A DNA stretch of 64,000 nt from Rhizorhabdus wittichii RW1 (GTDB lineage: Bacteria > Pseudomonadota > Alphaproteobacteria > Sphingomonadales > Sphingomonadaceae). The stretch covers positions 4,405,501-4,469,500 of the forward strand of contig CP000699.1 of NCBI GenBank assembly GCA_000016765.1, written 5' to 3'. Of this stretch, positions 1 to 64,000 are shown one piece after another. A program made the position numbers and the translations under genes. Each line of letters starts with the position of its first letter. Position 1 is the first letter of the stretch. Under the pieces are notes generated by a model. That model searched no databases. It was not told where the DNA came from and saw only the letters and a program-made list of their open reading frames with translations.

Positions 1-3000
1 GTCAAGCCCTACGACCTGCCGGCTGGGCGCGAGGTCGCGCTGTTCGTGACCCATTCGCGTTCGGGCAAGATCAAGCCCAACGTCCTGCCCTATGTTCGCG
101 CGCTCAGGCAGGCGGGGCTCGCCGTCTTCCTGGTCGCGACCGTCGACCGGCCCGTCGACCTGCCGGCCGAGCTGCTCGACAGCGTCGACGCGGCGATGGT
201 CCGCCGCAATGCGGGCTACGACTTCGCCGCCTGGGCGCATGCGCTGAAGCTCCATCCCCGGCTGTACGGGGCCGCGACCCTCTATCTCGTCAACGACAGC
301 GTAGTGCCGGCGGCCGACGACGCGCGGATCGCCGCGATTGTCGACCGGGTCCGCCGCAGCGGCGCCGACCTGATCGGGCTGACCGAGAGCCACGAGTGGC
401 GCTGGCACGTCCAGAGCTATTTCCTGGCGATCAAGCCGGGCCTGCTCGCGTCGCGCTCGTTCCACGGCTTCATGGACGACGTCCGGCTGCTGACCCGCAA
501 GGATCACGTCATCCGCGCCTATGAGGTGCGGCTGGCCGAGATCGCCGAGGAGGCCGGGCGCTCGGTCGAGATCCTCTTCCCCAGCGCGACCGCGATCAAC
601 CCGACGCTGTTCGGATGGCGCGGGCTGCTCGGGCAGGGCATGCCCTTCGTCAAGGTGCTGCTGCTGCGCGGCACCTTCGACGCGATCGACACCGACGGCT
701 GGCGCGACGTGCTCGCCGGTGCGGGCTTCGACGTCGCGCTCGCCGAGGCGACGGTCGCGGCGGGGGCGGAGGAGGGACCGGTCGACGATGGCGGCCGGCT
801 GCTGGCCCGTCGCATGCCGGCCGGGCTGCGCGCCGACCGGCCGCTCAAGGTCGCCTTCTTCGGGCCCTGGAACTACGACAACGGCCTCGGCCATGCCAGC
901 CGCGGGATCATCGCGGCGATCCGGCGCACCGGCGTCCTGCTCAACCTCCATCCGGTCAAGCGGCCCTTCCATATCCACAAGCCGCTGGTCCCGCCCACCG
1001 ACATCCTCGACTTCGAAGGTCCGGCCGACGTCGCGATCGTCCATCTCAATCCCGACAGCTGGCACCTGCTGACCGACGACCAGCGCGAGACGATCGCCCG
1101 GGCGAAGCGTCGCATCGGCTATTGGGTCTGGGAGATGGGCCATATCCCGCCGGCCTGGCGCCGCAACTTCGGCGCGGTCGACCGGATCTGGGCGCCGAGC
1201 CGCTATTGCGCCGAGCTGTTCGCCGCGCAGGGCGGCGTGCCGGTCGACGTGGTCCCGCACGCCGTGCCGGTGGGCGAGCCGGCGACGGTCGACCGGGCCG
1301 GTGCGCTCGCCCGGCTCGGCCTGCCCGCCGATCGCCGGGTCATCCTCTATGTGTTCGACGGGTCGAGCTATCTGGTCCGCAAGAACCCGGCCGCGCTGGT
1401 CCGCGCCTTCTCGGCCTCCGGCCTCGCCGCGCGCGGCTGGTCGCTGCTGCTCAAGACCAAGCATCTCCAGGACCGGCCCGAGGAAGGCGAGGCGTTCCGC
1501 GCCCTCGCCGAGGGGACCGAGGGCGTGGTGCTGGTTGACCGGGCGATGGCGGCGGAGGAACTGGCCGAGCTGACGGCGCTCGCCGATCTCTACGCCTCGC
1601 CGCATTGCTCCGAGGGGTTCGGCCTGACGATCGCCGAGGCGATGGCGGCGGGCAAGCCGGTGGTCGCGACCGACTTCGGCGGCAGTCGCGACTTCCTCGA
1701 CGCATCGGTCGGCTGGCCGGTCAAGGCGCATCCCTGGCGGCTCGAGCAGGATTTCGGCCATTATACCGAAGGCGGCGACTGGGCGCGGATCGACGAGCCG
1801 GCGCTCGCCGCCACGCTGGCGTGCGCGGCCGACGCGATCGAGGCTGGCGGCGACGGCAAGGGCAAGGCCGCCCGCGACCGGATCGCCGCGCAACTCTCCT
1901 ACGACGCGGTGGCCGAACGGGTCGCGGCCAGCCTCGCGGCGCTGCGCGAGATGCCGGTGGGCGGCGGTGGCGTCCATGTCGAGCCCAATCTCCTGGCCGG
2001 CATGCCGGTCGAGCAGGCGATCCTCGGCCCGGGGCTGAGCCTTGTCGCCCTGGCCCCCGACGGCGCGCTCGATACGCCGCTGCCCGAGGACCTGCCGACC
2101 GACCGCGCCGCGTGGGTCATCCTCGCCCCGCGCGGCGCTATCCTCGCGCCGATGATCGAGCGCGACTGGCGCCAGGCGGCCGAGGCCCGTCCCGATGTCG
2201 GCATCTTCTACGGCGACGATTTCGCGGCAGGGGCCGAGCGCGGGATCGACCAGCTCCGGCTGAAGCCGGCCTTCGACCTGACCCTGCTCGCCGCGCAGGA
2301 CTATATCGGCGCGCCGCTGATCGTCCGCGCCTCGGTGCTTGCCGACCTCGGTCTGCGCGCGGGGATGGGCACGGCGCTGCTCGACGATCTGCTGCTGCGC
2401 GCGTACCATGCCGGCGTCTCGATCGAGCGGATCGCCAGGGTGCTGCTGCTCCATCCGGGGCCGCGCCCGCAGGCCGACCCGGTGGTGCGACAGGCGATGC
2501 TCGCGGCGCAGCCGCGCTTCGCCCACCATCGCTTCCGCCCCGGCCGCGCGCCGGGCACGCTGGCGCAGGAACGGCGGTTCGGCCGCGATCATCCGCCGGT
2601 GTCGCTGCTCATCCCGACCCGGCGGAGCAAGCTGCCCGGCGGGCGCACCGCCTATGTCGAGCGGCTGCTCAAGGCGCTCGTCGCCACCGACTGGCCGATG
2701 GACCGGCTGACCGTGATCGTCGGCGACGACGTCGCGGGCGAGCCGGCCTGGGCGAAGCGCGCCTGGCCCTTCGCGCTGCGCCGGATCGAGACGCCGCGCC
2801 GCGACGATGAGCCGTTCAACTATGCCGCGAAGATGAACCGGCTGTGGCGCGCCGCCGGGAGCGAGCAGATCGTGATGATGAACGACGATCTGCTTCCCAC
2901 CGAACCCGGCTGGCTGAGGGCGCTGATCGGCTTCACGATGGACGAGGGCGTCGGCGGCGCCGGCGGGCGCCTGCTCTATGAGGACGGCCGGCTCCAGCAT

Positions 3001-3435
3001 GCCGGCATTGGCCCGCTGTTCGGCGCGATCGCCCATGTCTGGGCGGGCCGGGAGACGGTCGCGGGCAGCTATCAGGACTGGGCGCTGGTCCAGCGCGAAT
3101 GGTCGGCGGTGACGGGCGCGCTGTTCGCGACGCGGCGCTCGCTGATGGAGGAGGTCGGCGGCTTCGACGAGCAGTTCACGCTCGAATATAACGACATCGA
3201 CCTCTGCCTGCGGCTGCGGGCGCTGGGCTATCGGATCGTCTGCACGCCGGAGGCGGAGATGGTCCATGCCGAGCGCGCCTCGCGCGGCGACATGCCCGCG
3301 GGCGGGGACCAATATGCCGCCTTCCACCAACGCTGGAAGCACTGGCTCGACGACGATCCCTCCTGGCATCCCGGCCTCAGCCGCGACAGTTTCGAGCTGA
3401 TGCCGATCGACGATCCCCGCGCCTGGTATCGGTGA
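1..3435 (+). CDS. multidomain glycosyltransferase (RgpF-like + GT4 + GT2), 5' partial
   Basis: The frame is open from base 1, so the gene starts outside the window; the first internal GTG (46) is not a convincing start because homologous sequence (VKPYDLPAGREVALFVTHS) lies before it. Three blocks are visible, numbered from base 46: residues 1-220 resemble rhamnan-synthesis protein F (SGKIKPNVLPYVRALR); 267-630 form a GT4 transferase (GPWNYDNGLGHASRG, then SEGFGLTIAEAMAAGKPVV); about 850-1110 form a GT2 transferase with SLLIPTRRSK, a DxD-like MMNDDLLP and YNDIDLCLRLRALGY. It is probably a cytoplasmic polymerising enzyme adding several sugars to a surface polysaccharide. The rml genes and export genes nearby fit a rhamnose-containing capsule or EPS. 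Acceptor and sugar specificity cannot be read from the sequence. Confidence 0.88.
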   Translation, partial: VKPYDLPAGREVALFVTHSRSGKIKPNVLPYVRALRQAGLAVFLVATVDRPVDLPAELLDSVDAAMVRRNAGYDFAAWAHALKLHPRLYGAATLYLVNDSVVPAADDARIAAIVDRVRRSGADLIGLTESHEWRWHVQSYFLAIKPGLLASRSFHGFMDDVRLLTRKDHVIRAYEVRLAEIAEEAGRSVEILFPSATAINPTLFGWRGLLGQGMPFVKVLLLRGTFDAIDTDGWRDVLAGAGFDVALAEATVAAGAEEGPVDDGGRLLARRMPAGLRADRPLKVAFFGPWNYDNGLGHASRGIIAAIRRTGVLLNLHPVKRPFHIHKPLVPPTDILDFEGPADVAIVHLNPDSWHLLTDDQRETIARAKRRIGYWVWEMGHIPPAWRRNFGAVDRIWAPSRYCAELFAAQGGVPVDVVPHAVPVGEPATVDRAGALARLGLPADRRVILYVFDGSSYLVRKNPAALVRAFSASGLAARGWSLLLKTKHLQDRPEEGEAFRALAEGTEGVVLVDRAMAAEELAELTALADLYASPHCSEGFGLTIAEAMAAGKPVVATDFGGSRDFLDASVGWPVKAHPWRLEQDFGHYTEGGDWARIDEPALAATLACAADAIEAGGDGKGKAARDRIAAQLSYDAVAERVAASLAALREMPVGGGGVHVEPNLLAGMPVEQAILGPGLSLVALAPDGALDTPLPEDLPTDRAAWVILAPRGAILAPMIERDWRQAAEARPDVGIFYGDDFAAGAERGIDQLRLKPAFDLTLLAAQDYIGAPLIVRASVLADLGLRAGMGTALLDDLLLRAYHAGVSIERIARVLLLHPGPRPQADPVVRQAMLAAQPRFAHHRFRPGRAPGTLAQERRFGRDHPPVSLLIPTRRSKLPGGRTAYVERLLKALVATDWPMDRLTVIVGDDVAGEPAWAKRAWPFALRRIETPRRDDEPFNYAAKMNRLWRAAGSEQIVMMNDDLLPTEPGWLRALIGFTMDEGVGGAGGRLLYEDGRLQHAGIGPLFGAIAHVWAGRETVAGSYQDWALVQREWSAVTGALFATRRSLMEEVGGFDEQFTLEYNDIDLCLRLRALGYRIVCTPEAEMVHAERASRGDMPAGGDQYAAFHQRWKHWLDDDPSWHPGLSRDSFELMPIDDPRAWYR

Positions 3436-3450
3436 GGGCATAAAAGCCTA

Positions 3451-3469
3451 GGCTCGGGTGGAGCGAGCC
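3451..3469. other. small hairpin between glycosyltransferase genes
   Basis: GGCTCG (3451-3456) and CGAGCC (3464-3469) form a 6-bp stem with a 7-base loop in the 48-base gap between the two + strand genes. There is no following T-run, so a weak attenuator or a chance structure are both possible. Confidence 0.3.
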
Positions 3470-3483
3470 GCTAACCGCTTCCC

Positions 3484-6144
3484 ATGGCCACGCAGAAACC
3501 CTTCGCCGACGGTCCGGCCGTAGCCGTAGCCGACCTGCCGCCCGCCTTCGACGCCGGCTATTATCTGTCGGCCAATCCCGACCTGGCGATCGCCGCCGAT
3601 GTGGCCGCCGACCATTATGCCGCGACCGGCCGGGCCGAGGGCCGGATCGCCTCGCCGCTGGCGCTGCGCGAGAATCTGATCGGGCTGATCGCCGACGGGC
3701 GCTCGGTGCTGGAGATCGGGCCGTTCTGCCGGCCGCTGCTGCGCGGGCCCAACATCGCCTATCTCGACGTGCTCGATGCCGCGCAGTTGCGCGCGCGGGC
3801 GGTGGAGGTCGGCGCCGATCCGGCCGGATGCCCCGCGCATATCGACTATGTCGGCGGGCTCGAGCAGGTACGGCGGCGCTTCGACGCGGTGATCAGCAGC
3901 CATGCGATCGAGCATCAGCCCGACCTGATCCACCATCTCCAGCAGATCGAGCGGATATTGCGGGCCGACGGCCTGTTCTGCCTGATCGTGCCCGACAAGC
4001 GCTATTGCTTCGACCATCATATCGCCGAAAGCACGATCGCCGACGTGATCGAGGCGCATCGCGAGCAGCGGCGGCGGCACAGTCTGGCGAGCGTGATCGA
4101 GCATCACGCGCTGACCACCCACAATGATCCGCGCCTCCACTGGGCCGGGGACCATGGCCCCGCCGTCCGGGCCGACCGCGTGGCGCAGGTGGAAAAGGCG
4201 ATGCGCAGCCATGACTTCAATCCCGGCCGCTATATCGACGTCCACGCCTGGTATTTCACGCCCGACAGCTTCCGCACGACGATCGAGACGTTGACGGAAC
4301 TTGGGCTGATCGGCCTCGAGCTGGCCGGGGTCTACGATACTGCGCACGGCCGGAACGAGTTCTGCGCGGTGCTGCGCCTCGGCGCTGCGGCCCGGGCGCG
4401 GGTGCGCGAGGCGCGCGACGAGGGCGGGGTGCTGTTCCTCCAGACCGCCGATGCCGAGCATTATGCGCCGATGCTGGCGATCACCGCCGCCGGCGTCCGC
4501 GAATATTGTCGTCGGCACGGCTTCGGCTATGAGAGCTTCCTGGGCGTCAAGCGCGGCTTCCACCCCTGGCAGGCGACCTTCAACCGCATCCCGATGCTGG
4601 AGGAACTGGTCGCACGGGGCTTCACCGGCTGGGCGGTCTATCTCGACGCCGACGCCTATATCCAGGATCTCGATTTCGACCTGACCGCCTATCTGGCCGA
4701 CAAGGGGGATCGCGCCGCGATCTTCGCGACCTCGGGGGTGACGGGCGAGCATTGGGACGTCAATGCCGGCGTCGCGCTGATCAACCTCGGCCATCCGCTC
4801 GGCCGCGAACTGGTCGCGCGATGGAGCGCCGTCTTCGCCGCGCACAGCGACGAAACGCTGCGAGGCGCCGTGGAATGGATGGGCGCCGGCAACGACCAGG
4901 ATTTGCTGCACAAGATATTGGAGCGGGACGAGGCGATCGCCCGGGCCGTTCTGGTCGAGCCGATGAGCCTGCTCAACGGACCGGACGCCCGTTTCATCCG
5001 CCAGCAGTTGCGCACGCTGGGACCGACGCTGGAGGCGCGGACGGACGCCCTGGCGGAGGCGGTGTCGCTCGCCCTGCGTCGCGGCGGAAACATGCGGTCC
5101 GCCCTCATGACCGACGCGGATCAGCGCTGGGCGGCGCGCTTCGCGCATCCCGAAGGACGCATTCCGGAACTGGTCGAGGCGCCGGTGCCCGATCCGCTGC
5201 CGGCGGTCGCGGCCAGGATCGCCGCGGCGTGGTCGGCCGCGGGGGGAGGCGATGCGGGATGGCCCGCTTATCAGCAGGCCCTGGCCGATGGCCTTCGCGC
5301 CAACGACGCCGCGACGGTGGCGGCGGAACTGGCCGGCCTGGGCCGGTCGCAGGCCGCGCAGGGCTTTCTCGGCGGCGCGCGCCAGCATGCGCGCGCGCGC
5401 GATCGCGGCTTCGCCAGGCGGCTGGCGGGCTGGACCTATGACAAGCTCGTCTCGCTGGCGGAGGCGGTGGGCGTGCTGCCGCTCGAAAATCCGGAGAATG
5501 GCCGCTGGGGCGAGAATGCGCTGACCGACCCGGCCGAGCTGTTCGCTGGGGTCGAGGCGGCGCTGGGAGCCGATCTCGCCCCGCCGGCCTCGGTCGGCGG
5601 CCATCTCGGCATCGCCGTGGGGCGGGGCATCGTCCTCCACATGCGGATGCTCGACGCGATCCACGCGGCCTGGCGGCTCCGCCAGCTCGCCGACACGGCC
5701 GGCCTGGGCAATGATGCGCGAATCGCCGAGATCGACGGCGGGGCCGGGCTGACGGCCTATTATGCGCTGCGCCTGGGCCTGACCCGATACCGGCTGTTCG
5801 ACACGCCGACGATGAACGCGATCCAGGCCTATCTGCTCGCCGGGGCAGGGCCGTTGCAGCCGGAGCCGCTCGTCGCCTTCGCCGCGCAGCCGCCGGGATC
5901 GATCGACATCCTGTTCAACGCCGACACGCTGCCGGGAATGGAGCAGGCGGCGGCGGTCGCCCATCTCCGCGACGCGGCGCGGATCGGCATCCGGCACGTC
6001 TTCAGCATCAACCACGAGGCGGCCGCGCCCGGCCAGGCCCCCGTATCCGACCTGCTCCGCGAGGCCGGCGGCTATCGCCTCGCCGCCCGCCACCGCCACT
6101 GGCTGCGGGCGGGCTATGTCGAGGAGCATTATCTGCTGGTCTGA
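3484..6144 (+). CDS. methyltransferase-glycosyltransferase-methyltransferase-like fusion protein
   Basis: An 886-residue protein. Residues 17-50 carry the YYLSANPDL...HYAATGRAEGR motif often found at the edge of polysaccharide-synthesis proteins. Residues about 60-300 are a class I SAM methyltransferase (VLEIGPFCRPLL; SSHAIEHQPDLIHHLQQIER). Residues about 317-530 are a glycosyltransferase of the galactosyltransferase/GT34-like type, with YLDADAYI as the DxD site and an NAGVALINLGHP segment. Residues about 645-886 look like a second methyltransferase-like or sugar O-methyltransferase domain (IAEIDGGAGLTAYYALRLG). The middle domain is clearly paralogous to the protein at 8328-9221. Together with the flanking methyltransferases it probably decorates an exported glycan. 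ATG start at 3484. Confidence 0.82.
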   Translation: MATQKPFADGPAVAVADLPPAFDAGYYLSANPDLAIAADVAADHYAATGRAEGRIASPLALRENLIGLIADGRSVLEIGPFCRPLLRGPNIAYLDVLDAAQLRARAVEVGADPAGCPAHIDYVGGLEQVRRRFDAVISSHAIEHQPDLIHHLQQIERILRADGLFCLIVPDKRYCFDHHIAESTIADVIEAHREQRRRHSLASVIEHHALTTHNDPRLHWAGDHGPAVRADRVAQVEKAMRSHDFNPGRYIDVHAWYFTPDSFRTTIETLTELGLIGLELAGVYDTAHGRNEFCAVLRLGAAARARVREARDEGGVLFLQTADAEHYAPMLAITAAGVREYCRRHGFGYESFLGVKRGFHPWQATFNRIPMLEELVARGFTGWAVYLDADAYIQDLDFDLTAYLADKGDRAAIFATSGVTGEHWDVNAGVALINLGHPLGRELVARWSAVFAAHSDETLRGAVEWMGAGNDQDLLHKILERDEAIARAVLVEPMSLLNGPDARFIRQQLRTLGPTLEARTDALAEAVSLALRRGGNMRSALMTDADQRWAARFAHPEGRIPELVEAPVPDPLPAVAARIAAAWSAAGGGDAGWPAYQQALADGLRANDAATVAAELAGLGRSQAAQGFLGGARQHARARDRGFARRLAGWTYDKLVSLAEAVGVLPLENPENGRWGENALTDPAELFAGVEAALGADLAPPASVGGHLGIAVGRGIVLHMRMLDAIHAAWRLRQLADTAGLGNDARIAEIDGGAGLTAYYALRLGLTRYRLFDTPTMNAIQAYLLAGAGPLQPEPLVAFAAQPPGSIDILFNADTLPGMEQAAAVAHLRDAARIGIRHVFSINHEAAAPGQAPVSDLLREAGGYRLAARHRHWLRAGYVEEHYLLV

Positions 6145-6301
6145 CCGGGAATGTGGAAGCGCGCCGGAATTGGTCCGGTTCGGATAATCCTGCGGCGGCA
6201 AAGGCTTGCCATGGGCAGGTTCGTCAATGCACTAGTCGAAGGGGGACGGGAAGTGTCGTCCCGCTGCCTTTTCCCACCATATACGGACGATCGGACGGAA
6301 T
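6145..6301 (+). promoter_or_regulatory. 157-base spacer with a GGGACG/CGTCCC hairpin
   Basis: This spacer separates the fusion gene from the next methyltransferase. GGGACG (6243-6248) pairs with CGTCCC (6257-6262) around an 8-base loop, and GCTGCCTTTT follows. It could be a weak terminator or leader structure. I see no convincing promoter boxes. Confidence 0.3.
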
Positions 6302-7255
6302 ATGAGCGTTTCCCGCGAGGAAGTCATCTGGGCCTACCGCATGTTGCTGGGTCGCGAGCCCGAGAGCGAGGCTGTCATCGAGCTCCAGATGGGGGCATCC
6401 GATCGAAACCATCTGCGCCAGGCCTTTCTCGGCAGCCCCGAGTTCCAGCGCCGTTTCGCCGGTCCATATGCGCCGTTGCCCGTCGGACGCTTCTTCGACG
6501 TCGATCGGACCGATATCGACATCGCCTGTTCCGATGAACAGCTCCAGGCGATGTTCGACCGGATCGGGGAGGCGTGGAAGACGTTCGGGGAAACCGAGCC
6601 GCACTGGTCGGTCCTCACCAGCGACTCCTTTCGCCAGGAAAACCTCGCCGCCAACATCGATGCCTTCTACGCCAGCGGGCGCAACGACGTCGATCTGCAT
6701 CTCCATTTCCTGCGGCGCGCCGGCTTGCCCGTCAGGTTCGGCAAGGCGCTCGATTTCGGTTGCGGCGTCGGGCGGCTGACGCTTGGCCTGGCGGCCCATG
6801 CCGATCAGGTCGTGGGGGTCGACATCTCACCGCCGCATCTGCGGCTGGCGACCGAGCGGGCGCGGGAGAGCGCCGTCGCCAACATATCGTTCGAGAGCAT
6901 CGCGGCGCCCGACGATCTCGATCGCTATCGCGATTTCGATCTGGTGATCAGCCTGATCGTCCTCCAGCACAATCCGCCGCCGGTGATGGCCAGCCTCTAT
7001 CGCAACCTGCTGCGGGCGCTGGCGCCGGGCGGCGTGGCGATCATCCAGATGCCCACCTTCATGCAGGGACAATCCTTCACGGCGGCGCACTATCTGGCGA
7101 ACGAGCAGCCGTCGATGGAGATGAACGCGCTTCCCCAGAAGCTGATCTTCGAGATCATCGAGGAGATGGGCTGCCGGGCGCTCGAAATCCGCGAGAATGG
7201 CGTCGCCGGCGAAAGCGGGCTGAGCCATGTCGTCGCGGCGCAACGCGTCCGATAA
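6302..7255 (+). CDS. class I SAM-dependent methyltransferase with N-terminal DUF4214-like segment
   Basis: A 317-residue protein. Residues 1-50 contain EEVIWAYRMLLGREPE followed by FLGSPEFQRRF, which is the DUF4214-like repeat seen in surface-glycan proteins. Residues about 140-250 carry SAM motif I (ALDFGCGVGRLTLGLA), the acidic VVGVDIS strand and LIVLQHNPPP as the post-II region. It is a predicted cytoplasmic methyltransferase acting on a sugar or lipid-linked glycan. It is convergent with the methyltransferase gene at 7289-8326, which has the same N-terminal segment. The substrate is not evident. Confidence 0.85.
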   Translation: MSVSREEVIWAYRMLLGREPESEAVIELQMGASDRNHLRQAFLGSPEFQRRFAGPYAPLPVGRFFDVDRTDIDIACSDEQLQAMFDRIGEAWKTFGETEPHWSVLTSDSFRQENLAANIDAFYASGRNDVDLHLHFLRRAGLPVRFGKALDFGCGVGRLTLGLAAHADQVVGVDISPPHLRLATERARESAVANISFESIAAPDDLDRYRDFDLVISLIVLQHNPPPVMASLYRNLLRALAPGGVAIIQMPTFMQGQSFTAAHYLANEQPSMEMNALPQKLIFEIIEEMGCRALEIRENGVAGESGLSHVVAAQRVR

Positions 7256-7288
7256 CGGTCGCTGGTTCGGGAGAGGGCGGCGGAGCGA

Positions 7289-8326
7289 TCAGCCCCGCTG
7301 CCGGAACTCGTAGACCTGCGCCCAATGGGAATTGGGGTCGCGATGCTCTGCACATTCGAACCCCGCCCGCGCGAACTCGCCGATCAGGAAATTCTTCTGG
7401 AAGCCGAGTTCGAGCCAGCCGCGAATCCGCATCACGGCGACATTCTCCCAGTCGAGCCGGAATCCCCATAGATAGGGCAGGTCGGAACAGAGCGCGTCGA
7501 AGATGGGTTCCCCGGCGAGGATGACCTTGCCGGTCGGGGTCAGGAGATCCCGCAGGCGTGGGAGCAGCGGCGCGAAATCCAGCGCGTGGTGGAAACTCTC
7601 GTAGAAGAAGATCAGGTCGTAGGCATTGGGAATGCCGGCCGGGTTGAAGCCGAACTCCCCGACGTGCGGCGTCAGGTCGACCTGGTAGCGATCCGCTGCG
7701 GTCTGCACGGCCCGGCAGAAGGCGGGATTGATGTCGACCGTGTCCACCTTCGCGCCGAGCCTGCCGAAGGAGAGGGCGGTCAGGCCGAAACCGGCGCCAT
7801 ATTCGAGCACCCGCTGCCCGGCGGCGATGTCGCTGCGCATCAGGATATGGCCCATCGCCATGAGCTGGCCGCCCGCGAACCTTGTATCGCCCGACGCATA
7901 GAAGGCGGGACGGAAGGTCGCGTCCAGATCGGCGATCTCGGGCGTATCCTCGTTGCTGGCCGGCTGGTAGTCCGACCGGTTGGTGATCGCCTCCCACAGC
8001 TTCAGCATCTGGTCCCGATAGGCGGTGCCCCAGGGATCGAGGGTCGGGTCGAACCAATCGGGCAGGCTCAGCGAATGGCCTCGCCAGCGGTCGTGATTGC
8101 CCTTCTCGAAGTCGAGCGCCACCTCGTCCAGCATGTCGAGGGTGATCGCCTTTTCCGACGTGAAGCGTGTCCGGAACCCGCCCCGGAATTCGTCCGATTG
8201 GAGCAGTGCCGCAAAAAGGTCGGTCCGTGTCTCGAAATGCCGGTGATGGTCGATCACCAGGTCGTTTTCCGGTTCCCGGCCCAATATCTCGCGATAGCCG
8301 TCGATCACGTCATCCCGACTGATCAT
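7289..8326 (-). CDS. class I SAM-dependent methyltransferase with DUF4214-like N-terminus
   Basis: A 345-residue product from the ATG at 8326. I chose this start over one at 8461 because ATG follows the upstream stop by one base (TGA-G-ATG), and the protein then begins MISRDDVIDGYREILGREPE, matching the layout of the protein at 6302-7255. SAM motif I is LEYGAGFGLTALSFGRLG, followed by VDTVDINPAF. The DLIFFYESFHHALDF segment matches the usual motif before the catalytic loop. It is the last gene of the minus-strand polysaccharide operon and is presumably a glycan methyltransferase. Confidence 0.83.
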   Translation of the reverse strand: MISRDDVIDGYREILGREPENDLVIDHHRHFETRTDLFAALLQSDEFRGGFRTRFTSEKAITLDMLDEVALDFEKGNHDRWRGHSLSLPDWFDPTLDPWGTAYRDQMLKLWEAITNRSDYQPASNEDTPEIADLDATFRPAFYASGDTRFAGGQLMAMGHILMRSDIAAGQRVLEYGAGFGLTALSFGRLGAKVDTVDINPAFCRAVQTAADRYQVDLTPHVGEFGFNPAGIPNAYDLIFFYESFHHALDFAPLLPRLRDLLTPTGKVILAGEPIFDALCSDLPYLWGFRLDWENVAVMRIRGWLELGFQKNFLIGEFARAGFECAEHRDPNSHWAQVYEFRQRG

Positions 8327-8327
8327 C

Positions 8328-9221
8328 TCAGCCGTCTTGCTTCCCAGGAGCTTCCGTGTCGCGGAGAGCAAGCTCCGCGCCGATTCTCGTCCGATATTCA
8401 GGGCTGTCGAGTAACAGGCCGACGACTTCCGGAATGCCATGTTCCAGTCCTTTCGCGGCAATGAGATGGGAATAGCTGGCGCTGCCCGGATCGGGCTCCC
8501 GTTTCAGGATGAGGCGATACAGGGCGGCGGTCACGCTGCTGGCCGGGCTTCCGTCGCCGGCATCGCCGAGGACCCGGGCGACCGCCGTCGCGATCGTGTC
8601 CGTCCTTCGCTCGATGTCGGTGTCCAGCGAATGGAGGAACTGCCGGATGAAGCGCGCCTCGTGGTGATTGAAGATCATCGGATCCTCGAACAGCACGGAG
8701 TCACGCAGCGCCACATTCTGGTCGAGCGACTGGTAGAGCATCGTCTGGTCATTGTCATAGTCCCAGACGGAGGTGAGGGTGCGCAGCCTTTCCTCGGGAA
8801 TGGCCATGAAGCGCCGCTTCCATTCCGCGATCAGGTCGGCGCTCGACGGGTGGGCGAGGTTGAAGAACAGCACCCCCGCGTTGATGTGCCAGGGCACCGT
8901 CTCGCCCGGGATGGTCGTCATGATCGCCGAGTGCCGCTGCTTGTCGGCGAGATAGGCGCGGAGATCGAAGGCCAGATCGTAGATATAGGCGTCGGCGTCC
9001 ATGTAGAGCGCCCAGCCGCGATAGCCGCGCTCGATCAGCTCGGTCAGCATGAACATGCGGTTGAACGTCGCGTGCGCGCCATGGAAGCCGCGCTTGATGC
9101 CGACGAAGCTTTCATAGGCGAAGCCGTGCCGCCGGCAATATTCGATCGCGGTGCGCGACGTGGCCCGCAGCATGCGGCTATATTTGAACGCATCCGAAGT
9201 CTGGAGGATCGTCAGCTCCAA
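8328..9221 (-). CDS. GT34/galactosyltransferase-like glycosyltransferase with C-terminal DUF4214-like segment
   Basis: About 297 residues from a TTG at 9221, preceded by AGGGGAG eight bases upstream. A start at 9362 would overlap kpsE and is less likely. The fold is the same as in the middle domain of the 3484-6144 protein: EYCRRHGFAYESFVGIKRGF, ALYMDADAYI (DxD) and HINAGVLFFNLAHP. The C-terminus adds a DUF4214-like segment (YRLILKREPDP...LLLDSPEYRTRIG). It is translationally coupled to the downstream methyltransferase. It probably transfers a hexose to the polysaccharide built by this locus. Confidence 0.8.
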   Translation of the reverse strand: MELTILQTSDAFKYSRMLRATSRTAIEYCRRHGFAYESFVGIKRGFHGAHATFNRMFMLTELIERGYRGWALYMDADAYIYDLAFDLRAYLADKQRHSAIMTTIPGETVPWHINAGVLFFNLAHPSSADLIAEWKRRFMAIPEERLRTLTSVWDYDNDQTMLYQSLDQNVALRDSVLFEDPMIFNHHEARFIRQFLHSLDTDIERRTDTIATAVARVLGDAGDGSPASSVTAALYRLILKREPDPGSASYSHLIAAKGLEHGIPEVVGLLLDSPEYRTRIGAELALRDTEAPGKQDG

Positions 9222-9245
9222 ACCGGTACTCCCCTGCTGTCCCGT

Positions 9246-9283
9246 GGCCGCTCCATCCCGCGAATATACGCGGGATGGCGGCC
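9246..9283. repeat. strong inverted repeat after kpsE
   Basis: CCATCCCGCG (9253-9262) and CGCGGGATGG (9269-9278) form a perfect 10-bp stem around AATATA. GGCCG/CGGCC extends it to 15 bp with a 2-base bulge. It lies 35-60 bases past the kpsE stop and just before the ribosome-binding site of the next gene. It could be a processing or stabilising structure, or a factor-dependent terminator, since no T-run follows. Confidence 0.6.
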
Positions 9284-9312
9284 ATCCATTCCCCAACTTT
9301 TCCGAAACTTCC

Positions 9313-10476
9313 CTACAGCGAATGCTCGCGCACGCCGGCGGCCAGCAGCCAGCCGATGCCATAGGCGATCAGCAGCGATAGGAAGACCGTCAGCAGCATC
9401 TTGCCGCGTTCGGGGAATTCGGACTTCACCGGCACGTTCGGGTCGACCACGCGGACGATGTAGAGCTGCTGCTTCGTCGCCGTGTCGCGCGCCTTCTCCA
9501 GGTTGGCGGCGGCGACCTCGTAGCGCTTCGCCGCGAATTCCTGGCGGATCTGGAGGTCCTGGTAATTGCCCAGCCGCGCCGCGGTCGATCCGCCGCCGGC
9601 GGTGAGCTTGCCGGCCTGGCCGGCGACCTGCGCCTCGAGCGCGCGGACCCGAGCCGCGACGGCGACATATTGCGGGCTGGTCGGGGCGATGATCCCCTGC
9701 ATCGCGTTGAGCTGCGCGCGGGCGCTGGTGAGCTGTCCCTGCAGCGTCGCGATCAGGCTCAGCTGGGTCTTGCCCGAAACCTCGGGGTCGAGGTCGCCGC
9801 GCTGCTGACGAAAGGCGGTCAGCTGGCGCTGGATGTCGAACAGGCCCTGTTCGGCCTCGCCGAGCTGGCGGTGCGCATTCTTGAGCGCGTCCGCCTGGCT
9901 GCGGCGGTTGAGCATGTTGACCCGTTCCTCGCCCATCCCCAGCAACTGGTTGATGATCGCGTAGGAATCGTCGGGCCGGAAGGATCGGACGCGCAGCGTG
10001 GTGATCCCCGTCTCCTGGTTGAACCGCACGTCGACCTGCTTGCGATAGTAGCGCATCAGCATTTCGGGGGTCGGCTGCGCGAACCACAGCCGGGTGGCGA
10101 TGTCGGCCTCCGGGCGGCGGAAGCGCTCGACCAGGTTCGCGCGCTGGTTGAGCAGGACCACGGCCTGCTGCGAATCGAGATAGTCGTTGACGCTCATCGC
10201 CTCGCTGCGCGACTGCGACGCGCCGCCGCCCAGGCCGAGGAGCTGGCTGAAGCCCATCGACGGCATCGGCGAGCTGTCCGCGGTGCGGACGATGAAATGC
10301 GCCTCCGACTGATATTGGTCGGACGCGAACAGATAATAATAGGCGGCGACGAGCAGGGTCGGCGCCAACACCACCAGCACGAACCATTTGTTGCGATGGG
10401 CCCAGCCGCGCAAGGCGTCCGGCCAGCGTTGCTCGGCGGCTTCCTGGCTGGCGTGGGGCTTGATGATTCCGTGCAT
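9313..10476 (-). CDS. kpsE: capsule export inner-membrane protein, KpsE/CtrB/BexC-like (polysaccharide co-polymerase 3)
   Basis: A 387-residue protein with a cytoplasmic N-terminus, a first membrane segment at about 31-51 (WFVLVVLAPTLLVAAYYYLF), a long periplasmic coiled-coil-rich region, and a second membrane segment at about 358-380 near the C-terminus. This is the KpsE-type membrane-fusion topology that links an ABC-2 capsule transporter to the outer-membrane export channel. It lies directly downstream of a kpsM-like permease on the same strand. The ATPase (KpsT) and the outer-membrane partner are not visible in the window. Confidence 0.87.
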   Translation of the reverse strand: MHGIIKPHASQEAAEQRWPDALRGWAHRNKWFVLVVLAPTLLVAAYYYLFASDQYQSEAHFIVRTADSSPMPSMGFSQLLGLGGGASQSRSEAMSVNDYLDSQQAVVLLNQRANLVERFRRPEADIATRLWFAQPTPEMLMRYYRKQVDVRFNQETGITTLRVRSFRPDDSYAIINQLLGMGEERVNMLNRRSQADALKNAHRQLGEAEQGLFDIQRQLTAFRQQRGDLDPEVSGKTQLSLIATLQGQLTSARAQLNAMQGIIAPTSPQYVAVAARVRALEAQVAGQAGKLTAGGGSTAARLGNYQDLQIRQEFAAKRYEVAAANLEKARDTATKQQLYIVRVVDPNVPVKSEFPERGKMLLTVFLSLLIAYGIGWLLAAGVREHSL

Positions 10477-10508
10477 CGATTATCCGAATGAAACTGGCTG
10501 AACGGTGT

Positions 10509-11303
10509 TTAGTGCAGGTGGATGCGATTGCGAACCCGCCGAATGCCGATCAGTCCGGTATAGGTGTAAATGGCGCAGTTGGCGATGAGGTAGCCGGGGA
10601 ACAGATGCTTGTCCGACGCGGCCTCGAACATGCCGTAGCGGGTGATCTCGAAGATGTTGACCAGCGGGAACCAGTTGGCCGCGTTCTGGATCGAGACCGG
10701 CATCCATTCCACCGCGAAGAAGGCGCCCGACAGCGGCATCATGAAATAGGATATCGGGTGGACCAGCCGCTGCAGCGTCGGCTTCTCGAAGGTGATCGCG
10801 GTGACGTTGAGGCCCCAGGCGAAGGATATCCAGATCATCCCGGCGACGCCGCCGATCGCCCAGAGCGGGCGGGCGGGCGGTTCGGCGAAGCCGAGCAGGA
10901 TGATGATCGTGTAGAGCAGCACGAAGGTGGTGACGCACCCCGCCGCCTCGACCACGACGCGGGCCAGCGACAGGTTCAGCACCGATATCATCCGGTGATA
11001 CATCAGCGGCAGGCTGCTCTCCAGGATGCTCTCGGCCCGGTTGAAGATGCCGCGGAAGATGATGAAGACGCAGTAGCCGACCAGCGAGAAGGCGACCGGC
11101 GGCATCGTCGATCCGATATGGCCCGGCTGGAAGGCGTGCAGCGCGCCGATCACGGTGGCCAGCATCAGCGGCTCGCCGACCATCCACAGATAGCCGATAT
11201 TGTTGCGGCCGAAGCGGGTGTGCAGCTCGCGCAGCACCAGCGCCCCGATCACGTCGAGCTGCAGGGTAAGGTCCCGGTAGAAGGAGGAGCGGGTCGCCGT
11301 CAC
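10509..11303 (-). CDS. kpsM: ABC-2 type polysaccharide export permease, KpsM-like
   Basis: A 264-residue integral membrane protein with about six hydrophobic segments. The N-terminal LRELHTRFGRNNIGYLWMVGEP motif is typical of O-antigen/capsule ABC-2 permeases. The start is a GTG overlapping the stop of the preceding glycosyltransferase (GTGA), with GGGAG upstream, so it is translationally coupled. It should form the membrane channel for ATP-driven export of a lipid-linked polysaccharide, working with the KpsE-like protein downstream. No KpsT ATPase gene adjoins it here, so the ATPase must be encoded elsewhere. Confidence 0.9.
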   Translation of the reverse strand: MTATRSSFYRDLTLQLDVIGALVLRELHTRFGRNNIGYLWMVGEPLMLATVIGALHAFQPGHIGSTMPPVAFSLVGYCVFIIFRGIFNRAESILESSLPLMYHRMISVLNLSLARVVVEAAGCVTTFVLLYTIIILLGFAEPPARPLWAIGGVAGMIWISFAWGLNVTAITFEKPTLQRLVHPISYFMMPLSGAFFAVEWMPVSIQNAANWFPLVNIFEITRYGMFEAASDKHLFPGYLIANCAIYTYTGLIGIRRVRNRIHLH

Positions 11304-12571
11304 GCGCCGCCGCTCCCGCCGGAATCGAGTTCGCGAACCAGGTCAAGCACGGTGGCGATATGCCCGCGCCACCCCGGCGGTGTCCAGCCCCGCAGCCGCT
11401 CCATCTGTCGATCGCGCCGTTCCGAGCGGTCGGCGGCATAGTCGAGGATCATGTCGGCCCAGGCGGGGCCGTCGAGCGGATCGAGGAATTCGGGCACCGC
11501 GCCGCCGGCCTCGCGCAGCGCCGGCAGGTCGCTGCAGATCGCCGGCGTCCCCGCCATCAGCGCCTCCGTGACCGGCATGCCGAATCCTTCGGCGAAGGAC
11601 GGCAGCAGCAGCGCGCGGGCGTTGCGGAGCAGCGCGGCGACCCCGCGGTCGGACAGGCCCGCCAGCTCGTGGACATGGCCGCGGATCGCCTCGCACCGCT
11701 CGAGCATGTCGAGGACGTTCTCATTCTCCCAGCCGCGCCGGCCGACGATCGCCAGGTGCGGCGTCCGCTCGGGCCCCAGCGTCTCCGCCATCCGCCGCCA
11801 GACGTGGAGCAGCAGCAGGTGGTTCTTGCGCGGCTCGATCGTGCTCAGCACGACGAAATAGGGGGCGGGGATGGGCAGCGGACCGTCGTCGCCCTCGGGC
11901 AGCGGGTCGCAGCCGAGATGGGCGACCCGGATCGGCGGCGGCGTGGTGCCGGTCAGGAAACGGGCCATCGAATCCGCGGTCGCCTGGCTGTTGGCGATCA
12001 GCCCGTCGGCCAGCGCCGCCATGGTGCCGATCCGCAGCCGATGGGTCGCCGCGCCGTTGGGGCGCGCATATTCGGGGAATTCGATCGGGATCAGGTCGTG
12101 GACCAGGCAGATGAAGCGGGCCTGCTCGGCGCGCAGCTTGGCGCGGACCCGCTCGGGGCGGTGCAGGTGATGCGGCGACGCCTGGACATAATAGCGGCGG
12201 ACGCCCGGCGCGGGCCGGGGCACCGGGCGGGGGGCGAGCCGGGCCAGCGTGCGCGCGGCGGCGAGCGTCATCGCGCGCCGGCCCGGCGCCGCGCGCTCCG
12301 CCCAGCGGGCCTCGGTCTCGTCGAGGAAGCGCAGCACCGCCGCATGGGGCAGCCGTCCGTAGACGCCGAACGGATTGACCGCCGCGAAGCGCAGCCGGTC
12401 CGGCACCAGGTCGAGAAGCTGGCGCGCATAGACCAGCTCGACCCGGTCGATGCCGGTCGGCATCGCATGGAGCGTCCGCGACAGCAGGCGCGACAGGTCG
12501 AGGATGATCTCGACCCCGGCGGGCAGCAGCGGCGACGAAGCGGCATCCCGCGGAGCGGCCAAGGTCGACAT
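11300..12571 (-). CDS. GT4 family glycosyltransferase
   Basis: A 423-residue product from the ATG at 12571, 10 bases past the upstream stop. A start at 12622 would overlap the preceding gene. It is a GT-B fold enzyme: N-terminal LDLSRLL with PTGIDRVELVYA, VHDLIPIEFPEYARP, and the C-terminal donor site SFAEGFGMPVTEALMAGTP with the E-x7-E pattern. It shares the PTGI-RV signature with the larger protein encoded just upstream, which suggests related acceptors. It is predicted to transfer a nucleotide-activated sugar to a cytoplasmic, lipid-linked glycan before export by KpsM/KpsE. Confidence 0.87.
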   Translation of the reverse strand: MSTLAAPRDAASSPLLPAGVEIILDLSRLLSRTLHAMPTGIDRVELVYARQLLDLVPDRLRFAAVNPFGVYGRLPHAAVLRFLDETEARWAERAAPGRRAMTLAAARTLARLAPRPVPRPAPGVRRYYVQASPHHLHRPERVRAKLRAEQARFICLVHDLIPIEFPEYARPNGAATHRLRIGTMAALADGLIANSQATADSMARFLTGTTPPPIRVAHLGCDPLPEGDDGPLPIPAPYFVVLSTIEPRKNHLLLLHVWRRMAETLGPERTPHLAIVGRRGWENENVLDMLERCEAIRGHVHELAGLSDRGVAALLRNARALLLPSFAEGFGMPVTEALMAGTPAICSDLPALREAGGAVPEFLDPLDGPAWADMILDYAADRSERRDRQMERLRGWTPPGWRGHIATVLDLVRELDSGGSGGA

Positions 12572-12581
12572 GGCGGCTGCT

Positions 12582-14936
12582 TTATCGCGTCGGGCGCGCG
12601 CCGTCATCCTCCCCGAAGGCATTGAGCGAATCGAGCCGGTTGAGCGTGATCGCCTCCAGGAAATCCTGGCGCGCGCTCACGTCGTCGGTGGCGTGCAGGA
12701 AGAAGCCGACCAGGAAGAAGGTGACGACCGTGCCGTCGCCGGCCGCGAGCGGCCTGATCCGGATCGGCACGTCATGGGGCCCGTCCGCCGCCGCGATCTC
12801 GACGGCGATCCACTTGCTCTCGTCCGGGTGCAGGTCGCCGGTCAGCGCGGTCGATCCGGATTCGAGCGACCAGAAGGCCTGGACATGATCGTCGCCGGTG
12901 AGGTGGAACAGCGCGCGCAGCGGCGGGTGCGGGCCGTCGAGATGGAGCAGCAGCGCGCCGCCTTCGCGCCGGACGCGGCAGCCGCGATTCTCGGGCCAGT
13001 GCCAGCCGAGGTCGGCGCGGAAGCCCTCGCCGGTGCGCATCCCCGTCCAGATGCGGATCGATTCGTTGCGGCTCAGCGGATGCCAGCGGCCGACGCGCGC
13101 GGTCAGCGGCGGCGGCACGACGATGCCCTTGCCGGCGTCGCGCCCGGCGAAGCGGTCGAGCTCGTCGCCGATCTGGCCGGCGAGATCGCTCCACGCGCGC
13201 GGGCGGAAGCCGGCGGCGATCTTCGCCTCGGCGGCGGCGCGATGGTCGGCGTCGAGGATCAGCGTCTCGGCGGCGTCGGTCAGCGCCGCGACCGATCCCG
13301 CCTCGACATAGACGGCGAAGGGGCCGCCCGCCTCGGGCAGCGACGCGGCGTCGGAGACCAGCGGCACCTTGCCGTAGCAGAGCGATTCGGTGACCGGCAG
13401 GCCCCAGCCCTCGTAGAGGCTCGGATAGACGGTGAAGAGCGCGCTGCGATAGAGCAGCGCCAGTTCCTCGTCCGACAGGCGCGACAGCATCGACACCTTG
13501 CTCGCCAGCACCTCGTCCTCGGCGAGCCGCGCATAGATGCGGTCGTTGAGCCAGCCGCGATTGCCGACGCAGACGAGCTGCGGCACCGCGTCGGCGCCGT
13601 GGCGGCGGATCAGCTCGGCCCAGGTCTCGAACGCGACCATATGGCCCTTGCGCGATTCCACCGTCGACACGAACAGCACGAAGCCGCCCGGCTTGAGCTT
13701 CCACGGGTCGAGCGCCTGGGCGGGCAGCTCCGCCAGCGCGGGCTTGCGGAAATCGGTGTCGAGCGGGACCACCGCGACGTCGTCGGGATCGAGCGGGTGG
13801 CCGAGCGTCGCGGCGACGCTGAGCAGATCGTGCCGCGTCGCCTGCGAATTGACCAGGAAATGGTCGGCATGGTCGAACACGCCGATCACCCAGCTGATGA
13901 AGTCCTGGGTCAGCCCGCGCGTGCAATGCTCCGGCGCCATGATCGGGATCATGTCGTGGACGAACGGGATGTAGCGGATGCCCCGCGTCGCCTTGGCATG
14001 GCGGACGTAGAGGAAGTAGTTCTGCAGCCACCAGCTCGTGCCGAGGTTGATCAGCGACGCGCCCTGCGGGAACTCGAACGGATCGGTCAGCGACAGGAAC
14101 AGCTTCAGCCCGGCGACCGCCTCCAGCCAGGCGGGGTCGAAGCGATCTCCGCCCGAGGTGCTGAGCCGCGCGATCGCGCGCATCCGCTCGACCGGCAGCT
14201 CGAGCCAGTCGTCGCGCCCGTCGATGAAGCAGCACAGCCTTATGTCGCGATCGCCGCCGCGCGCCAGTGCGCCCTCGATCGTCTCGATCTGGACGCGCTG
14301 GATGCCGGTCGGCAGCCGGGCGTTGCCGTAATAGCTGATCAGGTCGGAGATATCGAAGACCAGCGCCGGTTGCGGGCCGCGCGGCGCCGGCTGGCTCGCC
14401 GGGGCCATGTCCTCGGTGATCACGCCGCGGATCTGCCCGAGCAGCGGCGCCTCGCCGGCGCGCGGCGGGAGCTGCGTGAACATGGCGCGGAGCTGTTCGA
14501 TCAGCGCGCCGCGATCCTTGTGCGTGCGCGCCGCCAGCAGCCGCAGCAGCTCGTCGCCTTCGTGCGTCGCCGTCTCGCCGGCATGCAGCGCCCGCAGGAA
14601 ATGCAGGATGGCGAGATCGTCGCGCCCGAGCTGCTTGTAGATATGCGCCATGAAGACGTGGGTGTCGGCGCGGGCGGGGTCGAGCTTCGCCGCCTGGCCA
14701 TAGGCCTCCGCCGCCGCCGCGAGCGCGCCCTGTTCCTTCTGGGCATGGCCGAGCTGGATCCAGATGGCGACCAGCGACGGCTGGTCGCGGACCGCCGCGC
14801 GATAGGCATCGGCGGCCGCCGCCCAGTCCTGGCGCGACCGCGCGGCGTCGCCGCGCGCGACATGCTCGGTGGCGACGGTCGACCCATAAGCGGGGACGAT
14901 CATGCGGCGGATACGGCGGACGAACGGCAGCCTCAT
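12582..14936 (-). CDS. TPR-containing GT4 glycosyltransferase
   Basis: A 784-residue protein. Residues about 20-135 hold tetratricopeptide repeats (AAADAYRAAVRDQPS; AAAEAYGQAAKLDP). Residues about 190-610 are a GT4 transferase starting FDISDLISYYGNARLPTG and including VHDMIPIMAPEH and YEGWGLPVTESLCYGKVPLV. The last about 150 residues form an extra beta-rich domain (FRADLGWHWPENRG) of unknown role. It is the first gene of the minus-strand operon. The TPR part may dock it to an assembly complex at the membrane. Sugar specificity is unknown. Confidence 0.85.
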   Translation of the reverse strand: MRLPFVRRIRRMIVPAYGSTVATEHVARGDAARSRQDWAAAADAYRAAVRDQPSLVAIWIQLGHAQKEQGALAAAAEAYGQAAKLDPARADTHVFMAHIYKQLGRDDLAILHFLRALHAGETATHEGDELLRLLAARTHKDRGALIEQLRAMFTQLPPRAGEAPLLGQIRGVITEDMAPASQPAPRGPQPALVFDISDLISYYGNARLPTGIQRVQIETIEGALARGGDRDIRLCCFIDGRDDWLELPVERMRAIARLSTSGGDRFDPAWLEAVAGLKLFLSLTDPFEFPQGASLINLGTSWWLQNYFLYVRHAKATRGIRYIPFVHDMIPIMAPEHCTRGLTQDFISWVIGVFDHADHFLVNSQATRHDLLSVAATLGHPLDPDDVAVVPLDTDFRKPALAELPAQALDPWKLKPGGFVLFVSTVESRKGHMVAFETWAELIRRHGADAVPQLVCVGNRGWLNDRIYARLAEDEVLASKVSMLSRLSDEELALLYRSALFTVYPSLYEGWGLPVTESLCYGKVPLVSDAASLPEAGGPFAVYVEAGSVAALTDAAETLILDADHRAAAEAKIAAGFRPRAWSDLAGQIGDELDRFAGRDAGKGIVVPPPLTARVGRWHPLSRNESIRIWTGMRTGEGFRADLGWHWPENRGCRVRREGGALLLHLDGPHPPLRALFHLTGDDHVQAFWSLESGSTALTGDLHPDESKWIAVEIAAADGPHDVPIRIRPLAAGDGTVVTFFLVGFFLHATDDVSARQDFLEAITLNRLDSLNAFGEDDGARPTR

Positions 14937-15190
14937 CGCGCCGTCCCCCGCATGCGGCAGGGCGACGATGGCGCGCGCTCACCGCTGGCGGTCGTCATCG
15001 ACCGGAAAATATCCTGTAACATCAATGTCATAAACTGAATGACTTGGTTCCCCAACAGGAAAATCCTCGTAAAGGAGGTCGTGTCGCGCCGCAATATCCC
15101 CGCCATGTTTTCTTCATGATGACAATTGACGCTGGACAGCGGCGATTGGGCCTGCGAACCGCGGGGCGGATCCAAACGGGAGCGATCTTC
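14937..15190. promoter_or_regulatory. divergent intergenic region between the glycosyltransferase operon and rmlC
   Basis: This 254-base region must carry the promoters of the minus-strand capsule operon and of rmlCBDA. It is relatively AT-rich around 15005-15055. AAAGGAGG at 15071-15078 is a near-perfect Shine-Dalgarno sequence, but only a 12-codon frame follows it (GTG 15081). TTGACG at 15125-15130 could be a -35 box, but no matching -10 is evident. Confidence 0.4.
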
Positions 15191-15748
15191 TTGCCGGTCA
15201 AGCTCATCCATACCCGTCGTTTCGGCGATGATCGGGGGTGGTTCTCGGAAACCTATCATCGCCCGCGTTGGACCGCCGACGGCGCGGCGGAAGAGTTCGT
15301 TCAGGACAACCACAGCTATTCGAAGCATGCCGGCACGCTGCGCGGCATCCATTTTCAAGCGCCGCCGCACGCGCAGGCCAAGCTGGTCCGCTGCATCCGC
15401 GGCCGGATTCTCGACTATGCGGTCGATTTGCGCGCCGGGTCGCCGACCTATGGCCGCCACGTTGCCGCCGAGCTGTCGGCCGACAATGGCGACCAGCTTT
15501 ATATTCCGGTCGGCTTCGGCCACGCCTTCGTGACGCTCGAGCCCGACAGCGAGGTGATCTACAAGGTGTCGGACGTCTATGCGCCCGATGTCGACGGCGG
15601 CATAAGCTGGGATTGCCCGACGCTCGCGATCGACTGGCCGCTGCCGCCCGGCGGGCCGGTGCTGTCGGACAAGGACAGGACGTTGCCGCATCTCGCCGAC
15701 TGGGATAGCCCGTTCGCCTATGACGGCGCGCCGCTGCGGCCGCTCTGA
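15191..15748 (+). CDS. rfbC: dTDP-4-dehydrorhamnose 3,5-epimerase
   Basis: Third step of dTDP-L-rhamnose synthesis, a cytoplasmic cupin epimerase. The TTG at 15191 with GGGAG eight bases upstream gives 185 residues, the usual RmlC length; longer frames from 15044 add a non-homologous tail. Motifs present: [29 protein letters not shown] (active-site His region), [19 protein letters not shown] and LSDKDRTLP. It starts the rmlC-B-D-A operon, with rmlB 10 bases downstream. The rhamnose donor fits the RgpF-like and GT4 enzymes at the left of the window. Confidence 0.93.
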
Positions 15749-15758
15749 CGGAGAGACG

Positions 15759-16817
15759 ATGCGTATCCTGGTCACCGGCGGCGCCGGCTTCATCGGCTCG
15801 GCGCTGATCCGCCACCTGATCGGCGAGACCGATCATGAGGTGCTCAACCTCGACAAGCTGACCTATGCCGGGGTGCTGAGTTCGCTCGATCCGGTCGGCG
15901 ACAGCCCGCGCTACCGCTTCGTGCGGGGCGATATCTGCGACGGCGAACTGGTCGGGCGGCTGCTCGGCGAGTTCCGGCCCGACGTGATCGCCCATCTCGC
16001 CGCCGAGAGCCATGTCGACCGCTCGATCGACGGCCCCGGCGCCTTCATCCAGACCAACCTGGTCGGCACCTACACGTTGCTGGCCGAGGCGCTCGCCTAT
16101 TGGCGCGGCCTCGACGGCGACCGCCGCGACGCCTTCCGCTTCCACCATATCTCGACCGACGAGGTGTTCGGGTCGCTCGGCGAGGACGGCTATTTCACCG
16201 AGGCGACCGCCTATGACCCGCGCTCGCCCTATTCGGCGTCGAAGGCGGGGTCGGACCATCTCGTCCGCGCCTGGGGGCATACCTATGGGCTGCCGGTGCT
16301 CGTCACCAACTGCTCGAACAATTACGGGCCCTATCATTTCCCCGAGAAGCTGATCCCGCTGATCATCATCCGCGCGCTCGCCGGCGAGCCGCTGCCCGTC
16401 TACGGCGACGGATCGAACGTCCGCGACTGGCTGTTCGTCGAGGATCATGCCCGCGCGCTGCGCGCCGTGTTCGAACGCGGCGTGCCGGGCGAGACCTACA
16501 ATGTCGGCGGCGATTCGGAGCGCAGGAACCTGGAAGTGGTGCAGGCGATCTGCGCGACGCTCGACCGCCTCGCCCCGCGCGCCGACGGCCGCGCTTATGC
16601 CGGGCAGATCGGCTTCGTCGCCGACCGGCCGGGGCACGACCACCGCTATGCGATCGACGCGTCGAAGATAAAGGCCGAGCTCGGCTGGGCGCCGCAGGTC
16701 GGCTTCGAGGAGGGGATCGAGCGCACCGTGCGCTGGTATCTCGACAATCGCGGCTGGTGGGGCGACATCCTCGCCGGGCGCTACGACACCGCCCGGCTGG
16801 GGCTGGCGAAGGCGTGA
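15759..16817 (+). CDS. rfbB: dTDP-glucose 4,6-dehydratase
   Basis: Second step of dTDP-L-rhamnose synthesis. The ATG at 15759, preceded by GGAGAG, gives 352 residues. It has the NAD-binding Rossmann motif [15 protein letters not shown], the SDR catalytic Thr/Asp/Glu (HISTDEVFG) and [15 protein letters not shown] (YxxxK), plus [17 protein letters not shown], the RmlB signature. Its stop overlaps the start of rmlD (GTGA), so the two are coupled. Extended SDR family, cytoplasmic. Confidence 0.96.
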
Positions 16818-17704
16818 CCCGCGCGATCCTCGTCACCGGCGGGCAGGGGCAGGTCGGCCTCGAACTGGCGCGGCAGGACTGGCCCGTCGATATGTCTATA
16901 TATTATCCGACACGCGACGAGCTCGACATCGCCTCGCCGGACAGCATCGCCGCCTATCTGCTCGGCCGCCGCTTCGATGCGATCGTCAACTGCGCCGCCT
17001 ACACCGCCGTCGACAAGGCGGAGGAGGAGCGCGACCTCGCCTTCCGCGTCAACGGCGAGGCGCCCGGCCTGCTCGCCGCCACGGGCATCCCGCTGGTCCA
17101 CGTCTCGACCGACTATGTCTTCGACGGCAGCGGCGACGGCTATTATCGCGAGGACGACCCGGTCGCCCCGCTCGGCGTCTATGGCGCGTCGAAGCTGGCG
17201 GGCGAGCGCGCGGTGCTCGCAGGCGGCGCGCGGGCGGTGGTGCTGCGCACCGCCTGGGTGCTGTCGGCCCACCGCAGCAATTTCCTCAGGACGATGCTGC
17301 GGGTCGCCGCGACCAACCCGACGCTGCGCGTCGTCGACGACCAGCGCGGATGCCCGACCGGGGCGGCCGATATCGCCGCGACGCTCCGCACCATCGCGCT
17401 GCGGCTGGTCGAGGACCCCGCCGCGCCGACCGGCGTCTATCATTTCGTCAATGCCGGCGAGGCGAGCTGGTGCGAACTGGCGCGCGAGATCTTCGCGCTG
17501 AGCGCGGCGGCGGGCGGCCCTTCGGCGGAGGTCGAGGCGATCACCACCGCCGACTATCCGACGCCCGCGAAGCGCCCGGCCAATTCGAGGCTCTCGACGG
17601 CGAAGATCATCGCGGACTATGCTGTCCGTCCGCGCGACTGGCGGGAGGCCGTCCGCGACATCGTTGGTGAGCTTGTGGGGCCCGTGCCCCGGACAGGGGC
17701 GTAG
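16814..17704 (+). CDS. rfbD: dTDP-4-dehydrorhamnose reductase
   Basis: Last step of dTDP-L-rhamnose synthesis, using NAD(P)H. The GTG start overlaps the rmlB stop by 4 bases, giving 296 residues; the longer in-frame extension to 16757 lies inside rmlB. Motifs: [11 protein letters not shown] (nucleotide binding), [29 protein letters not shown] and [10 protein letters not shown] (YxxxK), all typical of RmlD. It is followed after 4 bases by rmlA. Confidence 0.95.
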
Positions 17705-17708
17705 TGGC

Positions 17709-18577
<869 letters not shown>

Positions 18578-18578
<1 letters not shown>

Positions 18579-19078
18579 TGCAGAATGCCCGATATATCGC
18601 CGCCGGCCTGAGCGATGCCGACATGCTGTGGCTGCTGTCCGTGGGCAAGCTGCGGGTGCTGCGCCCCGGCGAGACGCTGGTCGCGTCGGGCAAGCCGGTC
18701 GCCGACCTGTTCTTCGTCACCGACGGCCGGCTCGAGGTCCGGCTCGACGACGGGACCCGCGTCGCCGAGCTGCACCATGGCGACGTGGTCGGCGAGATGT
18801 CGTTCGTCGAGCGCCACTCGCCGCTCGTGTCGGTGGTCGCGGCCGGCCCCAAGCCGACCGAGATGCTCGCCATCCCGCGCAAGCTGATCCTCGACCGGTT
18901 CGAACAGGAGCCGGTGTTCGCGGCGCGCTTCTACCGCGCGCTCGCGGTGTTCCTGTCCGAACGGCTGCGCGAGACCACCGCCGCCGTCCGCGCCCAGGCG
19001 AAGAGCCTCCGCGACGACAAGGCCGACAAGGAAGCGCGGGCGCGCTTCAGCCGGCTGTTCAGCAAGTCGGGGCCGTGA
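18578..19078 (+). CDS. cyclic-nucleotide-binding-fold protein without DNA-binding domain
   Basis: A 166-residue protein coupled to rmlA by a TGATG overlap. Residues about 10-125 have the CAP/cNMP beta-barrel pattern (RVLRPGETLVASGKPVADLFFV; GDVVGEMSFVE). In the phosphate-binding cassette, GEMSF is followed by ERHSPLVSVVA, without the usual Arg-Ala/Thr-Ser pair, so binding of cAMP is doubtful. No helix-turn-helix follows; the C-terminus is a charged helix. It may be a regulatory subunit of the polysaccharide pathway. The call rests on the fold pattern only. Confidence 0.75.
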
Positions 19079-19085
19079 TCTCTTC

Positions 19086-19177
19086 CCGTCATGCCGGCGG
19101 AGGCCGGCATCTCAGCGGGCTCTTGCGACGGCCTTGCCTCGACTCTCCCGAGATGCCGGCCTCCGTCGGCATGACGG
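19086..19177. repeat. inverted pair of 28-base palindromic repeats (family A)
   Basis: Copy 1 at 19086-19113 and copy 2 at 19150-19177 are reverse complements of each other with one mismatch in 28. Each is itself a hairpin with ATGCCGGC and GCCGGCAT arms. They lie between the convergent cNMP gene and mreB, where they may terminate both transcripts. The same family occurs at 44081-44167 and 57603-57630. Confidence 0.85.
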
Positions 19178-19178
19178 A

Positions 19179-20312
<1,134 letters not shown>

Positions 20313-20343
20313 CGTTGAAGCGCCGCCTTTCCGAGCCCAAAGG

Positions 20344-21096
20344 CTATCCGCCCCGGCTTTGCCGCCCGAATCCCTCCGCCGCCGCCCTGAGTTCCGCCAC
20401 CGGCGCGCTCGCCAGCCAGTCCCGCGCCTTGGCGAGGAAGGCGTCGGTCGCCGTTTCGGGCACCTTCGCCAGCCAGTGCAGCGCCTCGTCGATCCGTCCG
20501 GCGTCGGCCAGCATCCGCGCATGGTTGAACTGGCCGCGGAAGTCGCCGCCCTCGGCGGCCAGCGCGTAGCAGCGCGCGGCTTCCGCCATGTCGCGCTCGA
20601 CCACCCAGCCGTCCTCGTGGAAGCTGCCGACGAAGTTGATCGCCTTGGCGTTGCCCATCGCCGCCGCCCGGCGGAACAGGGCGAGCGCGGCGGGCTTGTC
20701 CTCGGCCACGCCGGCGCCGAGCGCCAGCGCCGTGGCATAATTGTACATGCCCCAGTCGAGGCCCCGGTCGGAGGCGATCCGGAACCATTCGGCCGCGCGG
20801 ACCTTGTCGACGGCGACGCCCCAGCCGAGGTCGTAGCAGCGCCCCATCATGTTGATCGCCATGACATGGCCCTGGCGCGCCGCCCGGTCGAACCAGCGCA
20901 CCGCCTCGCGCGGGTCGGCGGGGAGGCCGGCGCCGTCGAGCAGCATCTGGCCGTAGATCGCCTGCGCCTCGGCGACGCCGCCTTCCGCCGCGACCCGCAC
21001 GAACGCCGCGCGCTCCTCGGGCGGGGCCGCCATGCGGCGGCGCATCTCGTCGGCATCCATCGCCAATATGGCGTCGATCGTCAGCGTCTCGGTCAT
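20344..21096 (-). CDS. Sel1-like repeat (TPR) protein
   Basis: A 250-residue alpha-helical protein of Sel1-like repeats, about 36 residues each: EAQAIYGQMLLDGAGLPADP, MAINMMGRCYDLGWGVAVDK, WGMYNYATALALGAGVAEDK, KAINFVGSFHEDGWVVERD. No signal peptide is seen, so it is probably cytoplasmic. It lies downstream of the TonB-dependent receptor on the same strand. As I recall, this kind of Sel1 protein often accompanies Fiu-type siderophore receptors and PKHD hydroxylases in sphingomonads, and both are present in this window. Its biochemical role is unknown. Confidence 0.85.
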   Translation of the reverse strand: MTETLTIDAILAMDADEMRRRMAAPPEERAAFVRVAAEGGVAEAQAIYGQMLLDGAGLPADPREAVRWFDRAARQGHVMAINMMGRCYDLGWGVAVDKVRAAEWFRIASDRGLDWGMYNYATALALGAGVAEDKPAALALFRRAAAMGNAKAINFVGSFHEDGWVVERDMAEAARCYALAAEGGDFRGQFNHARMLADAGRIDEALHWLAKVPETATDAFLAKARDWLASAPVAELRAAAEGFGRQSRGG

Positions 21097-21127
21097 CGCT
21101 CCTCCGAACGAGAAAGGCCCGCCCCTA

Positions 21128-21250
21128 GACCTTGATCGTTTCAGGCTGATTCAGCCTGAAACGTGAATCAAGGTCTCAACCAATTGAAGAGAGCCTGATT
21201 CACGCCATCGGTGGAAGCGCGAAGCGCTTCCACCTCAGACGATCAGGCTC
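21128..21250. repeat. composite palindromic repeat (family B), two nested hairpins
   Basis: The first hairpin has outer arms GACCTTGAT/ATCAAGGTC (21128-21136, 21167-21175) and inner arms CGTTTCAGGCTG/CAGCCTGAAACG (21137-21148, 21152-21163). The second has outer arms GAGCCTGAT/ATCAGGCTC (21191-21199, 21242-21250) around GGTGGAAGCGC/GCGCTTCCACC (21210-21220, 21224-21234). It fills the gap between receptor and Sel1 genes and could act as a terminator. The layout resembles a small non-autonomous mobile repeat. Confidence 0.8.
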
Positions 21251-21288
21251 TTGCGGGACGGGCCATCCTCCAGAAAATCGGCCCGAGC

Positions 21289-23769
21289 TCAATATTTGAA
21301 GCTGAGCGTCGCGAAGGCCGAGCGGCCCGGCGCGATCGAGGCGTAATGCGAACTGTAGACCTGGTTGAAATAGGTCTTGTTGGTCAGGTTCTGCACGTTC
21401 ACCGACAGGTCGATGGCCTCGCTGACCTTGTAGCCGACCCGGGCATCGAAGCGCCAATAGCTCGGCACGGCGCGCGCCAGCGTGGTGGTGGCCGGCACGA
21501 TCGTCACGACGCCGGCCGCGTCCTGGACCGCCTTGCGGTTGTCGGCATAGCCGCCATAGACCCGGCTCGAATAGAAGGCGCCGCCGCCGATCGAGAGCGC
21601 GTCGGTGACCTTGTAGTTGGTCCACAGCGTGAAGGTGTGCTTCGCGGTCTGCGGGAACTGCTTGCCGGTGTTGACCGACTGGACGAGCACGGTCTTGGCC
21701 GCCTGGCTTCCGACGGCCGCAGCGGTCAGCGTCGAGAAGCCACCGTCGACGATCTTGGCGTCGAGATAGGTGTAGCCGCCGAACACGCTCCATTCGTCGG
21801 TGATGTTGCCGTTGAAGCCCAGTTCGACGCCGCGGATGCGCCGCTCTCCGATGAAGGCGACGGTGTTGGCGTCGCTGGTGACGCGGGCATTCTTGGTCTT
21901 GGTCTGGAACACCGCGCCGGTCAGCGACAGGCCGCCGCCGAACAGGTCGGCCTTGGCGCCGATCTCGAACGACTTGGTCTTCTCGACGCGTAGCGCGTCG
22001 CTCGCCGCCTGGACGGCGTTGAGCGCGTTCTGCTCCTGGCCTTCGCCCAGCAGGCTGTTCGGCGGGGTCGCGGCGGTCGCGTAGGAGGCATAGAGGCTGG
22101 TGTTCGGCGTCGGCTTGAAGATCAGGCCGGCCTGCCAGTTGAAGATGTTGTCGACGCGGCGGACCACCGGACGGGTACCGCCGGTCAGCGGCAGCGTCGA
22201 GGTGGTGCGGAAGCGGTCATAGCGCGCGCCGAGGTTGAGGATGAGCTGTTCGGTCAGCGTGATCGAGTCGAACGCGTAGACCGCCTTGGTGTTGGCCTCG
22301 TTCTGCGTCCGCGCGCTCGGCGCGGCGCGGGTGATCGGGGTCGGGACGCCGGTGGCGGTGTCGTTCGAATAGTTGATCCACGGATCGTTGGGGTTCGGAT
22401 TGAACAGGCTGGCGCAGTAATAGCGCGCGATGGCGAGCGCCGAGCAGCGCGGGCTGATCGTCGATCCGGTCGCCAGCACGAAGGCGCCGCGCTCGGCCTT
22501 CTCCGACGACAGCTCCGCGCCGATCGCGAAGCTGTGCTTGATCGATCCGGTCTCGAAGGTGCCGTAGAGGTCGGTCTGGTTGATGAAGCTGTCGGTGTAG
22601 CCGAAGCGGGTGTTGGCGCGCCGCCAGACCTGGCCGCCGGGCTGCTGTGCCAGGTTGGCGGGATTACCGAACACGTTGCCGGTCGAATCGTCGGGCAGCA
22701 GGAAGCTGTAGGCCTGCGAGCTATGGCTGAAGCGCGCGGTGTGGCGCAGCGTGACGGAACCGAAGTCGTGCTCGGCGCGGATCGTCGCCTGGTCGGTCTT
22801 GCTGTCGCGGAAGTCGCGGCTCTTGAGGCCGTAGAAGGTGTCGCGGCCGACATGGCCGGTGACGCCGCTGGCGGTGGTGATGTCGCCGAGCGCCGGGGCG
22901 GTGATCACATTGCCCGCGGGCGCGTTACACAGCGTCGTCGAGCAGGTGTAGAGGAAGGGGATGCCGCTGTCGGGCAGCTCGTCGGTGTCGAGGTGGTAAT
23001 AGGCCAGCGTCAGCTTGGTCGGCCCGTCCATGCCGATCGTGACCGACGGCGCGACGCCCCAGCGCTTCTGGTAGATCGCGTCGCGGCCGGCGACGTCCTG
23101 GTCGTGCCACATCGCGTTGAGGCGGAAGGCCACCTTGTCCGACAGCCGCACGTTCACGTCGCCGGTCACGCGCTTGTAGTCGTCGGTGCCGTAGCTGCCC
23201 GAACCGGCGAAGAAGGTCTCCTCCTGCGGCAGCTTCGAGACGATGTTGAGCGAGCCGCCGGCGCTGCCGCGGCCGCCCAGCGTCGAATCCGATCCGCGCA
23301 CCACCTGGATCTGCTCGATCGCGAACACCTCGCGGGTCTGCGCGCCGATGTCGCGGACGCCGTCGAGATAGGTCGAGCCCTGGCTGTCGAAGCCACGGAT
23401 GAACGGACGGTCGCCGATCGGATTGCCGCCCTCGGCCGCGCCGAAGGTGATGCCGGGGACGGTGCGCAGCGCCTCGACCAGCGTCGCCGATCCGGTGTCC
23501 TTGATCACCTGCTTGTCGACCACGACGATCGAACGCGGCGTGTCGAGCAGCGGCGCCACCGCCTTGGGGCTCTCGACCCGCTCGGCCTTGTAGCCTTCCT
23601 CGTCGATCGCGGTGTCGGTCACGGTCATGCCGCCGAGCCGCTTCTCGCCATTGGCCGGCTGTGCGTCCTGCGCCAGCGCGGGTGCCGAAGCGATGAAGCC
23701 GATGCAGCCGAGCGCCAGGAATGCGGGCGCAGGCGAGCCGGCCGTCGGGCGGTTGTCGGAGCGAGCCAT
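21289..23769 (-). CDS. TonB-dependent siderophore receptor
   Basis: An outer-membrane beta-barrel receptor for a ferric siderophore or catecholate. The ATG at 23769 with AAGGGGA upstream gives 826 residues. It has a signal peptide (FLALGCIGFIASAPALA), a TonB-box-like TVTD, a plug domain (DTPRSIVVVDKQVI; RGFDSQGSTYLDGVRD; IQVVRGSDSTLGGRGSAGG) and the barrel, ending in aromatic FATLSFKY. The plug matches siderophore receptors of the Fiu/FhuE type. Two TGATAATCA palindromes upstream suggest iron control. Energy would come from a TonB such as the one at 44877-45605. Confidence 0.92.
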   Translation of the reverse strand: MARSDNRPTAGSPAPAFLALGCIGFIASAPALAQDAQPANGEKRLGGMTVTDTAIDEEGYKAERVESPKAVAPLLDTPRSIVVVDKQVIKDTGSATLVEALRTVPGITFGAAEGGNPIGDRPFIRGFDSQGSTYLDGVRDIGAQTREVFAIEQIQVVRGSDSTLGGRGSAGGSLNIVSKLPQEETFFAGSGSYGTDDYKRVTGDVNVRLSDKVAFRLNAMWHDQDVAGRDAIYQKRWGVAPSVTIGMDGPTKLTLAYYHLDTDELPDSGIPFLYTCSTTLCNAPAGNVITAPALGDITTASGVTGHVGRDTFYGLKSRDFRDSKTDQATIRAEHDFGSVTLRHTARFSHSSQAYSFLLPDDSTGNVFGNPANLAQQPGGQVWRRANTRFGYTDSFINQTDLYGTFETGSIKHSFAIGAELSSEKAERGAFVLATGSTISPRCSALAIARYYCASLFNPNPNDPWINYSNDTATGVPTPITRAAPSARTQNEANTKAVYAFDSITLTEQLILNLGARYDRFRTTSTLPLTGGTRPVVRRVDNIFNWQAGLIFKPTPNTSLYASYATAATPPNSLLGEGQEQNALNAVQAASDALRVEKTKSFEIGAKADLFGGGLSLTGAVFQTKTKNARVTSDANTVAFIGERRIRGVELGFNGNITDEWSVFGGYTYLDAKIVDGGFSTLTAAAVGSQAAKTVLVQSVNTGKQFPQTAKHTFTLWTNYKVTDALSIGGGAFYSSRVYGGYADNRKAVQDAAGVVTIVPATTTLARAVPSYWRFDARVGYKVSEAIDLSVNVQNLTNKTYFNQVYSSHYASIAPGRSAFATLSFKY

Positions 23770-23814
23770 GATATTTCCCCTTCTGGAGTTCTTGTCCATG
23801 TCGGGATTGGCTAC

Positions 23815-23856
23815 TGATAATCACTCTCAACTATGTCAATTCTTTTTTGATAATCA
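23815..23856 (-). promoter_or_regulatory. two Fur-like TGATAATCA palindromes upstream of the receptor gene
   Basis: TGATAATCA occurs at 23815-23823 and 23848-23856, exactly 33 bases apart (about three helical turns), 46-87 bases before the receptor ATG. The surrounding sequence is unusually AT-rich for this window. The word matches the core of the classical Fur box (GATAATGATAATCATTATC). Binding by Fur is inferred. Confidence 0.55.
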
Positions 23857-23895
23857 GTCGCATTTGCTGCGTCGGACGGCGGAAGCCGGGAGATT

Positions 23896-24105
23896 TCAGC
23901 CGCCCATCGCCGTGCGGATGGTGTCGAGCGTCGCCGGCAATTGCTGGCGCAGTTCATGCACCGTCCTGCCGAGCAGCGGATCGGCCTGGAAGGCGGGCGA
24001 CGACATGGCCGCGGCGAAGGCGACGAGGCAGCTGCCGAACACCAGCTTGTACGGCGCCCGGCCGCTCTCGTCGCGGATCAGCGCCCGGCCGGTCGTCGCG
24101 ATCAT
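23896..24105 (-). CDS. small hypothetical protein (69 aa)
   Basis: The ATG at 24105 has a good ribosome-binding site (GAGGGGG) five bases upstream. The product begins MIATTGRALIRDESGRAPYK, then has a moderately hydrophobic stretch (LVFGSCLVAFAAAM) and a helical tail (ELRQQLPATLDTIRTAMGG). One membrane segment or a signal-like segment is possible. I do not recognise a family. It lies between the receptor and trxB and is divergent from trxB. Confidence 0.55.
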   Translation of the reverse strand: MIATTGRALIRDESGRAPYKLVFGSCLVAFAAAMSSPAFQADPLLGRTVHELRQQLPATLDTIRTAMGG

Positions 24106-24254
24106 GATGCCCCCTCGATCCCTGTCTTGCCCGGGGCCACCGCATAGCGGCCGAAGCCTAAGGTCCGGTAAAGGCGGCGCGGTTGCCAAGGCGGGGGCGG
24201 CATCCCTATCTGGGGAGCAGAGAATCGAAGCCATCACCGGAGCAGACTGCCCTT

Positions 24255-25226
24255 ATGACCGCCAGCCATTCGACCCGCATGCTGATCCTGGGATCCGGTC
24301 CCGCCGGCCTGTCCGCCGCCATCTACGGCGCGCGCGCCGGGCTCGCGCCGATCGTGGTGCAGGGGCTCCAGCCGGGCGGGCAGCTCACCATCACCACCGA
24401 CGTCGAGAATTATCCCGGCTTCCGCGACGTGATCCAGGGCCCCTGGCTGATGCAGGAGATGCAGGCGCAGGCCGAGCATGTCGGCGCGACGATGATGTGG
24501 GATACGATCGTCGACGTCGACCTGAGCGAGCGGCCGTTCCGCCTGCGCGGCGACGGCGGCACCCTCTATGTCTGCGACACGCTGGTGATCGCGACCGGCG
24601 CGCAGGCCAAGTGGCTGGGCGTCGAGGGCGAGGCGGCGCTGGGCGGCAAGGGCGTGTCGGCCTGCGCGACCTGCGACGGTTTCTTCTATCGCGGCAAGAA
24701 GGTCGCGGTGATCGGCGGCGGCAACACCGCGGTCGAGGAGGCGCTCTACCTGACCAACCACAGCCAGGACGTGACGCTGATCCACCGCCGCGATTCGCTG
24801 CGCGCCGAGAAGATCCTGCAGGACCGGCTGTTCGCCCATCCCAACGTCAAGGTGCTGTGGAACAAGCAGGTCGATCGCTTCGTCGGCGGCAGCGGCAATG
24901 AGGGGCTGGTCGCGATCGCGCTGCGCGACACCGAGACCGGCGAGACGTCCGAACTGGCGGTCGACGGCGGTTTCGTCGCGATTGGCCACAGCCCGGCGAC
25001 CGAGCTGTTCCGCGGCCATCTGGAGCTCGACGAGGACGGCTATCTGGTCGTCGAGAAGGGCGGCACCCGGACCAGCGTCCCCGGCGTGTTCGGCGCCGGC
25101 GACGTCTCCGACAAGGTCTACCGCCAGGCGGTCACTGCCGCCGGCATGGGCTGCATGGCCGCGCTCGACGTCGAACGCTTCCTGGCCGAGGCCGATTTCG
25201 AAGCGCGGGCGACCGTGGCGGCCTAA
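24255..25226 (+). CDS. trxB: thioredoxin-disulfide reductase
   Basis: A 323-residue FAD/NADPH flavoprotein that reduces thioredoxin in the cytoplasm. Motifs: LILGSGPAGLSAAIYGARAG (FAD), the redox-active CATC in SACATCDGFFYRG, VIGGGNTAVEEALYLTN (NADPH) and GVFGAGDVSDKVYRQAVTAA (C-terminal FAD motif). Length and order match canonical bacterial TrxB. The ATG at 24255 was chosen over an upstream extension because homology begins there. A repeat-derived terminator follows. Confidence 0.96.
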   Translation: MTASHSTRMLILGSGPAGLSAAIYGARAGLAPIVVQGLQPGGQLTITTDVENYPGFRDVIQGPWLMQEMQAQAEHVGATMMWDTIVDVDLSERPFRLRGDGGTLYVCDTLVIATGAQAKWLGVEGEAALGGKGVSACATCDGFFYRGKKVAVIGGGNTAVEEALYLTNHSQDVTLIHRRDSLRAEKILQDRLFAHPNVKVLWNKQVDRFVGGSGNEGLVAIALRDTETGETSELAVDGGFVAIGHSPATELFRGHLELDEDGYLVVEKGGTRTSVPGVFGAGDVSDKVYRQAVTAAGMGCMAALDVERFLAEADFEARATVAA

Positions 25227-25230
25227 TCCC

Positions 25231-25379
25231 CCCTCCCTTTCAAGGGAGGGGCAGGGGGTGGGTGGCGAGCGCAGCGAGCCTTGCTCGTTCGTCCCGTAGA
25301 ACTCCGCCGAGGGGGATCGACCCCCTCGTCTCCGTACCCCACCCTTTCATCCCTCCCCTGAAGGGGAGGGAGATTTTTT
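25231..25379. repeat. composite palindromic repeat (family C) ending in a terminator
   Basis: Three hairpins in a row: CCCTCCCTT/AAGGGAGGG (25231-25250), GAGGGGG/CCCCCTC (25309-25327), and CCCTCCCCT/AGGGGAGGG (25351-25370), the last followed by AGATTTTTT. The outer two are related in inverted orientation, framing a unit of about 145 bases. For + strand transcription the last hairpin is a typical intrinsic terminator and would end trxB. Confidence 0.8.
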
Positions 25380-25382
25380 GGA

Positions 25383-25658
25383 TTATTTCGCGGCCAGCTT
25401 CCGCTCGACGAACGCCACCAGCGCGCCGAAGCTTTCGAGCATCTCGCCGTCGACCTCGTCGTCGTCGATGATGATGTCGAGCCGGTCCTCGAGTGCGGTC
25501 AGCAGGCCGGCGACGGCCATCGAATCGAGTTCGGGGAGCGACCCGAACAGGCCGGTGTCGGCGGTGAAGCCGGCGGCGCGGTCGGCGTCGAGCGCGAGCA
25601 CCTCGACCAGCACCGCGCGCACCACATCCTCTGTCTGGTCGAAATCGGCTGCGCCCAC
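25383..25658 (-). CDS. acyl carrier protein of the exosortase-A-type cluster
   Basis: A 91-residue acidic helical protein. The attachment motif is ELDSMAVAGLL, with Ser in DSM as the predicted 4'-phosphopantetheine site, followed by the helix LEDRLDIIIDDDEVDGEMLESFGALVAFVE. It starts at GTG 25658 with AGGGA about nine bases upstream. It is divergent from an AMP-forming ligase and PLP decarboxylase of the exosortase A system, which suggests that the ligase loads an acyl or aminoacyl group onto this carrier. Confidence 0.85.
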   Translation of the reverse strand: MGAADFDQTEDVVRAVLVEVLALDADRAAGFTADTGLFGSLPELDSMAVAGLLTALEDRLDIIIDDDEVDGEMLESFGALVAFVERKLAAK

Positions 25659-25784
25659 GTCATCGTCCCTGCAGGTTTCGAAATCGCGGCTCCCTAGACG
25701 GATCGCGGCGCAGGGACAAGATTTCGGATCGTCGCGGGCGCGAACCGTTGCCCCGAAGCCGCACAGGCCCTAGCTGATGCGACG

Positions 25785-27314
25785 ATGGATGTGCCTCCCG
25801 ATCCGACGCCCCGGCCGCTCGATCATCTCGCGCTGATCGGCGCCCGCGACGCGCCCGCGCTCGCCGACAAGGCGGGGCTGCTCGACCATGGCGGGCTCGA
25901 CGATGCGGTCGGCGCGCTGGCAGCGGCGCTGCTCGGCCGGGGCTTGCGGCCCGGCGACCGGGTGGCGAGCTGGCTGGCCAAGCAGCGGCTCGCCTGCCTG
26001 ATGCCGCTCGCCGCCGCGCGGGCGGGGCTGGTCCATGTCCCGATCAACCCGCTGCTCAAGCATGGCCAGGTCGCGCATATCCTGGCCGACAGCGGCGCGC
26101 GGCTGCTGATCGCCGGCCGGGGCCGCGCCGACACGCTCGGGCCCGGCGACCGGCCCGACGATTGCGCGCTGCTGGTCGAGGAGGACGAGGGCGCGGCGCT
26201 GCTCGGCCATGGCGACCGGCTGCCGCCGTCCTCGGCCGATCCCGACGCGCTGGTCGCGATCCTCTACACCTCGGGGTCGACCGGGCGGCCCAAGGGGGTG
26301 ATGCTCAGCCATGCCAATCTCTGGCTCGGCGCGATCAGCGTGGCGCATTATCTCGGCCTCGGCGCCGACGACCGGGCACTCGCGGTGCTACCGCTCAGCT
26401 TCGACTATGGGCAGAACCAGCTCCTCTCGACCTGGGCGGCGGGCGGCTGCGTCCACCTGCTCGACTATCTGACGGCGCGCGACGTGGTGCGCGCGGTCGG
26501 CCGGCACGGCATCACCACGCTGGCGGGGGTGCCGCCGCTGTGGATCCAGCTCGCCGAGGCCGCATGGCCGGCCGAGAGCGTCGCCCCGCTGCGGCGGCTG
26601 ACCAATACCGGCGGGCGGATGAGCGTGCCGCTGGTCCGGCGGCTGCGCGCCCTGTTCCCGGCGGCGCGGCTCTTCTCGATGTACGGGCTGACCGAGGCGT
26701 TCCGCTCGACCTATCTCGATCCGGCGCTGATCGACGAGCATCCCGATTCGATCGGCCGCGAGATTCCGTTCGCCGAGGTGCTGGTCGTCGGCCCCGACGG
26801 CGCGGTCGCGGCCGACGGCGAGCCCGGCGAACTGGTCCATGCCGGCCCGCTGGTGGCGCAGGGCTATTGGCGCGACGCCGATCGGACCGCCCAGCGCTTC
26901 CGCCCCGCGCCCGCCGCGTCGCGTCATGGCGGGACGGCGGTGTGGTCGGGCGACACGGTGGTGCGCGACGCGGCCGGGCTGCTGCGCTTCGTCGGCCGCG
27001 ACGACGAGATGATCAAGAGCGCGGGCAACCGGATCAGCCCGACCGAGATCGAGGAGGCGGCGATCGCCAGCGGCGCGGCGGCCGAGGCGGTCGCGCTGGG
27101 CATCCCCGACGATCGGCTGGGCCAGGCGATCCTGCTCTATGCCCGGCCGGCGAGGGCCGACGCCGACGCGCGGCTGACCGACTGGTTCCGCCACAACCTG
27201 CCCAATTTCATGCAGCCCGCGCGGGTGATCTGGCGCGACGAACTGCCCCGCAACGCCAATGGCAAGCTCGACCGCACGGCATTGAAGGCCCAGGCGGCGG
27301 AGGAGGCGCGGTGA
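25785..27314 (+). CDS. AMP-forming acyl-CoA ligase, exosortase A system-associated
   Basis: A 509-residue ANL-superfamily enzyme. The P-loop is ILYTSGSTGRPKGVMLSHANL, followed by MYGLTEAFRSTYLDP, the hinge SGDTVVRDAAGLLRFVGRDDEMIKSAG (split here by adjacent motifs), and the C-terminal catalytic lysine NGKLDR. It adenylates a carboxylate and passes it to CoA or to the carrier protein encoded next door. The pairing with a PLP decarboxylase in a GTGA overlap is the hallmark of exosortase-A-type EPS clusters (family TIGR03098, from memory). Substrate unknown. Confidence 0.9.
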   Translation: MDVPPDPTPRPLDHLALIGARDAPALADKAGLLDHGGLDDAVGALAAALLGRGLRPGDRVASWLAKQRLACLMPLAAARAGLVHVPINPLLKHGQVAHILADSGARLLIAGRGRADTLGPGDRPDDCALLVEEDEGAALLGHGDRLPPSSADPDALVAILYTSGSTGRPKGVMLSHANLWLGAISVAHYLGLGADDRALAVLPLSFDYGQNQLLSTWAAGGCVHLLDYLTARDVVRAVGRHGITTLAGVPPLWIQLAEAAWPAESVAPLRRLTNTGGRMSVPLVRRLRALFPAARLFSMYGLTEAFRSTYLDPALIDEHPDSIGREIPFAEVLVVGPDGAVAADGEPGELVHAGPLVAQGYWRDADRTAQRFRPAPAASRHGGTAVWSGDTVVRDAAGLLRFVGRDDEMIKSAGNRISPTEIEEAAIASGAAAEAVALGIPDDRLGQAILLYARPARADADARLTDWFRHNLPNFMQPARVIWRDELPRNANGKLDRTALKAQAAEEAR

Positions 27315-28552
27315 AACCGACCGGACCGATACCTCCCGATTTCCCATGGCGGGACGGCGCGCTGATGATCGGCGGGCGCAGCGCCGACGAATGGATCGCG
27401 GTCGCGGGCGACACGCCGCTGTTCGTCTACGACCTCGCCGTCGTCCGCGACCGCATCGCCCGGTTCCGGGCGGCGTTCGCCGGCGTGTCGCTCCATTATG
27501 CGGTGAAGGCCAATCCGCATCCGCCGCTGGTCGCCGCGATCGCGCCGCTGGTCGATGGGATCGACGTCGCCTCGGCGGGCGAGGCGCAACTCGCGCTCGA
27601 CGCGGGGATGGACGCGCGCCGCATCTCCTTCGCGGGTCCCGGCAAGCGCGATCGCGAACTGGCGATGGCGATCGAAGCCGGCATCACCCTCAACCTCGAA
27701 TCGGAAGGCGAGGCGGAGCGCGCGCTGGCGATCGGGCGCGGCATCGGCCGCACCCCGCGCCTCGCGCTGCGGATCAACCCCGATTTCGAGCTGAAGGGAT
27801 CGGGGATGAAGATGGGTGGCGGCGCCAAGCCCTTCGGCGTCGATGCGGAGCGCGCCGCCCCGATCATCCGCCGGATCGTCGAGGCGGGCGCCGACTATCG
27901 CGGCCTCCACATCTTCGCCGGCTCGCAGGCGCTCGACGCCGATGCGCTGGTCGAGGCGCAGCGCTCGGCGCTGGCGCTCGCCGCGCGGGTGAGCGTCGAG
28001 GCCGGAGTCGCCCCGCCGCACGTCAATCTGGGCGGCGGCTTCGGCATCCCCCATTTCGCCAACGACGCCCGATTAGACGAAAGTAGGGTGGGCGGCGCAT
28101 TATCCTCGGCGCTCTCGCGACGCGACCCGATCCTTGCCGAGGCAGAGTTTACAATCGAACTGGGGCGCTGGCTGGTGGGGGAGGCGGGGGTCTATCTGAC
28201 CCGCATCGTCGATCGGAAGGCCAGCCATGGCGAGACCTTCCTGGTCGTCGACGGCGGGCTCCACCACCAGCTCGCCGCCAGCGGCAACTTCGGTACGGTG
28301 GTGCGCCGTAACTATCCGATTTCTTTGACGAAATATTCGGATTCGGTTAAGGTCGAGGAGGTGACGGTGGTGGGTTGTCTCTGCACCCCGATCGATCGGC
28401 TCGGCGACCATGTCGGCTTGCCGGAGGCGAAGGTCGGCGACGTGGTCGCGCTGTATCTGGCGGGCGCCTATGGGGCGAGCGCCAGTCCGCAGGCCTTCCT
28501 CGGCCATCCGTCGCCGCTCGAAATAACGATAGACGGGACCCGTATCCTGTGA
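27311..28552 (+). CDS. PLP-dependent decarboxylase, exosortase A system-associated
   Basis: A 413-residue fold-III (alanine racemase/LysA-like) decarboxylase. The GTG start overlaps the ligase stop (GTGA), with AGGAGG at 27301-27306. PLP-lysine lies in SLHYAVKANPHPPLV; other motifs are GIDVASAGEAQLALDAG, HVNLGGGFGIPHF, ELGRWLVGEAG and CLCTPIDRLGD, as in diaminopimelate/ornithine decarboxylases. It likely decarboxylates an amino acid used to modify the exopolysaccharide or loaded on the carrier protein. Family TIGR03099 by my recognition. Confidence 0.9.
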   Translation: MKPTGPIPPDFPWRDGALMIGGRSADEWIAVAGDTPLFVYDLAVVRDRIARFRAAFAGVSLHYAVKANPHPPLVAAIAPLVDGIDVASAGEAQLALDAGMDARRISFAGPGKRDRELAMAIEAGITLNLESEGEAERALAIGRGIGRTPRLALRINPDFELKGSGMKMGGGAKPFGVDAERAAPIIRRIVEAGADYRGLHIFAGSQALDADALVEAQRSALALAARVSVEAGVAPPHVNLGGGFGIPHFANDARLDESRVGGALSSALSRRDPILAEAEFTIELGRWLVGEAGVYLTRIVDRKASHGETFLVVDGGLHHQLAASGNFGTVVRRNYPISLTKYSDSVKVEEVTVVGCLCTPIDRLGDHVGLPEAKVGDVVALYLAGAYGASASPQAFLGHPSPLEITIDGTRIL

Positions 28553-28653
28553 TTCTAAGCTAATGTTCAGGGATGATGGAGCATGAGCGGGTCCGGACTC
28601 TTGGAGTAGGCGTTGTGTTTACGGGCTTGGGGAAGGCCCTGGAGGATGTGCAT

Positions 28654-29304
28654 ATGGCCTTTGGTGCTGCGCTGAAGCGGCTCGTCGCGATGCTGGCGGC
28701 GGCGATGATGCTCGCCGCGATGCCTGCCGGCGCCTATGCCAAGGACAAGGAACTGCCGTCGGCGCCCTTCGTGCCCGACGGCGGCGCGCCGGGCGAGGAC
28801 TATACGATCGGGCCGCTCGACGCCCTCACCGTGTTCGTGTGGCGCAACCCGGAGCTGGGCGCGCAGGTGCAGGTGCGGCCCGACGGGCGCATCACCCTGC
28901 CGCTGATCAACGACATGGTCGCGGTCGGCAAGACGCCCGCGAAGCTGTCGGACGACATCCGCGACGCGCTGTCGACCTATATCACCGACCCGATCGTGTC
29001 GGTGATCGTCAACAATTTCTCGGGCACCTTCGCCCAGCAGATTCGCATCGTCGGCGCGGCGGAGAAGCCGGCGACGGTGTCGTACCGGTCGGACATGACG
29101 CTGCTCGACGCGATGATCGCGGTCGGCGGGCTGTCGCAATATGCGGCGGGGAACCGGGCGAAGCTGATCCGCTACGATCCGGTGACCAAGCAGCAGCAGG
29201 AATATCGCCTGCGCATCGACAGCCTCTTGAAGCGGGGAGACATCAAGGCGAACGTGAAGCTGCAACCGGGCGATGTGATCATCATCCCCGAAAGCGTGTT
29301 CTAG
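28654..29304 (+). CDS. polysaccharide export protein, Wza-like (exosortase A system)
   Basis: The ATG at 28654 with GGAGG about 10 bases upstream gives 216 residues with a signal peptide (MLAAAMMLAAMPAGAYA). The Poly_export core is YTIGPLDALTVFVWRNPELG...VRPDGRITLPLI, followed by a SLBB-like part (VSYRSDMTLLDAMIAVGGLSQ) and LQPGDVIIIPES. There is no lipoprotein Cys, as often in this subfamily. It should form part of the periplasmic/outer-membrane channel for the EPS whose length is set by the next gene. Confidence 0.9.
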   Translation: MAFGAALKRLVAMLAAAMMLAAMPAGAYAKDKELPSAPFVPDGGAPGEDYTIGPLDALTVFVWRNPELGAQVQVRPDGRITLPLINDMVAVGKTPAKLSDDIRDALSTYITDPIVSVIVNNFSGTFAQQIRIVGAAEKPATVSYRSDMTLLDAMIAVGGLSQYAAGNRAKLIRYDPVTKQQQEYRLRIDSLLKRGDIKANVKLQPGDVIIIPESVF

Positions 29305-29334
29305 GAATCGGCCGTGGGGGCGGCGGACTAATCG

Positions 29335-30858
29335 ATGGAAGCCATCTACACCGAGATCAGGATTGCCCTGTACGCGATCTGGCGGATGCGCTGGCTGGCG
29401 CTCGCCGTCGCCTGGGCCTTCTGCCTGGTCGGCTGGGTGATGGTGATGCGGGTCCCCGCCGCCTATGAGAGCAGCGCGCGCATCCAGGTCCAGGTCAAGT
29501 CGCTGTTCGCCGACGGGGCCGAGAACGACATGCAGCGCAATGTCGATCGCGTCCGCCAGTCGCTGACCTCGACCGAGATATTGAAGCGGGTCGTCCGCAC
29601 CGTCTCCAACGGCGAGCGGCCGCTGACCTCCTACGAGTCCCTGTCGCTGATCGGCGCGCTGCGCTCGGGCATCTCCATCACCGCGCAGGGCGACGACCTG
29701 CTCGAGATCAAGACGCGGATCAGCCTGAAGGGCATTTCCGAGCAGCAGACCGCCGCGATCGCCCGCAACGTCACCCAGAAGCTGATCGAGATATTCATCC
29801 AGGAGAATGTGATCGGCAGCAAGGCGAACAACGCCGAGACGCTGAGCTTCCTCGACCAGGAACTGGCCCGCCGCGCCAAGGAGCTGGCCGAGGTCGACCG
29901 CCAGCGCGCGCAGATCACCCAGAACACGCTCGGCTCGCTGCCGGGCACGGGCTCGCTCGACCAGCGGATGGACGCCGCGCGCAACGAGATGGTCAATCTC
30001 GATTCGAACCTGATGCAGGCGCGCAGCGCGCTGGCGGCGATGAACGGCCAGCTCGCCGCCACCCCGGCGCAGATACCGGCGGGCAGCGTCAACGGCATCG
30101 ACACGCTCGACCAGCGCATCGGGACGCTCGAAGGGCAGCTTTCGGAAGCGATCTCGCGCGGCTGGACCGAGAAGCATCCCGACGTCATCGCGATCCGTTC
30201 CCAGCTCAAGCAGCTCCGCGCCGAAAAGGCGCGCGGCGGCAGCCGGTCGGTGCCGATGGCGCCCAACCCCGTCTATGTTTCGCTCAAGTCGATGCAGGCC
30301 GAGCGCGAGGGCAATGTCGCGGCGCTCCAGGCGCGCAAGTCGCAGCTCGAACAGGCGGTGACGACGATCGCGCAGCGCCAGCTCACCGCGCCCGGTGCCC
30401 AGATCGACCAGGCCCGGCTCGACCGCGACTATGACGTGCTCAAGGACCAGTACAACAAGCTGCTCGCCCAGCGCGAGTCCGCGAAGCTGCGGTCCGACGC
30501 GACCGGCAAGACCGACGGCGTCCAGTTCCGGGTGATCGACCAGCCGTCGCTGCCGCGCCAGCCGGCGGCGCCCAACCGGGCGATGCTGCTCACCGGCGTG
30601 CTGGTCGCCGGCATCGTGATCGGCGCGGGCGTGGCCTTCGCCAAGAGCCAGCTCGCCAATGTCTACACGACCACCCAGCAGCTCGCGAAGGCCAGCGGCC
30701 TGCCGGTGCTCGGGTCGATCTCGGAGGTGATCACCGCCGACACGCGGGTGATCCGGCGCAAGCAGATGATGTGGTTCTCCTCGGCCGCCGCGGGGCTGCC
30801 GGGGATGTTCATGCTGCTGATGCTGATCGAGTTCGTCAAACGCATCATGGTGTCCTGA
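29335..30858 (+). CDS. polysaccharide chain-length determinant, exosortase A system
   Basis: A 507-residue Wzz/PCP-2a-like inner-membrane protein. The first membrane segment is at about 21-39 (LALAVAWAFCLVGWVMVM), followed by the Wzz domain (YESSARIQVQVKSLFADG), a long coiled-coil region (LDQELARRAKELAEVDRQRAQ) and a second membrane segment at about 417-437 (AMLLTGVLVAGIVIGAGVAF). A third hydrophobic stretch lies near the C-terminus. It lies between the export protein and the tyrosine kinase, the usual order, and regulates EPS polymer length together with the kinase. Confidence 0.9.
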   Translation: MEAIYTEIRIALYAIWRMRWLALAVAWAFCLVGWVMVMRVPAAYESSARIQVQVKSLFADGAENDMQRNVDRVRQSLTSTEILKRVVRTVSNGERPLTSYESLSLIGALRSGISITAQGDDLLEIKTRISLKGISEQQTAAIARNVTQKLIEIFIQENVIGSKANNAETLSFLDQELARRAKELAEVDRQRAQITQNTLGSLPGTGSLDQRMDAARNEMVNLDSNLMQARSALAAMNGQLAATPAQIPAGSVNGIDTLDQRIGTLEGQLSEAISRGWTEKHPDVIAIRSQLKQLRAEKARGGSRSVPMAPNPVYVSLKSMQAEREGNVAALQARKSQLEQAVTTIAQRQLTAPGAQIDQARLDRDYDVLKDQYNKLLAQRESAKLRSDATGKTDGVQFRVIDQPSLPRQPAAPNRAMLLTGVLVAGIVIGAGVAFAKSQLANVYTTTQQLAKASGLPVLGSISEVITADTRVIRRKQMMWFSSAAAGLPGMFMLLMLIEFVKRIMVS

Positions 30859-30862
30859 CGGC

Positions 30863-31984
30863 ATGGACGGACAGGACGATAGCGGCAAGCCGCCGCCCCG
30901 GAAGCGGAAGCGCGGCGGCTCGCTGATCGAGCGGGCGGGCTCGGTCTACGACTTCGAAGCGGTGCTGCGCGCCCGCGTCGTCATGCCCGACGGCGGCGGC
31001 GAACGGCCGGTGATCGACCTGCCGCCGATCCCGCCGCAGCCCTCCGTGCCGCTGGAGCCCCTCCAGCCGGCGGCGCAGCCGCTGCCCTATCAGGGGCTCG
31101 ATGCCGGGACGGAGGTCGCCGCGGCCGACCCGACCCTGCCCTTGGCCCCGCCGCCGACCCTCGCCGATGCGGGGGGCGGGGCGCTGGTGCCGCCCGCCCC
31201 GCCGCCGGTCGCGGCCGCCGGCGCCGACGCCGCGCTGCCCGCGCCCGAGATCGTCTATCGCACCGCCAAGGTGAATCGCGCCGACCTGATCGACCAGGGC
31301 TTCGTGATGCCCGACGCGGCGATCACCGCGCTCGCCGAGGAATTCCGCATCGTCAAGCGGACGCTGCTGCTCAACGCGATCGGGCCGACCGCGCTGCCCA
31401 ACGGGCGCCGCATCCTGATCTGCTCGGCGCAGGCGAACGAGGGCAAGACCTTCTGCGCGGTCAACCTGGCGCTGTCGATGGCGAACGAGCGCGACATCGA
31501 GGTGCTGCTGATCGACGGCGACTTCGCCAAGCCGACCGTGCTGTCGACGCTGGGCATCGAGGGACCGGTGGGGCTGATGGACGCGCTCGCCGATCCCGAT
31601 ATCGATGTCGAGACGCTGGTGATCAAGACCGACGTCGGCAACCTGTCGGTGCTGCCGTCGGGCAAATATACCAACGAGGCGACCGAGCTGATCGCCGCCG
31701 ACCGGACCCGCGCGATCATCGAGCGGCTGTCGGCCCGGTCCAACCGCATCATCCTGTTCGACAGCCCGCCCGCGCTGGCGGCGTCGCCCGCGTCGGTGCT
31801 GGCCTATCATGTCGGCCAGGTGCTGCTCGTCGTCCGCGCCGACAAGACCGCGGAGGCGGAGCTGCGCGACGCGGTGCTGCTGCTCGGCGGCTGCGAGGAG
31901 ATCCAGCTCCTCCTCAACGGCGCGCGCTTCGCACCGAACGCCCGCCGCTTCGGCAGCTATTACGGATATGAAGCGCCGCGATGA
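30863..31984 (+). CDS. CpsD/CapB-type tyrosine-protein kinase, exosortase A system
   Basis: A 373-residue cytoplasmic BY-kinase. The N-terminal 130 residues are Pro/Ala-rich and disordered. The kinase part has a P-loop variant CSAQANEGKTFCAVNLA, Walker A' VLLIDGDFAKP and Walker B IILFDSPPALA, ending with a Tyr-containing tail (RRFGSYYGYEAPR) that may be the autophosphorylation cluster. It acts with the chain-length determinant upstream. Its stop overlaps the start of the next gene (ATGA). Confidence 0.9.
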   Translation: MDGQDDSGKPPPRKRKRGGSLIERAGSVYDFEAVLRARVVMPDGGGERPVIDLPPIPPQPSVPLEPLQPAAQPLPYQGLDAGTEVAAADPTLPLAPPPTLADAGGGALVPPAPPPVAAAGADAALPAPEIVYRTAKVNRADLIDQGFVMPDAAITALAEEFRIVKRTLLLNAIGPTALPNGRRILICSAQANEGKTFCAVNLALSMANERDIEVLLIDGDFAKPTVLSTLGIEGPVGLMDALADPDIDVETLVIKTDVGNLSVLPSGKYTNEATELIAADRTRAIIERLSARSNRIILFDSPPALAASPASVLAYHVGQVLLVVRADKTAEAELRDAVLLLGGCEEIQLLLNGARFAPNARRFGSYYGYEAPR

Positions 31985-33591
31985 GCCGCGCGAGATCGCG
32001 AGTCCTGCTGGGCCTATTCGCCGGAGGCGCCGTCTGTGGCACCGCTCATGCCGACCGGCCCGAATTCGGCGCCTTCATCAACCTCGACCAGATCGCCGAA
32101 TCGCAGCTCCACGGGCCGGGCTCGGACGACGTCACCTATACGGAGGTTTCGGGCACGCTGACCGCCCGGATCTCGAACCGCCGCATCGTCGCGTCGGGCA
32201 CCTATCACCTGTCCTACCGCATCCCCGAGATGGGCGGCATCGACAAGAGCTTCAACCAGGACGGGCTGATGCGGTTGCAGGCCAACGTCATCGACGAATG
32301 GCTGACCCTGGAGACCGGCGCGCTGATCACCCGCAGCCGCGTCGACGCGAGCGGCGCCGCGCCACAGTTCAACATCGGCAATCCCCAGAATCTGACGCAG
32401 ACCTATTCGGCCTTCGTCCAGCCGACGATCATGCATCGGATCGGCGACCTCGGCCTCGGCCTGAGCTATCGCTACGCCTATACCCAGAATGCGACGAGCC
32501 AGGACAATGTCCCCGTGAACGGTCCGATCGACGATCGGTTCGACAGCTCGAAGGGACAGCAGGTGACGCTCGACATCGGCATGGACCCGGGCAACCTGCC
32601 GTTCGGGTGGAAGGTCTCGTCGGAATATCGCCACGAGAACACCACCAACCTCGCGCAGCATTTCCGGGCGCTCAACGTGATCGGGGAGGTCAGGGTGCCG
32701 CTGGCCAGCGTCCCGATCGCGCTGGTCGCCAGCGGCGGCTATGAACGGACCCGGACGTCGGAACGCTCGCCGCTGCTCGATCCGGTCACGGGCTTGCCCG
32801 TGCGCGGCAAGGGCGGCCGGTTCGTCGTCGACCCCGCGAGCGCGCGCCAGCTCACCTACGAGGTCGAGGGGCTGATCGCCAATGCCGGGGTGATCTGGCG
32901 GCCCAGCCGACGCACCCGGATGGAGGCGCGCGTCGGCCGCCGCTATGGCGACCTTTCGGTCACCGGCCTGATCGAGATGCGGCCGAGCGAGCGTTCGGGC
33001 CTGACCCTGATCGTCACCGATCGGGTGGAGAGCTTCGGCCAGGGCGTGTCCAACGGCCTCGCCGGGGCGCCGCCGACGCTCGACGTCAACCAGATCGATC
33101 CGTCCAGCTCCTACCAGCAGTGCCTGTTCGGCAAGACCTCGGGTTCGGGGAAGTGCATCGCCAGCTCGCTGGGCCAGGCATCGGCGAACAGCTATCGCGA
33201 GCGGGCGGCGAACATCATCTTCACGCGGACGATGCGGACCTGGACGTTCAGCGGCGGGCTCGGCTATGCGCGCCGCACCTATATCGACAATCCCAATTCC
33301 CCCTTTTCGCTCGACGGCGTCGTCGACCAGAGTTTCTTCAGCAGCCTCTCGATCGGCCGGCCGCTCAGCCGAACCTCGGGGGTGTCCTTTTCTTTTACGG
33401 GCAATTTGTTTAAGAATGGACAGGTCGGAGCATCTGACGTGATGTCTGGGTCGTTCAGCACGAATTACTACCAGAGCTTCGGACGAGGTATCCAGATGCA
33501 GGCGAGTGTCTCGGTGGACGGGTCGAAGCAGGATGGGATGACGACCGATGTATCGGGACGGGCGCGGCTTGGCTTGCAGTATCGGTTCTGA
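31981..33591 (+). CDS. outer-membrane beta-barrel protein, PEP-CTERM/exosortase A system-associated
   Basis: A 536-residue secreted protein: signal peptide VLLGLFAGGAVCGTAHA, then alternating beta-strands (LGLGLSYRYAYTQNATS; FGWKVSSEYRHENTTNL) and a C-terminal strand ending LGLQYRF, the aromatic outer-membrane signature. This matches the TIGR03016 type, invariably within exosortase-A EPS clusters. It is coupled to the kinase gene. It may be the outer-membrane secretin or pore for the polysaccharide; the exact role is unknown. Confidence 0.85.
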   Translation: MSRARSRVLLGLFAGGAVCGTAHADRPEFGAFINLDQIAESQLHGPGSDDVTYTEVSGTLTARISNRRIVASGTYHLSYRIPEMGGIDKSFNQDGLMRLQANVIDEWLTLETGALITRSRVDASGAAPQFNIGNPQNLTQTYSAFVQPTIMHRIGDLGLGLSYRYAYTQNATSQDNVPVNGPIDDRFDSSKGQQVTLDIGMDPGNLPFGWKVSSEYRHENTTNLAQHFRALNVIGEVRVPLASVPIALVASGGYERTRTSERSPLLDPVTGLPVRGKGGRFVVDPASARQLTYEVEGLIANAGVIWRPSRRTRMEARVGRRYGDLSVTGLIEMRPSERSGLTLIVTDRVESFGQGVSNGLAGAPPTLDVNQIDPSSSYQQCLFGKTSGSGKCIASSLGQASANSYRERAANIIFTRTMRTWTFSGGLGYARRTYIDNPNSPFSLDGVVDQSFFSSLSIGRPLSRTSGVSFSFTGNLFKNGQVGASDVMSGSFSTNYYQSFGRGIQMQASVSVDGSKQDGMTTDVSGRARLGLQYRF

Positions 33592-33629
33592 GATGCCGCA
33601 CCGCTGCGTATCCGGGTGGGAGGGTCGAT

Positions 33630-35228
33630 TTGGACCATGATCCCTACGGCCTGACCGACCGGCCGTTCCAGCTCACGCCCGATCCGCGCTTCTATTTCGA
33701 GAGCGCGACCCACCGCAAGGCAATGACCTATCTGGGCTACGGACTGGCCCAGGGCGAGGGGTTCATCGTCGTCACCGGCGAGGTCGGCACCGGCAAGACC
33801 ATGCTGGTCGGCCGCCTGATGGCGACGATCGACCGATCGCGGCTGACCGCGATCAACCTCGTCTCGACCCAGCTCGAGGGCGAGGACATCCTGCGGATCG
33901 TCGCGCTCGCGCTCGGCGTCGCCACCGACGTCGCCGCCAAGGGGCAGCTGCTCGCCCGGATCGAGCGCTTCCTCCACGAACAGGCGCGCAGCGGCAAGCG
34001 CACCCTGCTGATCGTCGACGAGGCGCAGAACCTGCCCATCTCGGCGCTCGAAGAGCTGCGCATGCTGTCCAACTTCCAATATGGCGGACAGGCGCTCCTC
34101 CAGATATTCCTGCTCGGCCAGCCCGAGTTCCGCGAGGCGCTGGCCCAGCCGCGCTTCGAACAGCTCCGCCAGCGCGTGATCGCCACCCATCACCTGACCG
34201 CGATGGGCGCGGACGAGGTCGCCCCCTATATCATGCACCGGCTGGCCTGCGCCGGCTGGAAGGGGACGCCGCGCTTCACCCAGGATGCCTATGAGGCGTT
34301 CCACCGGCTGTCGGGCGGCATCCCGCGCCGGCTGAACATGCTCGCCGGCCGGGTGATGCTGCAGGGCGCGATCGAGCGGCTGACCGACATCGACGGCGAG
34401 GTGGTCGAGGACGTCGCCGCCGACCTGGCGAGCGAGAGCATCATGCCCGCCGCCGGCCCGCAGCCGCAGGCGCGGGCGATGCCGCCGGCGCCCGAGCCGC
34501 AAAGCTACGCCTATCGCCCGCCGGCCGCGCCCGAGCCGGTCATGGAACCCGCGCCGCAATGGACGCCCGCGCCGATGCCCGCCGCCGCTCCGCCGGCCGA
34601 GGCCTATGCGGCGCCGACCCGCGCGCCGGGCCTGCCTTCCTATACGAGCTACGCTCCCGACGAGGCGGACGGGCCGCCGGCGCCCGCGGCCCAGCCGGAC
34701 CCGTTCGTCGGGCTGGCCAGCCACATCCCGCCGCCCGCGATCGAGCAGCCGCCCCGCTATGACGGCTATGTCCCGCCCGAGGCGGTCGTGCCGTCGCCCT
34801 CGCCGATCGCGGCGCCGCGTCCGCCGATGTGGAGCGTGGAAGCGGAGCCTGCACCGGCGCCAACGCCTGCGCCCGTTGATACGCCCGCGCCCATCTGGGC
34901 TCCGGCGCCCCAGCCGATCGCCGCGCCGCCGCCGGAAGCTTTCGCGCCTCCGGTCCAGCCCGCCTATCGGCCGCCCGTCGCGGAGCCGTCGGCCGCGCCC
35001 CAGCAGCCCGCCTATCAGCCGCCCGCTTATCAGCCGCCCGTTCCTGCGGCCGATCCGGCGGTGGCGGACTATGCCGCGCGCAATGCCGAGCTCGAAGCGC
35101 GGCTGGCCGAGCAGGAGGCGATGCTGCGGCGAACGCTGTCGCTGCTGGTCGAACTGGTCGAGACCGACCCGCAATTGCCGAAGGACCCGCAAGGCAGCGG
35201 CAATGGCGGCAACCAGGACGCGGCCTGA
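33630..35228 (+). CDS. ExeA-like AAA ATPase with Pro/Ala-rich tail, exosortase A system
   Basis: A 532-residue protein starting at TTG 33630 with GGGAGGG six bases upstream; the N-terminus DHDPYGLTDRPFQLTPDPRF is the ExeA/GspA signature, so the TTG start is sound. Walker A is VVTGEVGTGKTMLVG, Walker B TLLIVDEAQNLP, sensor region LGQPEFREAL. Residues about 270-475 are very rich in Pro and Ala, with repeats such as AYQPPAYQPP, and probably form a long flexible linker. The C-terminal 40 residues form a coiled-coil-like helix. It probably energises or gates assembly of the EPS machinery. Confidence 0.88.
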   Translation: MDHDPYGLTDRPFQLTPDPRFYFESATHRKAMTYLGYGLAQGEGFIVVTGEVGTGKTMLVGRLMATIDRSRLTAINLVSTQLEGEDILRIVALALGVATDVAAKGQLLARIERFLHEQARSGKRTLLIVDEAQNLPISALEELRMLSNFQYGGQALLQIFLLGQPEFREALAQPRFEQLRQRVIATHHLTAMGADEVAPYIMHRLACAGWKGTPRFTQDAYEAFHRLSGGIPRRLNMLAGRVMLQGAIERLTDIDGEVVEDVAADLASESIMPAAGPQPQARAMPPAPEPQSYAYRPPAAPEPVMEPAPQWTPAPMPAAAPPAEAYAAPTRAPGLPSYTSYAPDEADGPPAPAAQPDPFVGLASHIPPPAIEQPPRYDGYVPPEAVVPSPSPIAAPRPPMWSVEAEPAPAPTPAPVDTPAPIWAPAPQPIAAPPPEAFAPPVQPAYRPPVAEPSAAPQQPAYQPPAYQPPVPAADPAVADYAARNAELEARLAEQEAMLRRTLSLLVELVETDPQLPKDPQGSGNGGNQDAA

Positions 35229-35235
35229 TCCCAGC

Positions 35236-36081
35236 ATGGTCACCAACGGCCTGTCGGTCGATATCGAGGACTGGTTCCAGGTCGGCGCCTTCGAACGGAC
35301 CATCCGCCGCGAGGACTGGGACGCGCTGACCCCGCGGGTCGAGCGCAACAGCGACGCGGTGATCGACCTGTTCGGCCGGATGGGCGCCAGGGCGACCTTC
35401 TTCACGCTGGGCTGGGTCGCCGAGCGCTATCCCGCGTTGATCCGCCGCATCGTCGACGCCGGGCACGAGCTGGCCAGCCATGGCTGGGACCATCTCCGCG
35501 TCTTCACGATGACGCCCGCGCAGTTCCGCGAGGACCTGCGCCGCACCCGCGCGGTGCTGGAGGACCTGTCGGGGCGGAAGGTGACCGGCTATCGCGCGCC
35601 GAGCTTCTCGATCGACGAGCGCACCCCCTGGGCGCACGAGATCCTCGCCGAGGAGGGCTATGCCTATTCGTCGAGCGTCGCGCCGGTCGTCCATGACCAT
35701 TATGGCTGGCCCGAGGCGCCGCGCTTCGCCTTCCGGCCGGTTGCGGGCAGCGCGCTGGTCGAGCTGCCGGTGACGACCGCCCGGCTCGGTCGCCGCATCG
35801 TCGCCGCCGGCGGGGGTGGCTTCTTCCGCCTGTTCCCCTATGCCTTCTCGCGCTGGGCGATCCGCCAGGTCAACGGCGAGCGGCAGCCCGCCATCTTCTA
35901 TTTCCACCCGTGGGAGATCGACCCCGGCCAGCCGAGGGTCGCCGACGCGCCGTTCAAGTCGAAGCTGCGCCATTATGCGCGGCTCGGCGCGATGGAGGGC
36001 AAGCTCGAACGGGTGATCCGCGACTTCCGCTGGGACCGGATCGACCATCTGGTCGCCGCCGAAGCGGCCAAGGGCGGCTGA
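35236..36081 (+). CDS. polysaccharide deacetylase, exosortase A system (CE4/NodB)
   Basis: A 281-residue CE4 enzyme. Motif 1 VDIEDWF carries the catalytic Asp pair, motif 2 GHELASHGWDH the metal-binding His residues, motif 3 GYRAPSFSI, followed by AIFYFHPWEID (His-Pro motif 5). There is no signal peptide, as usual in this family. The ATG at 35236 lies 7 bases past the ATPase stop. It probably removes N-acetyl groups from the exopolysaccharide or its precursor. Confidence 0.9.
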   Translation: MVTNGLSVDIEDWFQVGAFERTIRREDWDALTPRVERNSDAVIDLFGRMGARATFFTLGWVAERYPALIRRIVDAGHELASHGWDHLRVFTMTPAQFREDLRRTRAVLEDLSGRKVTGYRAPSFSIDERTPWAHEILAEEGYAYSSSVAPVVHDHYGWPEAPRFAFRPVAGSALVELPVTTARLGRRIVAAGGGGFFRLFPYAFSRWAIRQVNGERQPAIFYFHPWEIDPGQPRVADAPFKSKLRHYARLGAMEGKLERVIRDFRWDRIDHLVAAEAAKGG

Positions 36082-36084
36082 GCC

Positions 36085-37134
36085 GTGGCGGGGGTGCGCA
36101 GCGCCGATCTGGCCGACCCGTCGACCCGGGCCGCGATCGACGCCTATGTCGAGCGCCATCCCCAGGGCAGCGCCTTCCACCGCGCCGCCTGGAGCCGCGC
36201 GGTCGAGCGGGGCTGCGGGCAGGCCGCCCATTATCTGGTCGCCGAGGCGGGCGGGGCGGTCGCCGGGCTGTTGCCGCTGACCGCGGTGCATTCGCCGCTG
36301 TTCGGCCGCGCGCTGGTGTCGGCCGGCTTCGCGGTGGGCGGCGGCCCGATCGCCGACGACGCCGCGACCGTCGACCGGCTCGCCGAGGCGGGCTGGACGC
36401 TGGCCGGCCGGCTGAGCTGCCCGTCGCTCGAGCTGCGCGGCGGTGCGGTGCCGTCGGGCCCGGGTTGGCATGTCGAGCAGGGGACCTATGCCGGCTTCGC
36501 CCGGCCGCTCGCCGCCGATGACGAGGCGGAGTTGCTGGTGATCCCGCGCAAGCAGCGCGCGGAGGTGCGCAAGGCGCAGGGCTTTGACCTGGCGGTGACC
36601 ACCGGCAGCGGCGAGGCGGACCGCGCCGCCCACTATGCGGTCTATGCCGAAAGCGTCCGCAACCTCGGCACCCCGGTCTTTCCCCGGTCGCTGTTCGACG
36701 CGGTGCTCGACGGTTTCGGCGACGATGCCGACATCCTGACGGTCAGCCGCGAGGGCGCGCCGCTGGCGAGCGTGCTGAGCCTGTACCACAAGGGCGTCGT
36801 CATGCCCTATTGGGGCGGCGGCACCCGCGCGGCGCGAAGCTGGCGGGCCAACGACATGATGTATTATGCGCTGATGCTGCACGCGCGGCGGCGCGGCTGC
36901 GCGGCGTTCGACTTCGGCCGGTCGAAATTCGGCACCGGCGCCTTCGCCTTCAAGAAGAACTGGGGCTTCGAGCCGGAGCCGCTCGCCTATGCCGCGCGGA
37001 CGGCGGACGGCCAGCAGCCGCGCGAGATCAACCCGCTCAGCCCGCGATACCGGTTGCAGGTCGCGCTGTGGCAGCGGCTGCCGCTGGCGGTCGCCAACCG
37101 GATCGGGCCCTGCATCGCGAAGGGGCTCGGCTGA
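36085..37134 (+). CDS. FemAB-family acyltransferase, exosortase A system
   Basis: A 349-residue GNAT-fold FemAB-like protein starting at GTG 36085. Visible motifs: SAFHRAAWSRAVERGCG near the N-terminus, IPRKQRAEVRKAQ, and the C-terminal YWGGGTRAARSWRANDMMYYAL with FDFGRSKFGTGAFAFKKNWGF. The family transfers an aminoacyl or acyl group; in this cluster it may transfer a group provided by the ligase, decarboxylase and carrier protein to the polysaccharide. Its stop overlaps the next start (TGATG). Confidence 0.87.
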   Translation: MAGVRSADLADPSTRAAIDAYVERHPQGSAFHRAAWSRAVERGCGQAAHYLVAEAGGAVAGLLPLTAVHSPLFGRALVSAGFAVGGGPIADDAATVDRLAEAGWTLAGRLSCPSLELRGGAVPSGPGWHVEQGTYAGFARPLAADDEAELLVIPRKQRAEVRKAQGFDLAVTTGSGEADRAAHYAVYAESVRNLGTPVFPRSLFDAVLDGFGDDADILTVSREGAPLASVLSLYHKGVVMPYWGGGTRAARSWRANDMMYYALMLHARRRGCAAFDFGRSKFGTGAFAFKKNWGFEPEPLAYAARTADGQQPREINPLSPRYRLQVALWQRLPLAVANRIGPCIAKGLG

Positions 37135-38324
37135 TGGGCGAGCTGATGTTCCTGGCGCATCGCATCCCCTTCCCGCCGGACCGGGGCGATCGCATCCGCA
37201 GCTTCCACATGCTCCGCCATCTCGCGCGGAGCCGGCCCGTCCACCTGCTCGGCTTCGTCGACAATGCCGAGGATCGCAAGGCGGCCAAGGAATTGCTGCC
37301 GATGCTCGCCTCGCTGCACATCGAAGTGCGGAATAAGTCGCGGCTGCGTGCCGGCATCGAGGCGCTGATGCTCGGCGAGCCGGTGTCGGTCGCGGCGTTC
37401 GGATCGCGGCGGATCATGCGCATGGTCGACCAGCTTCTCGCCGAACGGCCGATCGACACGATCCTCGCTTATTCGGGCCAGATGGCGCAGTTCGTCCCCG
37501 ACGATCGCGAGGGCCGCCGCTTCATCATGGATTTCGTCGACGTCGATTCGGAGAAGTTCGCGGCCTATGGCGCCGAGGAGGGTGGGTTGATGGGCTGGGC
37601 CCATCGGCGCGAGGGGCGACTGCTGGCGGCCTATGAGGACGGCATCGGCCGCTGGGCCGACGTCAACCTGTTCGTCAGCGAGGCGGAGGCGGCGCTGTTC
37701 CGGCGGCGGGCGGGGCTGTCGAGCAGCCATGTCCGCGCGCTCGACAACGGCATCGACACGGCCTTCTTCGACCCGGCCGGCTTCCCGCGCATCGACGGGG
37801 CGGAGCCGATGCTCGTCTTCACCGGGCAGATGGACTATCGCCCCAATGTCGAGGCGGTCGATTATTTCGCCCGGCGGACCTTCCCAGCGATCCGCGCCAA
37901 GCATCCCTCGACCCTGTTCGCGATCGTCGGCCGCGATCCGACTCCGGCGGTGCGGGCGCTGGCGGGCCTGCGCAACGTGATCGTCACCGGGTCGGTGCCC
38001 GACGTGCGGCCGTGGCTGGCAGCGGCGGCGGTCGTCGTCGCGCCGCTCGACATCGCCCGCGGCGTCCAGAACAAGGTGCTGGAGGCGATGGCGATGGCGC
38101 GGCCGGTGGTCGCCTCCCCGGCCGCCTTCGAAGGGATCGATGCGGTGCCCGACGAGCATCTGCGCGTCGCCCAGGGCTATGACATGGCCAATGCCGTCCT
38201 CCATTTGCTCACCCATCCCGCCGAGGGCGAGGCGATGGGCCGGGCGGCGCGCGCGCATGTCGTCGCCCGCTACGACTGGGAGACGCAGCTCCGCACCCTC
38301 GACGCGCTGGTCGGGCAGCCCTGA
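37134..38324 (+). CDS. GT4 glycosyltransferase, exosortase A system (TIGR03087 type)
   Basis: A 396-residue GT-B enzyme. It starts FLAHRIPFPPDRGDRIRSFHMLRHL, diagnostic of this PEP-CTERM/exosortase-linked glycosyltransferase. The donor site has VFTGQMDYRPNVEAV, GSVPDVRPWLAAA and GVQNKVLEAMAMARPVVAS. It is predicted to be cytoplasmic and to use a lipid-linked EPS intermediate. In the canonical clusters I remember, the exosortase gene follows this gene; here the amidotransferase follows after 3 bases. Confidence 0.9.
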   Translation: MGELMFLAHRIPFPPDRGDRIRSFHMLRHLARSRPVHLLGFVDNAEDRKAAKELLPMLASLHIEVRNKSRLRAGIEALMLGEPVSVAAFGSRRIMRMVDQLLAERPIDTILAYSGQMAQFVPDDREGRRFIMDFVDVDSEKFAAYGAEEGGLMGWAHRREGRLLAAYEDGIGRWADVNLFVSEAEAALFRRRAGLSSSHVRALDNGIDTAFFDPAGFPRIDGAEPMLVFTGQMDYRPNVEAVDYFARRTFPAIRAKHPSTLFAIVGRDPTPAVRALAGLRNVIVTGSVPDVRPWLAAAAVVVAPLDIARGVQNKVLEAMAMARPVVASPAAFEGIDAVPDEHLRVAQGYDMANAVLHLLTHPAEGEAMGRAARAHVVARYDWETQLRTLDALVGQP

Positions 38325-38327
38325 GCC

Positions 38328-40229
38328 ATGTGCGGGATCGCCGGCCTCTATCATCTGCAGACCGCCAAGCCGGTCGAGGACGCCCGCGTCCGGGCGATGA
38401 CCGACATGATCGCGCATCGCGGGCCCGACGGATCGGGGGTGTGGACCGGTCCGGGCGTCGGTCTCGGCCATCGCCGGCTGTCGATCATCGATCTCGCGGG
38501 CGGCGCCCAGCCGATGGCCAGCGCCGACGGCCAGGCGATGCTCAGCTATAATGGCGAGGTCTATAATTACCGGGCGGTGCGCGCCGAGCTGGAAGCGCTC
38601 GGCCGCGCCTTCCGCACCAGCAGCGACAGCGAGGTGATCGTCGAGGCGTGGCGCCAATGGGGGCCCGACTGCCTGTCGCGGCTCAACGGCATGTTCGCCT
38701 TCGCGATCCACGACCGCGAGCGCGGCTGCCTGTTCCTGGCGCGCGACCGGCTCGGCGTGAAGCCGCTCTTCTATGCCGAGCTGTCCGACGGCAGCGTCGC
38801 CTTCGGGTCGGAGCTCAAGGCGCTGCTCGCCCATCCGCTGCTGCGTCGCAGTCCCGATTTCAGCGCGGTCGACGACTATCTGGGGCTCGGCTACGTCCCC
38901 GACGACACCAGCATCGTCGCGGGCGTGAACAAGCTGCCCGCCGGCCATTACCTACTGCTCCGGCGCGGCGCGCCGCTGCCCCGGCCGGTGCAATGGTGGG
39001 ACGTCAGCTTCGCCGACCGTGCGAAGGGCAGCCGCGCCGCGCTGGAGGAGGAACTGGTCGGCATCATGCGCGCCGCCGTCACCGACCGGATGGTGTCGGA
39101 CGTGCCGCTCGGCGCCTTCCTGTCGGGCGGGGTCGACAGCTCGGCGGTGGTCGCTCTGATGGCGGAGGCGAGCCGGCAGGCGGTCAAGACCTGCTCGATC
39201 GGCTTCGACCATCCCGATTTCGACGAGACCCGCTACGCCGCCGCGATCGCGGAGCGCTTCGCCACCGATCATCGCACCCGCATCGTCTCGGCCGACGACC
39301 ATGGCCTGGTCGACACGCTGGTCGCGGCGTTCGACGAGCCCTTCGCCGACGCCTCCGCGCTGCCGACCTACCGCGTCGCCGAACTGGCGCGCGAGACGGT
39401 GACGGTCGCGCTGTCGGGCGACGGCGCGGACGAGGCCTTCGCCGGCTATCGGCGGCTCACTTTCTTCCAGGCCGAGGAGCGGGTGCGCGGGCTGCTCCCG
39501 CTCGGCTTCCGGCGCGGCCTGTTCGGGACGCTCGGCCGGGTCTATCCCAAGCTCGACCGGGCGCCGCAGATGCTGCGCGCCAAGAGCACGCTGGAGGGGC
39601 TCGGCCGGTCGAGCGAGGAGGCCTATGCGCTCGCGGTCGGCGTCACCGGGCCGGCGCTGCGGCGGCGGCTCTACACCGATCGCGCGGTCCGCGAGTTGCA
39701 GGGCCATCGCGCCGAGGATCGCTATATCGCCGCGATGCGGGCGGCCCCGGCGCGCGACGCGCTCGACCGCGCCCAATATGCCGACCTCAAGATCTGGCTG
39801 CCCGGCGACATCCTGACCAAGGTCGACCGCACCAGCATGGCGGTCGGCCTGGAGGCGCGCGAGCCGCTGCTCGACTATCGGCTGGTCGAGTTCGCGGCGC
39901 GGCTGCCGGTGCGGATGCGGGTGCGCGGCACGACCGGCAAATGGCTGCTCAAGCAGGCGATGCGCCGCTATCTGCCCGACGACATATTGTTCCGCCGCAA
40001 GATGGGCTTCGTCACCCCGATCAGCGCCTGGTTCCGGGGCCCGCTGGCCGAGGAGGCGCGGCGGATCGCCAGGGCCTCCTCGCTGGTCGAGACCAGCTGG
40101 TTCGACCCCGCCGCGCTCGACGCCGTCGTCGCCGAGCACCAGGCCGGCCGCTTCGACCATGGCCGCCTGCTGTGGCAGCTGATGATGCTCGACCGCTCGC
40201 TGGGGCGGCTGTTCGGGGCGGGGCGATAA
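38328..40229 (+). CDS. asparagine-synthase-like amidotransferase, exosortase A system
   Basis: A 633-residue class II amidotransferase. Cys2 of MCGIAGLY is the glutaminase nucleophile, with MIAHRGPDGSGVW and LSYNGEVYNYR. The synthetase domain has the PP-loop FLSGGVDSSAVVALMAE and VALSGDGADEAFAGY, and ends with KWLLKQAMRRYLPDDIL. The family (TIGR03108 type) amidates a carboxylate, probably a uronic acid or amino-acid substituent of the EPS. It is the last gene of the cluster; an FKBP gene on the other strand ends 6 bases away. Confidence 0.92.
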   Translation: MCGIAGLYHLQTAKPVEDARVRAMTDMIAHRGPDGSGVWTGPGVGLGHRRLSIIDLAGGAQPMASADGQAMLSYNGEVYNYRAVRAELEALGRAFRTSSDSEVIVEAWRQWGPDCLSRLNGMFAFAIHDRERGCLFLARDRLGVKPLFYAELSDGSVAFGSELKALLAHPLLRRSPDFSAVDDYLGLGYVPDDTSIVAGVNKLPAGHYLLLRRGAPLPRPVQWWDVSFADRAKGSRAALEEELVGIMRAAVTDRMVSDVPLGAFLSGGVDSSAVVALMAEASRQAVKTCSIGFDHPDFDETRYAAAIAERFATDHRTRIVSADDHGLVDTLVAAFDEPFADASALPTYRVAELARETVTVALSGDGADEAFAGYRRLTFFQAEERVRGLLPLGFRRGLFGTLGRVYPKLDRAPQMLRAKSTLEGLGRSSEEAYALAVGVTGPALRRRLYTDRAVRELQGHRAEDRYIAAMRAAPARDALDRAQYADLKIWLPGDILTKVDRTSMAVGLEAREPLLDYRLVEFAARLPVRMRVRGTTGKWLLKQAMRRYLPDDILFRRKMGFVTPISAWFRGPLAEEARRIARASSLVETSWFDPAALDAVVAEHQAGRFDHGRLLWQLMMLDRSLGRLFGAGR

Positions 40230-40234
40230 GCAGG

Positions 40235-40651
40235 CTACCGGACCTTGATCAGCTCCACCTCGAACAGCATCCAGCTATTGGGCGGGACGGGCCCCTTGCC
40301 CTTCGCGCCATAGCCGGCCTCGGGCGGGATGGTCAGGGTGCGGATGCCGCCTTCCTTCATGCCGACGATGCCCGATTCCCAGCCCTCGATCACGTCGCCG
40401 GCGCCGAGCGTGAAGGTCAGCGGCTCGCCGCCGCGCGAGGAATCGAAATTCCGGCCGCGCTCCTCCTCGGGCTGGAGCCACAGCCAGCCGGTATAATGGA
40501 CGGTGACGGTGCGGCCCTTGCGCGCCTCGGCGCCGCTGCCGACCTCATAATCCTCGACCTGGGTGCCGTCGGGCAAGGTGGTCGCCTGGGCATGGACGAC
40601 GGCGCCCGCCATCAGGGCGAGCAGCGCGAGCAGCGGCTTGCGGAGCGTCAT
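40235..40651 (-). CDS. FKBP-type peptidyl-prolyl cis-trans isomerase, secreted
   Basis: The ATG at 40651 overlaps the truA stop (ATGA), giving 138 residues. A signal peptide ([15 protein letters not shown]) is followed by one FKBP domain: [71 protein letters not shown]. It is predicted to assist folding in the periplasm. Co-transcribed downstream of truA and fmt. Confidence 0.92.
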
Positions 40652-41412
40652 CGGGCGGTTTCCCCCGTTTCCGCCGGATAGACGGCTTCCATGAAATAGA
40701 GCCCGTCGGGCGGCGCGTTGAGGCCGAGCCGGGCGCGGTCCGCCGCCGCCAGCGCGTCGGCCAGGTCGGCGGCGGTCCAGCGGCCCCGGCCGACCAGCGC
40801 GAGGCAGCCGACCATCGAGCGGACCTGGTGATGGAGGAAGGAGCGCGCCGCCGCCTCGATCTCGATCAGTTCGCCCGAACGGCGCACGTCGAGCCGGTCG
40901 AGCGTCTTGACCGGGCTTTCCGCCTGGCAATGCGCCGAACGGAAGGTGGTGAAGTCGTGCCGCCCGACGAGGCACTGCGCCGCCGCGTGCATCGCCTGGT
41001 CGTCGAGGTCGGCCGCGACCTGCCAGGCGAGGCCGGCGTCGAAGGTCAGCGGCGCGCGGCGGTTGACGATGCGGTAGACGTAGCGCCGGCCGACGCAGGA
41101 GAAGCGGGCATGCCAGTCGCCGGCGACCGGCTCGCAGGCGAGGATCGCGACCGGCGCGGGGCGCAGCCGCGCGTTGAGCGCCTCCTTCAGCCGGAACGGC
41201 GTGATCGGCTTGGCGATGTCGGCATGCGCGGTCATCGCCCGGCCATGGACCCTGGCATCGGTCCGCCCGGCGGCGTGGATCACCGCCCGCTCGCCGGTGA
41301 CGGCGGTGATCGCCTCCTCGATCGCCTGCTGGACGCTGGGGCCGTGCGCCTGCCGCTGCCAGCCCATGAAGGGGCGCCCGTCGAACTCGACGGTCAGGCG
41401 GAAGCGGGTCAT
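40648..41412 (-). CDS. truA: tRNA pseudouridine synthase A
   Basis: A 254-residue enzyme that makes pseudouridine at tRNA positions 38-40. The catalytic Asp lies in [11 protein letters not shown]; other motifs are [18 protein letters not shown] and [14 protein letters not shown]. The ATG overlaps the fmt stop (ATGA), so fmt, truA and FKBP form one coupled operon. Length and motif order match the family. Confidence 0.96.
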
Positions 41413-42335
41413 GTCCGGGGCGGGCTCGCCAGCTGCGTGCCCGCCGGGATGGCGAAGCCGCGCAGCAGCTCCCCGGCGCTCATCGCCGCCTTGCCGGCGC
41501 GCTGGACGCGGGTCGGCCGGATTGCGCCGTCGATGCAGGCGATCGTCAGCGCGTCGTCGATCACCGCGCCGGGCGCCTCCGGGCCATGCCGGTCGACCGC
41601 CTCGCAGGCGAGGATGCGGATGCGCTCGCCCTGATGCTCGAACCAGGCGCCCGGCGCCGGGTTGAAGGCGCGGACCTGCCGCTCGATCTGCCCGGCCGCC
41701 TCGGCGAAGTCGATCCGCGATTCGGCCTTGTCGATCTTGGCGGCATAGGTGACGCCCTCCTCGGGCTGGACGACCGGCGGATGGGCGGGAAGATCGGCGA
41801 GCACCTCGACCATCAGCGCCGCGCCGCTCCGCGCCAGCTCGTCGGTCAGCTCGCCCGCGGTCTTGCCGTCGACCGGGGTCTCGACCGTCGCCAGCATCGG
41901 CCCGGTGTCGAGCCCGCGCTCCATCTGCATGATCGTCACGCCGGTCGTCGGATCGCCGGCCAGGATCGCGCGCTGGACCGGCGCCGCCCCGCGCCAGCGT
42001 GGCAGCAGCGAGCCGTGGACGTTGAGGCAGCCATGGCGCGGCGCGTCGAGGATCGGCTGCGGCAGGATCAGCCCATAGGCGGCGACCACCGCGACATCGA
42101 GGGCGAGCGCGGCGAACACCGCCTGCGCGTCCGCGTCGCGCAGCGTGACCGGATGGCGGACCGGGATGCCCAGTTCCTCGGCCCGGCGCTGGACGGGGGA
42201 GGGCATCAGCGCCTTGCCGCGCCCGGCGGGGCGGGGCGGCTGGCAATAGACGGCGGCCAGCTCGTGGCCGGCGGCGACCAGCGCGTCGAGCGTCGGTACG
42301 GCGAAATCGGGGGTTCCCATGAAGGCGATGCGCAT
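41409..42335 (-). CDS. fmt: methionyl-tRNA formyltransferase
   Basis: A 308-residue enzyme that formylates initiator Met-tRNA with 10-formyl-THF. Motifs: [39 protein letters not shown] with [20 protein letters not shown] (catalytic Asn-His), and the downstream metal-loop region [13 protein letters not shown]. The ATG at 42335 with AGAGGGGG upstream is well supported. Peptide deformylase, its functional partner, is nearby at 43533 but not adjacent. Confidence 0.96.
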
Positions 42336-42387
42336 GCCCCCTCTGAAACGCTTGCCATCCGATGATGCAAGCCCATATCGATGGGCG

Positions 42388-42984
42388 ATGTCGTCTCCCG
42401 AGATCGAAACGCTGACCCAGGCGCTCGCGAAGCTGCCCGGCCTCGGGCCGCGCTCGGCGCGCCGGGCGGTCCTGCACCTGCTCAAGAAGCGCGAGGCGGC
42501 GCTCGGCCCGCTGCTGCGCGCGCTGGAGGCGGTCAACGACAAGCTGACGAGTTGCCATGTCTGCGGCAATGTCGACACCGGCGATCCGTGCGGCATCTGC
42601 GCCGATCCCCGGCGCGACGCGCGGATGCTGTGCGTGGTGGAGGAGGTCGCCGATCTCTGGGCGCTCGATCGGTCGCGCCTGTTCCCCGGCCGCTTCCACG
42701 TCCTCGGCGGGCGGCTCTCCGCGCTGGAGGGAATCCGGCCCGAGGACCTGTCGATCGACCTGCTGATCGGCCGGATCGCGGCCGGCGGGATCGACGAGGT
42801 GGTGCTGGCGATGAACGCCACGCTCGAAGGGCAGACCACCGCCCATTATATCGCCGACCGGCTGGAGAGCTTCCCGGTCCGGCTGACCCAGCTCGCCCAC
42901 GGCCTGCCGGTGGGCGGCGAGCTCGACTATCTCGACGAGGGCACCCTGGCGCAGGCGCTGCGCGCGCGCCGTCCGGTGAGTTGA
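42388..42984 (+). CDS. recR: recombination protein RecR
   Basis: A 198-residue DNA repair protein of the RecFOR pathway. It has the helix-hairpin-helix region [20 protein letters not shown], the zinc finger [16 protein letters not shown], the Toprim strand [16 protein letters not shown] and the C-terminal [23 protein letters not shown] start at 42388, divergent from fmt with 52 bases between the two starts. Confidence 0.96.
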
Positions 42985-43072
42985 GCCGGACGCTGTTCTG
43001 CTGCGGTTAAGATTGACCGGTCCATCTTCGATTCAGCCCGACTCCAGCTCGGACCCAAAAAGGGAAGGAGCT

Positions 43073-43450
43073 ATGCAGATGAGACCGATATTCACCCGGC
43101 TGGTTGCGGCGCTCGTCGTCACCGGCGCGGTCGCGGCGGCGGCGCCAGCCGAGGCGCGCGATCGCTGGGGCCACCGTTATGAGCATCGCTGGGACGGCGA
43201 CCGCCACTGGCGCGGAGACCGCTGGCGTGGCGATGGCTGGCGGGGCGACCGCCATTGGCGCGGCGATCGCTGGCGCGGCCGCGGCTACGGCTATTATGCC
43301 CCGCGCCGCTATTATTACGAACCGCGCTATTACGGCTATGGCTACGGCTATCCGCGTGGGCATTATTATTATCGCGACCGTGGCGGCGATGCGCTGATCG
43401 GCGCGATCGCGGGTATCGCGATCGGCGCGGCGATCGCCGGCGCCGACTGA
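43073..43450 (+). CDS. small secreted Arg/Trp/Tyr/Gly-rich repeat protein with glycine zipper
   Basis: A 125-residue product from the ATG at 43073 (AAGGAG upstream). Signal peptide LVAALVVTGAVAAAAPAEA; mature part starts with repeats of HWRGDRWRGDGWRGD type, then a Tyr-rich part (YYAPRRYYYEPRYYGYGYG), then a glycine-zipper segment IGAIAGIAIGAAIAGAD. It is predicted to be periplasmic or outer-membrane attached; similar small proteins are common in sphingomonads but have no assigned function. Confidence 0.8.
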   Translation: MQMRPIFTRLVAALVVTGAVAAAAPAEARDRWGHRYEHRWDGDRHWRGDRWRGDGWRGDRHWRGDRWRGRGYGYYAPRRYYYEPRYYGYGYGYPRGHYYYRDRGGDALIGAIAGIAIGAAIAGAD

Positions 43451-43532
43451 TCGATCCGGCCCCCTTCCGCGCCGCGGGAGGGGCGCCGGTCGTCGCCTTG
43501 ACGATTCGGCCCGAAATACCTAGCTCATCGTC

Positions 43533-44066
43533 ATGGCCATCCGTCTGATCCTCGAAGCGCCCGATCCGCGGCTGCGCACCATCTCCACGCCGGTGGAGGC
43601 GGTCGACGACGAACTGCGCGCGCTGATCGCCGACATGTTCGAAACCATGTACGACGCGCCCGGCATCGGCCTGGCGGCGATCCAGGTCGGCGTGCCGAAG
43701 CGCGTGCTGGTGATCGACCTGCAGGAGGAAGAGGACGCCGAGGGCAAGCCGATCCGCCATCCGCGCGTCTTCATCAATCCCGAGCTGTTCGATCCGTCGG
43801 AGGAGCAGTCGGTCTACAATGAAGGCTGCCTGTCGGTCCCCGAGCAATATGCCGAGGTCGAGCGTCCGGCGGTGATCCACGCCCGCTGGCTCGACGAGCA
43901 GGGCGCGAAGCATGAGGAGCGGCTCGAAGGCCTGCTCGCCACCTGCCTCCAGCATGAGATGGACCATCTCGAAGGCATCCTCTTCATCGACCATCTGTCG
44001 CGCCTGAAGCGCGAGATGGTGATGAAGAAGCTCGAAAAGGCCCGCCGCGCCCGCAAGGCGGCCTGA
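43533..44066 (+). CDS. def: peptide deformylase
   Basis: A 177-residue metalloenzyme that removes the N-formyl group from new proteins. All three motifs are intact: [24 protein letters not shown] (metal Cys) and [12 protein letters not shown] (HExxH). Type I length. It is preceded by an 82-base spacer and followed by a palindromic repeat that may terminate it. Confidence 0.97.
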
Positions 44067-44080
44067 TTTATCTTCCCATT

Positions 44081-44167
44081 TCGTCATTCCAGCGAAAGCT
44101 GGAATCTCTCTGCCTTGTCGGCTGCCGGAGAAAGGCAGGGAGATCCCGGCCTTCGCCGGGATGACGA
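44081..44167. repeat. inverted pair of palindromic repeats (family A)
   Basis: Copy 1 (44081-44108, starting TCGTCATTCCAGCG) and copy 2 in inverted orientation (44140-44167, ending GCCGGGATGACGA) flank an inner stem TCTCTCTGCCTT/AAGGCAGGGAGA. The repeats are family A as at 19086-19177. It lies between the convergent def and PKHD hydroxylase genes and is probably a bidirectional terminator as well as a repeat. Confidence 0.82.
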
Positions 44168-44185
44168 GGATATGGGCCTGAGGTT

Positions 44186-44869
44186 TTACGCCTCCGCCCA
44201 GCGCCGCAGCAGGTTGTGATAGACCCCGGTCAGCCTGATGATCGCCGGATCGTCCTGGCCGCGATCGGCGGCGACCGCCTGGATCGCGGTGTCGAGGTCG
44301 AACAGCGTGCGACGGGCGCCGTCGTCGCGGACCATGCTCTGGATCCAGAAGAAGGAGCATAGCCGTTCGCCGCGCGTCACCGGGGTGACGTGGTGCAGGC
44401 TCGACGCCGGATAGAGGATCATGTCGCCCGCGCCGAGCTTGACCTTGTGGGTGCCCAGCGTGTCCTCGACCACCAGCTCGCCGCCGTCATAGCTGTCGGG
44501 ATCGTTGAGGAACAGCGTCGCCGACAGATCGGAGCGGATGCGGAAGTCGGTGCCGCGCTTCATCCGGATGGCGTTGTCGACATGGGTGTCGAACCGCTCG
44601 CCGCCGCCATAGAGGTTGAACAGCGGCGGGAACACCTTGAGCGGCAGGGCCGCCGCGATGAACAAGGGCGTCGCGCCGAGCGCGTCGAGGATGATGCCGC
44701 CGGCCTCGCGCGCCGCGTCCCCGTCCTCCGGCAATTGCCGGTTCTTCTTGGCGAGCGCCGACTGATGGCCCGAGGTGGCGTTGCCATCGACCCATTCCGC
44801 CTCGGTCACGAGGGTACGGACATGGTCGAGCGTGCGGCCCGACAGGACGCCCGGTATCGCGATCATCAT
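44186..44869 (-). CDS. PKHD-type Fe(II)/2-oxoglutarate hydroxylase, PiuC-like
   Basis: A 227-residue dioxygenase. The iron ligands are His96 and Asp98 (FDTHVDNAI) and His159 ([12 protein letters not shown]), with Arg167 as the likely 2-oxoglutarate ligand (TRGER). The family (PiuC/YbiX) is genetically linked to ferric-siderophore receptors. It is encoded 7 bases downstream of tonB, so the two are probably one iron-related operon. The natural substrate is not known. Confidence 0.92.
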
Positions 44870-44876
44870 CGGCGGA

Positions 44877-45605
44877 TCAGCCGTTCAGCGTGAAGGGCAT
44901 GGTGTAGAGGCCGCGCACCTCGACCGGCTGGCCGTCGCGGATGATCGGTTGCCAGCGCCAGCCCCGGATCGCCTGGAGCGCGGCCTGGTCGAGCCGGGCG
45001 AAGCCGCTGCTCTGCGCGATCGAGATATCCGCGACCCGGCCGTCGGTGCCGATCAGCAGGCGGACCACGACCGTGCCCTGTTCATGCTTGCGGCGCGATT
45101 CGACCGGATAACGCGGTGGCCTGCCCTCGAGCAGCCGCTCGTCGAGATTGCCGACCGTCACCGGTCCGGCGGGCGGGGGCGCCGCGACCGCGACCGGCCG
45201 GGGCGGCGGGGGCGTGGTGGTGACCGTGATCGGCGGGGGCGGCGACGCGAGCGTCTGGACGATCGGCGGCGGTGCCACGACGACCGGCTGGACCTTCTCG
45301 ACCACCACCGGCTCTGGCTTCGGCTTCTCGGCGGGCGGCACCGGCGGTTCGGCGATCAGGTCGACGACCAGCGGCTTCTTCTTCTCGGCGATATGGATCA
45401 CGTCGAAGGTGACCAGCGCGTAGAAGGCGACGATGTGGAGCGCGACGATCGCGGCGATCATCGGCCAGTTGGGCGCGCGATCGGCGCCATAGGCCGAACG
45501 CTCGACGACGAGGGGAGCCGGTCCCTTCGCCGGCGAATCGGGCAGATCGGCGAAGAAGAGCGCATGGCCCTCCGCCCCCGCATCCCTGTCCAGCGTCGCG
45601 TGCAT
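44877..45605 (-). CDS. tonB: energy transducer TonB
   Basis: From the ATG at 45605, 242 residues (TTG codons at 45614 and 45611 are possible but closer to the GGGAG site). A membrane segment ([21 protein letters not shown]) is followed by a Pro-rich periplasmic spacer with many PPP and PKPEP units, and a C-terminal TonB domain ([21 protein letters not shown]...[14 protein letters not shown]). It transfers proton-motive energy to outer-membrane receptors such as the one at 21289-23769. Confidence 0.93.
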
Positions 45606-45650
45606 CGTCAACAATCGACTCCCTGTCTGCGGATTCGCTACCCCAGTTCT

Positions 45651-45690
45651 TAGTGCAAATCAATCGCAATAGCGTTTGACGGTCGTCAAA
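45651..45690. promoter_or_regulatory. candidate operators in the tonB/rnr divergent region
   Basis: The 40-base stretch holds an imperfect dyad around TGCAAATCAATCGCAATAG, which resembles alphaproteobacterial Fur-type sites, and a clean palindrome TTTGAC-GGTC-GTCAAA (45675-45690). It lies 46-85 bases upstream of tonB and 50-89 upstream of rnr. Iron control of tonB is plausible; the assignment is by resemblance. Confidence 0.4.
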
Positions 45691-45739
45691 AAGCGCCGAT
45701 ATTCCGGAGCGTGACGAAGCGCCCCGCGATCCCTATGTG

Positions 45740-48055
45740 ATGGACATGCGTCATCCCAAGGCAGCCGGTCTTCCGACCCGCGAACAGATCATCGACTTCA
45801 TCACCACGTCGGAGGCACCCGCCGGCAAGCGCGAGATCGCGCGCGCCTTCGGCCTGCAGGGCAATGAGAAGATCGCGCTCAAGGCGTTGCTCAAGGACAT
45901 GGCCGACGAGGGGCTGATCGACAGCGCGCGGGGCCGCGCCTTCCACAGGATGGGCGGCATCCCCAAGGTGACGGTGCTGCGGATCACCGACGTCACCGAC
46001 GAGGGCGTGCCGCTGGCGGTGCCCGAGACGTGGCATGGCGAGAATGGCCCGCCGCCGCAGCTCCGCGTCCGCGAGATACGGGCGCGCAAGGGCAGCGCGC
46101 TCGGCGTCGGCGATCGCATCCTCGCGCGGACCGAGGAAGCCGGCAGCGGCTGGATCGCGCACCCGATGAAGAAGCTGGCGCGCGGCGAGGCGCTGATGCT
46201 CGGCATCCTCCATCGCGACGGCGACCGGCTGTGGCTGCGCCCGGTCGACAAGCGCGAGAAGCGCGACACGCTGGTGTCCGATGCGGGCGACGCCGATGCG
46301 GGCGACCTCGTCCTCGCGGAGAGGGCGGGCCGGCCGCCGCGCATCACCGCGCGGGTGACCGAGCGGCTGGGCGATCCCTTCGCGCCGCGATCGTTCAGCC
46401 TCGTCGCGATCCACAAGCACGGCATCCCCGACGTCTTTCCCGAGACCGTGATCGAGGAGGCCGGGCTCGTCACCCGGCTCGACCTGGGGGAGGGGCGCGA
46501 GGACCTGCGCGACCTGCCGATCGTCGCGATCGACCCCGCCGACGCGCGCGACCATGACGACGCGATCTGGGCGATGCCCGACGACGATCCGGGCAATCCG
46601 GGCGGTTTCCGGGCGATCGTCGCGATCGCCGACGTGTCCTTCTACGTCCGTCCCGGATCGGCGCTCGACCGCGAGGCGAAGAAGCGCGGCAACAGCGTCT
46701 ATTTTCCCGACCGGGTCGTGCCGATGCTGCCCGAGGCGCTGTCGGCCGACATCTGCTCGCTCAAGCATGGCGAGGACCGCGCGGCGATGGTCTGCCACCT
46801 GACGGTGAAGGCGAACGGGACGCTGGCGAACTGGCGCTTCGCCCGCGCCGTCGTCCGCATCGCCGCGAACATCGCCTATGAGGACGCGCAGGCGGCGATC
46901 GACGGCGCGCCGGTCGCGGGGACATGGGACAAGGCGCTGGCCGACAGTGCGCTGAAGCCGCTCTGGGCCTGCTGGAAGGCGCTGGCCAGCGCGCGCGACG
47001 CGCGCGAGCCGCTCGACCTCGACCTGCCCGAGCGGCGGGTGGTGCTCGACGAGAAGGGCCGCATCCTGTCGGTCGCGCCGCGCGAGCGGCTCGACGCGCA
47101 CCGGCTGGTCGAGGATTACATGATCGCGGCCAATGTCGCGGCGGCCAAGGCGCTGGAGGCGAAGAAGGCGCCGGTCATGTACCGCGACCATGAGCCGCCG
47201 AGCCGCGAGAAGCTGGTCGCGCTCAAGGACTATCTGGCCACCTTCGACATGGAGTTCGCGCTGGGGCAGGTGGTGCGCCCGGCCACCTTCAACCATATCC
47301 TGAAGCGGATCACCGACGACGCGATCCGGCCGCAGATCATGGAACAGGTGCTGCGCAGCCAGACCCAGGCCTATTATGCGCCGCGCAACGCCGGCCATTT
47401 CGGCCTGGCGCTGGGCAGCTACGCGCATTTCACCAGCCCGATCCGCCGCTATGCCGACCTGCTGGTCCACCGCTCGCTGGTCGGCGCCTATGGGCTGGAG
47501 ACGGGCAAGCCCCGGCTGGAGGGGCCGGGCCGCTCGGGCGACATCGTGCCCCGGACCGCGCTGACCCAGGAGGAGGCCGAGCGGATGACCCCGATCGGCG
47601 AGCTGATCAGCCAGGCCGAGCGGCGCGCGATGGAGGCCGAGCGCGATACCATCGACCGCTATGTCGCCGCTTTCCTGTCGACCAAGGTCGGCGAGCTGCT
47701 CGACACCCGGATCACCGGCGTCCAGCCCTTCGGCTTCTTCGCGACGGTCGAGGGGCTGGGCGGCGACGGGCTGGTGCCGGTGTCGACCCTCGGCGCCGAG
47801 CGCTTCCATTATGACGAAGGCGCGCAGGCGCTGGAGGGCGAGGAGAGCGGCGACCGCTACACGCCGGGGATGAAGCTGCGGCTGCGGCTGGTCGAGGCCA
47901 ACCCGATCAACGGCTCGCTGCGCTTCGAACTGGAGGAAGGGGCCAGCCACCTGCCGATGCGCGGACCGCGCGGCACCCGCGGCCCCAAGCGGCCGATGAT
48001 GGGCCGCCGCGGCCGGCCCGCCAATATCCGCCACAAGGGCGGGCGGCGGCGCTGA
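45740..48055 (+). CDS. rnr: ribonuclease R
   Basis: About 771 residues, a 3'-5' exoribonuclease that degrades structured RNA. It has a winged-helix N-terminus (REIARAFGLQGNEKIALKALL), cold-shock-like domains, the RNB catalytic block AIDPADARDHDDAIWAMPDD with acidic metal ligands, PTFNHILKRITD-type segment, and YAHFTSPIRRYADLLVHRSL. A C-terminal S1 domain (GVQPFGFFATVEGLGGDGLVP) and a basic tail follow. Start is ATG 45740 or 45746; a GTG lies at 45737. Confidence 0.95.
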   Translation: MDMRHPKAAGLPTREQIIDFITTSEAPAGKREIARAFGLQGNEKIALKALLKDMADEGLIDSARGRAFHRMGGIPKVTVLRITDVTDEGVPLAVPETWHGENGPPPQLRVREIRARKGSALGVGDRILARTEEAGSGWIAHPMKKLARGEALMLGILHRDGDRLWLRPVDKREKRDTLVSDAGDADAGDLVLAERAGRPPRITARVTERLGDPFAPRSFSLVAIHKHGIPDVFPETVIEEAGLVTRLDLGEGREDLRDLPIVAIDPADARDHDDAIWAMPDDDPGNPGGFRAIVAIADVSFYVRPGSALDREAKKRGNSVYFPDRVVPMLPEALSADICSLKHGEDRAAMVCHLTVKANGTLANWRFARAVVRIAANIAYEDAQAAIDGAPVAGTWDKALADSALKPLWACWKALASARDAREPLDLDLPERRVVLDEKGRILSVAPRERLDAHRLVEDYMIAANVAAAKALEAKKAPVMYRDHEPPSREKLVALKDYLATFDMEFALGQVVRPATFNHILKRITDDAIRPQIMEQVLRSQTQAYYAPRNAGHFGLALGSYAHFTSPIRRYADLLVHRSLVGAYGLETGKPRLEGPGRSGDIVPRTALTQEEAERMTPIGELISQAERRAMEAERDTIDRYVAAFLSTKVGELLDTRITGVQPFGFFATVEGLGGDGLVPVSTLGAERFHYDEGAQALEGEESGDRYTPGMKLRLRLVEANPINGSLRFELEEGASHLPMRGPRGTRGPKRPMMGRRGRPANIRHKGGRRR

Positions 48056-48118
48056 GGCTGCGGCCGCCGTCGATCCATGCTAGTTTCTCTGCCTTGCCGG
48101 CGAACCGGGGAGGATGGC

Positions 48119-48505
48119 ATGTTGAGGCGGATAGGGGCGGTCGTGGCGGGAATCCTCGCCTGGACCGTCGTCGTGACGATTCTGAACCTGGGCCTGCGCC
48201 ATGGCTGGCCGGCTTATGCGGTGGTCGAGAAGGCGATGACCTTCAGCCTGGCGATGATGGCCGCGCGGCTGGCGATCAGCGCGCTGTCGTCTTTGGCGTC
48301 GGGCTATGTCGCGGCCTGGATCGGCCGGGATCGCTGGAGCGCGCTCGTCGCCGGCGTGCTGATCATGCTGTTGTTCCTGCCGGTCCACGTCCAGATATGG
48401 GACCGCTTCCCGATCTGGTATCATCTGACCTTCCTCGCCTCGCTGCCCTTGCTCGGCTGGCTGGGCGGCAGGCTGCCGAGGGCCGTTACAGCCGCGGCAA
48501 GGTGA
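48119..48505 (+). CDS. small integral membrane protein, unknown function
   Basis: The ATG at 48119 with GGGGAGG upstream gives 128 residues and four hydrophobic segments: [19 protein letters not shown], a second around [35 protein letters not shown], and [15 protein letters not shown]. Its 3' end overlaps the convergent dcd gene by 20 bases. I do not recognise the family. Confidence 0.75.
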
Positions 48506-49040
48506 CGCCCTGCTGGCCCATATATTTGCCGGCGCGGTCGGCATAGCTGATCTCGCAGGGCTCGTTGCCCTGGAGGAACAGGAACTGGCAGGCGCCCTCG
48601 TTCGCGTAGATCTTGGCGGGGAGCGGGGTGGTGTTCGAGAATTCGAGCGTGACATGGCCTTCCCAGCCCGGTTCGAGCGGGGTCACGTTGACGATGATGC
48701 CGCAGCGCGCATAGGTCGACTTGCCGAGGCAGATGACGAGCACGTCGCGCGGCACCCGGAAATATTCGACGGTGCGCGCCAGCGCGAAACTGTTCGGCGG
48801 GATGATGCAGACGTCGGTCTCGCGGTCGACGAAGCTGTTCGACGCGAAGTCCTTCGGGTCGACCGTTGCCGAATCGACATTGGTGAAGATCTTGAACTCG
48901 GGCGCCACGCGGGCGTCATAGCCATAGGAGGAGAGGCCGTAGCTGATGCAGCCGTCGCGCCGCTGCGCCTCGACGAACGGCTCGATCATCCCGTTCTTCG
49001 TCGCCTGTTCGCGGATCCACTTGTCCGACATGATCGTCAT
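48486..49040 (-). CDS. dcd: dCTP deaminase
   Basis: A 184-residue enzyme converting dCTP to dUTP, part of dTTP synthesis. Motifs: [61 protein letters not shown] (nucleotide-binding) and [19 protein letters not shown] with the catalytic Glu. The length matches alphaproteobacterial Dcd proteins beginning [10 protein letters not shown]. It is next to cytidine deaminase, also a pyrimidine enzyme. Confidence 0.95.
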
Positions 49041-49171
49041 TCGGCTTTAATCCCCCAATGAAACCGCTCATCCTGAGGAGAGGCTGAGCTTGGCGAAGCC
49101 TCGTCTCGAAGGATCCCTCGAGATGCCATTTCGCCTTCGCTCAATGGCTCCTCAGGACGAGCGGGTAAAGA

Positions 49172-49645
49172 TCAATCCCCAAGTCCCAGATCGGCCGGCC
49201 CGAAGGCATGCGGCAGCAGCTCCGATGCCCGAAACCAGGCGAAGGCGCCACCGTCGGCCGATCCGCAATAGATGTCGATGTCGTGGCCGCCGAGCTGGGC
49301 GGCCTCGTTGATGATCTGGCGGCAGCGGCCGCACGGCGTGACCAGCGCCGATCCGGCGATCGACCCGTCGCTTTCGAGCCGTCCGCCGGTGACGCCGATC
49401 GCGACCACGTCGCGCAGATGGCCCTCGCTGTTCGCGGTCGCCAGCGCCACCGTCTCGGCACAGAGCGACAGCCCGTAGCTGGCATTCTCGAAATTGGCGC
49501 CGGTGACGATCCGGCCGTCGGCGAGCAGCACCGCCGCGCCGACGCCGAAGCGCGAATAGGGGGCATGGGCGTTGGCCGCCACCCCGCGCGCCGCGTCGAT
49601 CAGGACGCGGCCGGCCACCTCGCGCATGTCGACCGGTTCAGCCAC
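49172..49645 (-). CDS. cdd: cytidine deaminase
   Basis: A 157-residue zinc enzyme that deaminates (deoxy)cytidine for salvage. Zinc ligands and catalytic Glu: LCAETVALATA (CAE) and TPCGRCRQIINE (PCxxC). Substrate-binding FENASYGLSLC is intact. The start is GTG inside GTGGCTGA, overlapping the stop of the UPF0262 gene by 8 bases, so the two are coupled. Confidence 0.95.
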   Translation of the reverse strand: MAEPVDMREVAGRVLIDAARGVAANAHAPYSRFGVGAAVLLADGRIVTGANFENASYGLSLCAETVALATANSEGHLRDVVAIGVTGGRLESDGSIAGSALVTPCGRCRQIINEAAQLGGHDIDIYCGSADGGAFAWFRASELLPHAFGPADLGLGD

Positions 49646-50120
49646 GGATGTGCAGCACGCAGATCAGCGTGAAGAGCCGGCGGGCGGTGTCGAAGTCGAC
49701 CTCGATCTTGCCTTCCAGCCGCTCCTTGAGGAGCTGCGCCGCATCGTTGTGGATGCCGCGCCGGGCCATGTCGACCGTCTCGATCTGCTGCGCGGTCGAG
49801 GTCCGGATCGCCTGGAAATAGCTGTCGCAGATCGCGAAATAATCCTTGATCGGCCGGCGGAAGCTGGCGAGCCCGAGGACCAGTGTTTCGAGCAGGTCGC
49901 TGGAGTCGGCGTGGACGTCGATCGCCAGCCGCCCCTCCTCGACCCTGAGCTTGACCCGATAGGGGCCGGCATAGTCCTGGGGATAGGCGCGCAAGGGCTT
50001 GAAATGATTGCCCTCGAGCAGGTCGAAGATGGCGACGCGCCGCTCCTGCTCGACATCGGCATTGCGCCAGATGATCGTCTTCTCGTCGAGATCGATGGCG
50101 ATGATGCGCGGATCGGACAT
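49638..50120 (-). CDS. UPF0262 family protein
   Basis: A 160-residue protein from ATG 50120. It begins RIIAIDLDEKTIIWRNADVEQERRVAIFDL (here split into the two halves IIAIDLDEKTIIWRN and EQERRVAIFDLLEGNHF) and contains GPYRVKLRVEEGRLAID and SFRRPIKDYFAICDSYFQAI, the hallmark of this alphaproteobacterial family. Function unknown. It is translationally coupled to cdd downstream. Confidence 0.9.
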   Translation of the reverse strand: MSDPRIIAIDLDEKTIIWRNADVEQERRVAIFDLLEGNHFKPLRAYPQDYAGPYRVKLRVEEGRLAIDVHADSSDLLETLVLGLASFRRPIKDYFAICDSYFQAIRTSTAQQIETVDMARRGIHNDAAQLLKERLEGKIEVDFDTARRLFTLICVLHIRG

Positions 50121-50159
50121 TGTCTCGGCCTTAGCCTTGGCGGAGCCGCTTGGCAAAGT

Positions 50160-50194
50160 GAAGCATGCAGATCCTTGGGGGGTCTGCATGCTTC
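50160..50194 (-). repeat. perfect 12-bp inverted repeat downstream of the EmrA-like gene
   Basis: GAAGCATGCAGA (50160-50171) and TCTGCATGCTTC (50183-50194) form a perfect 12-bp stem around an 11-base loop. It sits 23-57 bases past the adaptor gene stop and 40-74 bases before the UPF0262 start. No T-run follows. It shares TGCATGCTT with the MarR promoter region (51732-51740), so it could be a second regulator site instead of a terminator. Confidence 0.6.
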
Positions 50195-50216
50195 CAGTTG
50201 GCCTCGGGGGAGGAAC

Positions 50217-51266
50217 TCAATCGGCGACGTGTACCGTGACATGGGCGCTCCAGCCGGCGACGAGCGGACGGTCGAGCCGGTCGTCGATCTGGATGCGGAC
50301 GGGGACGCGCTGGGTGACCTTCACCCAGTTGCCGGTCGCATTCTGCGGCGGCAGCAGGGAGAATTGCGAGCCGGTGCCGGCGTTGATGCCGATCACATGG
50401 CCCTTGATGGTCCGGCCGGGAATGGCGTCGAGCTCGATGTCCGCGCGCTGGCCGATGCGGACCTTGTCGAGCTGGGTTTCCTTGAAATTGGCGTCGATCC
50501 AATAGCCCTGGTTGCTGACGACGTTGACCATCGGCAGCATCTGGATCGCCATGGTGCCGGGCTGGAGCTTGTCGGCCTGGCTGATCCGGCCCTCGATCGG
50601 CGCGCGGATCTCGGTGCGGGCGAGGTCGAGCGCGGCCTTGTCGCGCGCGGCGATCGCGGCCTCGATCTGCGGGTGGCCGCCGTTGCGCGACGTCCCGATC
50701 ACGGCGCGCGCCGATTCGGCTTCGGACCTGGCCGAGGCCTGCTGCGCCTGCGCGGCGGCGAGCGCGGCCTTGGCGGCGTCGAAGGCGGCGCGGGTGGTGA
50801 AGCCGCGCGCGAGCAGCTCCTGCTGCCGGGCGAAGGTGTCGCGGGCGAGGCTGACGTCCGACAGGCTCTTGGCGGTGTCGGCCTGCTTGGCGTGATAGGT
50901 GCTCTCGAGCTGGGCGACGGTCAGCTCGGCATTGCCGACCGCGGCCTCGGCCTGCATCAGCGCGATGCGATAGGGCTGGGGGTCGACGCGGAAGAGCAGG
51001 TCGCCCTTCTTCACGAGCTGGTTCTCGCTCACATAGACGTCGGTGATGCGGCCGGCGACCTCGGCGCTGACCTCCACGACATGGGCGTTGACCTGGGCAT
51101 TGTCGGTCGAGACGGTCCGGCCGCCGGTGAGCCACAGATAGAGGCCGGTCGCGAGCAGCAGCGCCGGCACCGACAGCATCGCCGCGAGCCGCCCCAGCCG
51201 CCGCTCGCCGTCCAGGGCCGGCGCGGCGACCCCGGCGTCGCCGGTGATCGATCGCATCTCGTTCAT
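50217..51266 (-). CDS. EmrA/HlyD-type membrane-fusion (adaptor) protein
   Basis: A 349-residue periplasmic adaptor: one N-terminal membrane segment (LSVPALLLATGLYLWLTGG), then the HlyD/EmrA barrel-sandwich domain (TDNAQVNAHVVEVSAEVAGR), a coiled-coil hairpin, and DKLQPGTMAIQMLPMVNV with GYWIDANFKETQLDKVRIGQ. The start overlaps the marR stop (ATGA). No MFS (EmrB) permease or outer-membrane factor is encoded next to it; UPF0262 follows. It is thus an orphan adaptor or uses a remote pump. Confidence 0.9.
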   Translation of the reverse strand: MNEMRSITGDAGVAAPALDGERRLGRLAAMLSVPALLLATGLYLWLTGGRTVSTDNAQVNAHVVEVSAEVAGRITDVYVSENQLVKKGDLLFRVDPQPYRIALMQAEAAVGNAELTVAQLESTYHAKQADTAKSLSDVSLARDTFARQQELLARGFTTRAAFDAAKAALAAAQAQQASARSEAESARAVIGTSRNGGHPQIEAAIAARDKAALDLARTEIRAPIEGRISQADKLQPGTMAIQMLPMVNVVSNQGYWIDANFKETQLDKVRIGQRADIELDAIPGRTIKGHVIGINAGTGSQFSLLPPQNATGNWVKVTQRVPVRIQIDDRLDRPLVAGWSAHVTVHVAD

Positions 51267-51736
51267 TGCCGGCGCTCCGCCGCCAGCAGCGCATCGCTCC
51301 GCTCGTCCTGTTCGCGGAAATGATCGCGGACGATGGTGAGCAGGTCGGTGAGCGTCGCCCGCTGCCCGGCGTCGAGCGGGGCGAGCAGATTGTCCTCCAT
51401 CTCGTTGGCGATGTCGGTCAGCTCGTCGACCAGCGGGGCGGCCTTGTCGGTCAGGTAGAGCCGCCAGACGCGGCGGTCGGCGGGGTCGGCGCGCCGTTCG
51501 ACCAGCCCGCCCTCGGATAGCCGGTCGACCATGCGGCACAGGGTGATCCGCTCGACGTCGAGCATCTCCGCGACCTCGCTCTGGGTCGGGCCGTCGGAGC
51601 GGTCGAGATAGAGGAGCACGCGCCATTGGGCGCGGGTCAGCCCGCGCGACCGGGCGCGCGCGTCGAACCAATAGCGGGACTGGCGCGCGATATCGTGCAT
51701 CAGAAAGGAAACGCGGCGACTCAATTCTGTATGCAT
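51263..51736 (-). CDS. MarR-family transcriptional regulator
   Basis: From ATG 51736, 157 residues. Winged-helix domain: LTRAQWRVLLYLDRSDGPTQ, EVAEMLDVERITLCRMVDRL (recognition helix) and VERRADPADRRVWRLYLTDKA (wing). Upstream is an inverted repeat abutting a TATAAT box, consistent with autorepression. It is coupled to the EmrA-like adaptor gene, which it probably controls in response to a toxic small molecule. Confidence 0.93.
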   Translation of the reverse strand: MHTELSRRVSFLMHDIARQSRYWFDARARSRGLTRAQWRVLLYLDRSDGPTQSEVAEMLDVERITLCRMVDRLSEGGLVERRADPADRRVWRLYLTDKAAPLVDELTDIANEMEDNLLAPLDAGQRATLTDLLTIVRDHFREQDERSDALLAAERRQ

Positions 51737-51751
51737 GCTTACATTGTGGAT

Positions 51752-51782
51752 GCTTGCTGTATGTATTGCAAGCGGGATTATA
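51752..51782 (-). promoter_or_regulatory. marR promoter with overlapping operator-like inverted repeat
   Basis: On the minus strand a perfect -10 box TATAAT (51777-51782) is followed after three bases by GCTTGC-N10-GCAAGC (51752-51773), placing the palindrome over the predicted transcription start, as for many MarR operators. The -35 region is poor. The same region must also contain the dnaB promoter on the other strand. Confidence 0.6.
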
Positions 51783-51855
51783 TCCACAGATCGACCCCCC
51801 GAACTTTTACGGAGAGGCGCTTGCGGCGGAGCGCCCGGGCGGGGATAATCGCGCC

Positions 51856-53370
51856 ATGGTCGAGCCTGTATCCATCCTGCCGCCCGCGCCGGGCGAGCCG
51901 CCCGCCTTGCCGCACAACGTCGAGGCGGAAGCCGCGCTGCTCGGCGCGATGATGCTCGACAACCGCATCGTCGAGGACATTCAGATCAGGCTCCGGCCCG
52001 AGCATTTCTTCGAGCCGCTGCACGGCCGGGTCTATGAGGCGATCCTGCGGATGCTCGATCGCAACATGCTGGCGACGCCGGTGACGCTGCGCCCGATGTT
52101 CGAGGGCGACGCCAGCATGCGCGAGCTGGGCGGCCCGGCCTATCTGGCGCAGCTCACCGGCAGCGGCGCGGCGCTGATCGGCGCGCGCGACTTCGCCAAC
52201 CAGATCTACGACCTCGCCCTGCTGCGCGCGCTCGTCGCGGTCGGCCGCGGCATGGTCGAGGGCGCGCTCGACACGTCGGAGGAGGTCGATCCCAAATCGC
52301 AGATCGAGCAGGCCGAGATCGCGCTCTACAAGGTCGCCGAGGAAGGCGGCGAGGAGGGCAGCGTCAAGAGCTTCGGCCAGGCGACCAAGATCGTCATCGA
52401 GACCGCCAGCGCCGCGCTCAACTCGGGCGGCCATGTCGCCGGCCTCACCACCGGGCTCGAACGGCTCAACGCCAAGATCGGCGGCCTGCACCCGTCCGAC
52501 CTGATCATCCTCGCCGGCCGTCCGGGCATGGGCAAGACCTCGCTCGCCACCAACATCGCGTTCAACGTCGCGCAGCGCTACATCCGCGACCAGCAGGACG
52601 GCATCGCCCATACGGTGGGGGCGCCGGTCGCCTTCTTCAGCCTCGAAATGTCGGCGGACCAGCTCGCCGGCCGCGTGTTGTCGGAACAGGCCGAGATCAG
52701 CTCCGAGCAGATCCGCATGGGCAAGATGAGCCATGCCGAGTTCGCCACCTTCGCGCGCGCGGCGCAGGACCTCGAGAACCTGCCGCTCTACATCGACGAC
52801 ACCCCCGGCCTGACGATCGCCGCGCTGCGCACCCGCGCGCGGCGGCTGAAGCGGCAGCGGGGGATCGGCTGCATCATGGTCGACTATCTCCAGCTCCTCC
52901 AGGGATCGGGGCGCAACTCGGACGGCAACCGCGTGCAGGAGATCTCGGAGATCAGCCGCGGCCTCAAGACGCTGGCCAAGGAGCTGAGCGTGCCCGTCAT
53001 CGCGCTGTCGCAGCTCAGCCGCGCGGTCGAGCAGCGCGAGAACAAGAAGCCGGTGCTGTCGGACCTGCGCGAATCGGGCTCGATCGAGCAGGACGCCGAC
53101 ATGGTCTGGTTCGTCTATCGCGAGGATTACTACCTCAACCTGATCCGCCCCAAGGAGGCCTCGATCGAGGCCGGCGACAGCGCGGTCGAGGTGACCGCCT
53201 TCGAGGAATGGAAGATCAAGATGGAGCGCGCCCACAACCGCGCCGAACTGGTCATCGCCAAGCAGCGCCATGGCTCGACCGGCACGATCCCGCTCAAGTT
53301 CGAGGCCCGCTTCACCAAATTCTCCGACCTCGCGGACGATTATTACGGCACCACCGACTTCGACGATTGA
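51856..53370 (+). CDS. dnaB: replicative DNA helicase DnaB
   Basis: A 504-residue hexameric helicase. N-terminal domain PHNVEAEAALLGAMMLDNRI; RecA-like domain with Walker A LAGRPGMGKTSLATNIA, Walker B IGCIMVDYLQLLQG, and VIALSQLSRAVEQRENKKP with DLRESGSIEQDADMVWFVYR. ATG at 51856; an in-frame extension to 51754 runs into the divergent marR control region and lacks homology. Transcribed away from marR. Confidence 0.96.
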   Translation: MVEPVSILPPAPGEPPALPHNVEAEAALLGAMMLDNRIVEDIQIRLRPEHFFEPLHGRVYEAILRMLDRNMLATPVTLRPMFEGDASMRELGGPAYLAQLTGSGAALIGARDFANQIYDLALLRALVAVGRGMVEGALDTSEEVDPKSQIEQAEIALYKVAEEGGEEGSVKSFGQATKIVIETASAALNSGGHVAGLTTGLERLNAKIGGLHPSDLIILAGRPGMGKTSLATNIAFNVAQRYIRDQQDGIAHTVGAPVAFFSLEMSADQLAGRVLSEQAEISSEQIRMGKMSHAEFATFARAAQDLENLPLYIDDTPGLTIAALRTRARRLKRQRGIGCIMVDYLQLLQGSGRNSDGNRVQEISEISRGLKTLAKELSVPVIALSQLSRAVEQRENKKPVLSDLRESGSIEQDADMVWFVYREDYYLNLIRPKEASIEAGDSAVEVTAFEEWKIKMERAHNRAELVIAKQRHGSTGTIPLKFEARFTKFSDLADDYYGTTDFDD

Positions 53371-53457
53371 CGGGTGCTCGACAAGCCTGCCGATTCGTGA
53401 TCTTCTCCCCTCCAGGCATCCGCAAGAAGCGGGCTCAGGTGGGGAGAGGGTGCGATC

Positions 53458-53559
53458 ATGGAGCGCATCGATCATGTCATGGACCGCGTCCTTACGACGG
53501 CGGTCCTCTGCGTGCCGTTCTACGTCATCTACAAGCTGGGGCTATTCCTGATCGAATAG
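53458..53559 (+). CDS. 33-residue putative membrane peptide
   Basis: ATG 53458 to TAG 53559 follows a strong ribosome-binding stretch (GGGGAGAGGG, 53440-53449). The product begins MERIDHVMDRVLTT and continues into one hydrophobic helix (AVLCVPFYVIYKLGLFLIE). It sits 87 bases downstream of dnaB and is convergent with cysH. A charged head followed by a single membrane helix is typical of real small membrane proteins. Function unknown. Confidence 0.55.
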   Translation: MERIDHVMDRVLTTAVLCVPFYVIYKLGLFLIE

Positions 53560-53574
53560 TCCCCCTCCGTCCGG

Positions 53575-54339
53575 TCAGAAGACGGGTTCCTCGCCCGGGC
53601 GGACGATCGGCTCGCCGTGGATGCCGCATTCGACCTTGTCCCAGCCGCGCCAGCGGCCGGCCCGCGGGTCCTCGCCCGGCTTGACCACGCTGGTGCACGG
53701 CGCGCAGCCGATCGACAGATAGCCCTGCGCCTCGAGCGGGTGGCGCGGCAGGTCGCGCGCCTCGAACCAGCGGTCGAGATCGGCCTTGGCCCAGTCGGCG
53801 AGCGGGTTGAACTTGATCCGGTCGCCGTCGAGCTCGAAGCGGGCGATGCCCGATCGGGTGGAGGCCTGGAAGCCCTTGCGGCCGGTGATCGACGCGTCGA
53901 AATCCTTCATCGCCGCCGCCAGCGGCAGCACCTTGCGGATCTCGCAGCAGCCGTCGGGATCATAGGACCAGCGCAGCCCGGTGCCGTCCTTCGCCGCGAT
54001 CGTCGCCGCCTCGGGGGCGACGACGCGGATGCCGGTCAGCCCGAGCCGCGCGACCAGCGTGTCGCGATAGGCGAGCGTCTCCGGGAACATCTTGCCGGTG
54101 TCGAGGAAGATCACCGGGATCGCCGGATCGACCGCGGCGACGAGATCGAGCAGCACCGCCGATTCGGCCCCGAAGGAGGAGACCACGGCGACGCGGCCGA
54201 GCAGCCCCTCCTCCAGCACCGCCCGGATCACGTCCTGCGTCGCGACGCCCTCGAAGCGCGCGTTGAGGCGCGCGACGTCGGCGGCGGTGAAGCGCGGGGC
54301 GGTGTCGATCCGGTCGATGCGGCGGGCCGGTTCAGCCAT
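53575..54339 (-). CDS. cysH: adenylyl-sulfate (APS/PAPS) reductase
   Basis: A 254-residue thioredoxin-dependent reductase making sulfite for cysteine synthesis. It has the PP-loop-like VVSSFGAESAVLLDLV, and the four iron-sulfur cysteines: Cys131-Cys132 (DGCCEIRKV) and Cys212/Cys215 (SIGCAPCTS), plus the catalytic ECGIHG (Cys238). The CC...CxxC set indicates a [4Fe-4S] enzyme that uses APS. The ATG overlaps the preceding stop in ATGGCTGA. Confidence 0.95.
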   Translation of the reverse strand: MAEPARRIDRIDTAPRFTAADVARLNARFEGVATQDVIRAVLEEGLLGRVAVVSSFGAESAVLLDLVAAVDPAIPVIFLDTGKMFPETLAYRDTLVARLGLTGIRVVAPEAATIAAKDGTGLRWSYDPDGCCEIRKVLPLAAAMKDFDASITGRKGFQASTRSGIARFELDGDRIKFNPLADWAKADLDRWFEARDLPRHPLEAQGYLSIGCAPCTSVVKPGEDPRAGRWRGWDKVECGIHGEPIVRPGEEPVF

Positions 54340-54757
54340 GCCGTTTCGCCCAGACGGGCGTGAGGCCGTCGGCGGCCTGCTGATAGACGGCGGGGAAGAC
54401 GGTCATCGCGCGCTCGGCCGCCGCCGGATCGATCGGATGATCGGGGGCGAAGGAGTCGAAGCCGCAGCGGCGCATGAACAGCAGCTGGTCGAGCAGCACG
54501 TCGCCGACCGCCTTGATCTCGCCCTTGTAGCCGGCCTCGCGCAGGATCCGCGCGGAGGAATAGCCGCGCCCGTCGCGGAAGCGCGGGAAATCGATCTCGA
54601 CCAGGCGAAGCCGGTCGAGCACCGGCACCAGCCGGCGCACGTCCTCGCCCGCTTCGATCCGCACCGAGGTCGCGTCGGGCTGGTCGAGGAAGGCGTCGAG
54701 GGTCACCGCCGGCTCGTCGGCCGGCTCGTCGTCGCGATAGCGCAGCGGCTCAGCCAT
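54332..54757 (-). CDS. DUF934 family protein of the sulfite reduction operon
   Basis: A 141-residue protein between cysI and cysH, overlapping each by 8 bases with the octamer ATGGCTGA. Motifs: LRLVEIDFPRFRDGRGYSSA and LREAGYKGEIKAVGDVLLDQ, then FMRRCGFDSF, characteristic of DUF934. The family is consistently linked to assimilatory sulfite reductase and is thought to assist it, possibly as an electron-transfer or assembly factor. No cofactor motif is visible. Confidence 0.9.
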   Translation of the reverse strand: MAEPLRYRDDEPADEPAVTLDAFLDQPDATSVRIEAGEDVRRLVPVLDRLRLVEIDFPRFRDGRGYSSARILREAGYKGEIKAVGDVLLDQLLFMRRCGFDSFAPDHPIDPAAAERAMTVFPAVYQQAADGLTPVWAKRHG

Positions 54758-56384
54758 AGATCGCCTCCTTGAACGGCTCGAAGCCGACGCGGCGATAGGT
54801 GTCGAGGAAGCGCTCGCCGTCCGCGCGCACCTCGCGATATTTGTCGATGGTCCGCTCGATCGCGTTGACCACGCCGTCCTCGTCGAAGCCGGGGCCGGTG
54901 ATCTTGGCGAGCGCCGCGTCCTCCGCGCCCGATCCGCCGAGCAGGAGCTGGTAATTCTCCGTGCCCTTGCGGTCGACGCCGAGGATGCCGATGTGGCCGA
55001 CATGGTGGTGGCCGCAGGCGTTGATGCAGCCCGATATCTTGATCTTCAGCTCGCCCAGGTCGCGCTGCACGTCATAGTCGGCGAAGCGCTCGGCCAGCTT
55101 CTGCGCGAGCGGAAGCGAGCGGGCGTTGGCCAGGGTGCAATAGTCGAGCCCCGGGCAGGCGATGATGTCGGTGACGAGGTCGAGGCTCGCCGTCGCCAGG
55201 TCGGCGTCGCGCAGGGCCTGCCACACCATATGGAGATCGGCCTTGCGGATGTGCGGCAGGACGAGGTTCTGCGCATGGGTCGAGCGCAGGTCGTCGAGGC
55301 TGTAGCGCTCGGCGAGGTCGGCGACGACGTCCATCTGGTCGGCGCTGATGTCGCCCGGCGTCTCGCCGACCTTCTTCAGGCTGATCGTGGCGATCGCATA
55401 GCCCGGCTGCTTGTGGGCATGGACGTTGTGCTTCACCCAGCGGGCGAAGTCGGGATCGGACAGGTCGAGATCGTCGCTCAGCCCCGTCTCGAACGCCGGC
55501 GGCGCGAAATAGGCGGCGATGCGCTCGAATTCCTTCATCGGAATATCGTCCATCTGCGGCTGGATCGCCTGCCACTCCTCCTCGACCTGGCGCGTGAACT
55601 CCTCGGCGCCGAGATCGTGGACGAGGATCTTGATCCGCTGCTTGTGGATGTTGTCGCGGCGGCCGTTGCGGTTCCACACGCGCAGGATCGCCTCGAGATA
55701 GGAGCAGATCCGGTTGGCCGGCAGGAAGGGGCGGATCAGCGAGGCGACGAAGGGGGTGCGCCCCATGCCGCCGCCGACATGGACCTCGAACCCCATCTCG
55801 CCCGCGTCGTTGCGGAGGATACGGAGGCCGACGTCGTGCAGCTTGATCGCGGCGCGGTCCTGTTCCGACGCGATCAGGCCGATCTTGAACTTGCGCGGCA
55901 GATAGCTGAACTCGGGGTGGAAGGTGGTGTACTGGCGCAGCAGCTCCGCCCAGGGGCGCGGATCGCAGATCTCGTCGGCGGCGGCGCCGGCGAACTGGTC
56001 GGCCGAGATGTTGCGGATGCTCTCCCCGCTGGTCTGGATCGCGTGCATCTCGACCTTCGCCAGCTCGGCGAGGATGTCGGGGGTCTGGTCGAGCTTGATC
56101 CAGTGATATTGGAGGTTCTGGCGCGTGGTGAAGTGGCCGTAGCCGCGGTCATATTCCCGCGCGATCCGCGCCAGCGTGCGCATCTGCAGCGCGTTGAACG
56201 TGCCATAGGGGATGGCGACGCGCAGCATATAGGCGTGGAGCTGGAGATAGAGGCCGTTCTTGAGGCGCAGCGGCTTGAACTGGTCGTCGTTCATCTCGCC
56301 GGCGATGCGGCGGGCGACCTGGTCGCGGAATTCCTCGACGCGGGCATCGACGATCGCCTGGTCGTAATTGTCGTAACGGTACAT
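54750..56384 (-). CDS. cysI: assimilatory nitrite/sulfite reductase, siroheme and [4Fe-4S]
   Basis: A 544-residue enzyme reducing sulfite to sulfide (six electrons). The ferredoxin-like half repeats include RGYGHFTTRQNLQYHWI, and the siroheme/iron-sulfur site has CPGLDYCTLANARS and KISGCINACGHHHVGHIG. This matches the CysI/NirA-type hemoprotein. It lies between DUF2849 and DUF934 in the coupled order cobA-DUF2849-cysI-DUF934-cysH, so siroheme synthesis and its user are co-expressed. Confidence 0.95.
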   Translation of the reverse strand: MYRYDNYDQAIVDARVEEFRDQVARRIAGEMNDDQFKPLRLKNGLYLQLHAYMLRVAIPYGTFNALQMRTLARIAREYDRGYGHFTTRQNLQYHWIKLDQTPDILAELAKVEMHAIQTSGESIRNISADQFAGAAADEICDPRPWAELLRQYTTFHPEFSYLPRKFKIGLIASEQDRAAIKLHDVGLRILRNDAGEMGFEVHVGGGMGRTPFVASLIRPFLPANRICSYLEAILRVWNRNGRRDNIHKQRIKILVHDLGAEEFTRQVEEEWQAIQPQMDDIPMKEFERIAAYFAPPAFETGLSDDLDLSDPDFARWVKHNVHAHKQPGYAIATISLKKVGETPGDISADQMDVVADLAERYSLDDLRSTHAQNLVLPHIRKADLHMVWQALRDADLATASLDLVTDIIACPGLDYCTLANARSLPLAQKLAERFADYDVQRDLGELKIKISGCINACGHHHVGHIGILGVDRKGTENYQLLLGGSGAEDAALAKITGPGFDEDGVVNAIERTIDKYREVRADGERFLDTYRRVGFEPFKEAIYG

Positions 56385-56680
56385 CAGATCACCCAATTGC
56401 CGGCGTCGTGGTCGACGGGTTTCAGCGACAGGTCGAGACGGACGGTCGGGCCGAGCGCCCGGATCCGATCCTTGATATGGGCGGGGCGTGGCCCCTCGGG
56501 CGTCGGCGTCGCCTCGACGACATAGCCGCCGTTGACGCGCTGCGCGGCGGTCTCGGCGGCGATCAGCGTGTCGCCGGTCTCGCCGACGTCGACCGCGTCC
56601 TCGATATGGCGCGACCAGCCGTCGCCGGCCCACCAGATCACCGCCCCGGACTTGAGATCGTTGCCCGTCACCACCTTCAA
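56384..56680 (-). CDS. DUF2849 family protein
   Basis: 98 residues from a TTG at 56680 with GGAGG seven bases upstream. The TTG overlaps the cobA stop (TTGA), and the gene's own stop overlaps cysI by one base (TGATG). It reads KVVTGNDLKSGAVIWWAGDGW and AQRVNGGYVVEATPTPEG, typical of DUF2849, a small alphaproteobacterial family always beside sulfite reductase. Its function is not established. Confidence 0.88.
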   Translation of the reverse strand: MKVVTGNDLKSGAVIWWAGDGWSRHIEDAVDVGETGDTLIAAETAAQRVNGGYVVEATPTPEGPRPAHIKDRIRALGPTVRLDLSLKPVDHDAGNWVI

Positions 56681-57465
56681 GAGAATGCCTCCACTTGCTT
56701 GGCCAATGCCATCAGCCTGTCCTCCGCGTCGGACAGCAGGACCACCTCGCCGACGACGATGATCGCCGGGCTGACCACCTTCTCGCGATCGACCATGTCG
56801 CCGAGGTCGGCGAGCAGCGTCCGCATCGCCCGCGATCCTTCGAGGGTGCCGCGTTCGAGCACCGCGACCGGCATGTCGGGGGCGACGCCGTCGGCCATCA
56901 GCTTGTCGGCGATCAGGCCGGCGCAGGTGACGCCCATATAGATGACAAGGGTGCGGCCCTGGCCGGCGAGCCCGGCCCAATTCTGTTCGGTCAGCCCCTT
57001 GCAGGTGCCGGCGACGAAGCTGACCGCGCTCGACCAGTCGCGGTGCGTCAGCGGCAGCATCGCCTCCGCCGCGCAGCCGAGCGCCGAGGAGACGCCGGGG
57101 ACGACCTCGACCGGCAGGCCGGCGCCGCGCACCGCCTCGACCTCCTCGCCGCCGCGGCCGAACACGAAGGGGTCGCCGCCCTTCAGCCGGACGACCACCG
57201 ACCCCGCCTTGACATGGGCGATGATCAGCGCGTTGATCGCGTCCTGGGGCAGGGTGTGGCGGTCGCGCTTCTTGGCGACCGAGATGCGCTGGGCCGAGGG
57301 CGGCGCATGGTCGAGCACGCGCGGGTCGATCAGCCCGTCATGGACGACGACGTCGGCGGCGCGCAGCGCCTCGACGGCGCGCACGGTCAGCAGGCCGGGA
57401 TCGCCGGGACCGGCGCCGACCAGGATGACGCGCCCACGCGCTTCGGGATCAAGCAAGGATGCCAT
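56677..57465 (-). CDS. cobA: uroporphyrinogen-III C-methyltransferase
   Basis: From ATG 57465, 262 residues (a GTG three codons upstream is possible). It methylates uroporphyrinogen III to precorrin-2, the first step to siroheme for CysI. Motifs: VILVGAGPGDPGLLTVRAVE, VVRLKGGDPFVFGRGGEEVE and VVPGVSSALGCAA, with LVIYMGV downstream. The protein is a single SUMT domain with no CysG dehydrogenase/ferrochelatase part. First gene of the sulfite operon. Confidence 0.95.
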   Translation of the reverse strand: MASLLDPEARGRVILVGAGPGDPGLLTVRAVEALRAADVVVHDGLIDPRVLDHAPPSAQRISVAKKRDRHTLPQDAINALIIAHVKAGSVVVRLKGGDPFVFGRGGEEVEAVRGAGLPVEVVPGVSSALGCAAEAMLPLTHRDWSSAVSFVAGTCKGLTEQNWAGLAGQGRTLVIYMGVTCAGLIADKLMADGVAPDMPVAVLERGTLEGSRAMRTLLADLGDMVDREKVVSPAIIVVGEVVLLSDAEDRLMALAKQVEAFS

Positions 57466-57537
57466 GGCCGCCACATGGGCCCTGATGCCGCGCTGCGCAA
57501 ATCAAGGATGCTTGGGGGGCGGCCAAGTTTTCTTTGC

Positions 57538-58050
57538 TCAAGGACTTAGCCGGCCTCGTCGCGGTGCTTCCCGCCCTCGCCCTCGCGGCTCCTCTCCCGC
57601 AAGCGTCATTCCGGCGGAGGCCGGAATCTCGGGCGTCAGGAGCGCGCGGCCGTCTCCCCGCAACGACGCGACGGCGGCCCCATCCGCCCCGCATTTTCCG
57701 GGTGCATGGGGTTGTGTGTGCGTTTTTTCATTTTTCCCGCTCGGCCCCGATGCGGTGAGGGCCGTGCCGTCCGCCACGCCGAACCCCTCGACCAGCCGAT
57801 CCGTCGCAGCGGGGCTGGTGGCGCGCAGATAGCGGACGATCGACCGGATCCAGGCGGACCGCATCCCATGCTTCCACGCATTGCGATTGCCGCGCGGCGC
57901 ACCGCTGCCCTTGCCCCCGTGCATGCGACACCGCCGGCTGCCGTGCACTGCAGGCGATCGGCAGGGGAGGCCGGAACGGGTGCGGGCGCCGTAGCGGGGA
58001 GAGTTGGCGAGGATTGCGGGTTGGCCGGGTATGTTGGTTGGGGAGTGCAT
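57538..58050 (-). CDS. HGG-motif small basic protein, C-terminus read through a repeat
   Basis: A 170-residue frame. The core GARTRSGLPCRSPAVHGSRR then CRMHGGKGSGAPRGNRNAWK-HGMRS matches a small Cys/His family common in alphaproteobacterial accessory regions (consensus CRMHGG..G.P.GN.NA.KHG). The C-terminal part contains PEIPASAGMT, the peptide produced when a family A repeat (57603-57630) is translated, so the original end of the gene has been replaced or extended by the repeat. Function unknown. It marks the left edge of the accessory segment. Confidence 0.55.
   Translation of the reverse strand: MHSPTNIPGQPAILANSPRYGARTRSGLPCRSPAVHGSRRCRMHGGKGSGAPRGNRNAWKHGMRSAWIRSIVRYLRATSPAATDRLVEGFGVADGTALTASGPSGKNEKTHTQPHAPGKCGADGAAVASLRGDGRALLTPEIPASAGMTLAGEEPRGRGREAPRRGRLSP
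57603..57630. repeat. single family A palindromic repeat
   Basis: One 28-base copy (GCGTCATTCCGGCGGAGGCC followed by GGAATCTC) of the repeat found as inverted pairs at 19086-19177 and 44081-44167. Here it lies inside the 3' part of the HGG-motif reading frame. Confidence 0.8.
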
Positions 58051-58342
58051 ATCTTCGCTTCGGACAGGCTATGGCGAGGCGTGGCTCTAGGGGGGGGCTA
58101 CTTAGCAGGAAAATGCGGAAATTGTAAGAACAAAAAAAGAACAAATGTCGGCCTGTCGTGTGTGGCATGCTGCCGGATGAGCCTTCAGTCATCCTGAATG
58201 GGCGGAAGTAGTTGGGCCGGCTGCCGCCAGACCGCTTCCGGGCGAGCGACCCCAGAAGCCGACCCTCATTCAGTTGCAGGCGTCGAGGATAAGGCAGCTT
58301 GGGGCGTGAAAAGCGTTTTATCATCTCGCCAAAGACATCACT
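58051..58342. other. AT-richer gap without a supported gene
   Basis: About 290 bases with clearly lower GC (for example an A-rich run around 58120-58142) between the HGG-motif gene and the palindrome at 58343. A long minus-strand frame spans it, but its product has no recognisable features. It probably holds the promoter for the + strand operon that follows and marks the junction to acquired DNA. Confidence 0.5.
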
Positions 58343-58388
58343 TCCAAGTTTCATGAAAATATGATTTTATATTTTCATGAAACTTGGA
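58343..58388. promoter_or_regulatory. 20-bp perfect inverted repeat spanning a start codon
   Basis: TCCAAGTTTCATGAAAATAT (58343-58362), six bases, then ATATTTTCATGAAACTTGGA (58369-58388): perfect 20-bp arms. The ATG of the 58377 gene lies in the right arm. It is AT-rich within a GC-rich genome. It could be an operator for the ribbon-helix-helix-like protein encoded there, or an RNA hairpin that hides the start codon. Confidence 0.85.
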
Positions 58389-58574
58389 GAAACGGCGGAC
58401 GGAGGCGATGACGAGCATCTCCAGATCCAGGTTCCTGCGGCGACCAAGCGCGATCTCGGTCAGCGCGCGCTTGATACCCGTGAGCCGATCCGCATGGTCG
58501 TGCTGAGAGCGTTGGCGGCGTATGGCGTGACGGTGCCCGAGGGCGCCATCACCGATCGGCGGAAGCGCAGCTGA
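58377..58574 (+). CDS. small ribbon-helix-helix-like protein (65 aa)
   Basis: A 65-residue product whose core, HLQIQVPAATKRDLGQRALD then REPIRMVVLRALAAYGV, has the strand-helix-helix pattern of CopG/Arc-type DNA-binding proteins. The gene starts inside a 20-bp palindrome and its stop overlaps the next start (TGATG). It is likely the autoregulator of the + strand operon with the MazG-like and glycosylase-like genes. A Shine-Dalgarno sequence is not obvious because the palindrome occupies the leader. Confidence 0.65.
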   Translation: MKLGETADGGDDEHLQIQVPAATKRDLGQRALDTREPIRMVVLRALAAYGVTVPEGAITDRRKRS

Positions 58575-59749
58575 TGGCCGACGACTTCGAAGCGCTAACC
58601 GTGGATCAATATGTTCGCGAGGCGGCGCGAACCGACCAGCGCAAGGGCCCGGGGACGATCGGTTTCACGATGCTAGGTCTGGTCGGCGAAACCGGCAGCC
58701 TGCTCGCCGAAGCCAAGAAGAAGCAGCGCGATGCCGCATCCTATCTGGGCTATGCCGAAGCCGTCGCCGAGGAGATTGGCGATGTTCTCTGGTATCTGGC
58801 CGCTGTTGCGCGCCGGCATCGGTTGGCGCTGAGCGATATCGCTGCTGCGGCGCTGGTCGCCGATGGCGTCTATCGTGCCGGGGACAATGCCGCCCTCAGC
58901 CTACATGCACTCCAGCCTGCGCATATGCCGCTCGCCAAGGCGCCGATGCCGAAGTTCGAACATGGTCTGCTCGGACTGGCGGGTGAGGTCGGGCTGCTCG
59001 CCCGCGAGATCGACGGCGCGGGGCAACCCGGCCATCGCGCGGCCGTAGCGCAGCGTCTTGTAGCAATCATGCGTCGATTGATCCAGGCTGCGACCGATTC
59101 CGGCGTCACCCTGGAAGGCGCTGCGATCAAGAATCTTCAGAAGATCTTCGACCGCTGGCCGCGCGAACGACAGTATCCGGCCGCGTTTGACGAGGACAAG
59201 GATGCCGAGGAACAGCTTCCGCGCACAATGGAGATCGACGTCTATGAGCGCACCGTGCGTGGGCAGGTCTATGTCTTCCAGCGTTCGCGCGGTGTGTATG
59301 TCGGGGATCGGCTGACCGATAACGCGATCGAACCGGACGATTATCGTTTCCACGACGTCTTTCACTATGCCTATGTCGCGGTGCTGGGCTGGTCGCCGGT
59401 CATTCGTGCTTTGCTCCGGCTTAAGCGGAAGAGCGACCCTAAGCTCGACGATGCCGAGGATGGCGCGCGTGCGATCCTGATCGAGGAAGGCGTGACGTCC
59501 TGGCTTTTCGGTCAGGCACAGCAGCTCAATTTCTTCGACGGTGTGAAGCCGGGCGGACTTCCGCTGGACATGCTCAAGCATGTTCGCCAATTCGTCGCCG
59601 GCTACGAGGCCGACCGCTGCCCGCTGTGGCTCTGGGAGGAGGCGATCCTCCAAGGCTACGCGGCTTTTCGTTTCCTCCAGAAGAACCGACGGGCGCGAAT
59701 TGGCATCGATTTCGCCCGCCGCCGCTTGCGTATCAAGGAGTTACCGTGA
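58574..59749 (+). CDS. MazG-like NTP pyrophosphohydrolase with tandem domain and C-terminal domain
   Basis: A 391-residue cytoplasmic protein. Residues 25-105 are an all-alpha NTP-PPase of the MazG/dUTPase superfamily: Glu39 and Glu46 (GLVGETGSLLAEA), and Glu66-Glu67-x2-Asp70 (VAEEIGDVLWYLAAVA), the metal-binding set. Residues 130-200 look like a second, degenerate copy (LGLAGEVGLLAREI; IKNLQKIFDRWP) without the second acidic helix. Residues about 220-345 form a distinct C-terminal domain with HDVFHYAYVAVLGWSPVIRA and EDGARAILIEEGVTSWLFG. It probably hydrolyses a (d)NTP to NMP. Coupled to both neighbours by TGATG overlaps. Confidence 0.82.
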   Translation: MADDFEALTVDQYVREAARTDQRKGPGTIGFTMLGLVGETGSLLAEAKKKQRDAASYLGYAEAVAEEIGDVLWYLAAVARRHRLALSDIAAAALVADGVYRAGDNAALSLHALQPAHMPLAKAPMPKFEHGLLGLAGEVGLLAREIDGAGQPGHRAAVAQRLVAIMRRLIQAATDSGVTLEGAAIKNLQKIFDRWPRERQYPAAFDEDKDAEEQLPRTMEIDVYERTVRGQVYVFQRSRGVYVGDRLTDNAIEPDDYRFHDVFHYAYVAVLGWSPVIRALLRLKRKSDPKLDDAEDGARAILIEEGVTSWLFGQAQQLNFFDGVKPGGLPLDMLKHVRQFVAGYEADRCPLWLWEEAILQGYAAFRFLQKNRRARIGIDFARRRLRIKELP

Positions 59750-60450
59750 TGACCCCCAAAAGCTTTGTATCGGCGCTCGCGGCTGCTGATCTGCCCTCGG
59801 TCTTCAATCCATGGCGCGATCGGTGCTCGATCCATGATCGTCGTGATGCGGCCGCCCGACGCCGGGCCAATCTGGAAAGTGTGATCGCTGCCGCGCTCCA
59901 CGCGCGCGTGGAGACGATCTGGATCGCCCGCGACCTTGGCTATCGCGGCGGCCGCAGGACCGGCGTGCCGCTCACCGACGAGGTGCATCTGACCCATGCT
60001 GCGGCGCTAATGGGCGGCATCGCGCTGGAGCGCGCCACCGAGGGGCCGGCGATCGCCGAGCGCACGGCCGCGATCATCTGGCAGGTGCTGAGCCGGATCG
60101 GTCAGCCGGTGATGCTCTGGAACGTGTTTCCCTTCCATCCGCACGAAGCGGACGATCCAATGTCCAATCGCTGCCACACTCGCGCCGAGCGCGAAGCGAC
60201 CTGGCCGATGTTGCAGGCGCTGGTATCGATGCTTCAACCCAAGCGGATCGTTGCGATCGGCCGCGACGCCCATCTGGCGCTCGACGGCCTCGACATTCCG
60301 ACCACCGCCATCCGTCATCCGAGCTATGGCGGTCAGCGCGAGTTTATCGACGGCATGTTCGACCTGTACGGCATCGCGGATACCCCCCGCGCTCCCGAAC
60401 TTCCGCTCGAACCGCGCTATGCGGCCGCTGTGACCTGCGCATTGGCCTGA
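59749..60450 (+). CDS. uracil-DNA glycosylase superfamily protein
   Basis: 233 residues from ATG 59749 (TGATG with the MazG-like gene). Glycosylase landmarks: VFNPWRDRC near the start; IARDLGYRGGRRTGVPLTDE (59-78) where related enzymes have a GEAPGY-G-R-TG-P-T-E loop; LWNVFPFHPHEADDPMSNR (123-141); and RHPSYGGQREF (189-199) as the HPS motif. The water-activating loop is altered (ARDLG in place of GEAPG), so activity on uracil is uncertain; it may bind or excise another base. Its last 34 bases overlap the convergent thymidylate-synthase-like gene. Confidence 0.8.
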   Translation: MTPKSFVSALAAADLPSVFNPWRDRCSIHDRRDAAARRRANLESVIAAALHARVETIWIARDLGYRGGRRTGVPLTDEVHLTHAAALMGGIALERATEGPAIAERTAAIIWQVLSRIGQPVMLWNVFPFHPHEADDPMSNRCHTRAEREATWPMLQALVSMLQPKRIVAIGRDAHLALDGLDIPTTAIRHPSYGGQREFIDGMFDLYGIADTPRAPELPLEPRYAAAVTCALA

Positions 60451-61199
60451 CCGCAGGCCGCGAGCAGCGCCTTGATGTCGGTCCGGTTCCATTTGTCGGT
60501 GTCGATCGTCGCATGGGTGGACAGGATCGTCAGCGGCCCCGGCGCGATCCCCGCTTCGGCGGCGACGAATGCCATCAATCGGCCGAGACCGATCAGATTG
60601 CCGAGCAGTTTCTCAATATAATAATGGTTCCGGTACATCGCGGTGAGCGCCAGCCGGCGGTTGCTGCCGTCGCCGATCGGCTTGAAGCTCGCGAAACTGA
60701 GGCACTGGCCGCCATAGGGCGAATCGTCGACGTCGCGCGCGGGATCGAACACGCTCAGTTCGAACTTGTTGAGCGCGCTGATCGAGGAATCCTTGAGGCG
60801 GCGGATGATGTCGGTGAGCTGGTTGATCGGCTCGCCCTTGAGCTGCGGCAACTGCATCATTCGCTCGAAGTAATACCCCGACCATCGATCGCCCTTGTTG
60901 CGCACCTTGGGCAGGACATTGTCGCGGAAGCGGTCGAAGAAGAGCGGCGATCCGTGCCGGTGATAGAGGGCCGCCGGGAAGATCGTATTGGCGACCGTCT
61001 CTATGCGCTTGGCGCCGCGCTTGCCGAAGAAGTCGTCGACCGCTGCGACCACCGGATCGGCGAGACTGGCGCGTGCGAGCGGATCGGCCACGTCGATGAC
61101 GACGTTGAAGTCGTGATGGCCGGGCCGCCCATCGACGAGGGCGACGGCTTCACGCCAAGCGGAGACGCAGTCAGGCTGCGGCGGAACGGGAAGGTACAT
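60417..61199 (-). CDS. thymidylate-synthase-like protein
   Basis: A 260-residue protein with GGAGGAG seven bases before its ATG, inside the 3' end of the peptidase gene. The C-terminal half aligns without gaps to thymidylate synthase from the dUMP-site arginine through the conserved Asn (Arg190 to Asn201, RNHYYIEKLLGN). The catalytic Cys is Cys166 (GGQCLSFASF), and LTAMYRN matches the L-Q-RS region; THATID matches the D-x-H-x-Y site with a change (His229). The usual RS-C-D Asp and Tyr are absent. It may act on another pyrimidine nucleotide or only bind one. Fold call by pattern, not by search. Confidence 0.7.
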   Translation of the reverse strand: MYLPVPPQPDCVSAWREAVALVDGRPGHHDFNVVIDVADPLARASLADPVVAAVDDFFGKRGAKRIETVANTIFPAALYHRHGSPLFFDRFRDNVLPKVRNKGDRWSGYYFERMMQLPQLKGEPINQLTDIIRRLKDSSISALNKFELSVFDPARDVDDSPYGGQCLSFASFKPIGDGSNRRLALTAMYRNHYYIEKLLGNLIGLGRLMAFVAAEAGIAPGPLTILSTHATIDTDKWNRTDIKALLAACGQANAQVTAAA

Positions 61200-61845
61200 C
61201 GATCTCCTCCGTCAGGATCGCCGTCGCGAACAGGCGCGGCTTCAGGAATTTCTCGGTGAGCCAGGCATGGCCCTCGACACCCCAGCCGGCTCCCCAGCTG
61301 TTTCGCACGAGGATCGCGCTCTGTCCGTCGGCGAGGCCATGGCCGACCGCGAGGGTCGCATGGCGAAGGCTGGGATCGGGCATCTCGTCATTCGCCGGAT
61401 CGACGATCCCTTCGCCCGACGGCTGGAAGAACGAGGCGGAGAGGCTGGACAGCAACATGACCGGCCGCTCGGCATCGAGCGAAGCAAGGATCTCGGCGAG
61501 ATCAAGCGTGGCCGTGCCGCCCTTGCGGCCAAAGCATGGTCCGGTCACCGATGGCGGAGCCCATTCACTGTCCGGAACGATGTCGAGATAGGGCCACCCG
61601 CTTTCGGCAGGCTGCCCGTCCAGCCGTAGCGCATCAAGCATCGTGGACAGGGTCGCGCCCTGATCGGGAGCGCGACGGCCACGGCGCTGGGCGTGAAAAT
61701 AGGCATATTCGCAGGAAAGCGGAATCAATCCGTCGCGCAAGGCGGCGTGTCCATCGCTCGCAGCGAAGGCGAGACAGGTCGGCCGCGCGCCCTGATCGCG
61801 CACCGGTCCGAGCAGGTGCCGAAGATCTGTCTTGATCGCGATCAT
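61171..61845 (-). CDS. cytoplasmic papain-like (C1) cysteine peptidase
   Basis: A 224-residue single-domain protease. All active-site elements are present: Gln18 and Cys24 (GPVRDQGARPTCLAFA), His162 (RHATLAVGHGL) and Asn182 (LVRNSWGAGWG). There is no signal peptide or propeptide, so it would be active in the cytoplasm unless held in check. It lies between the ImmA/IrrE-inhibitor-like gene (5 bases upstream) and the thymidylate-synthase-like gene (29-base overlap). The substrate is unknown. Confidence 0.87.
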   Translation of the reverse strand: MIAIKTDLRHLLGPVRDQGARPTCLAFAASDGHAALRDGLIPLSCEYAYFHAQRRGRRAPDQGATLSTMLDALRLDGQPAESGWPYLDIVPDSEWAPPSVTGPCFGRKGGTATLDLAEILASLDAERPVMLLSSLSASFFQPSGEGIVDPANDEMPDPSLRHATLAVGHGLADGQSAILVRNSWGAGWGVEGHAWLTEKFLKPRLFATAILTEEIDVPSRSAAA

Positions 61846-61850
61846 GCGTA

Positions 61851-62861
61851 TCAGGCCGCCTCAAGCAGATGGCGCCGTTCGGCGCGGGAAAGGCCTTCTT
61901 GCTCGGGACCGGTAAGATCGAAGTCGATCGTAAGGCTGGCATGCGCGGCCGCCGGTTGCCAGGGGCGCCGTTCGTTGAGCGACATGCGACCGCGCCTCGC
62001 CGCTTCGGGTGCCGCGGTGACGCGGCGGACGACCGGACCACCGACCGCCTCGACGTCGAACGCTTCGCGCTCATCGCGCACCACCGCGAAACCGCTCGCG
62101 ATGAGCTGGTCGAGATCCCAAAGATAGCCGCCGCCGCTATGCTCCTTGAGACGCAGCACGAACAGGTCGTTGCGACTGCCGTCGAGGCGCACGCCCTCGT
62201 CGCGTTCGGTCAGCAGCCAGACATCGCCGCGATAATTTTCGGGGCGATAATCCTTTAGCAGATCAACCTTGAGGCTACGGGGCTGAGTATCGAGAAGCTC
62301 GCGCATGATCGCGCTTGAGATGAGATCGTAGCGGACCAAGGTGCGGCAGGTCGCCTCATAGCTGGCACCAATGCGCAGCGAGAGCTGATAGGCGATATTG
62401 GGTCGGCGAAGGTCGGTGACGGTCCAGCCCTGTCGCGCGCAATGCTGGGCGATCAGCCATTTGGGCATCATGAACGCGATCGCGAATGCATCCGCCTCGG
62501 TTTCCTGGAACTGACTGCCGGGTTCCGGGCTCATCGGCATGCGGCGCAGGATGCTTTCATCGTCGAGGCTGGGATCGTGCCGCATCGAGAAATGGCCCAG
62601 CTCATGTGCGGCGGTGAACCGCTGGATGCTCATCGGCCGCTCGGTCGTGACCAGCACACCGGGTACCGGTGCGCTGAGATAGGCGCCTAGCAGGCCTTTG
62701 AGCGGTCGCAGTAGCAGCGGCAGGTCGAGCGCATGGATCGTGCCGAACACATCTACATTGCCGCCCTGCTGTTCGATCAGGGCCTGGGTGCCAAGCTGGC
62801 GATGGAGACGGCCTGCCGCCATCGCGCCTGCCCGGACTGCGCTGGCATAGTCGCGCGCCAC
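61851..62861 (-). CDS. ImmA/IrrE metallopeptidase with C-terminal chagasin (I42)-like region
   Basis: A 336-residue protein. The zinc site is HELGH (86-90) with a downstream QETEADAFA (119-127), the ImmA/IrrE pattern. Residues about 215-315 resemble chagasin-type inhibitors of papain-like proteases, with three loops in order: HSGGGYLWDL (241-250, cf. NPTTGY-W), AVGGPVVRRV (272-281, cf. GxGG) and ERRPWQP (297-303, cf. RPW). It is adjacent to a C1 peptidase gene, the target class of such inhibitors. The upstream XRE gene fits the usual XRE-ImmA pairing. Metallopeptidase call is firm; the inhibitor domain is by motif. Confidence 0.82.
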   Translation of the reverse strand: MARDYASAVRAGAMAAGRLHRQLGTQALIEQQGGNVDVFGTIHALDLPLLLRPLKGLLGAYLSAPVPGVLVTTERPMSIQRFTAAHELGHFSMRHDPSLDDESILRRMPMSPEPGSQFQETEADAFAIAFMMPKWLIAQHCARQGWTVTDLRRPNIAYQLSLRIGASYEATCRTLVRYDLISSAIMRELLDTQPRSLKVDLLKDYRPENYRGDVWLLTERDEGVRLDGSRNDLFVLRLKEHSGGGYLWDLDQLIASGFAVVRDEREAFDVEAVGGPVVRRVTAAPEAARRGRMSLNERRPWQPAAAHASLTIDFDLTGPEQEGLSRAERRHLLEAA

Positions 62862-62864
62862 GGA

Positions 62865-63242
62865 TCAGGCCGCCCCGCCCGACGATCGCGCGAGAAGATA
62901 CTCGGCGAAGCGGCTGAGTTCGGCGCGGTCCTCGGTCGACAGATCGGCGACGCGCCGCGCGAGATGGGCGACATCGACCGGCAGGCTCGCCGACGCCTCG
63001 TCCTCGCCAGTGAAATAGGCGACTGACTGCCGGTAGAGCTTGGCAAGGCGCGTGAGTTCGATCGCTTCGACCCGGCGTTGACCACTTTCGATGTCGGTCA
63101 ATGCGGTGCGGGGTATCTTGAGATAGGTCGCAACCTCGTCCTGCTTCAGGCCGAGATATTTGCGGGCTTCGCGCAAGCGGTCGCCCAGCCGCCGACGTTC
63201 GGCCTCGTCATCGGCCGCCTGACCAAGCGACAATTGCGTCAC
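62865..63242 (-). CDS. XRE-family helix-turn-helix repressor
   Basis: A 125-residue DNA-binding protein. The HTH lies at about 18-72 (RLREARKYLGLKQDEVATYL; IPRTALTDIESGQRRVEAIE). The start is GTG overlapping the carrier-like gene stop (GTGA). XRE and ImmA/IrrE genes in tandem form a repressor-protease pair in phage- and ICE-type switches. A likely operator is the palindrome in the promoter at 63610-63638. Confidence 0.92.
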   Translation of the reverse strand: MTQLSLGQAADDEAERRRLGDRLREARKYLGLKQDEVATYLKIPRTALTDIESGQRRVEAIELTRLAKLYRQSVAYFTGEDEASASLPVDVAHLARRVADLSTEDRAELSRFAEYLLARSSGGAA

Positions 63243-63577
63243 GGCTTGGCTCCCTTCTTCTTGATCCAGACCTTTTCGATGCGAGGCACCAGATGCGCGA
63301 GCGCTTCCTCGACCGAGACATAGCCGCCGGTCTGGACGATATTGTCACGCAACTCGAAGCCGATCACTGCCTCGACCGCGCACAGCGTATCCACGATCGA
63401 GAGCGAATCGAGCGGCACTGGCGCGTTTCTGATGCCGGCCTCATCCTTGGGAAGCGCGATGCCGCGCAATTGCGCTTCGGTGCGGGCGACATCGAGCAGT
63501 TCGTCGACTAGCGCCTTGATGACATCGTTCTTCGGGAAGGCCGTAATCGTCGGAGCGGGGGGAGCAATGGTCGCCAT
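63239..63577 (-). CDS. acyl-carrier-protein-like protein
   Basis: About 112 residues from ATG 63577 (GAGG five bases upstream; a GTG at 63601 is also possible). The helical core has VPLDSLSIVDTLCAVEAVIGFEL, with DSL placing a possible phosphopantetheine Ser at 58, and YVSVEEALAHLVPRIEKVW at the end, like carrier proteins. The surroundings are unusual for such a protein: no synthase or ligase is adjacent, and it heads the repressor/protease operon. It could be a true carrier or a scaffold using the fold. The upstream frame to 63634 lies in the promoter. Confidence 0.68.
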   Translation of the reverse strand: MATIAPPAPTITAFPKNDVIKALVDELLDVARTEAQLRGIALPKDEAGIRNAPVPLDSLSIVDTLCAVEAVIGFELRDNIVQTGGYVSVEEALAHLVPRIEKVWIKKKGAKP

Positions 63578-63609
63578 TCGAACCTCGCACGATTTCTCCA
63601 CATATCTCC

Positions 63610-63638
63610 TATATAATGTCGGAAAATCCGACATGCAA
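63610..63638 (-). promoter_or_regulatory. promoter with operator in the spacer for the ACP-XRE-ImmA operon
   Basis: On the minus strand: -35 TTGCAT (63633-63638), a 17-base spacer, -10 TATATA (63610-63615). The spacer contains the palindrome TGTCGGA-TTT-TCCGACA (63617-63633), which overlaps both boxes by position. Bound repressor would block polymerase, so autorepression by the XRE protein is likely. Confidence 0.72.
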
Positions 63639-63728
63639 GCGGTTCGAAGAAATCTCGCGAATGCCTCGTGACCGATCGTCCAATTAATTGATTAGCAGTT
63701 GGATCGGAATCCGTTGCAGACGAGTGGG

Positions 63729-64000
63729 TTAGCTATTGGGAATGAGAGCACCGTGGCGCCAAAGCCGAAAACTTGTCCCGCCAGATACCCGCTCACGCGC
63801 GTGGCGGAACGCGACCTTTGTGGTCTCACCTTGCAATAGATGATGGATCAGAAAGCTCTGCAGGAACTGCGAGGCGATCGCGCCATGCACGCTATGAAAT
63901 GCGCCAATATAGGAATCGCAGACTTCTAGACTGGAAAATGGCTTGCCGAGGGGGGCCTGCCCGCCTTGGCAGGCTAGGTTCACGAAATACTTCGCCGCCG
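63729..64000 (-). CDS. C-terminal part of a possible CHAT/caspase-like protease, 5' end outside window
   Basis: The frame is open to the window edge, so the gene enters from the right. It contains YFVNLACQGGQAPLG, resembling the catalytic-Cys strand of CHAT peptidases (NACxSG-like), then HGAIASQFLQSFLIHHLLQG followed by AFRHARERV, resembling the helix after the catalytic core (A-x-F-x-x-x-F-x-x-x-L-x-x-G). It ends with FRLWRHGALIPNS. Codon use is less GC-biased than in the housekeeping genes. The catalytic His would lie outside the window. Tentative. Confidence 0.4.
   Translation of the reverse strand, partial: AAKYFVNLACQGGQAPLGKPFSSLEVCDSYIGAFHSVHGAIASQFLQSFLIHHLLQGETTKVAFRHARERVSGGTSFRLWRHGALIPNS

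Follow-up and report, generated by a model that had tools for sequence, protein, structure and literature searches.

An eight-gene mobile unit of Rhizorhabdus wittichii RW1 that joins nucleotide-related genes to an inhibitor-linked protease: a probable, so far undescribed module for defence or stress

Phage thymine hypermodification involves a hydroxymethylase, a 5-hmdU DNA kinase (HMUDK) and an aGPT-pyrophosphorylase. Parts of the chemistry considered here have already been predicted or validated in defence; in the available part of the DefensePredictor paper, validated anti-phage units contain 5-hmdU kinase and thymidylate synthase (TS) domains, the anti-phage units also feature dNMP kinase and NMAD domains, and MazG, MazG-C and uracil-DNA glycosylase (UDG) occur in predicted defence systems, with MazG_C labelled a nucleotide kinase (PMC13092281). 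At the level of regulation, the accessible part of a second paper describes how ssDNA activates CapP, which then cleaves CapH (PMC13373217).

We analysed a 64,000-nucleotide stretch of R. wittichii RW1 DNA (the window), in which the original prediction had placed two convergent operons with overlapping 3' ends. ORF analysis bore this out, resolving 58377-63577 into eight genes in two convergent operons that overlap by 34 bp (60417-60450; Table 1). As in CapH/CapP and DdrO/IrrE-PprI, an XRE gene stands next to an ImmA/IrrE gene within one operon that has a palindromic operator; unlike in CapH/CapP, the ImmA/IrrE protein of the C1-bearing forms ends in a chagasin-type (I42) domain, and the XRE gene is preceded by one for a carrier protein. 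The TS fold is shared with phage thymine hypermodification, and sister loci further share its HMUDK and thymidylate kinase, but HMUDK is missing from the window form. As in pairs of papain-type peptidases and chagasin or amoebiasin inhibitors, the peptidase keeps its catalytic residues and the I42 domain matches amoebiasin-2; in contrast to those pairs, the inhibitor is here fused to a metallopeptidase and encoded within the peptidase's own operon. The DefensePredictor systems have in common with our locus a TS-type protein, MazG_C and UDG, and 5-hmdU kinase in sister loci, while the terms "acyl carrier protein", "ImmA", "papain" and "chagasin" do not occur in the running text of that paper in its available part (PMC13092281).

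Table 1. Features of the unit and its surroundings, in window coordinates.
Feature	Position	Strand	Description
Whole mobile unit	58341..63640	no strand	blastn homology to relatives starts and stops about here
Inverted repeat	58343..58388	no strand	two 20-bp arms, 6-bp loop; spans gene A start codon; TTTCATGAAA-type operator
Gene A	58377..58574	+	65 aa; ribbon-helix-helix-like by eye
Gene B	58574..59749	+	391 aa; N part MazG/dimeric-dUTPase-like, then MazG_C domain
Gene C	59749..60450	+	UDG superfamily; motifs ARDLGYRGGRRTG and RHPSYGG
Gene H	60417..61199	-	divergent TS-fold protein
Gene G	61171..61845	-	papain-type (C1) peptidase
Gene F	61851..62861	-	metallopeptidase (ImmA/IrrE, HELGH) with a fused chagasin-type (I42) inhibitor domain
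Gene E	62865..63242	-	XRE repressor, CapH-like
Gene D	63239..63577	-	acyl-carrier-protein-like; Asp-Ser phosphopantetheine motif
Operator-like palindrome	63616..63634	no strand	upstream of gene D; ATGTCGGATTTTCCGACAT
Gene I	63729-64463		just outside conserved unit

A PADLOC search left six of the eight proteins without a match. Only E and F were matched, by the models capH (E, 1.2e-12), capP, RmrA, control-protein, HTH_VI and candidate PDC-M69, and F by PtuA at E=0.07. We rejected a known defence system as the identity of the locus since PADLOC gave only regulator-type and candidate ImmA/HTH models and no whole system. This holds also for the candidate pair PDC-M69A/B of PADLOC-DB, of which F matches PDC-M69B (1.4e-8) and E weakly PDC-M69A (0.016) without a whole-system match, and by the same search none of the eight genes belongs to a known immune operon (CBASS, BREX, etc.) under CapH/CapP-type control. 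No title or opening of an abstract listed by our full-text literature searches describes this gene assembly, though an earlier description may exist. The unit is probably a module for defence or stress that has yet to be described.

The eight genes are a discrete mobile unit, carried from one bacterium to another by plasmids and further mobile DNA. Homologues of both operons, predicted to co-occur, were found as a same-order eight-gene set in 32 of 34 related loci from several genera, and blastn DNA homology ends sharply at the limits of the unit though the relatives' contexts are unlike. Among 14 genomes of the genus, three carry the window type and a fourth (G002) a sister form with the kinase (L134); gene H is present in seven of 385 genomes of the class, the RW1 genome included. 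The two nearest relatives compared, G003 and G013, lack the unit at the same site: their flanks are 90-95% identical to those of the window and enclose other genes, and no module profile matched in the corresponding stretches, so we rejected a core-gene explanation. The ACP-XRE-ImmA-TS core occurs also in Streptomyces, cyanobacteria, one haloarchaeon and two viral contigs. Single-sequence tblastn searches with B and H gave zero matches in 50,697 phage records; phage carriage thus looks rare, and origin as a phage-derived modification cassette is disfavoured. Just beyond the unit, gene I is caspase-like by eye only, with no Pfam match and no credible match to PDB profiles. Genes near other copies of the unit are named "caspase family" in their own records; a Pfam search of one of them (L140) gave no peptidase domain.

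Joint inheritance of the two operons, another element of the original prediction, is upheld by these 32 loci but is not strict, as the MazG_C-UDG pair also exists without the minus operon, and the minus operon also with HMUDK replacing UDG. As to proximity to integrases or defence genes, a check proposed with the original prediction, an integrase, recognised by eye, adjoins the core in one of the viral contigs, and annotated TIR genes surround MazG_C-UDG in four of five core-less loci opened, accompanied by Nmad2, SIR2, CBASS phospholipase or patatin, but six of 17 plasmid core loci opened directly (a raw count) had no annotated defence- or toxin-type neighbour. That each half is found without the other would fit housekeeping or remnant genes without a joint function. 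We consider this extremely improbable given the order kept across genera, the sharp edges and the conservation of active sites and operators.

In the plus operon, the ribbon-helix-helix identity proposed for gene A was not confirmed, there being no Pfam match and no credible structure match; its top structure row, a designed trefoil (E=0.00019), was treated as chance. The gene A product is a probable autoregulator, and the inverted repeat lies at -34..+12 relative to the A start. A palindrome at each operon had been noted, and both are present. One containing TCATGA accompanied gene A in 15 of 18 loci examined, and the TCGGA-N-TCCGA form was found in 13 of 24 D-bearing loci examined, one of them mismatched (neither set dereplicated). 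Gene B matches PHROG 229 in profile search and is without one of the usual acidic metal ligands, position 42 being Ser or Ala in 12/12 rows. A nucleotide kinase role for MazG_C found no backing among the matches listed for the B structure model, which included no close kinase, although the MazG_C half, with parts at a pLDDT near 53, was barely probed. For gene C, the PDB profile matches were three and weak (E=0.05), two named UDG and one "conserved hypothetical protein"; in Pfam UDG it scored 23.7 bits against a cut-off of 24.3, and the homologue in L073 scored 27 bits, above the cut-off. We take ARDLGYRGG to be its motif A, presumably unlike the classical UDG forms of that motif.

The sister loci place gene C in a wider setting. 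The same core is adjoined in many loci by HMUDK, AcpS/PPTase, dCTP deaminase or thymidylate kinase, and across 36 clusters UDG occurs in 20, HMUDK in 16 and both together in none, counts that overstate the alternation because about 2 changes on the tree suffice for it. Two plasmids that bear the UDG form, each searched whole, have no HMUDK match. A rather doubtful reading of such gene content is that the element protects itself, the thymine or uracil of a plasmid or ICE being modified against host restriction while MazG and UDG clear unwanted bases. Consistent with it, 13 of the 22 plasmid records bearing gene H are typed conjugative, and sister loci hold HMUDK, TS, thymidylate kinase and dCTP deaminase. 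However, the window unit lies on a large chromosomal contig, and HMUDK_hel had no match anywhere in its own genome (the same model was positive in 3/5 control records). A constitutive role would also be ill-suited to a UDG and an inducible protease.

The minus operon adds to the uracil/thymine theme of the original prediction, which profiles, a structure model and relatives all support. By its model, gene H has a TS fold; it is far from true TS (PDB profile E=0.013; 40 bits against the curated TIGR03283 model, below the 174.55 threshold) and may not be an enzyme. Mapped onto TS through the PDB profile alignment, Cys166 (12/12 aligned rows), Arg190 (11/12) and Asn201 (12/12) are kept, which we take to be the catalytic Cys, the phosphate Arg and the uracil-reading Asn. 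Position 193, the Asp of the TS RSxD folate site, is Tyr in the window and Y/F/D/H/Q over 12 rows, with Asp in one. The neighbouring claim of a carrier-like protein also held: gene D matches AcpM by profile (E=3.9e-6), its Asp57 and Ser58 (D57, S58) are invariant in 11/11 sequences, and as a single sequence it has no Pfam ACP match. Of the 37 cluster representatives, 11 have an AcpS- or PPTase-like ORF, the match being weak in several; the window unit has none. A quite unlikely alternative is counter-modification, by which MazG and UDG (or HMUDK) would attack phage DNA or nucleotides that contain uracil, plain or hydroxymethylated, while H would sense such nucleotides. The mutual exclusion of UDG and HMUDK, as expected of two ways onto one base, and the full retention of Asn201, which aligns with the uracil-reading Asn of TS, would agree with this. 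In contrast, the invariant Cys of H and Asp-Ser of D, and the presence of AcpS/PPTase-like genes close to some of the loci, point to synthesis and not to sensing.

The repressor/protease set is likewise supported by profiles and relatives, with a CapH/CapP-like E-F pair, I42 and C1. E adjoins F in 34/34 related loci. F is closest in profile searches to CapP (7e-10) and amoebiasin (amoebiasin-2, 4.2e-9, I42 domain), it also matches IrrE (7.6e-8), and its HELGH is kept in 11/11 sequences. The inhibitor-like region noticed in F proved to be an I42 domain (Pfam 28.6 bits, cut-off 27.2), and we assume the GYLW and RPW motifs of the window F to be the chagasin inhibitory loops. Gene G keeps Cys24/His162/Asn182 in 8/8 and is 224 aa long, so that a long prodomain would not fit. 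I42 is present in 26/26 clusters having C1 and in 0/10 lacking it, counts that again overstate the pattern because about 1 change suffices on the tree. That the two are inseparable over 36 clusters, and that one palindromic operator serves a compact overlapping operon, would be expected of a three-part toxin-antitoxin, with G as protease toxin, F as inhibitor and regulator, E as repressor, and the nucleotide genes repairing damage or mere passengers. We regard this as unlikely, as ten of the 36 clusters keep the XRE-ImmA-TS core without C1 and I42 (the carrier gene persisting in eight of them), and the protease is therefore an add-on.

Overall, we favour, with a probability of only about 0.42, a mobile inducible conflict module, likely directed against invaders, that is built around 5-substituted uracil and an inhibitor-restrained protease. 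The gene content, mobility, family and fold calls, catalytic residues and the I42/C1 and UDG/kinase patterns were read directly; every functional step of the working model we infer. At rest, E would repress the D-H operon via its TGTCGGA palindrome and A would repress the A-C operon. Upon DNA damage or invasion (ssDNA), F would become active and E would be cleaved, as CapH is by CapP; since E-F resembles that ssDNA-responsive pair, DNA damage is by analogy a likelier trigger than the abnormal nucleotides first envisaged. Once induced, carrier D and TS-fold H might work together on a nucleotide or base of the deoxyuridine type, and B would trim (d)NTP pools. C would act on modified uracil in DNA, whether made in this way or foreign, a slot taken by 5-hmdU DNA kinase in the sisters. 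The I42 domain of F would restrain peptidase G, which would be freed once F is consumed or reshaped, serving as a fail-safe executor.

A more specific proposal, which we hold to be very unlikely, is an undescribed immune class, spanning haloarchaea and cyanobacteria, whose TS relative has an altered folate-site Asp and partners a phosphopantetheine carrier, not folate, to yield a carrier-tethered or thiol/acyl-substituted deoxyuridine. The modified uracil, in DNA or nucleotide, would be read by UDG or, in sisters, by 5-hmdU DNA kinase, and the papain-type protease would stay restrained by the ImmA-I42 fusion for as long as the damage switch has not fired.

If these views are right, the unit would unite a carrier and a TS fold, a CapH/CapP-like switch, a chagasin leash and the UDG/5-hmdU-kinase exchange, a combination not found in the literature searched. 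This exchange would indicate modified uracil as the shared currency, and nucleotide-centred immunity would gain a new chemistry. The roles of MazG_C and of the bacterial 5-hmdU kinase would become directly testable, and the I42/C1 linkage would represent a chagasin-type inhibitor working inside a bacterial regulator.

When the ImmA/IrrE-I42 (chagasin) fusion protein F was used to scan genome contigs, 34 loci were found, and gene order A to H was complete in 32; of the exceptions, L034 ended at a contig edge and L061 showed no RHH-like gene A. Homologues of the eight genes thus co-occur as one set, as the original prediction had supposed. Among loci whose surroundings differ, blastn homology had common edges close to the limits of the unit (see the table), and in more distant copies (L059, L061, L118, L125, L132, L139, and L140) it ended earlier or was interrupted. 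The nearest copies, in Sphingopyxis (H050) and a MAG, were 89% identical in DNA, with the match to the window limited to the unit; by eye, the genes neighboring the Sphingopyxis copy differed from those of the window. Surroundings at 21 of the 34 loci, from several genera (L037-L054, L060, L062, and L063), were those of L039 at 96.4-100% DNA identity (the L037 comparison covering only 6.3 kb), and the L039 stretch surrounding the unit contained conjugation genes of TrbE-, TrbB-, and TraG-type. The eight genes are one unit that moves. Among copies L054, L063/L137, L125, L142, and L212, genes H, F, G, C, or B of the module were broken up, an indication that loss of the unit occurs too.

In the near relatives G003 and G013, flanks 90-95% identical to those of the window site enclosed other genes; the site is therefore variable and the unit not core-like, in agreement with its proposed accessory nature. 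Between the same flanks, near relatives carried a protein matching HATPase below threshold (L204), what looks by eye like a REP-type transposase gene, and an ORF resembling a carrier protein by eye (L203), for which neither Pfam nor the D profile gave a match. An ORF with a HGGKGSGAPRGNRNAWKHG motif directly left of the unit was also present in relatives without the unit. The window-type unit occurred in three of 14 genomes of the genus (G000, G004, and G011), a count leaving aside weak ImmA matches such as G001; G002 had the sister form (L134), with a 5-hmdU DNA kinase (HMUDK) instead of UDG. Counting the own genome, F homologues at E<1e-50 were found in 8/197 relatives and homologues of the TS-fold protein H in 7/385 genomes of the class, two being fragments only (G292 and G422). 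In a phylum sample H matched in 31/398, with four at E<1e-50 (the own genome being one of them) and 27 weak matches (E above 1e-14), many of these lying within ORFs of about 490-790 aa. Such weak H-profile matches (L090-L108) recurred in related families and are maybe TS-like domains inside larger proteins.

Positions of the unit and of features at or near it and its relatives
Feature	Position	Strand
Eight-gene unit, operons A-C and D-H	window 58377-63577	A-C plus, D-H minus
Common blastn homology edges	window, approx. 58341-63640	
Variable site (L203, L204)	window, about 58054-70055	
ORF with HGGKGSGAPRGNRNAWKHG motif	window 57538-58050	
PADLOC candidate matches (E and F)	window 61851-63242	
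Gene I	window 63729-64000, continuing to L004:6229-6963	minus
Carrier-protein-like ORF	L203:3938-4315	
Metallophosphoesterase gene	L069:12490-14673	
Metallophosphoesterase gene	L140:13553-15727	

Twenty-two plasmid records matched H, and H93, H94, and H96 among them were matched by F and B as well. The ACP-XRE-ImmA-TS core was recovered by profile in 18/18 plasmid records read, 17 opened directly and one through an equal-length contig of G004 (L131); the L212 record held an H fragment only. Hosts were Alpha- and Betaproteobacteria, Streptomyces, two cyanobacteria, and one haloarchaeon. The core was also present on two viral contigs, one with an adjoining tyrosine integrase (by eye). In the 17 directly opened plasmid core loci (L064-L072, L074, L138-L142, L213, and L214), defence- or toxin-type annotations were found in the stretch in 11, a figure without a background rate from random plasmid regions, and included restriction endonuclease, Cas6, caspase family (4), CHAT, Shedu, RES-Xre with MNT-HEPN, AbiEii, and VapC; the other six (L065, L067, L071, L072, L074, and L214) had no annotated defence or toxin gene in the stretch. 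Directly upstream of D in L140 and L142 lay a "caspase family" gene and a second gene, the caspase one further off; in L140 Pfam found no peptidase domain in the former, and its only matches to the latter, with alpha/beta-hydrolase families, were below threshold. In the window, gene I (244 aa) shares the strand of D and lies immediately upstream of it, outside the conserved unit; its GHG and ACQGG motifs are caspase/CHAT-like by eye, with no Pfam match and no credible PDB sequence match. A large metallophosphoesterase gene adjoined the plus-type operon in L069, L140, and L142, with a sub-threshold TS match in L069 (PF00303, E=0.0012) and none in L140, where a clear thymidylate synthase gene followed; the L142 annotation was alike.

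The MazG_C-UDG pair also occurred without the core. Four of five such loci opened carried annotated TIR genes, three of these four having an Nmad2 gene directly ahead of MazG_C, and the one TIR tested matched Thoeris ThsB; in the fifth (L075), one ORF resembled Nmad2 and a TIR profile matched weakly. The order TIR-Nmad2-MazG_C-UDG was seen in L073, L076, and L078 (also L075 and L077), with further TIR, SIR2, SLOG, or patatin genes. These loci are possibly a Thoeris-like array sharing the pair.

Profile annotation of 71 system loci, some of which were one record reached by two tools, yielded 37 clusters at 90% ImmA identity; the incomplete locus L119 was left out, giving 36 for the following counts. 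I42 and C1 peptidase occurred together in 26/36 clusters and were both absent from 10/36, while UDG was found in 20/36 and the kinase (PF18723) in 16/36, never both within the fetched stretches; two UDG-type plasmids searched whole contained no kinase. Without the loci of alignment A2, the 25 remaining clusters divided 18/7 (I42/C1) and 14/11 (UDG/kinase). On a quick ImmA + TS tree, with 11/34 inner branches open, the C1 state changed once and the UDG/HMUDK state twice, so cluster counts give inflated Fisher values; the pattern, consistent as it is, comes from few events. Near the core there were often maturation or nucleotide genes: AcpS/PPTase-like ORFs, several weak, in 11/37 cluster representatives, dCTP deaminase-like ORFs in 8/37, and, at L064 and L117, thymidylate kinase.

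In H, Cys166 and Asn201 were kept in 12/12 rows and Arg190 in 11/12, and at the position aligned to the folate-site Asp of TS the window protein has Tyr, with Asp present in 1/12. The Asp-Ser of the carrier protein D was kept in 11/11, and Cys, His, and Asn of the papain-type peptidase G in 8/8; three of four expected acidic ligands were kept in the MazG protein B. The UDG-superfamily protein C had an unusual RDLGYRGGRRTG motif and RHPSYGG in 8/8, and three PDB profile matches (E 0.05-0.61), two to uracil-DNA glycosylases and one to a "conserved hypothetical protein".

In sets that were not dereplicated, the palindrome TGTCGGA-N-TCCGACA occurred upstream of D in 13/24 loci (one with a mismatch; the remainder had a variant, another palindrome, or none), and a TCATGA-containing palindrome upstream of A in 15/18. 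From these recurring palindromes, both operons look autoregulated. The PADLOC candidate models PDC-M69A and PDC-M69B matched the XRE protein E (0.016) and F (1.4e-8), respectively. According to two reports, ssDNA activates CapP, which cleaves CapH (PMC13373217), and strongly raises DdrO cleavage by PprI (PMC10904395); by homology, the E-F switch should work likewise. Sensing of odd nucleotides, the trigger originally proposed, is possible, and less supported than DNA damage.

In the DefensePredictor paper (PMC13092281), units whose domains include 5-hmdU kinase and thymidylate synthase were validated as anti-phage and further systems with MazG, MazG-C, and UDG were predicted, so the chemistry is already in print as defence-related. 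MazG_C-, UDG-, and TS-type proteins are common to those systems and the window system. Among the literature matches listed, none described this chemistry combined with a carrier protein, a switch of the CapH/CapP kind, and a papain-type peptidase restrained by chagasin. Across relatives, carrier protein, switch, and TS-fold protein stayed together most steadily. This steady core, the exchange of UDG for kinase, and the joint occurrence of protease and inhibitor point to a system whose substrate would be a 5-substituted uracil, which a damage-type switch would control, and in which the leashed protease would be an optional part. Given the invariant Cys and Ser, we favor the reading that the system would make the modified base over one in which it would attack that base in invaders.
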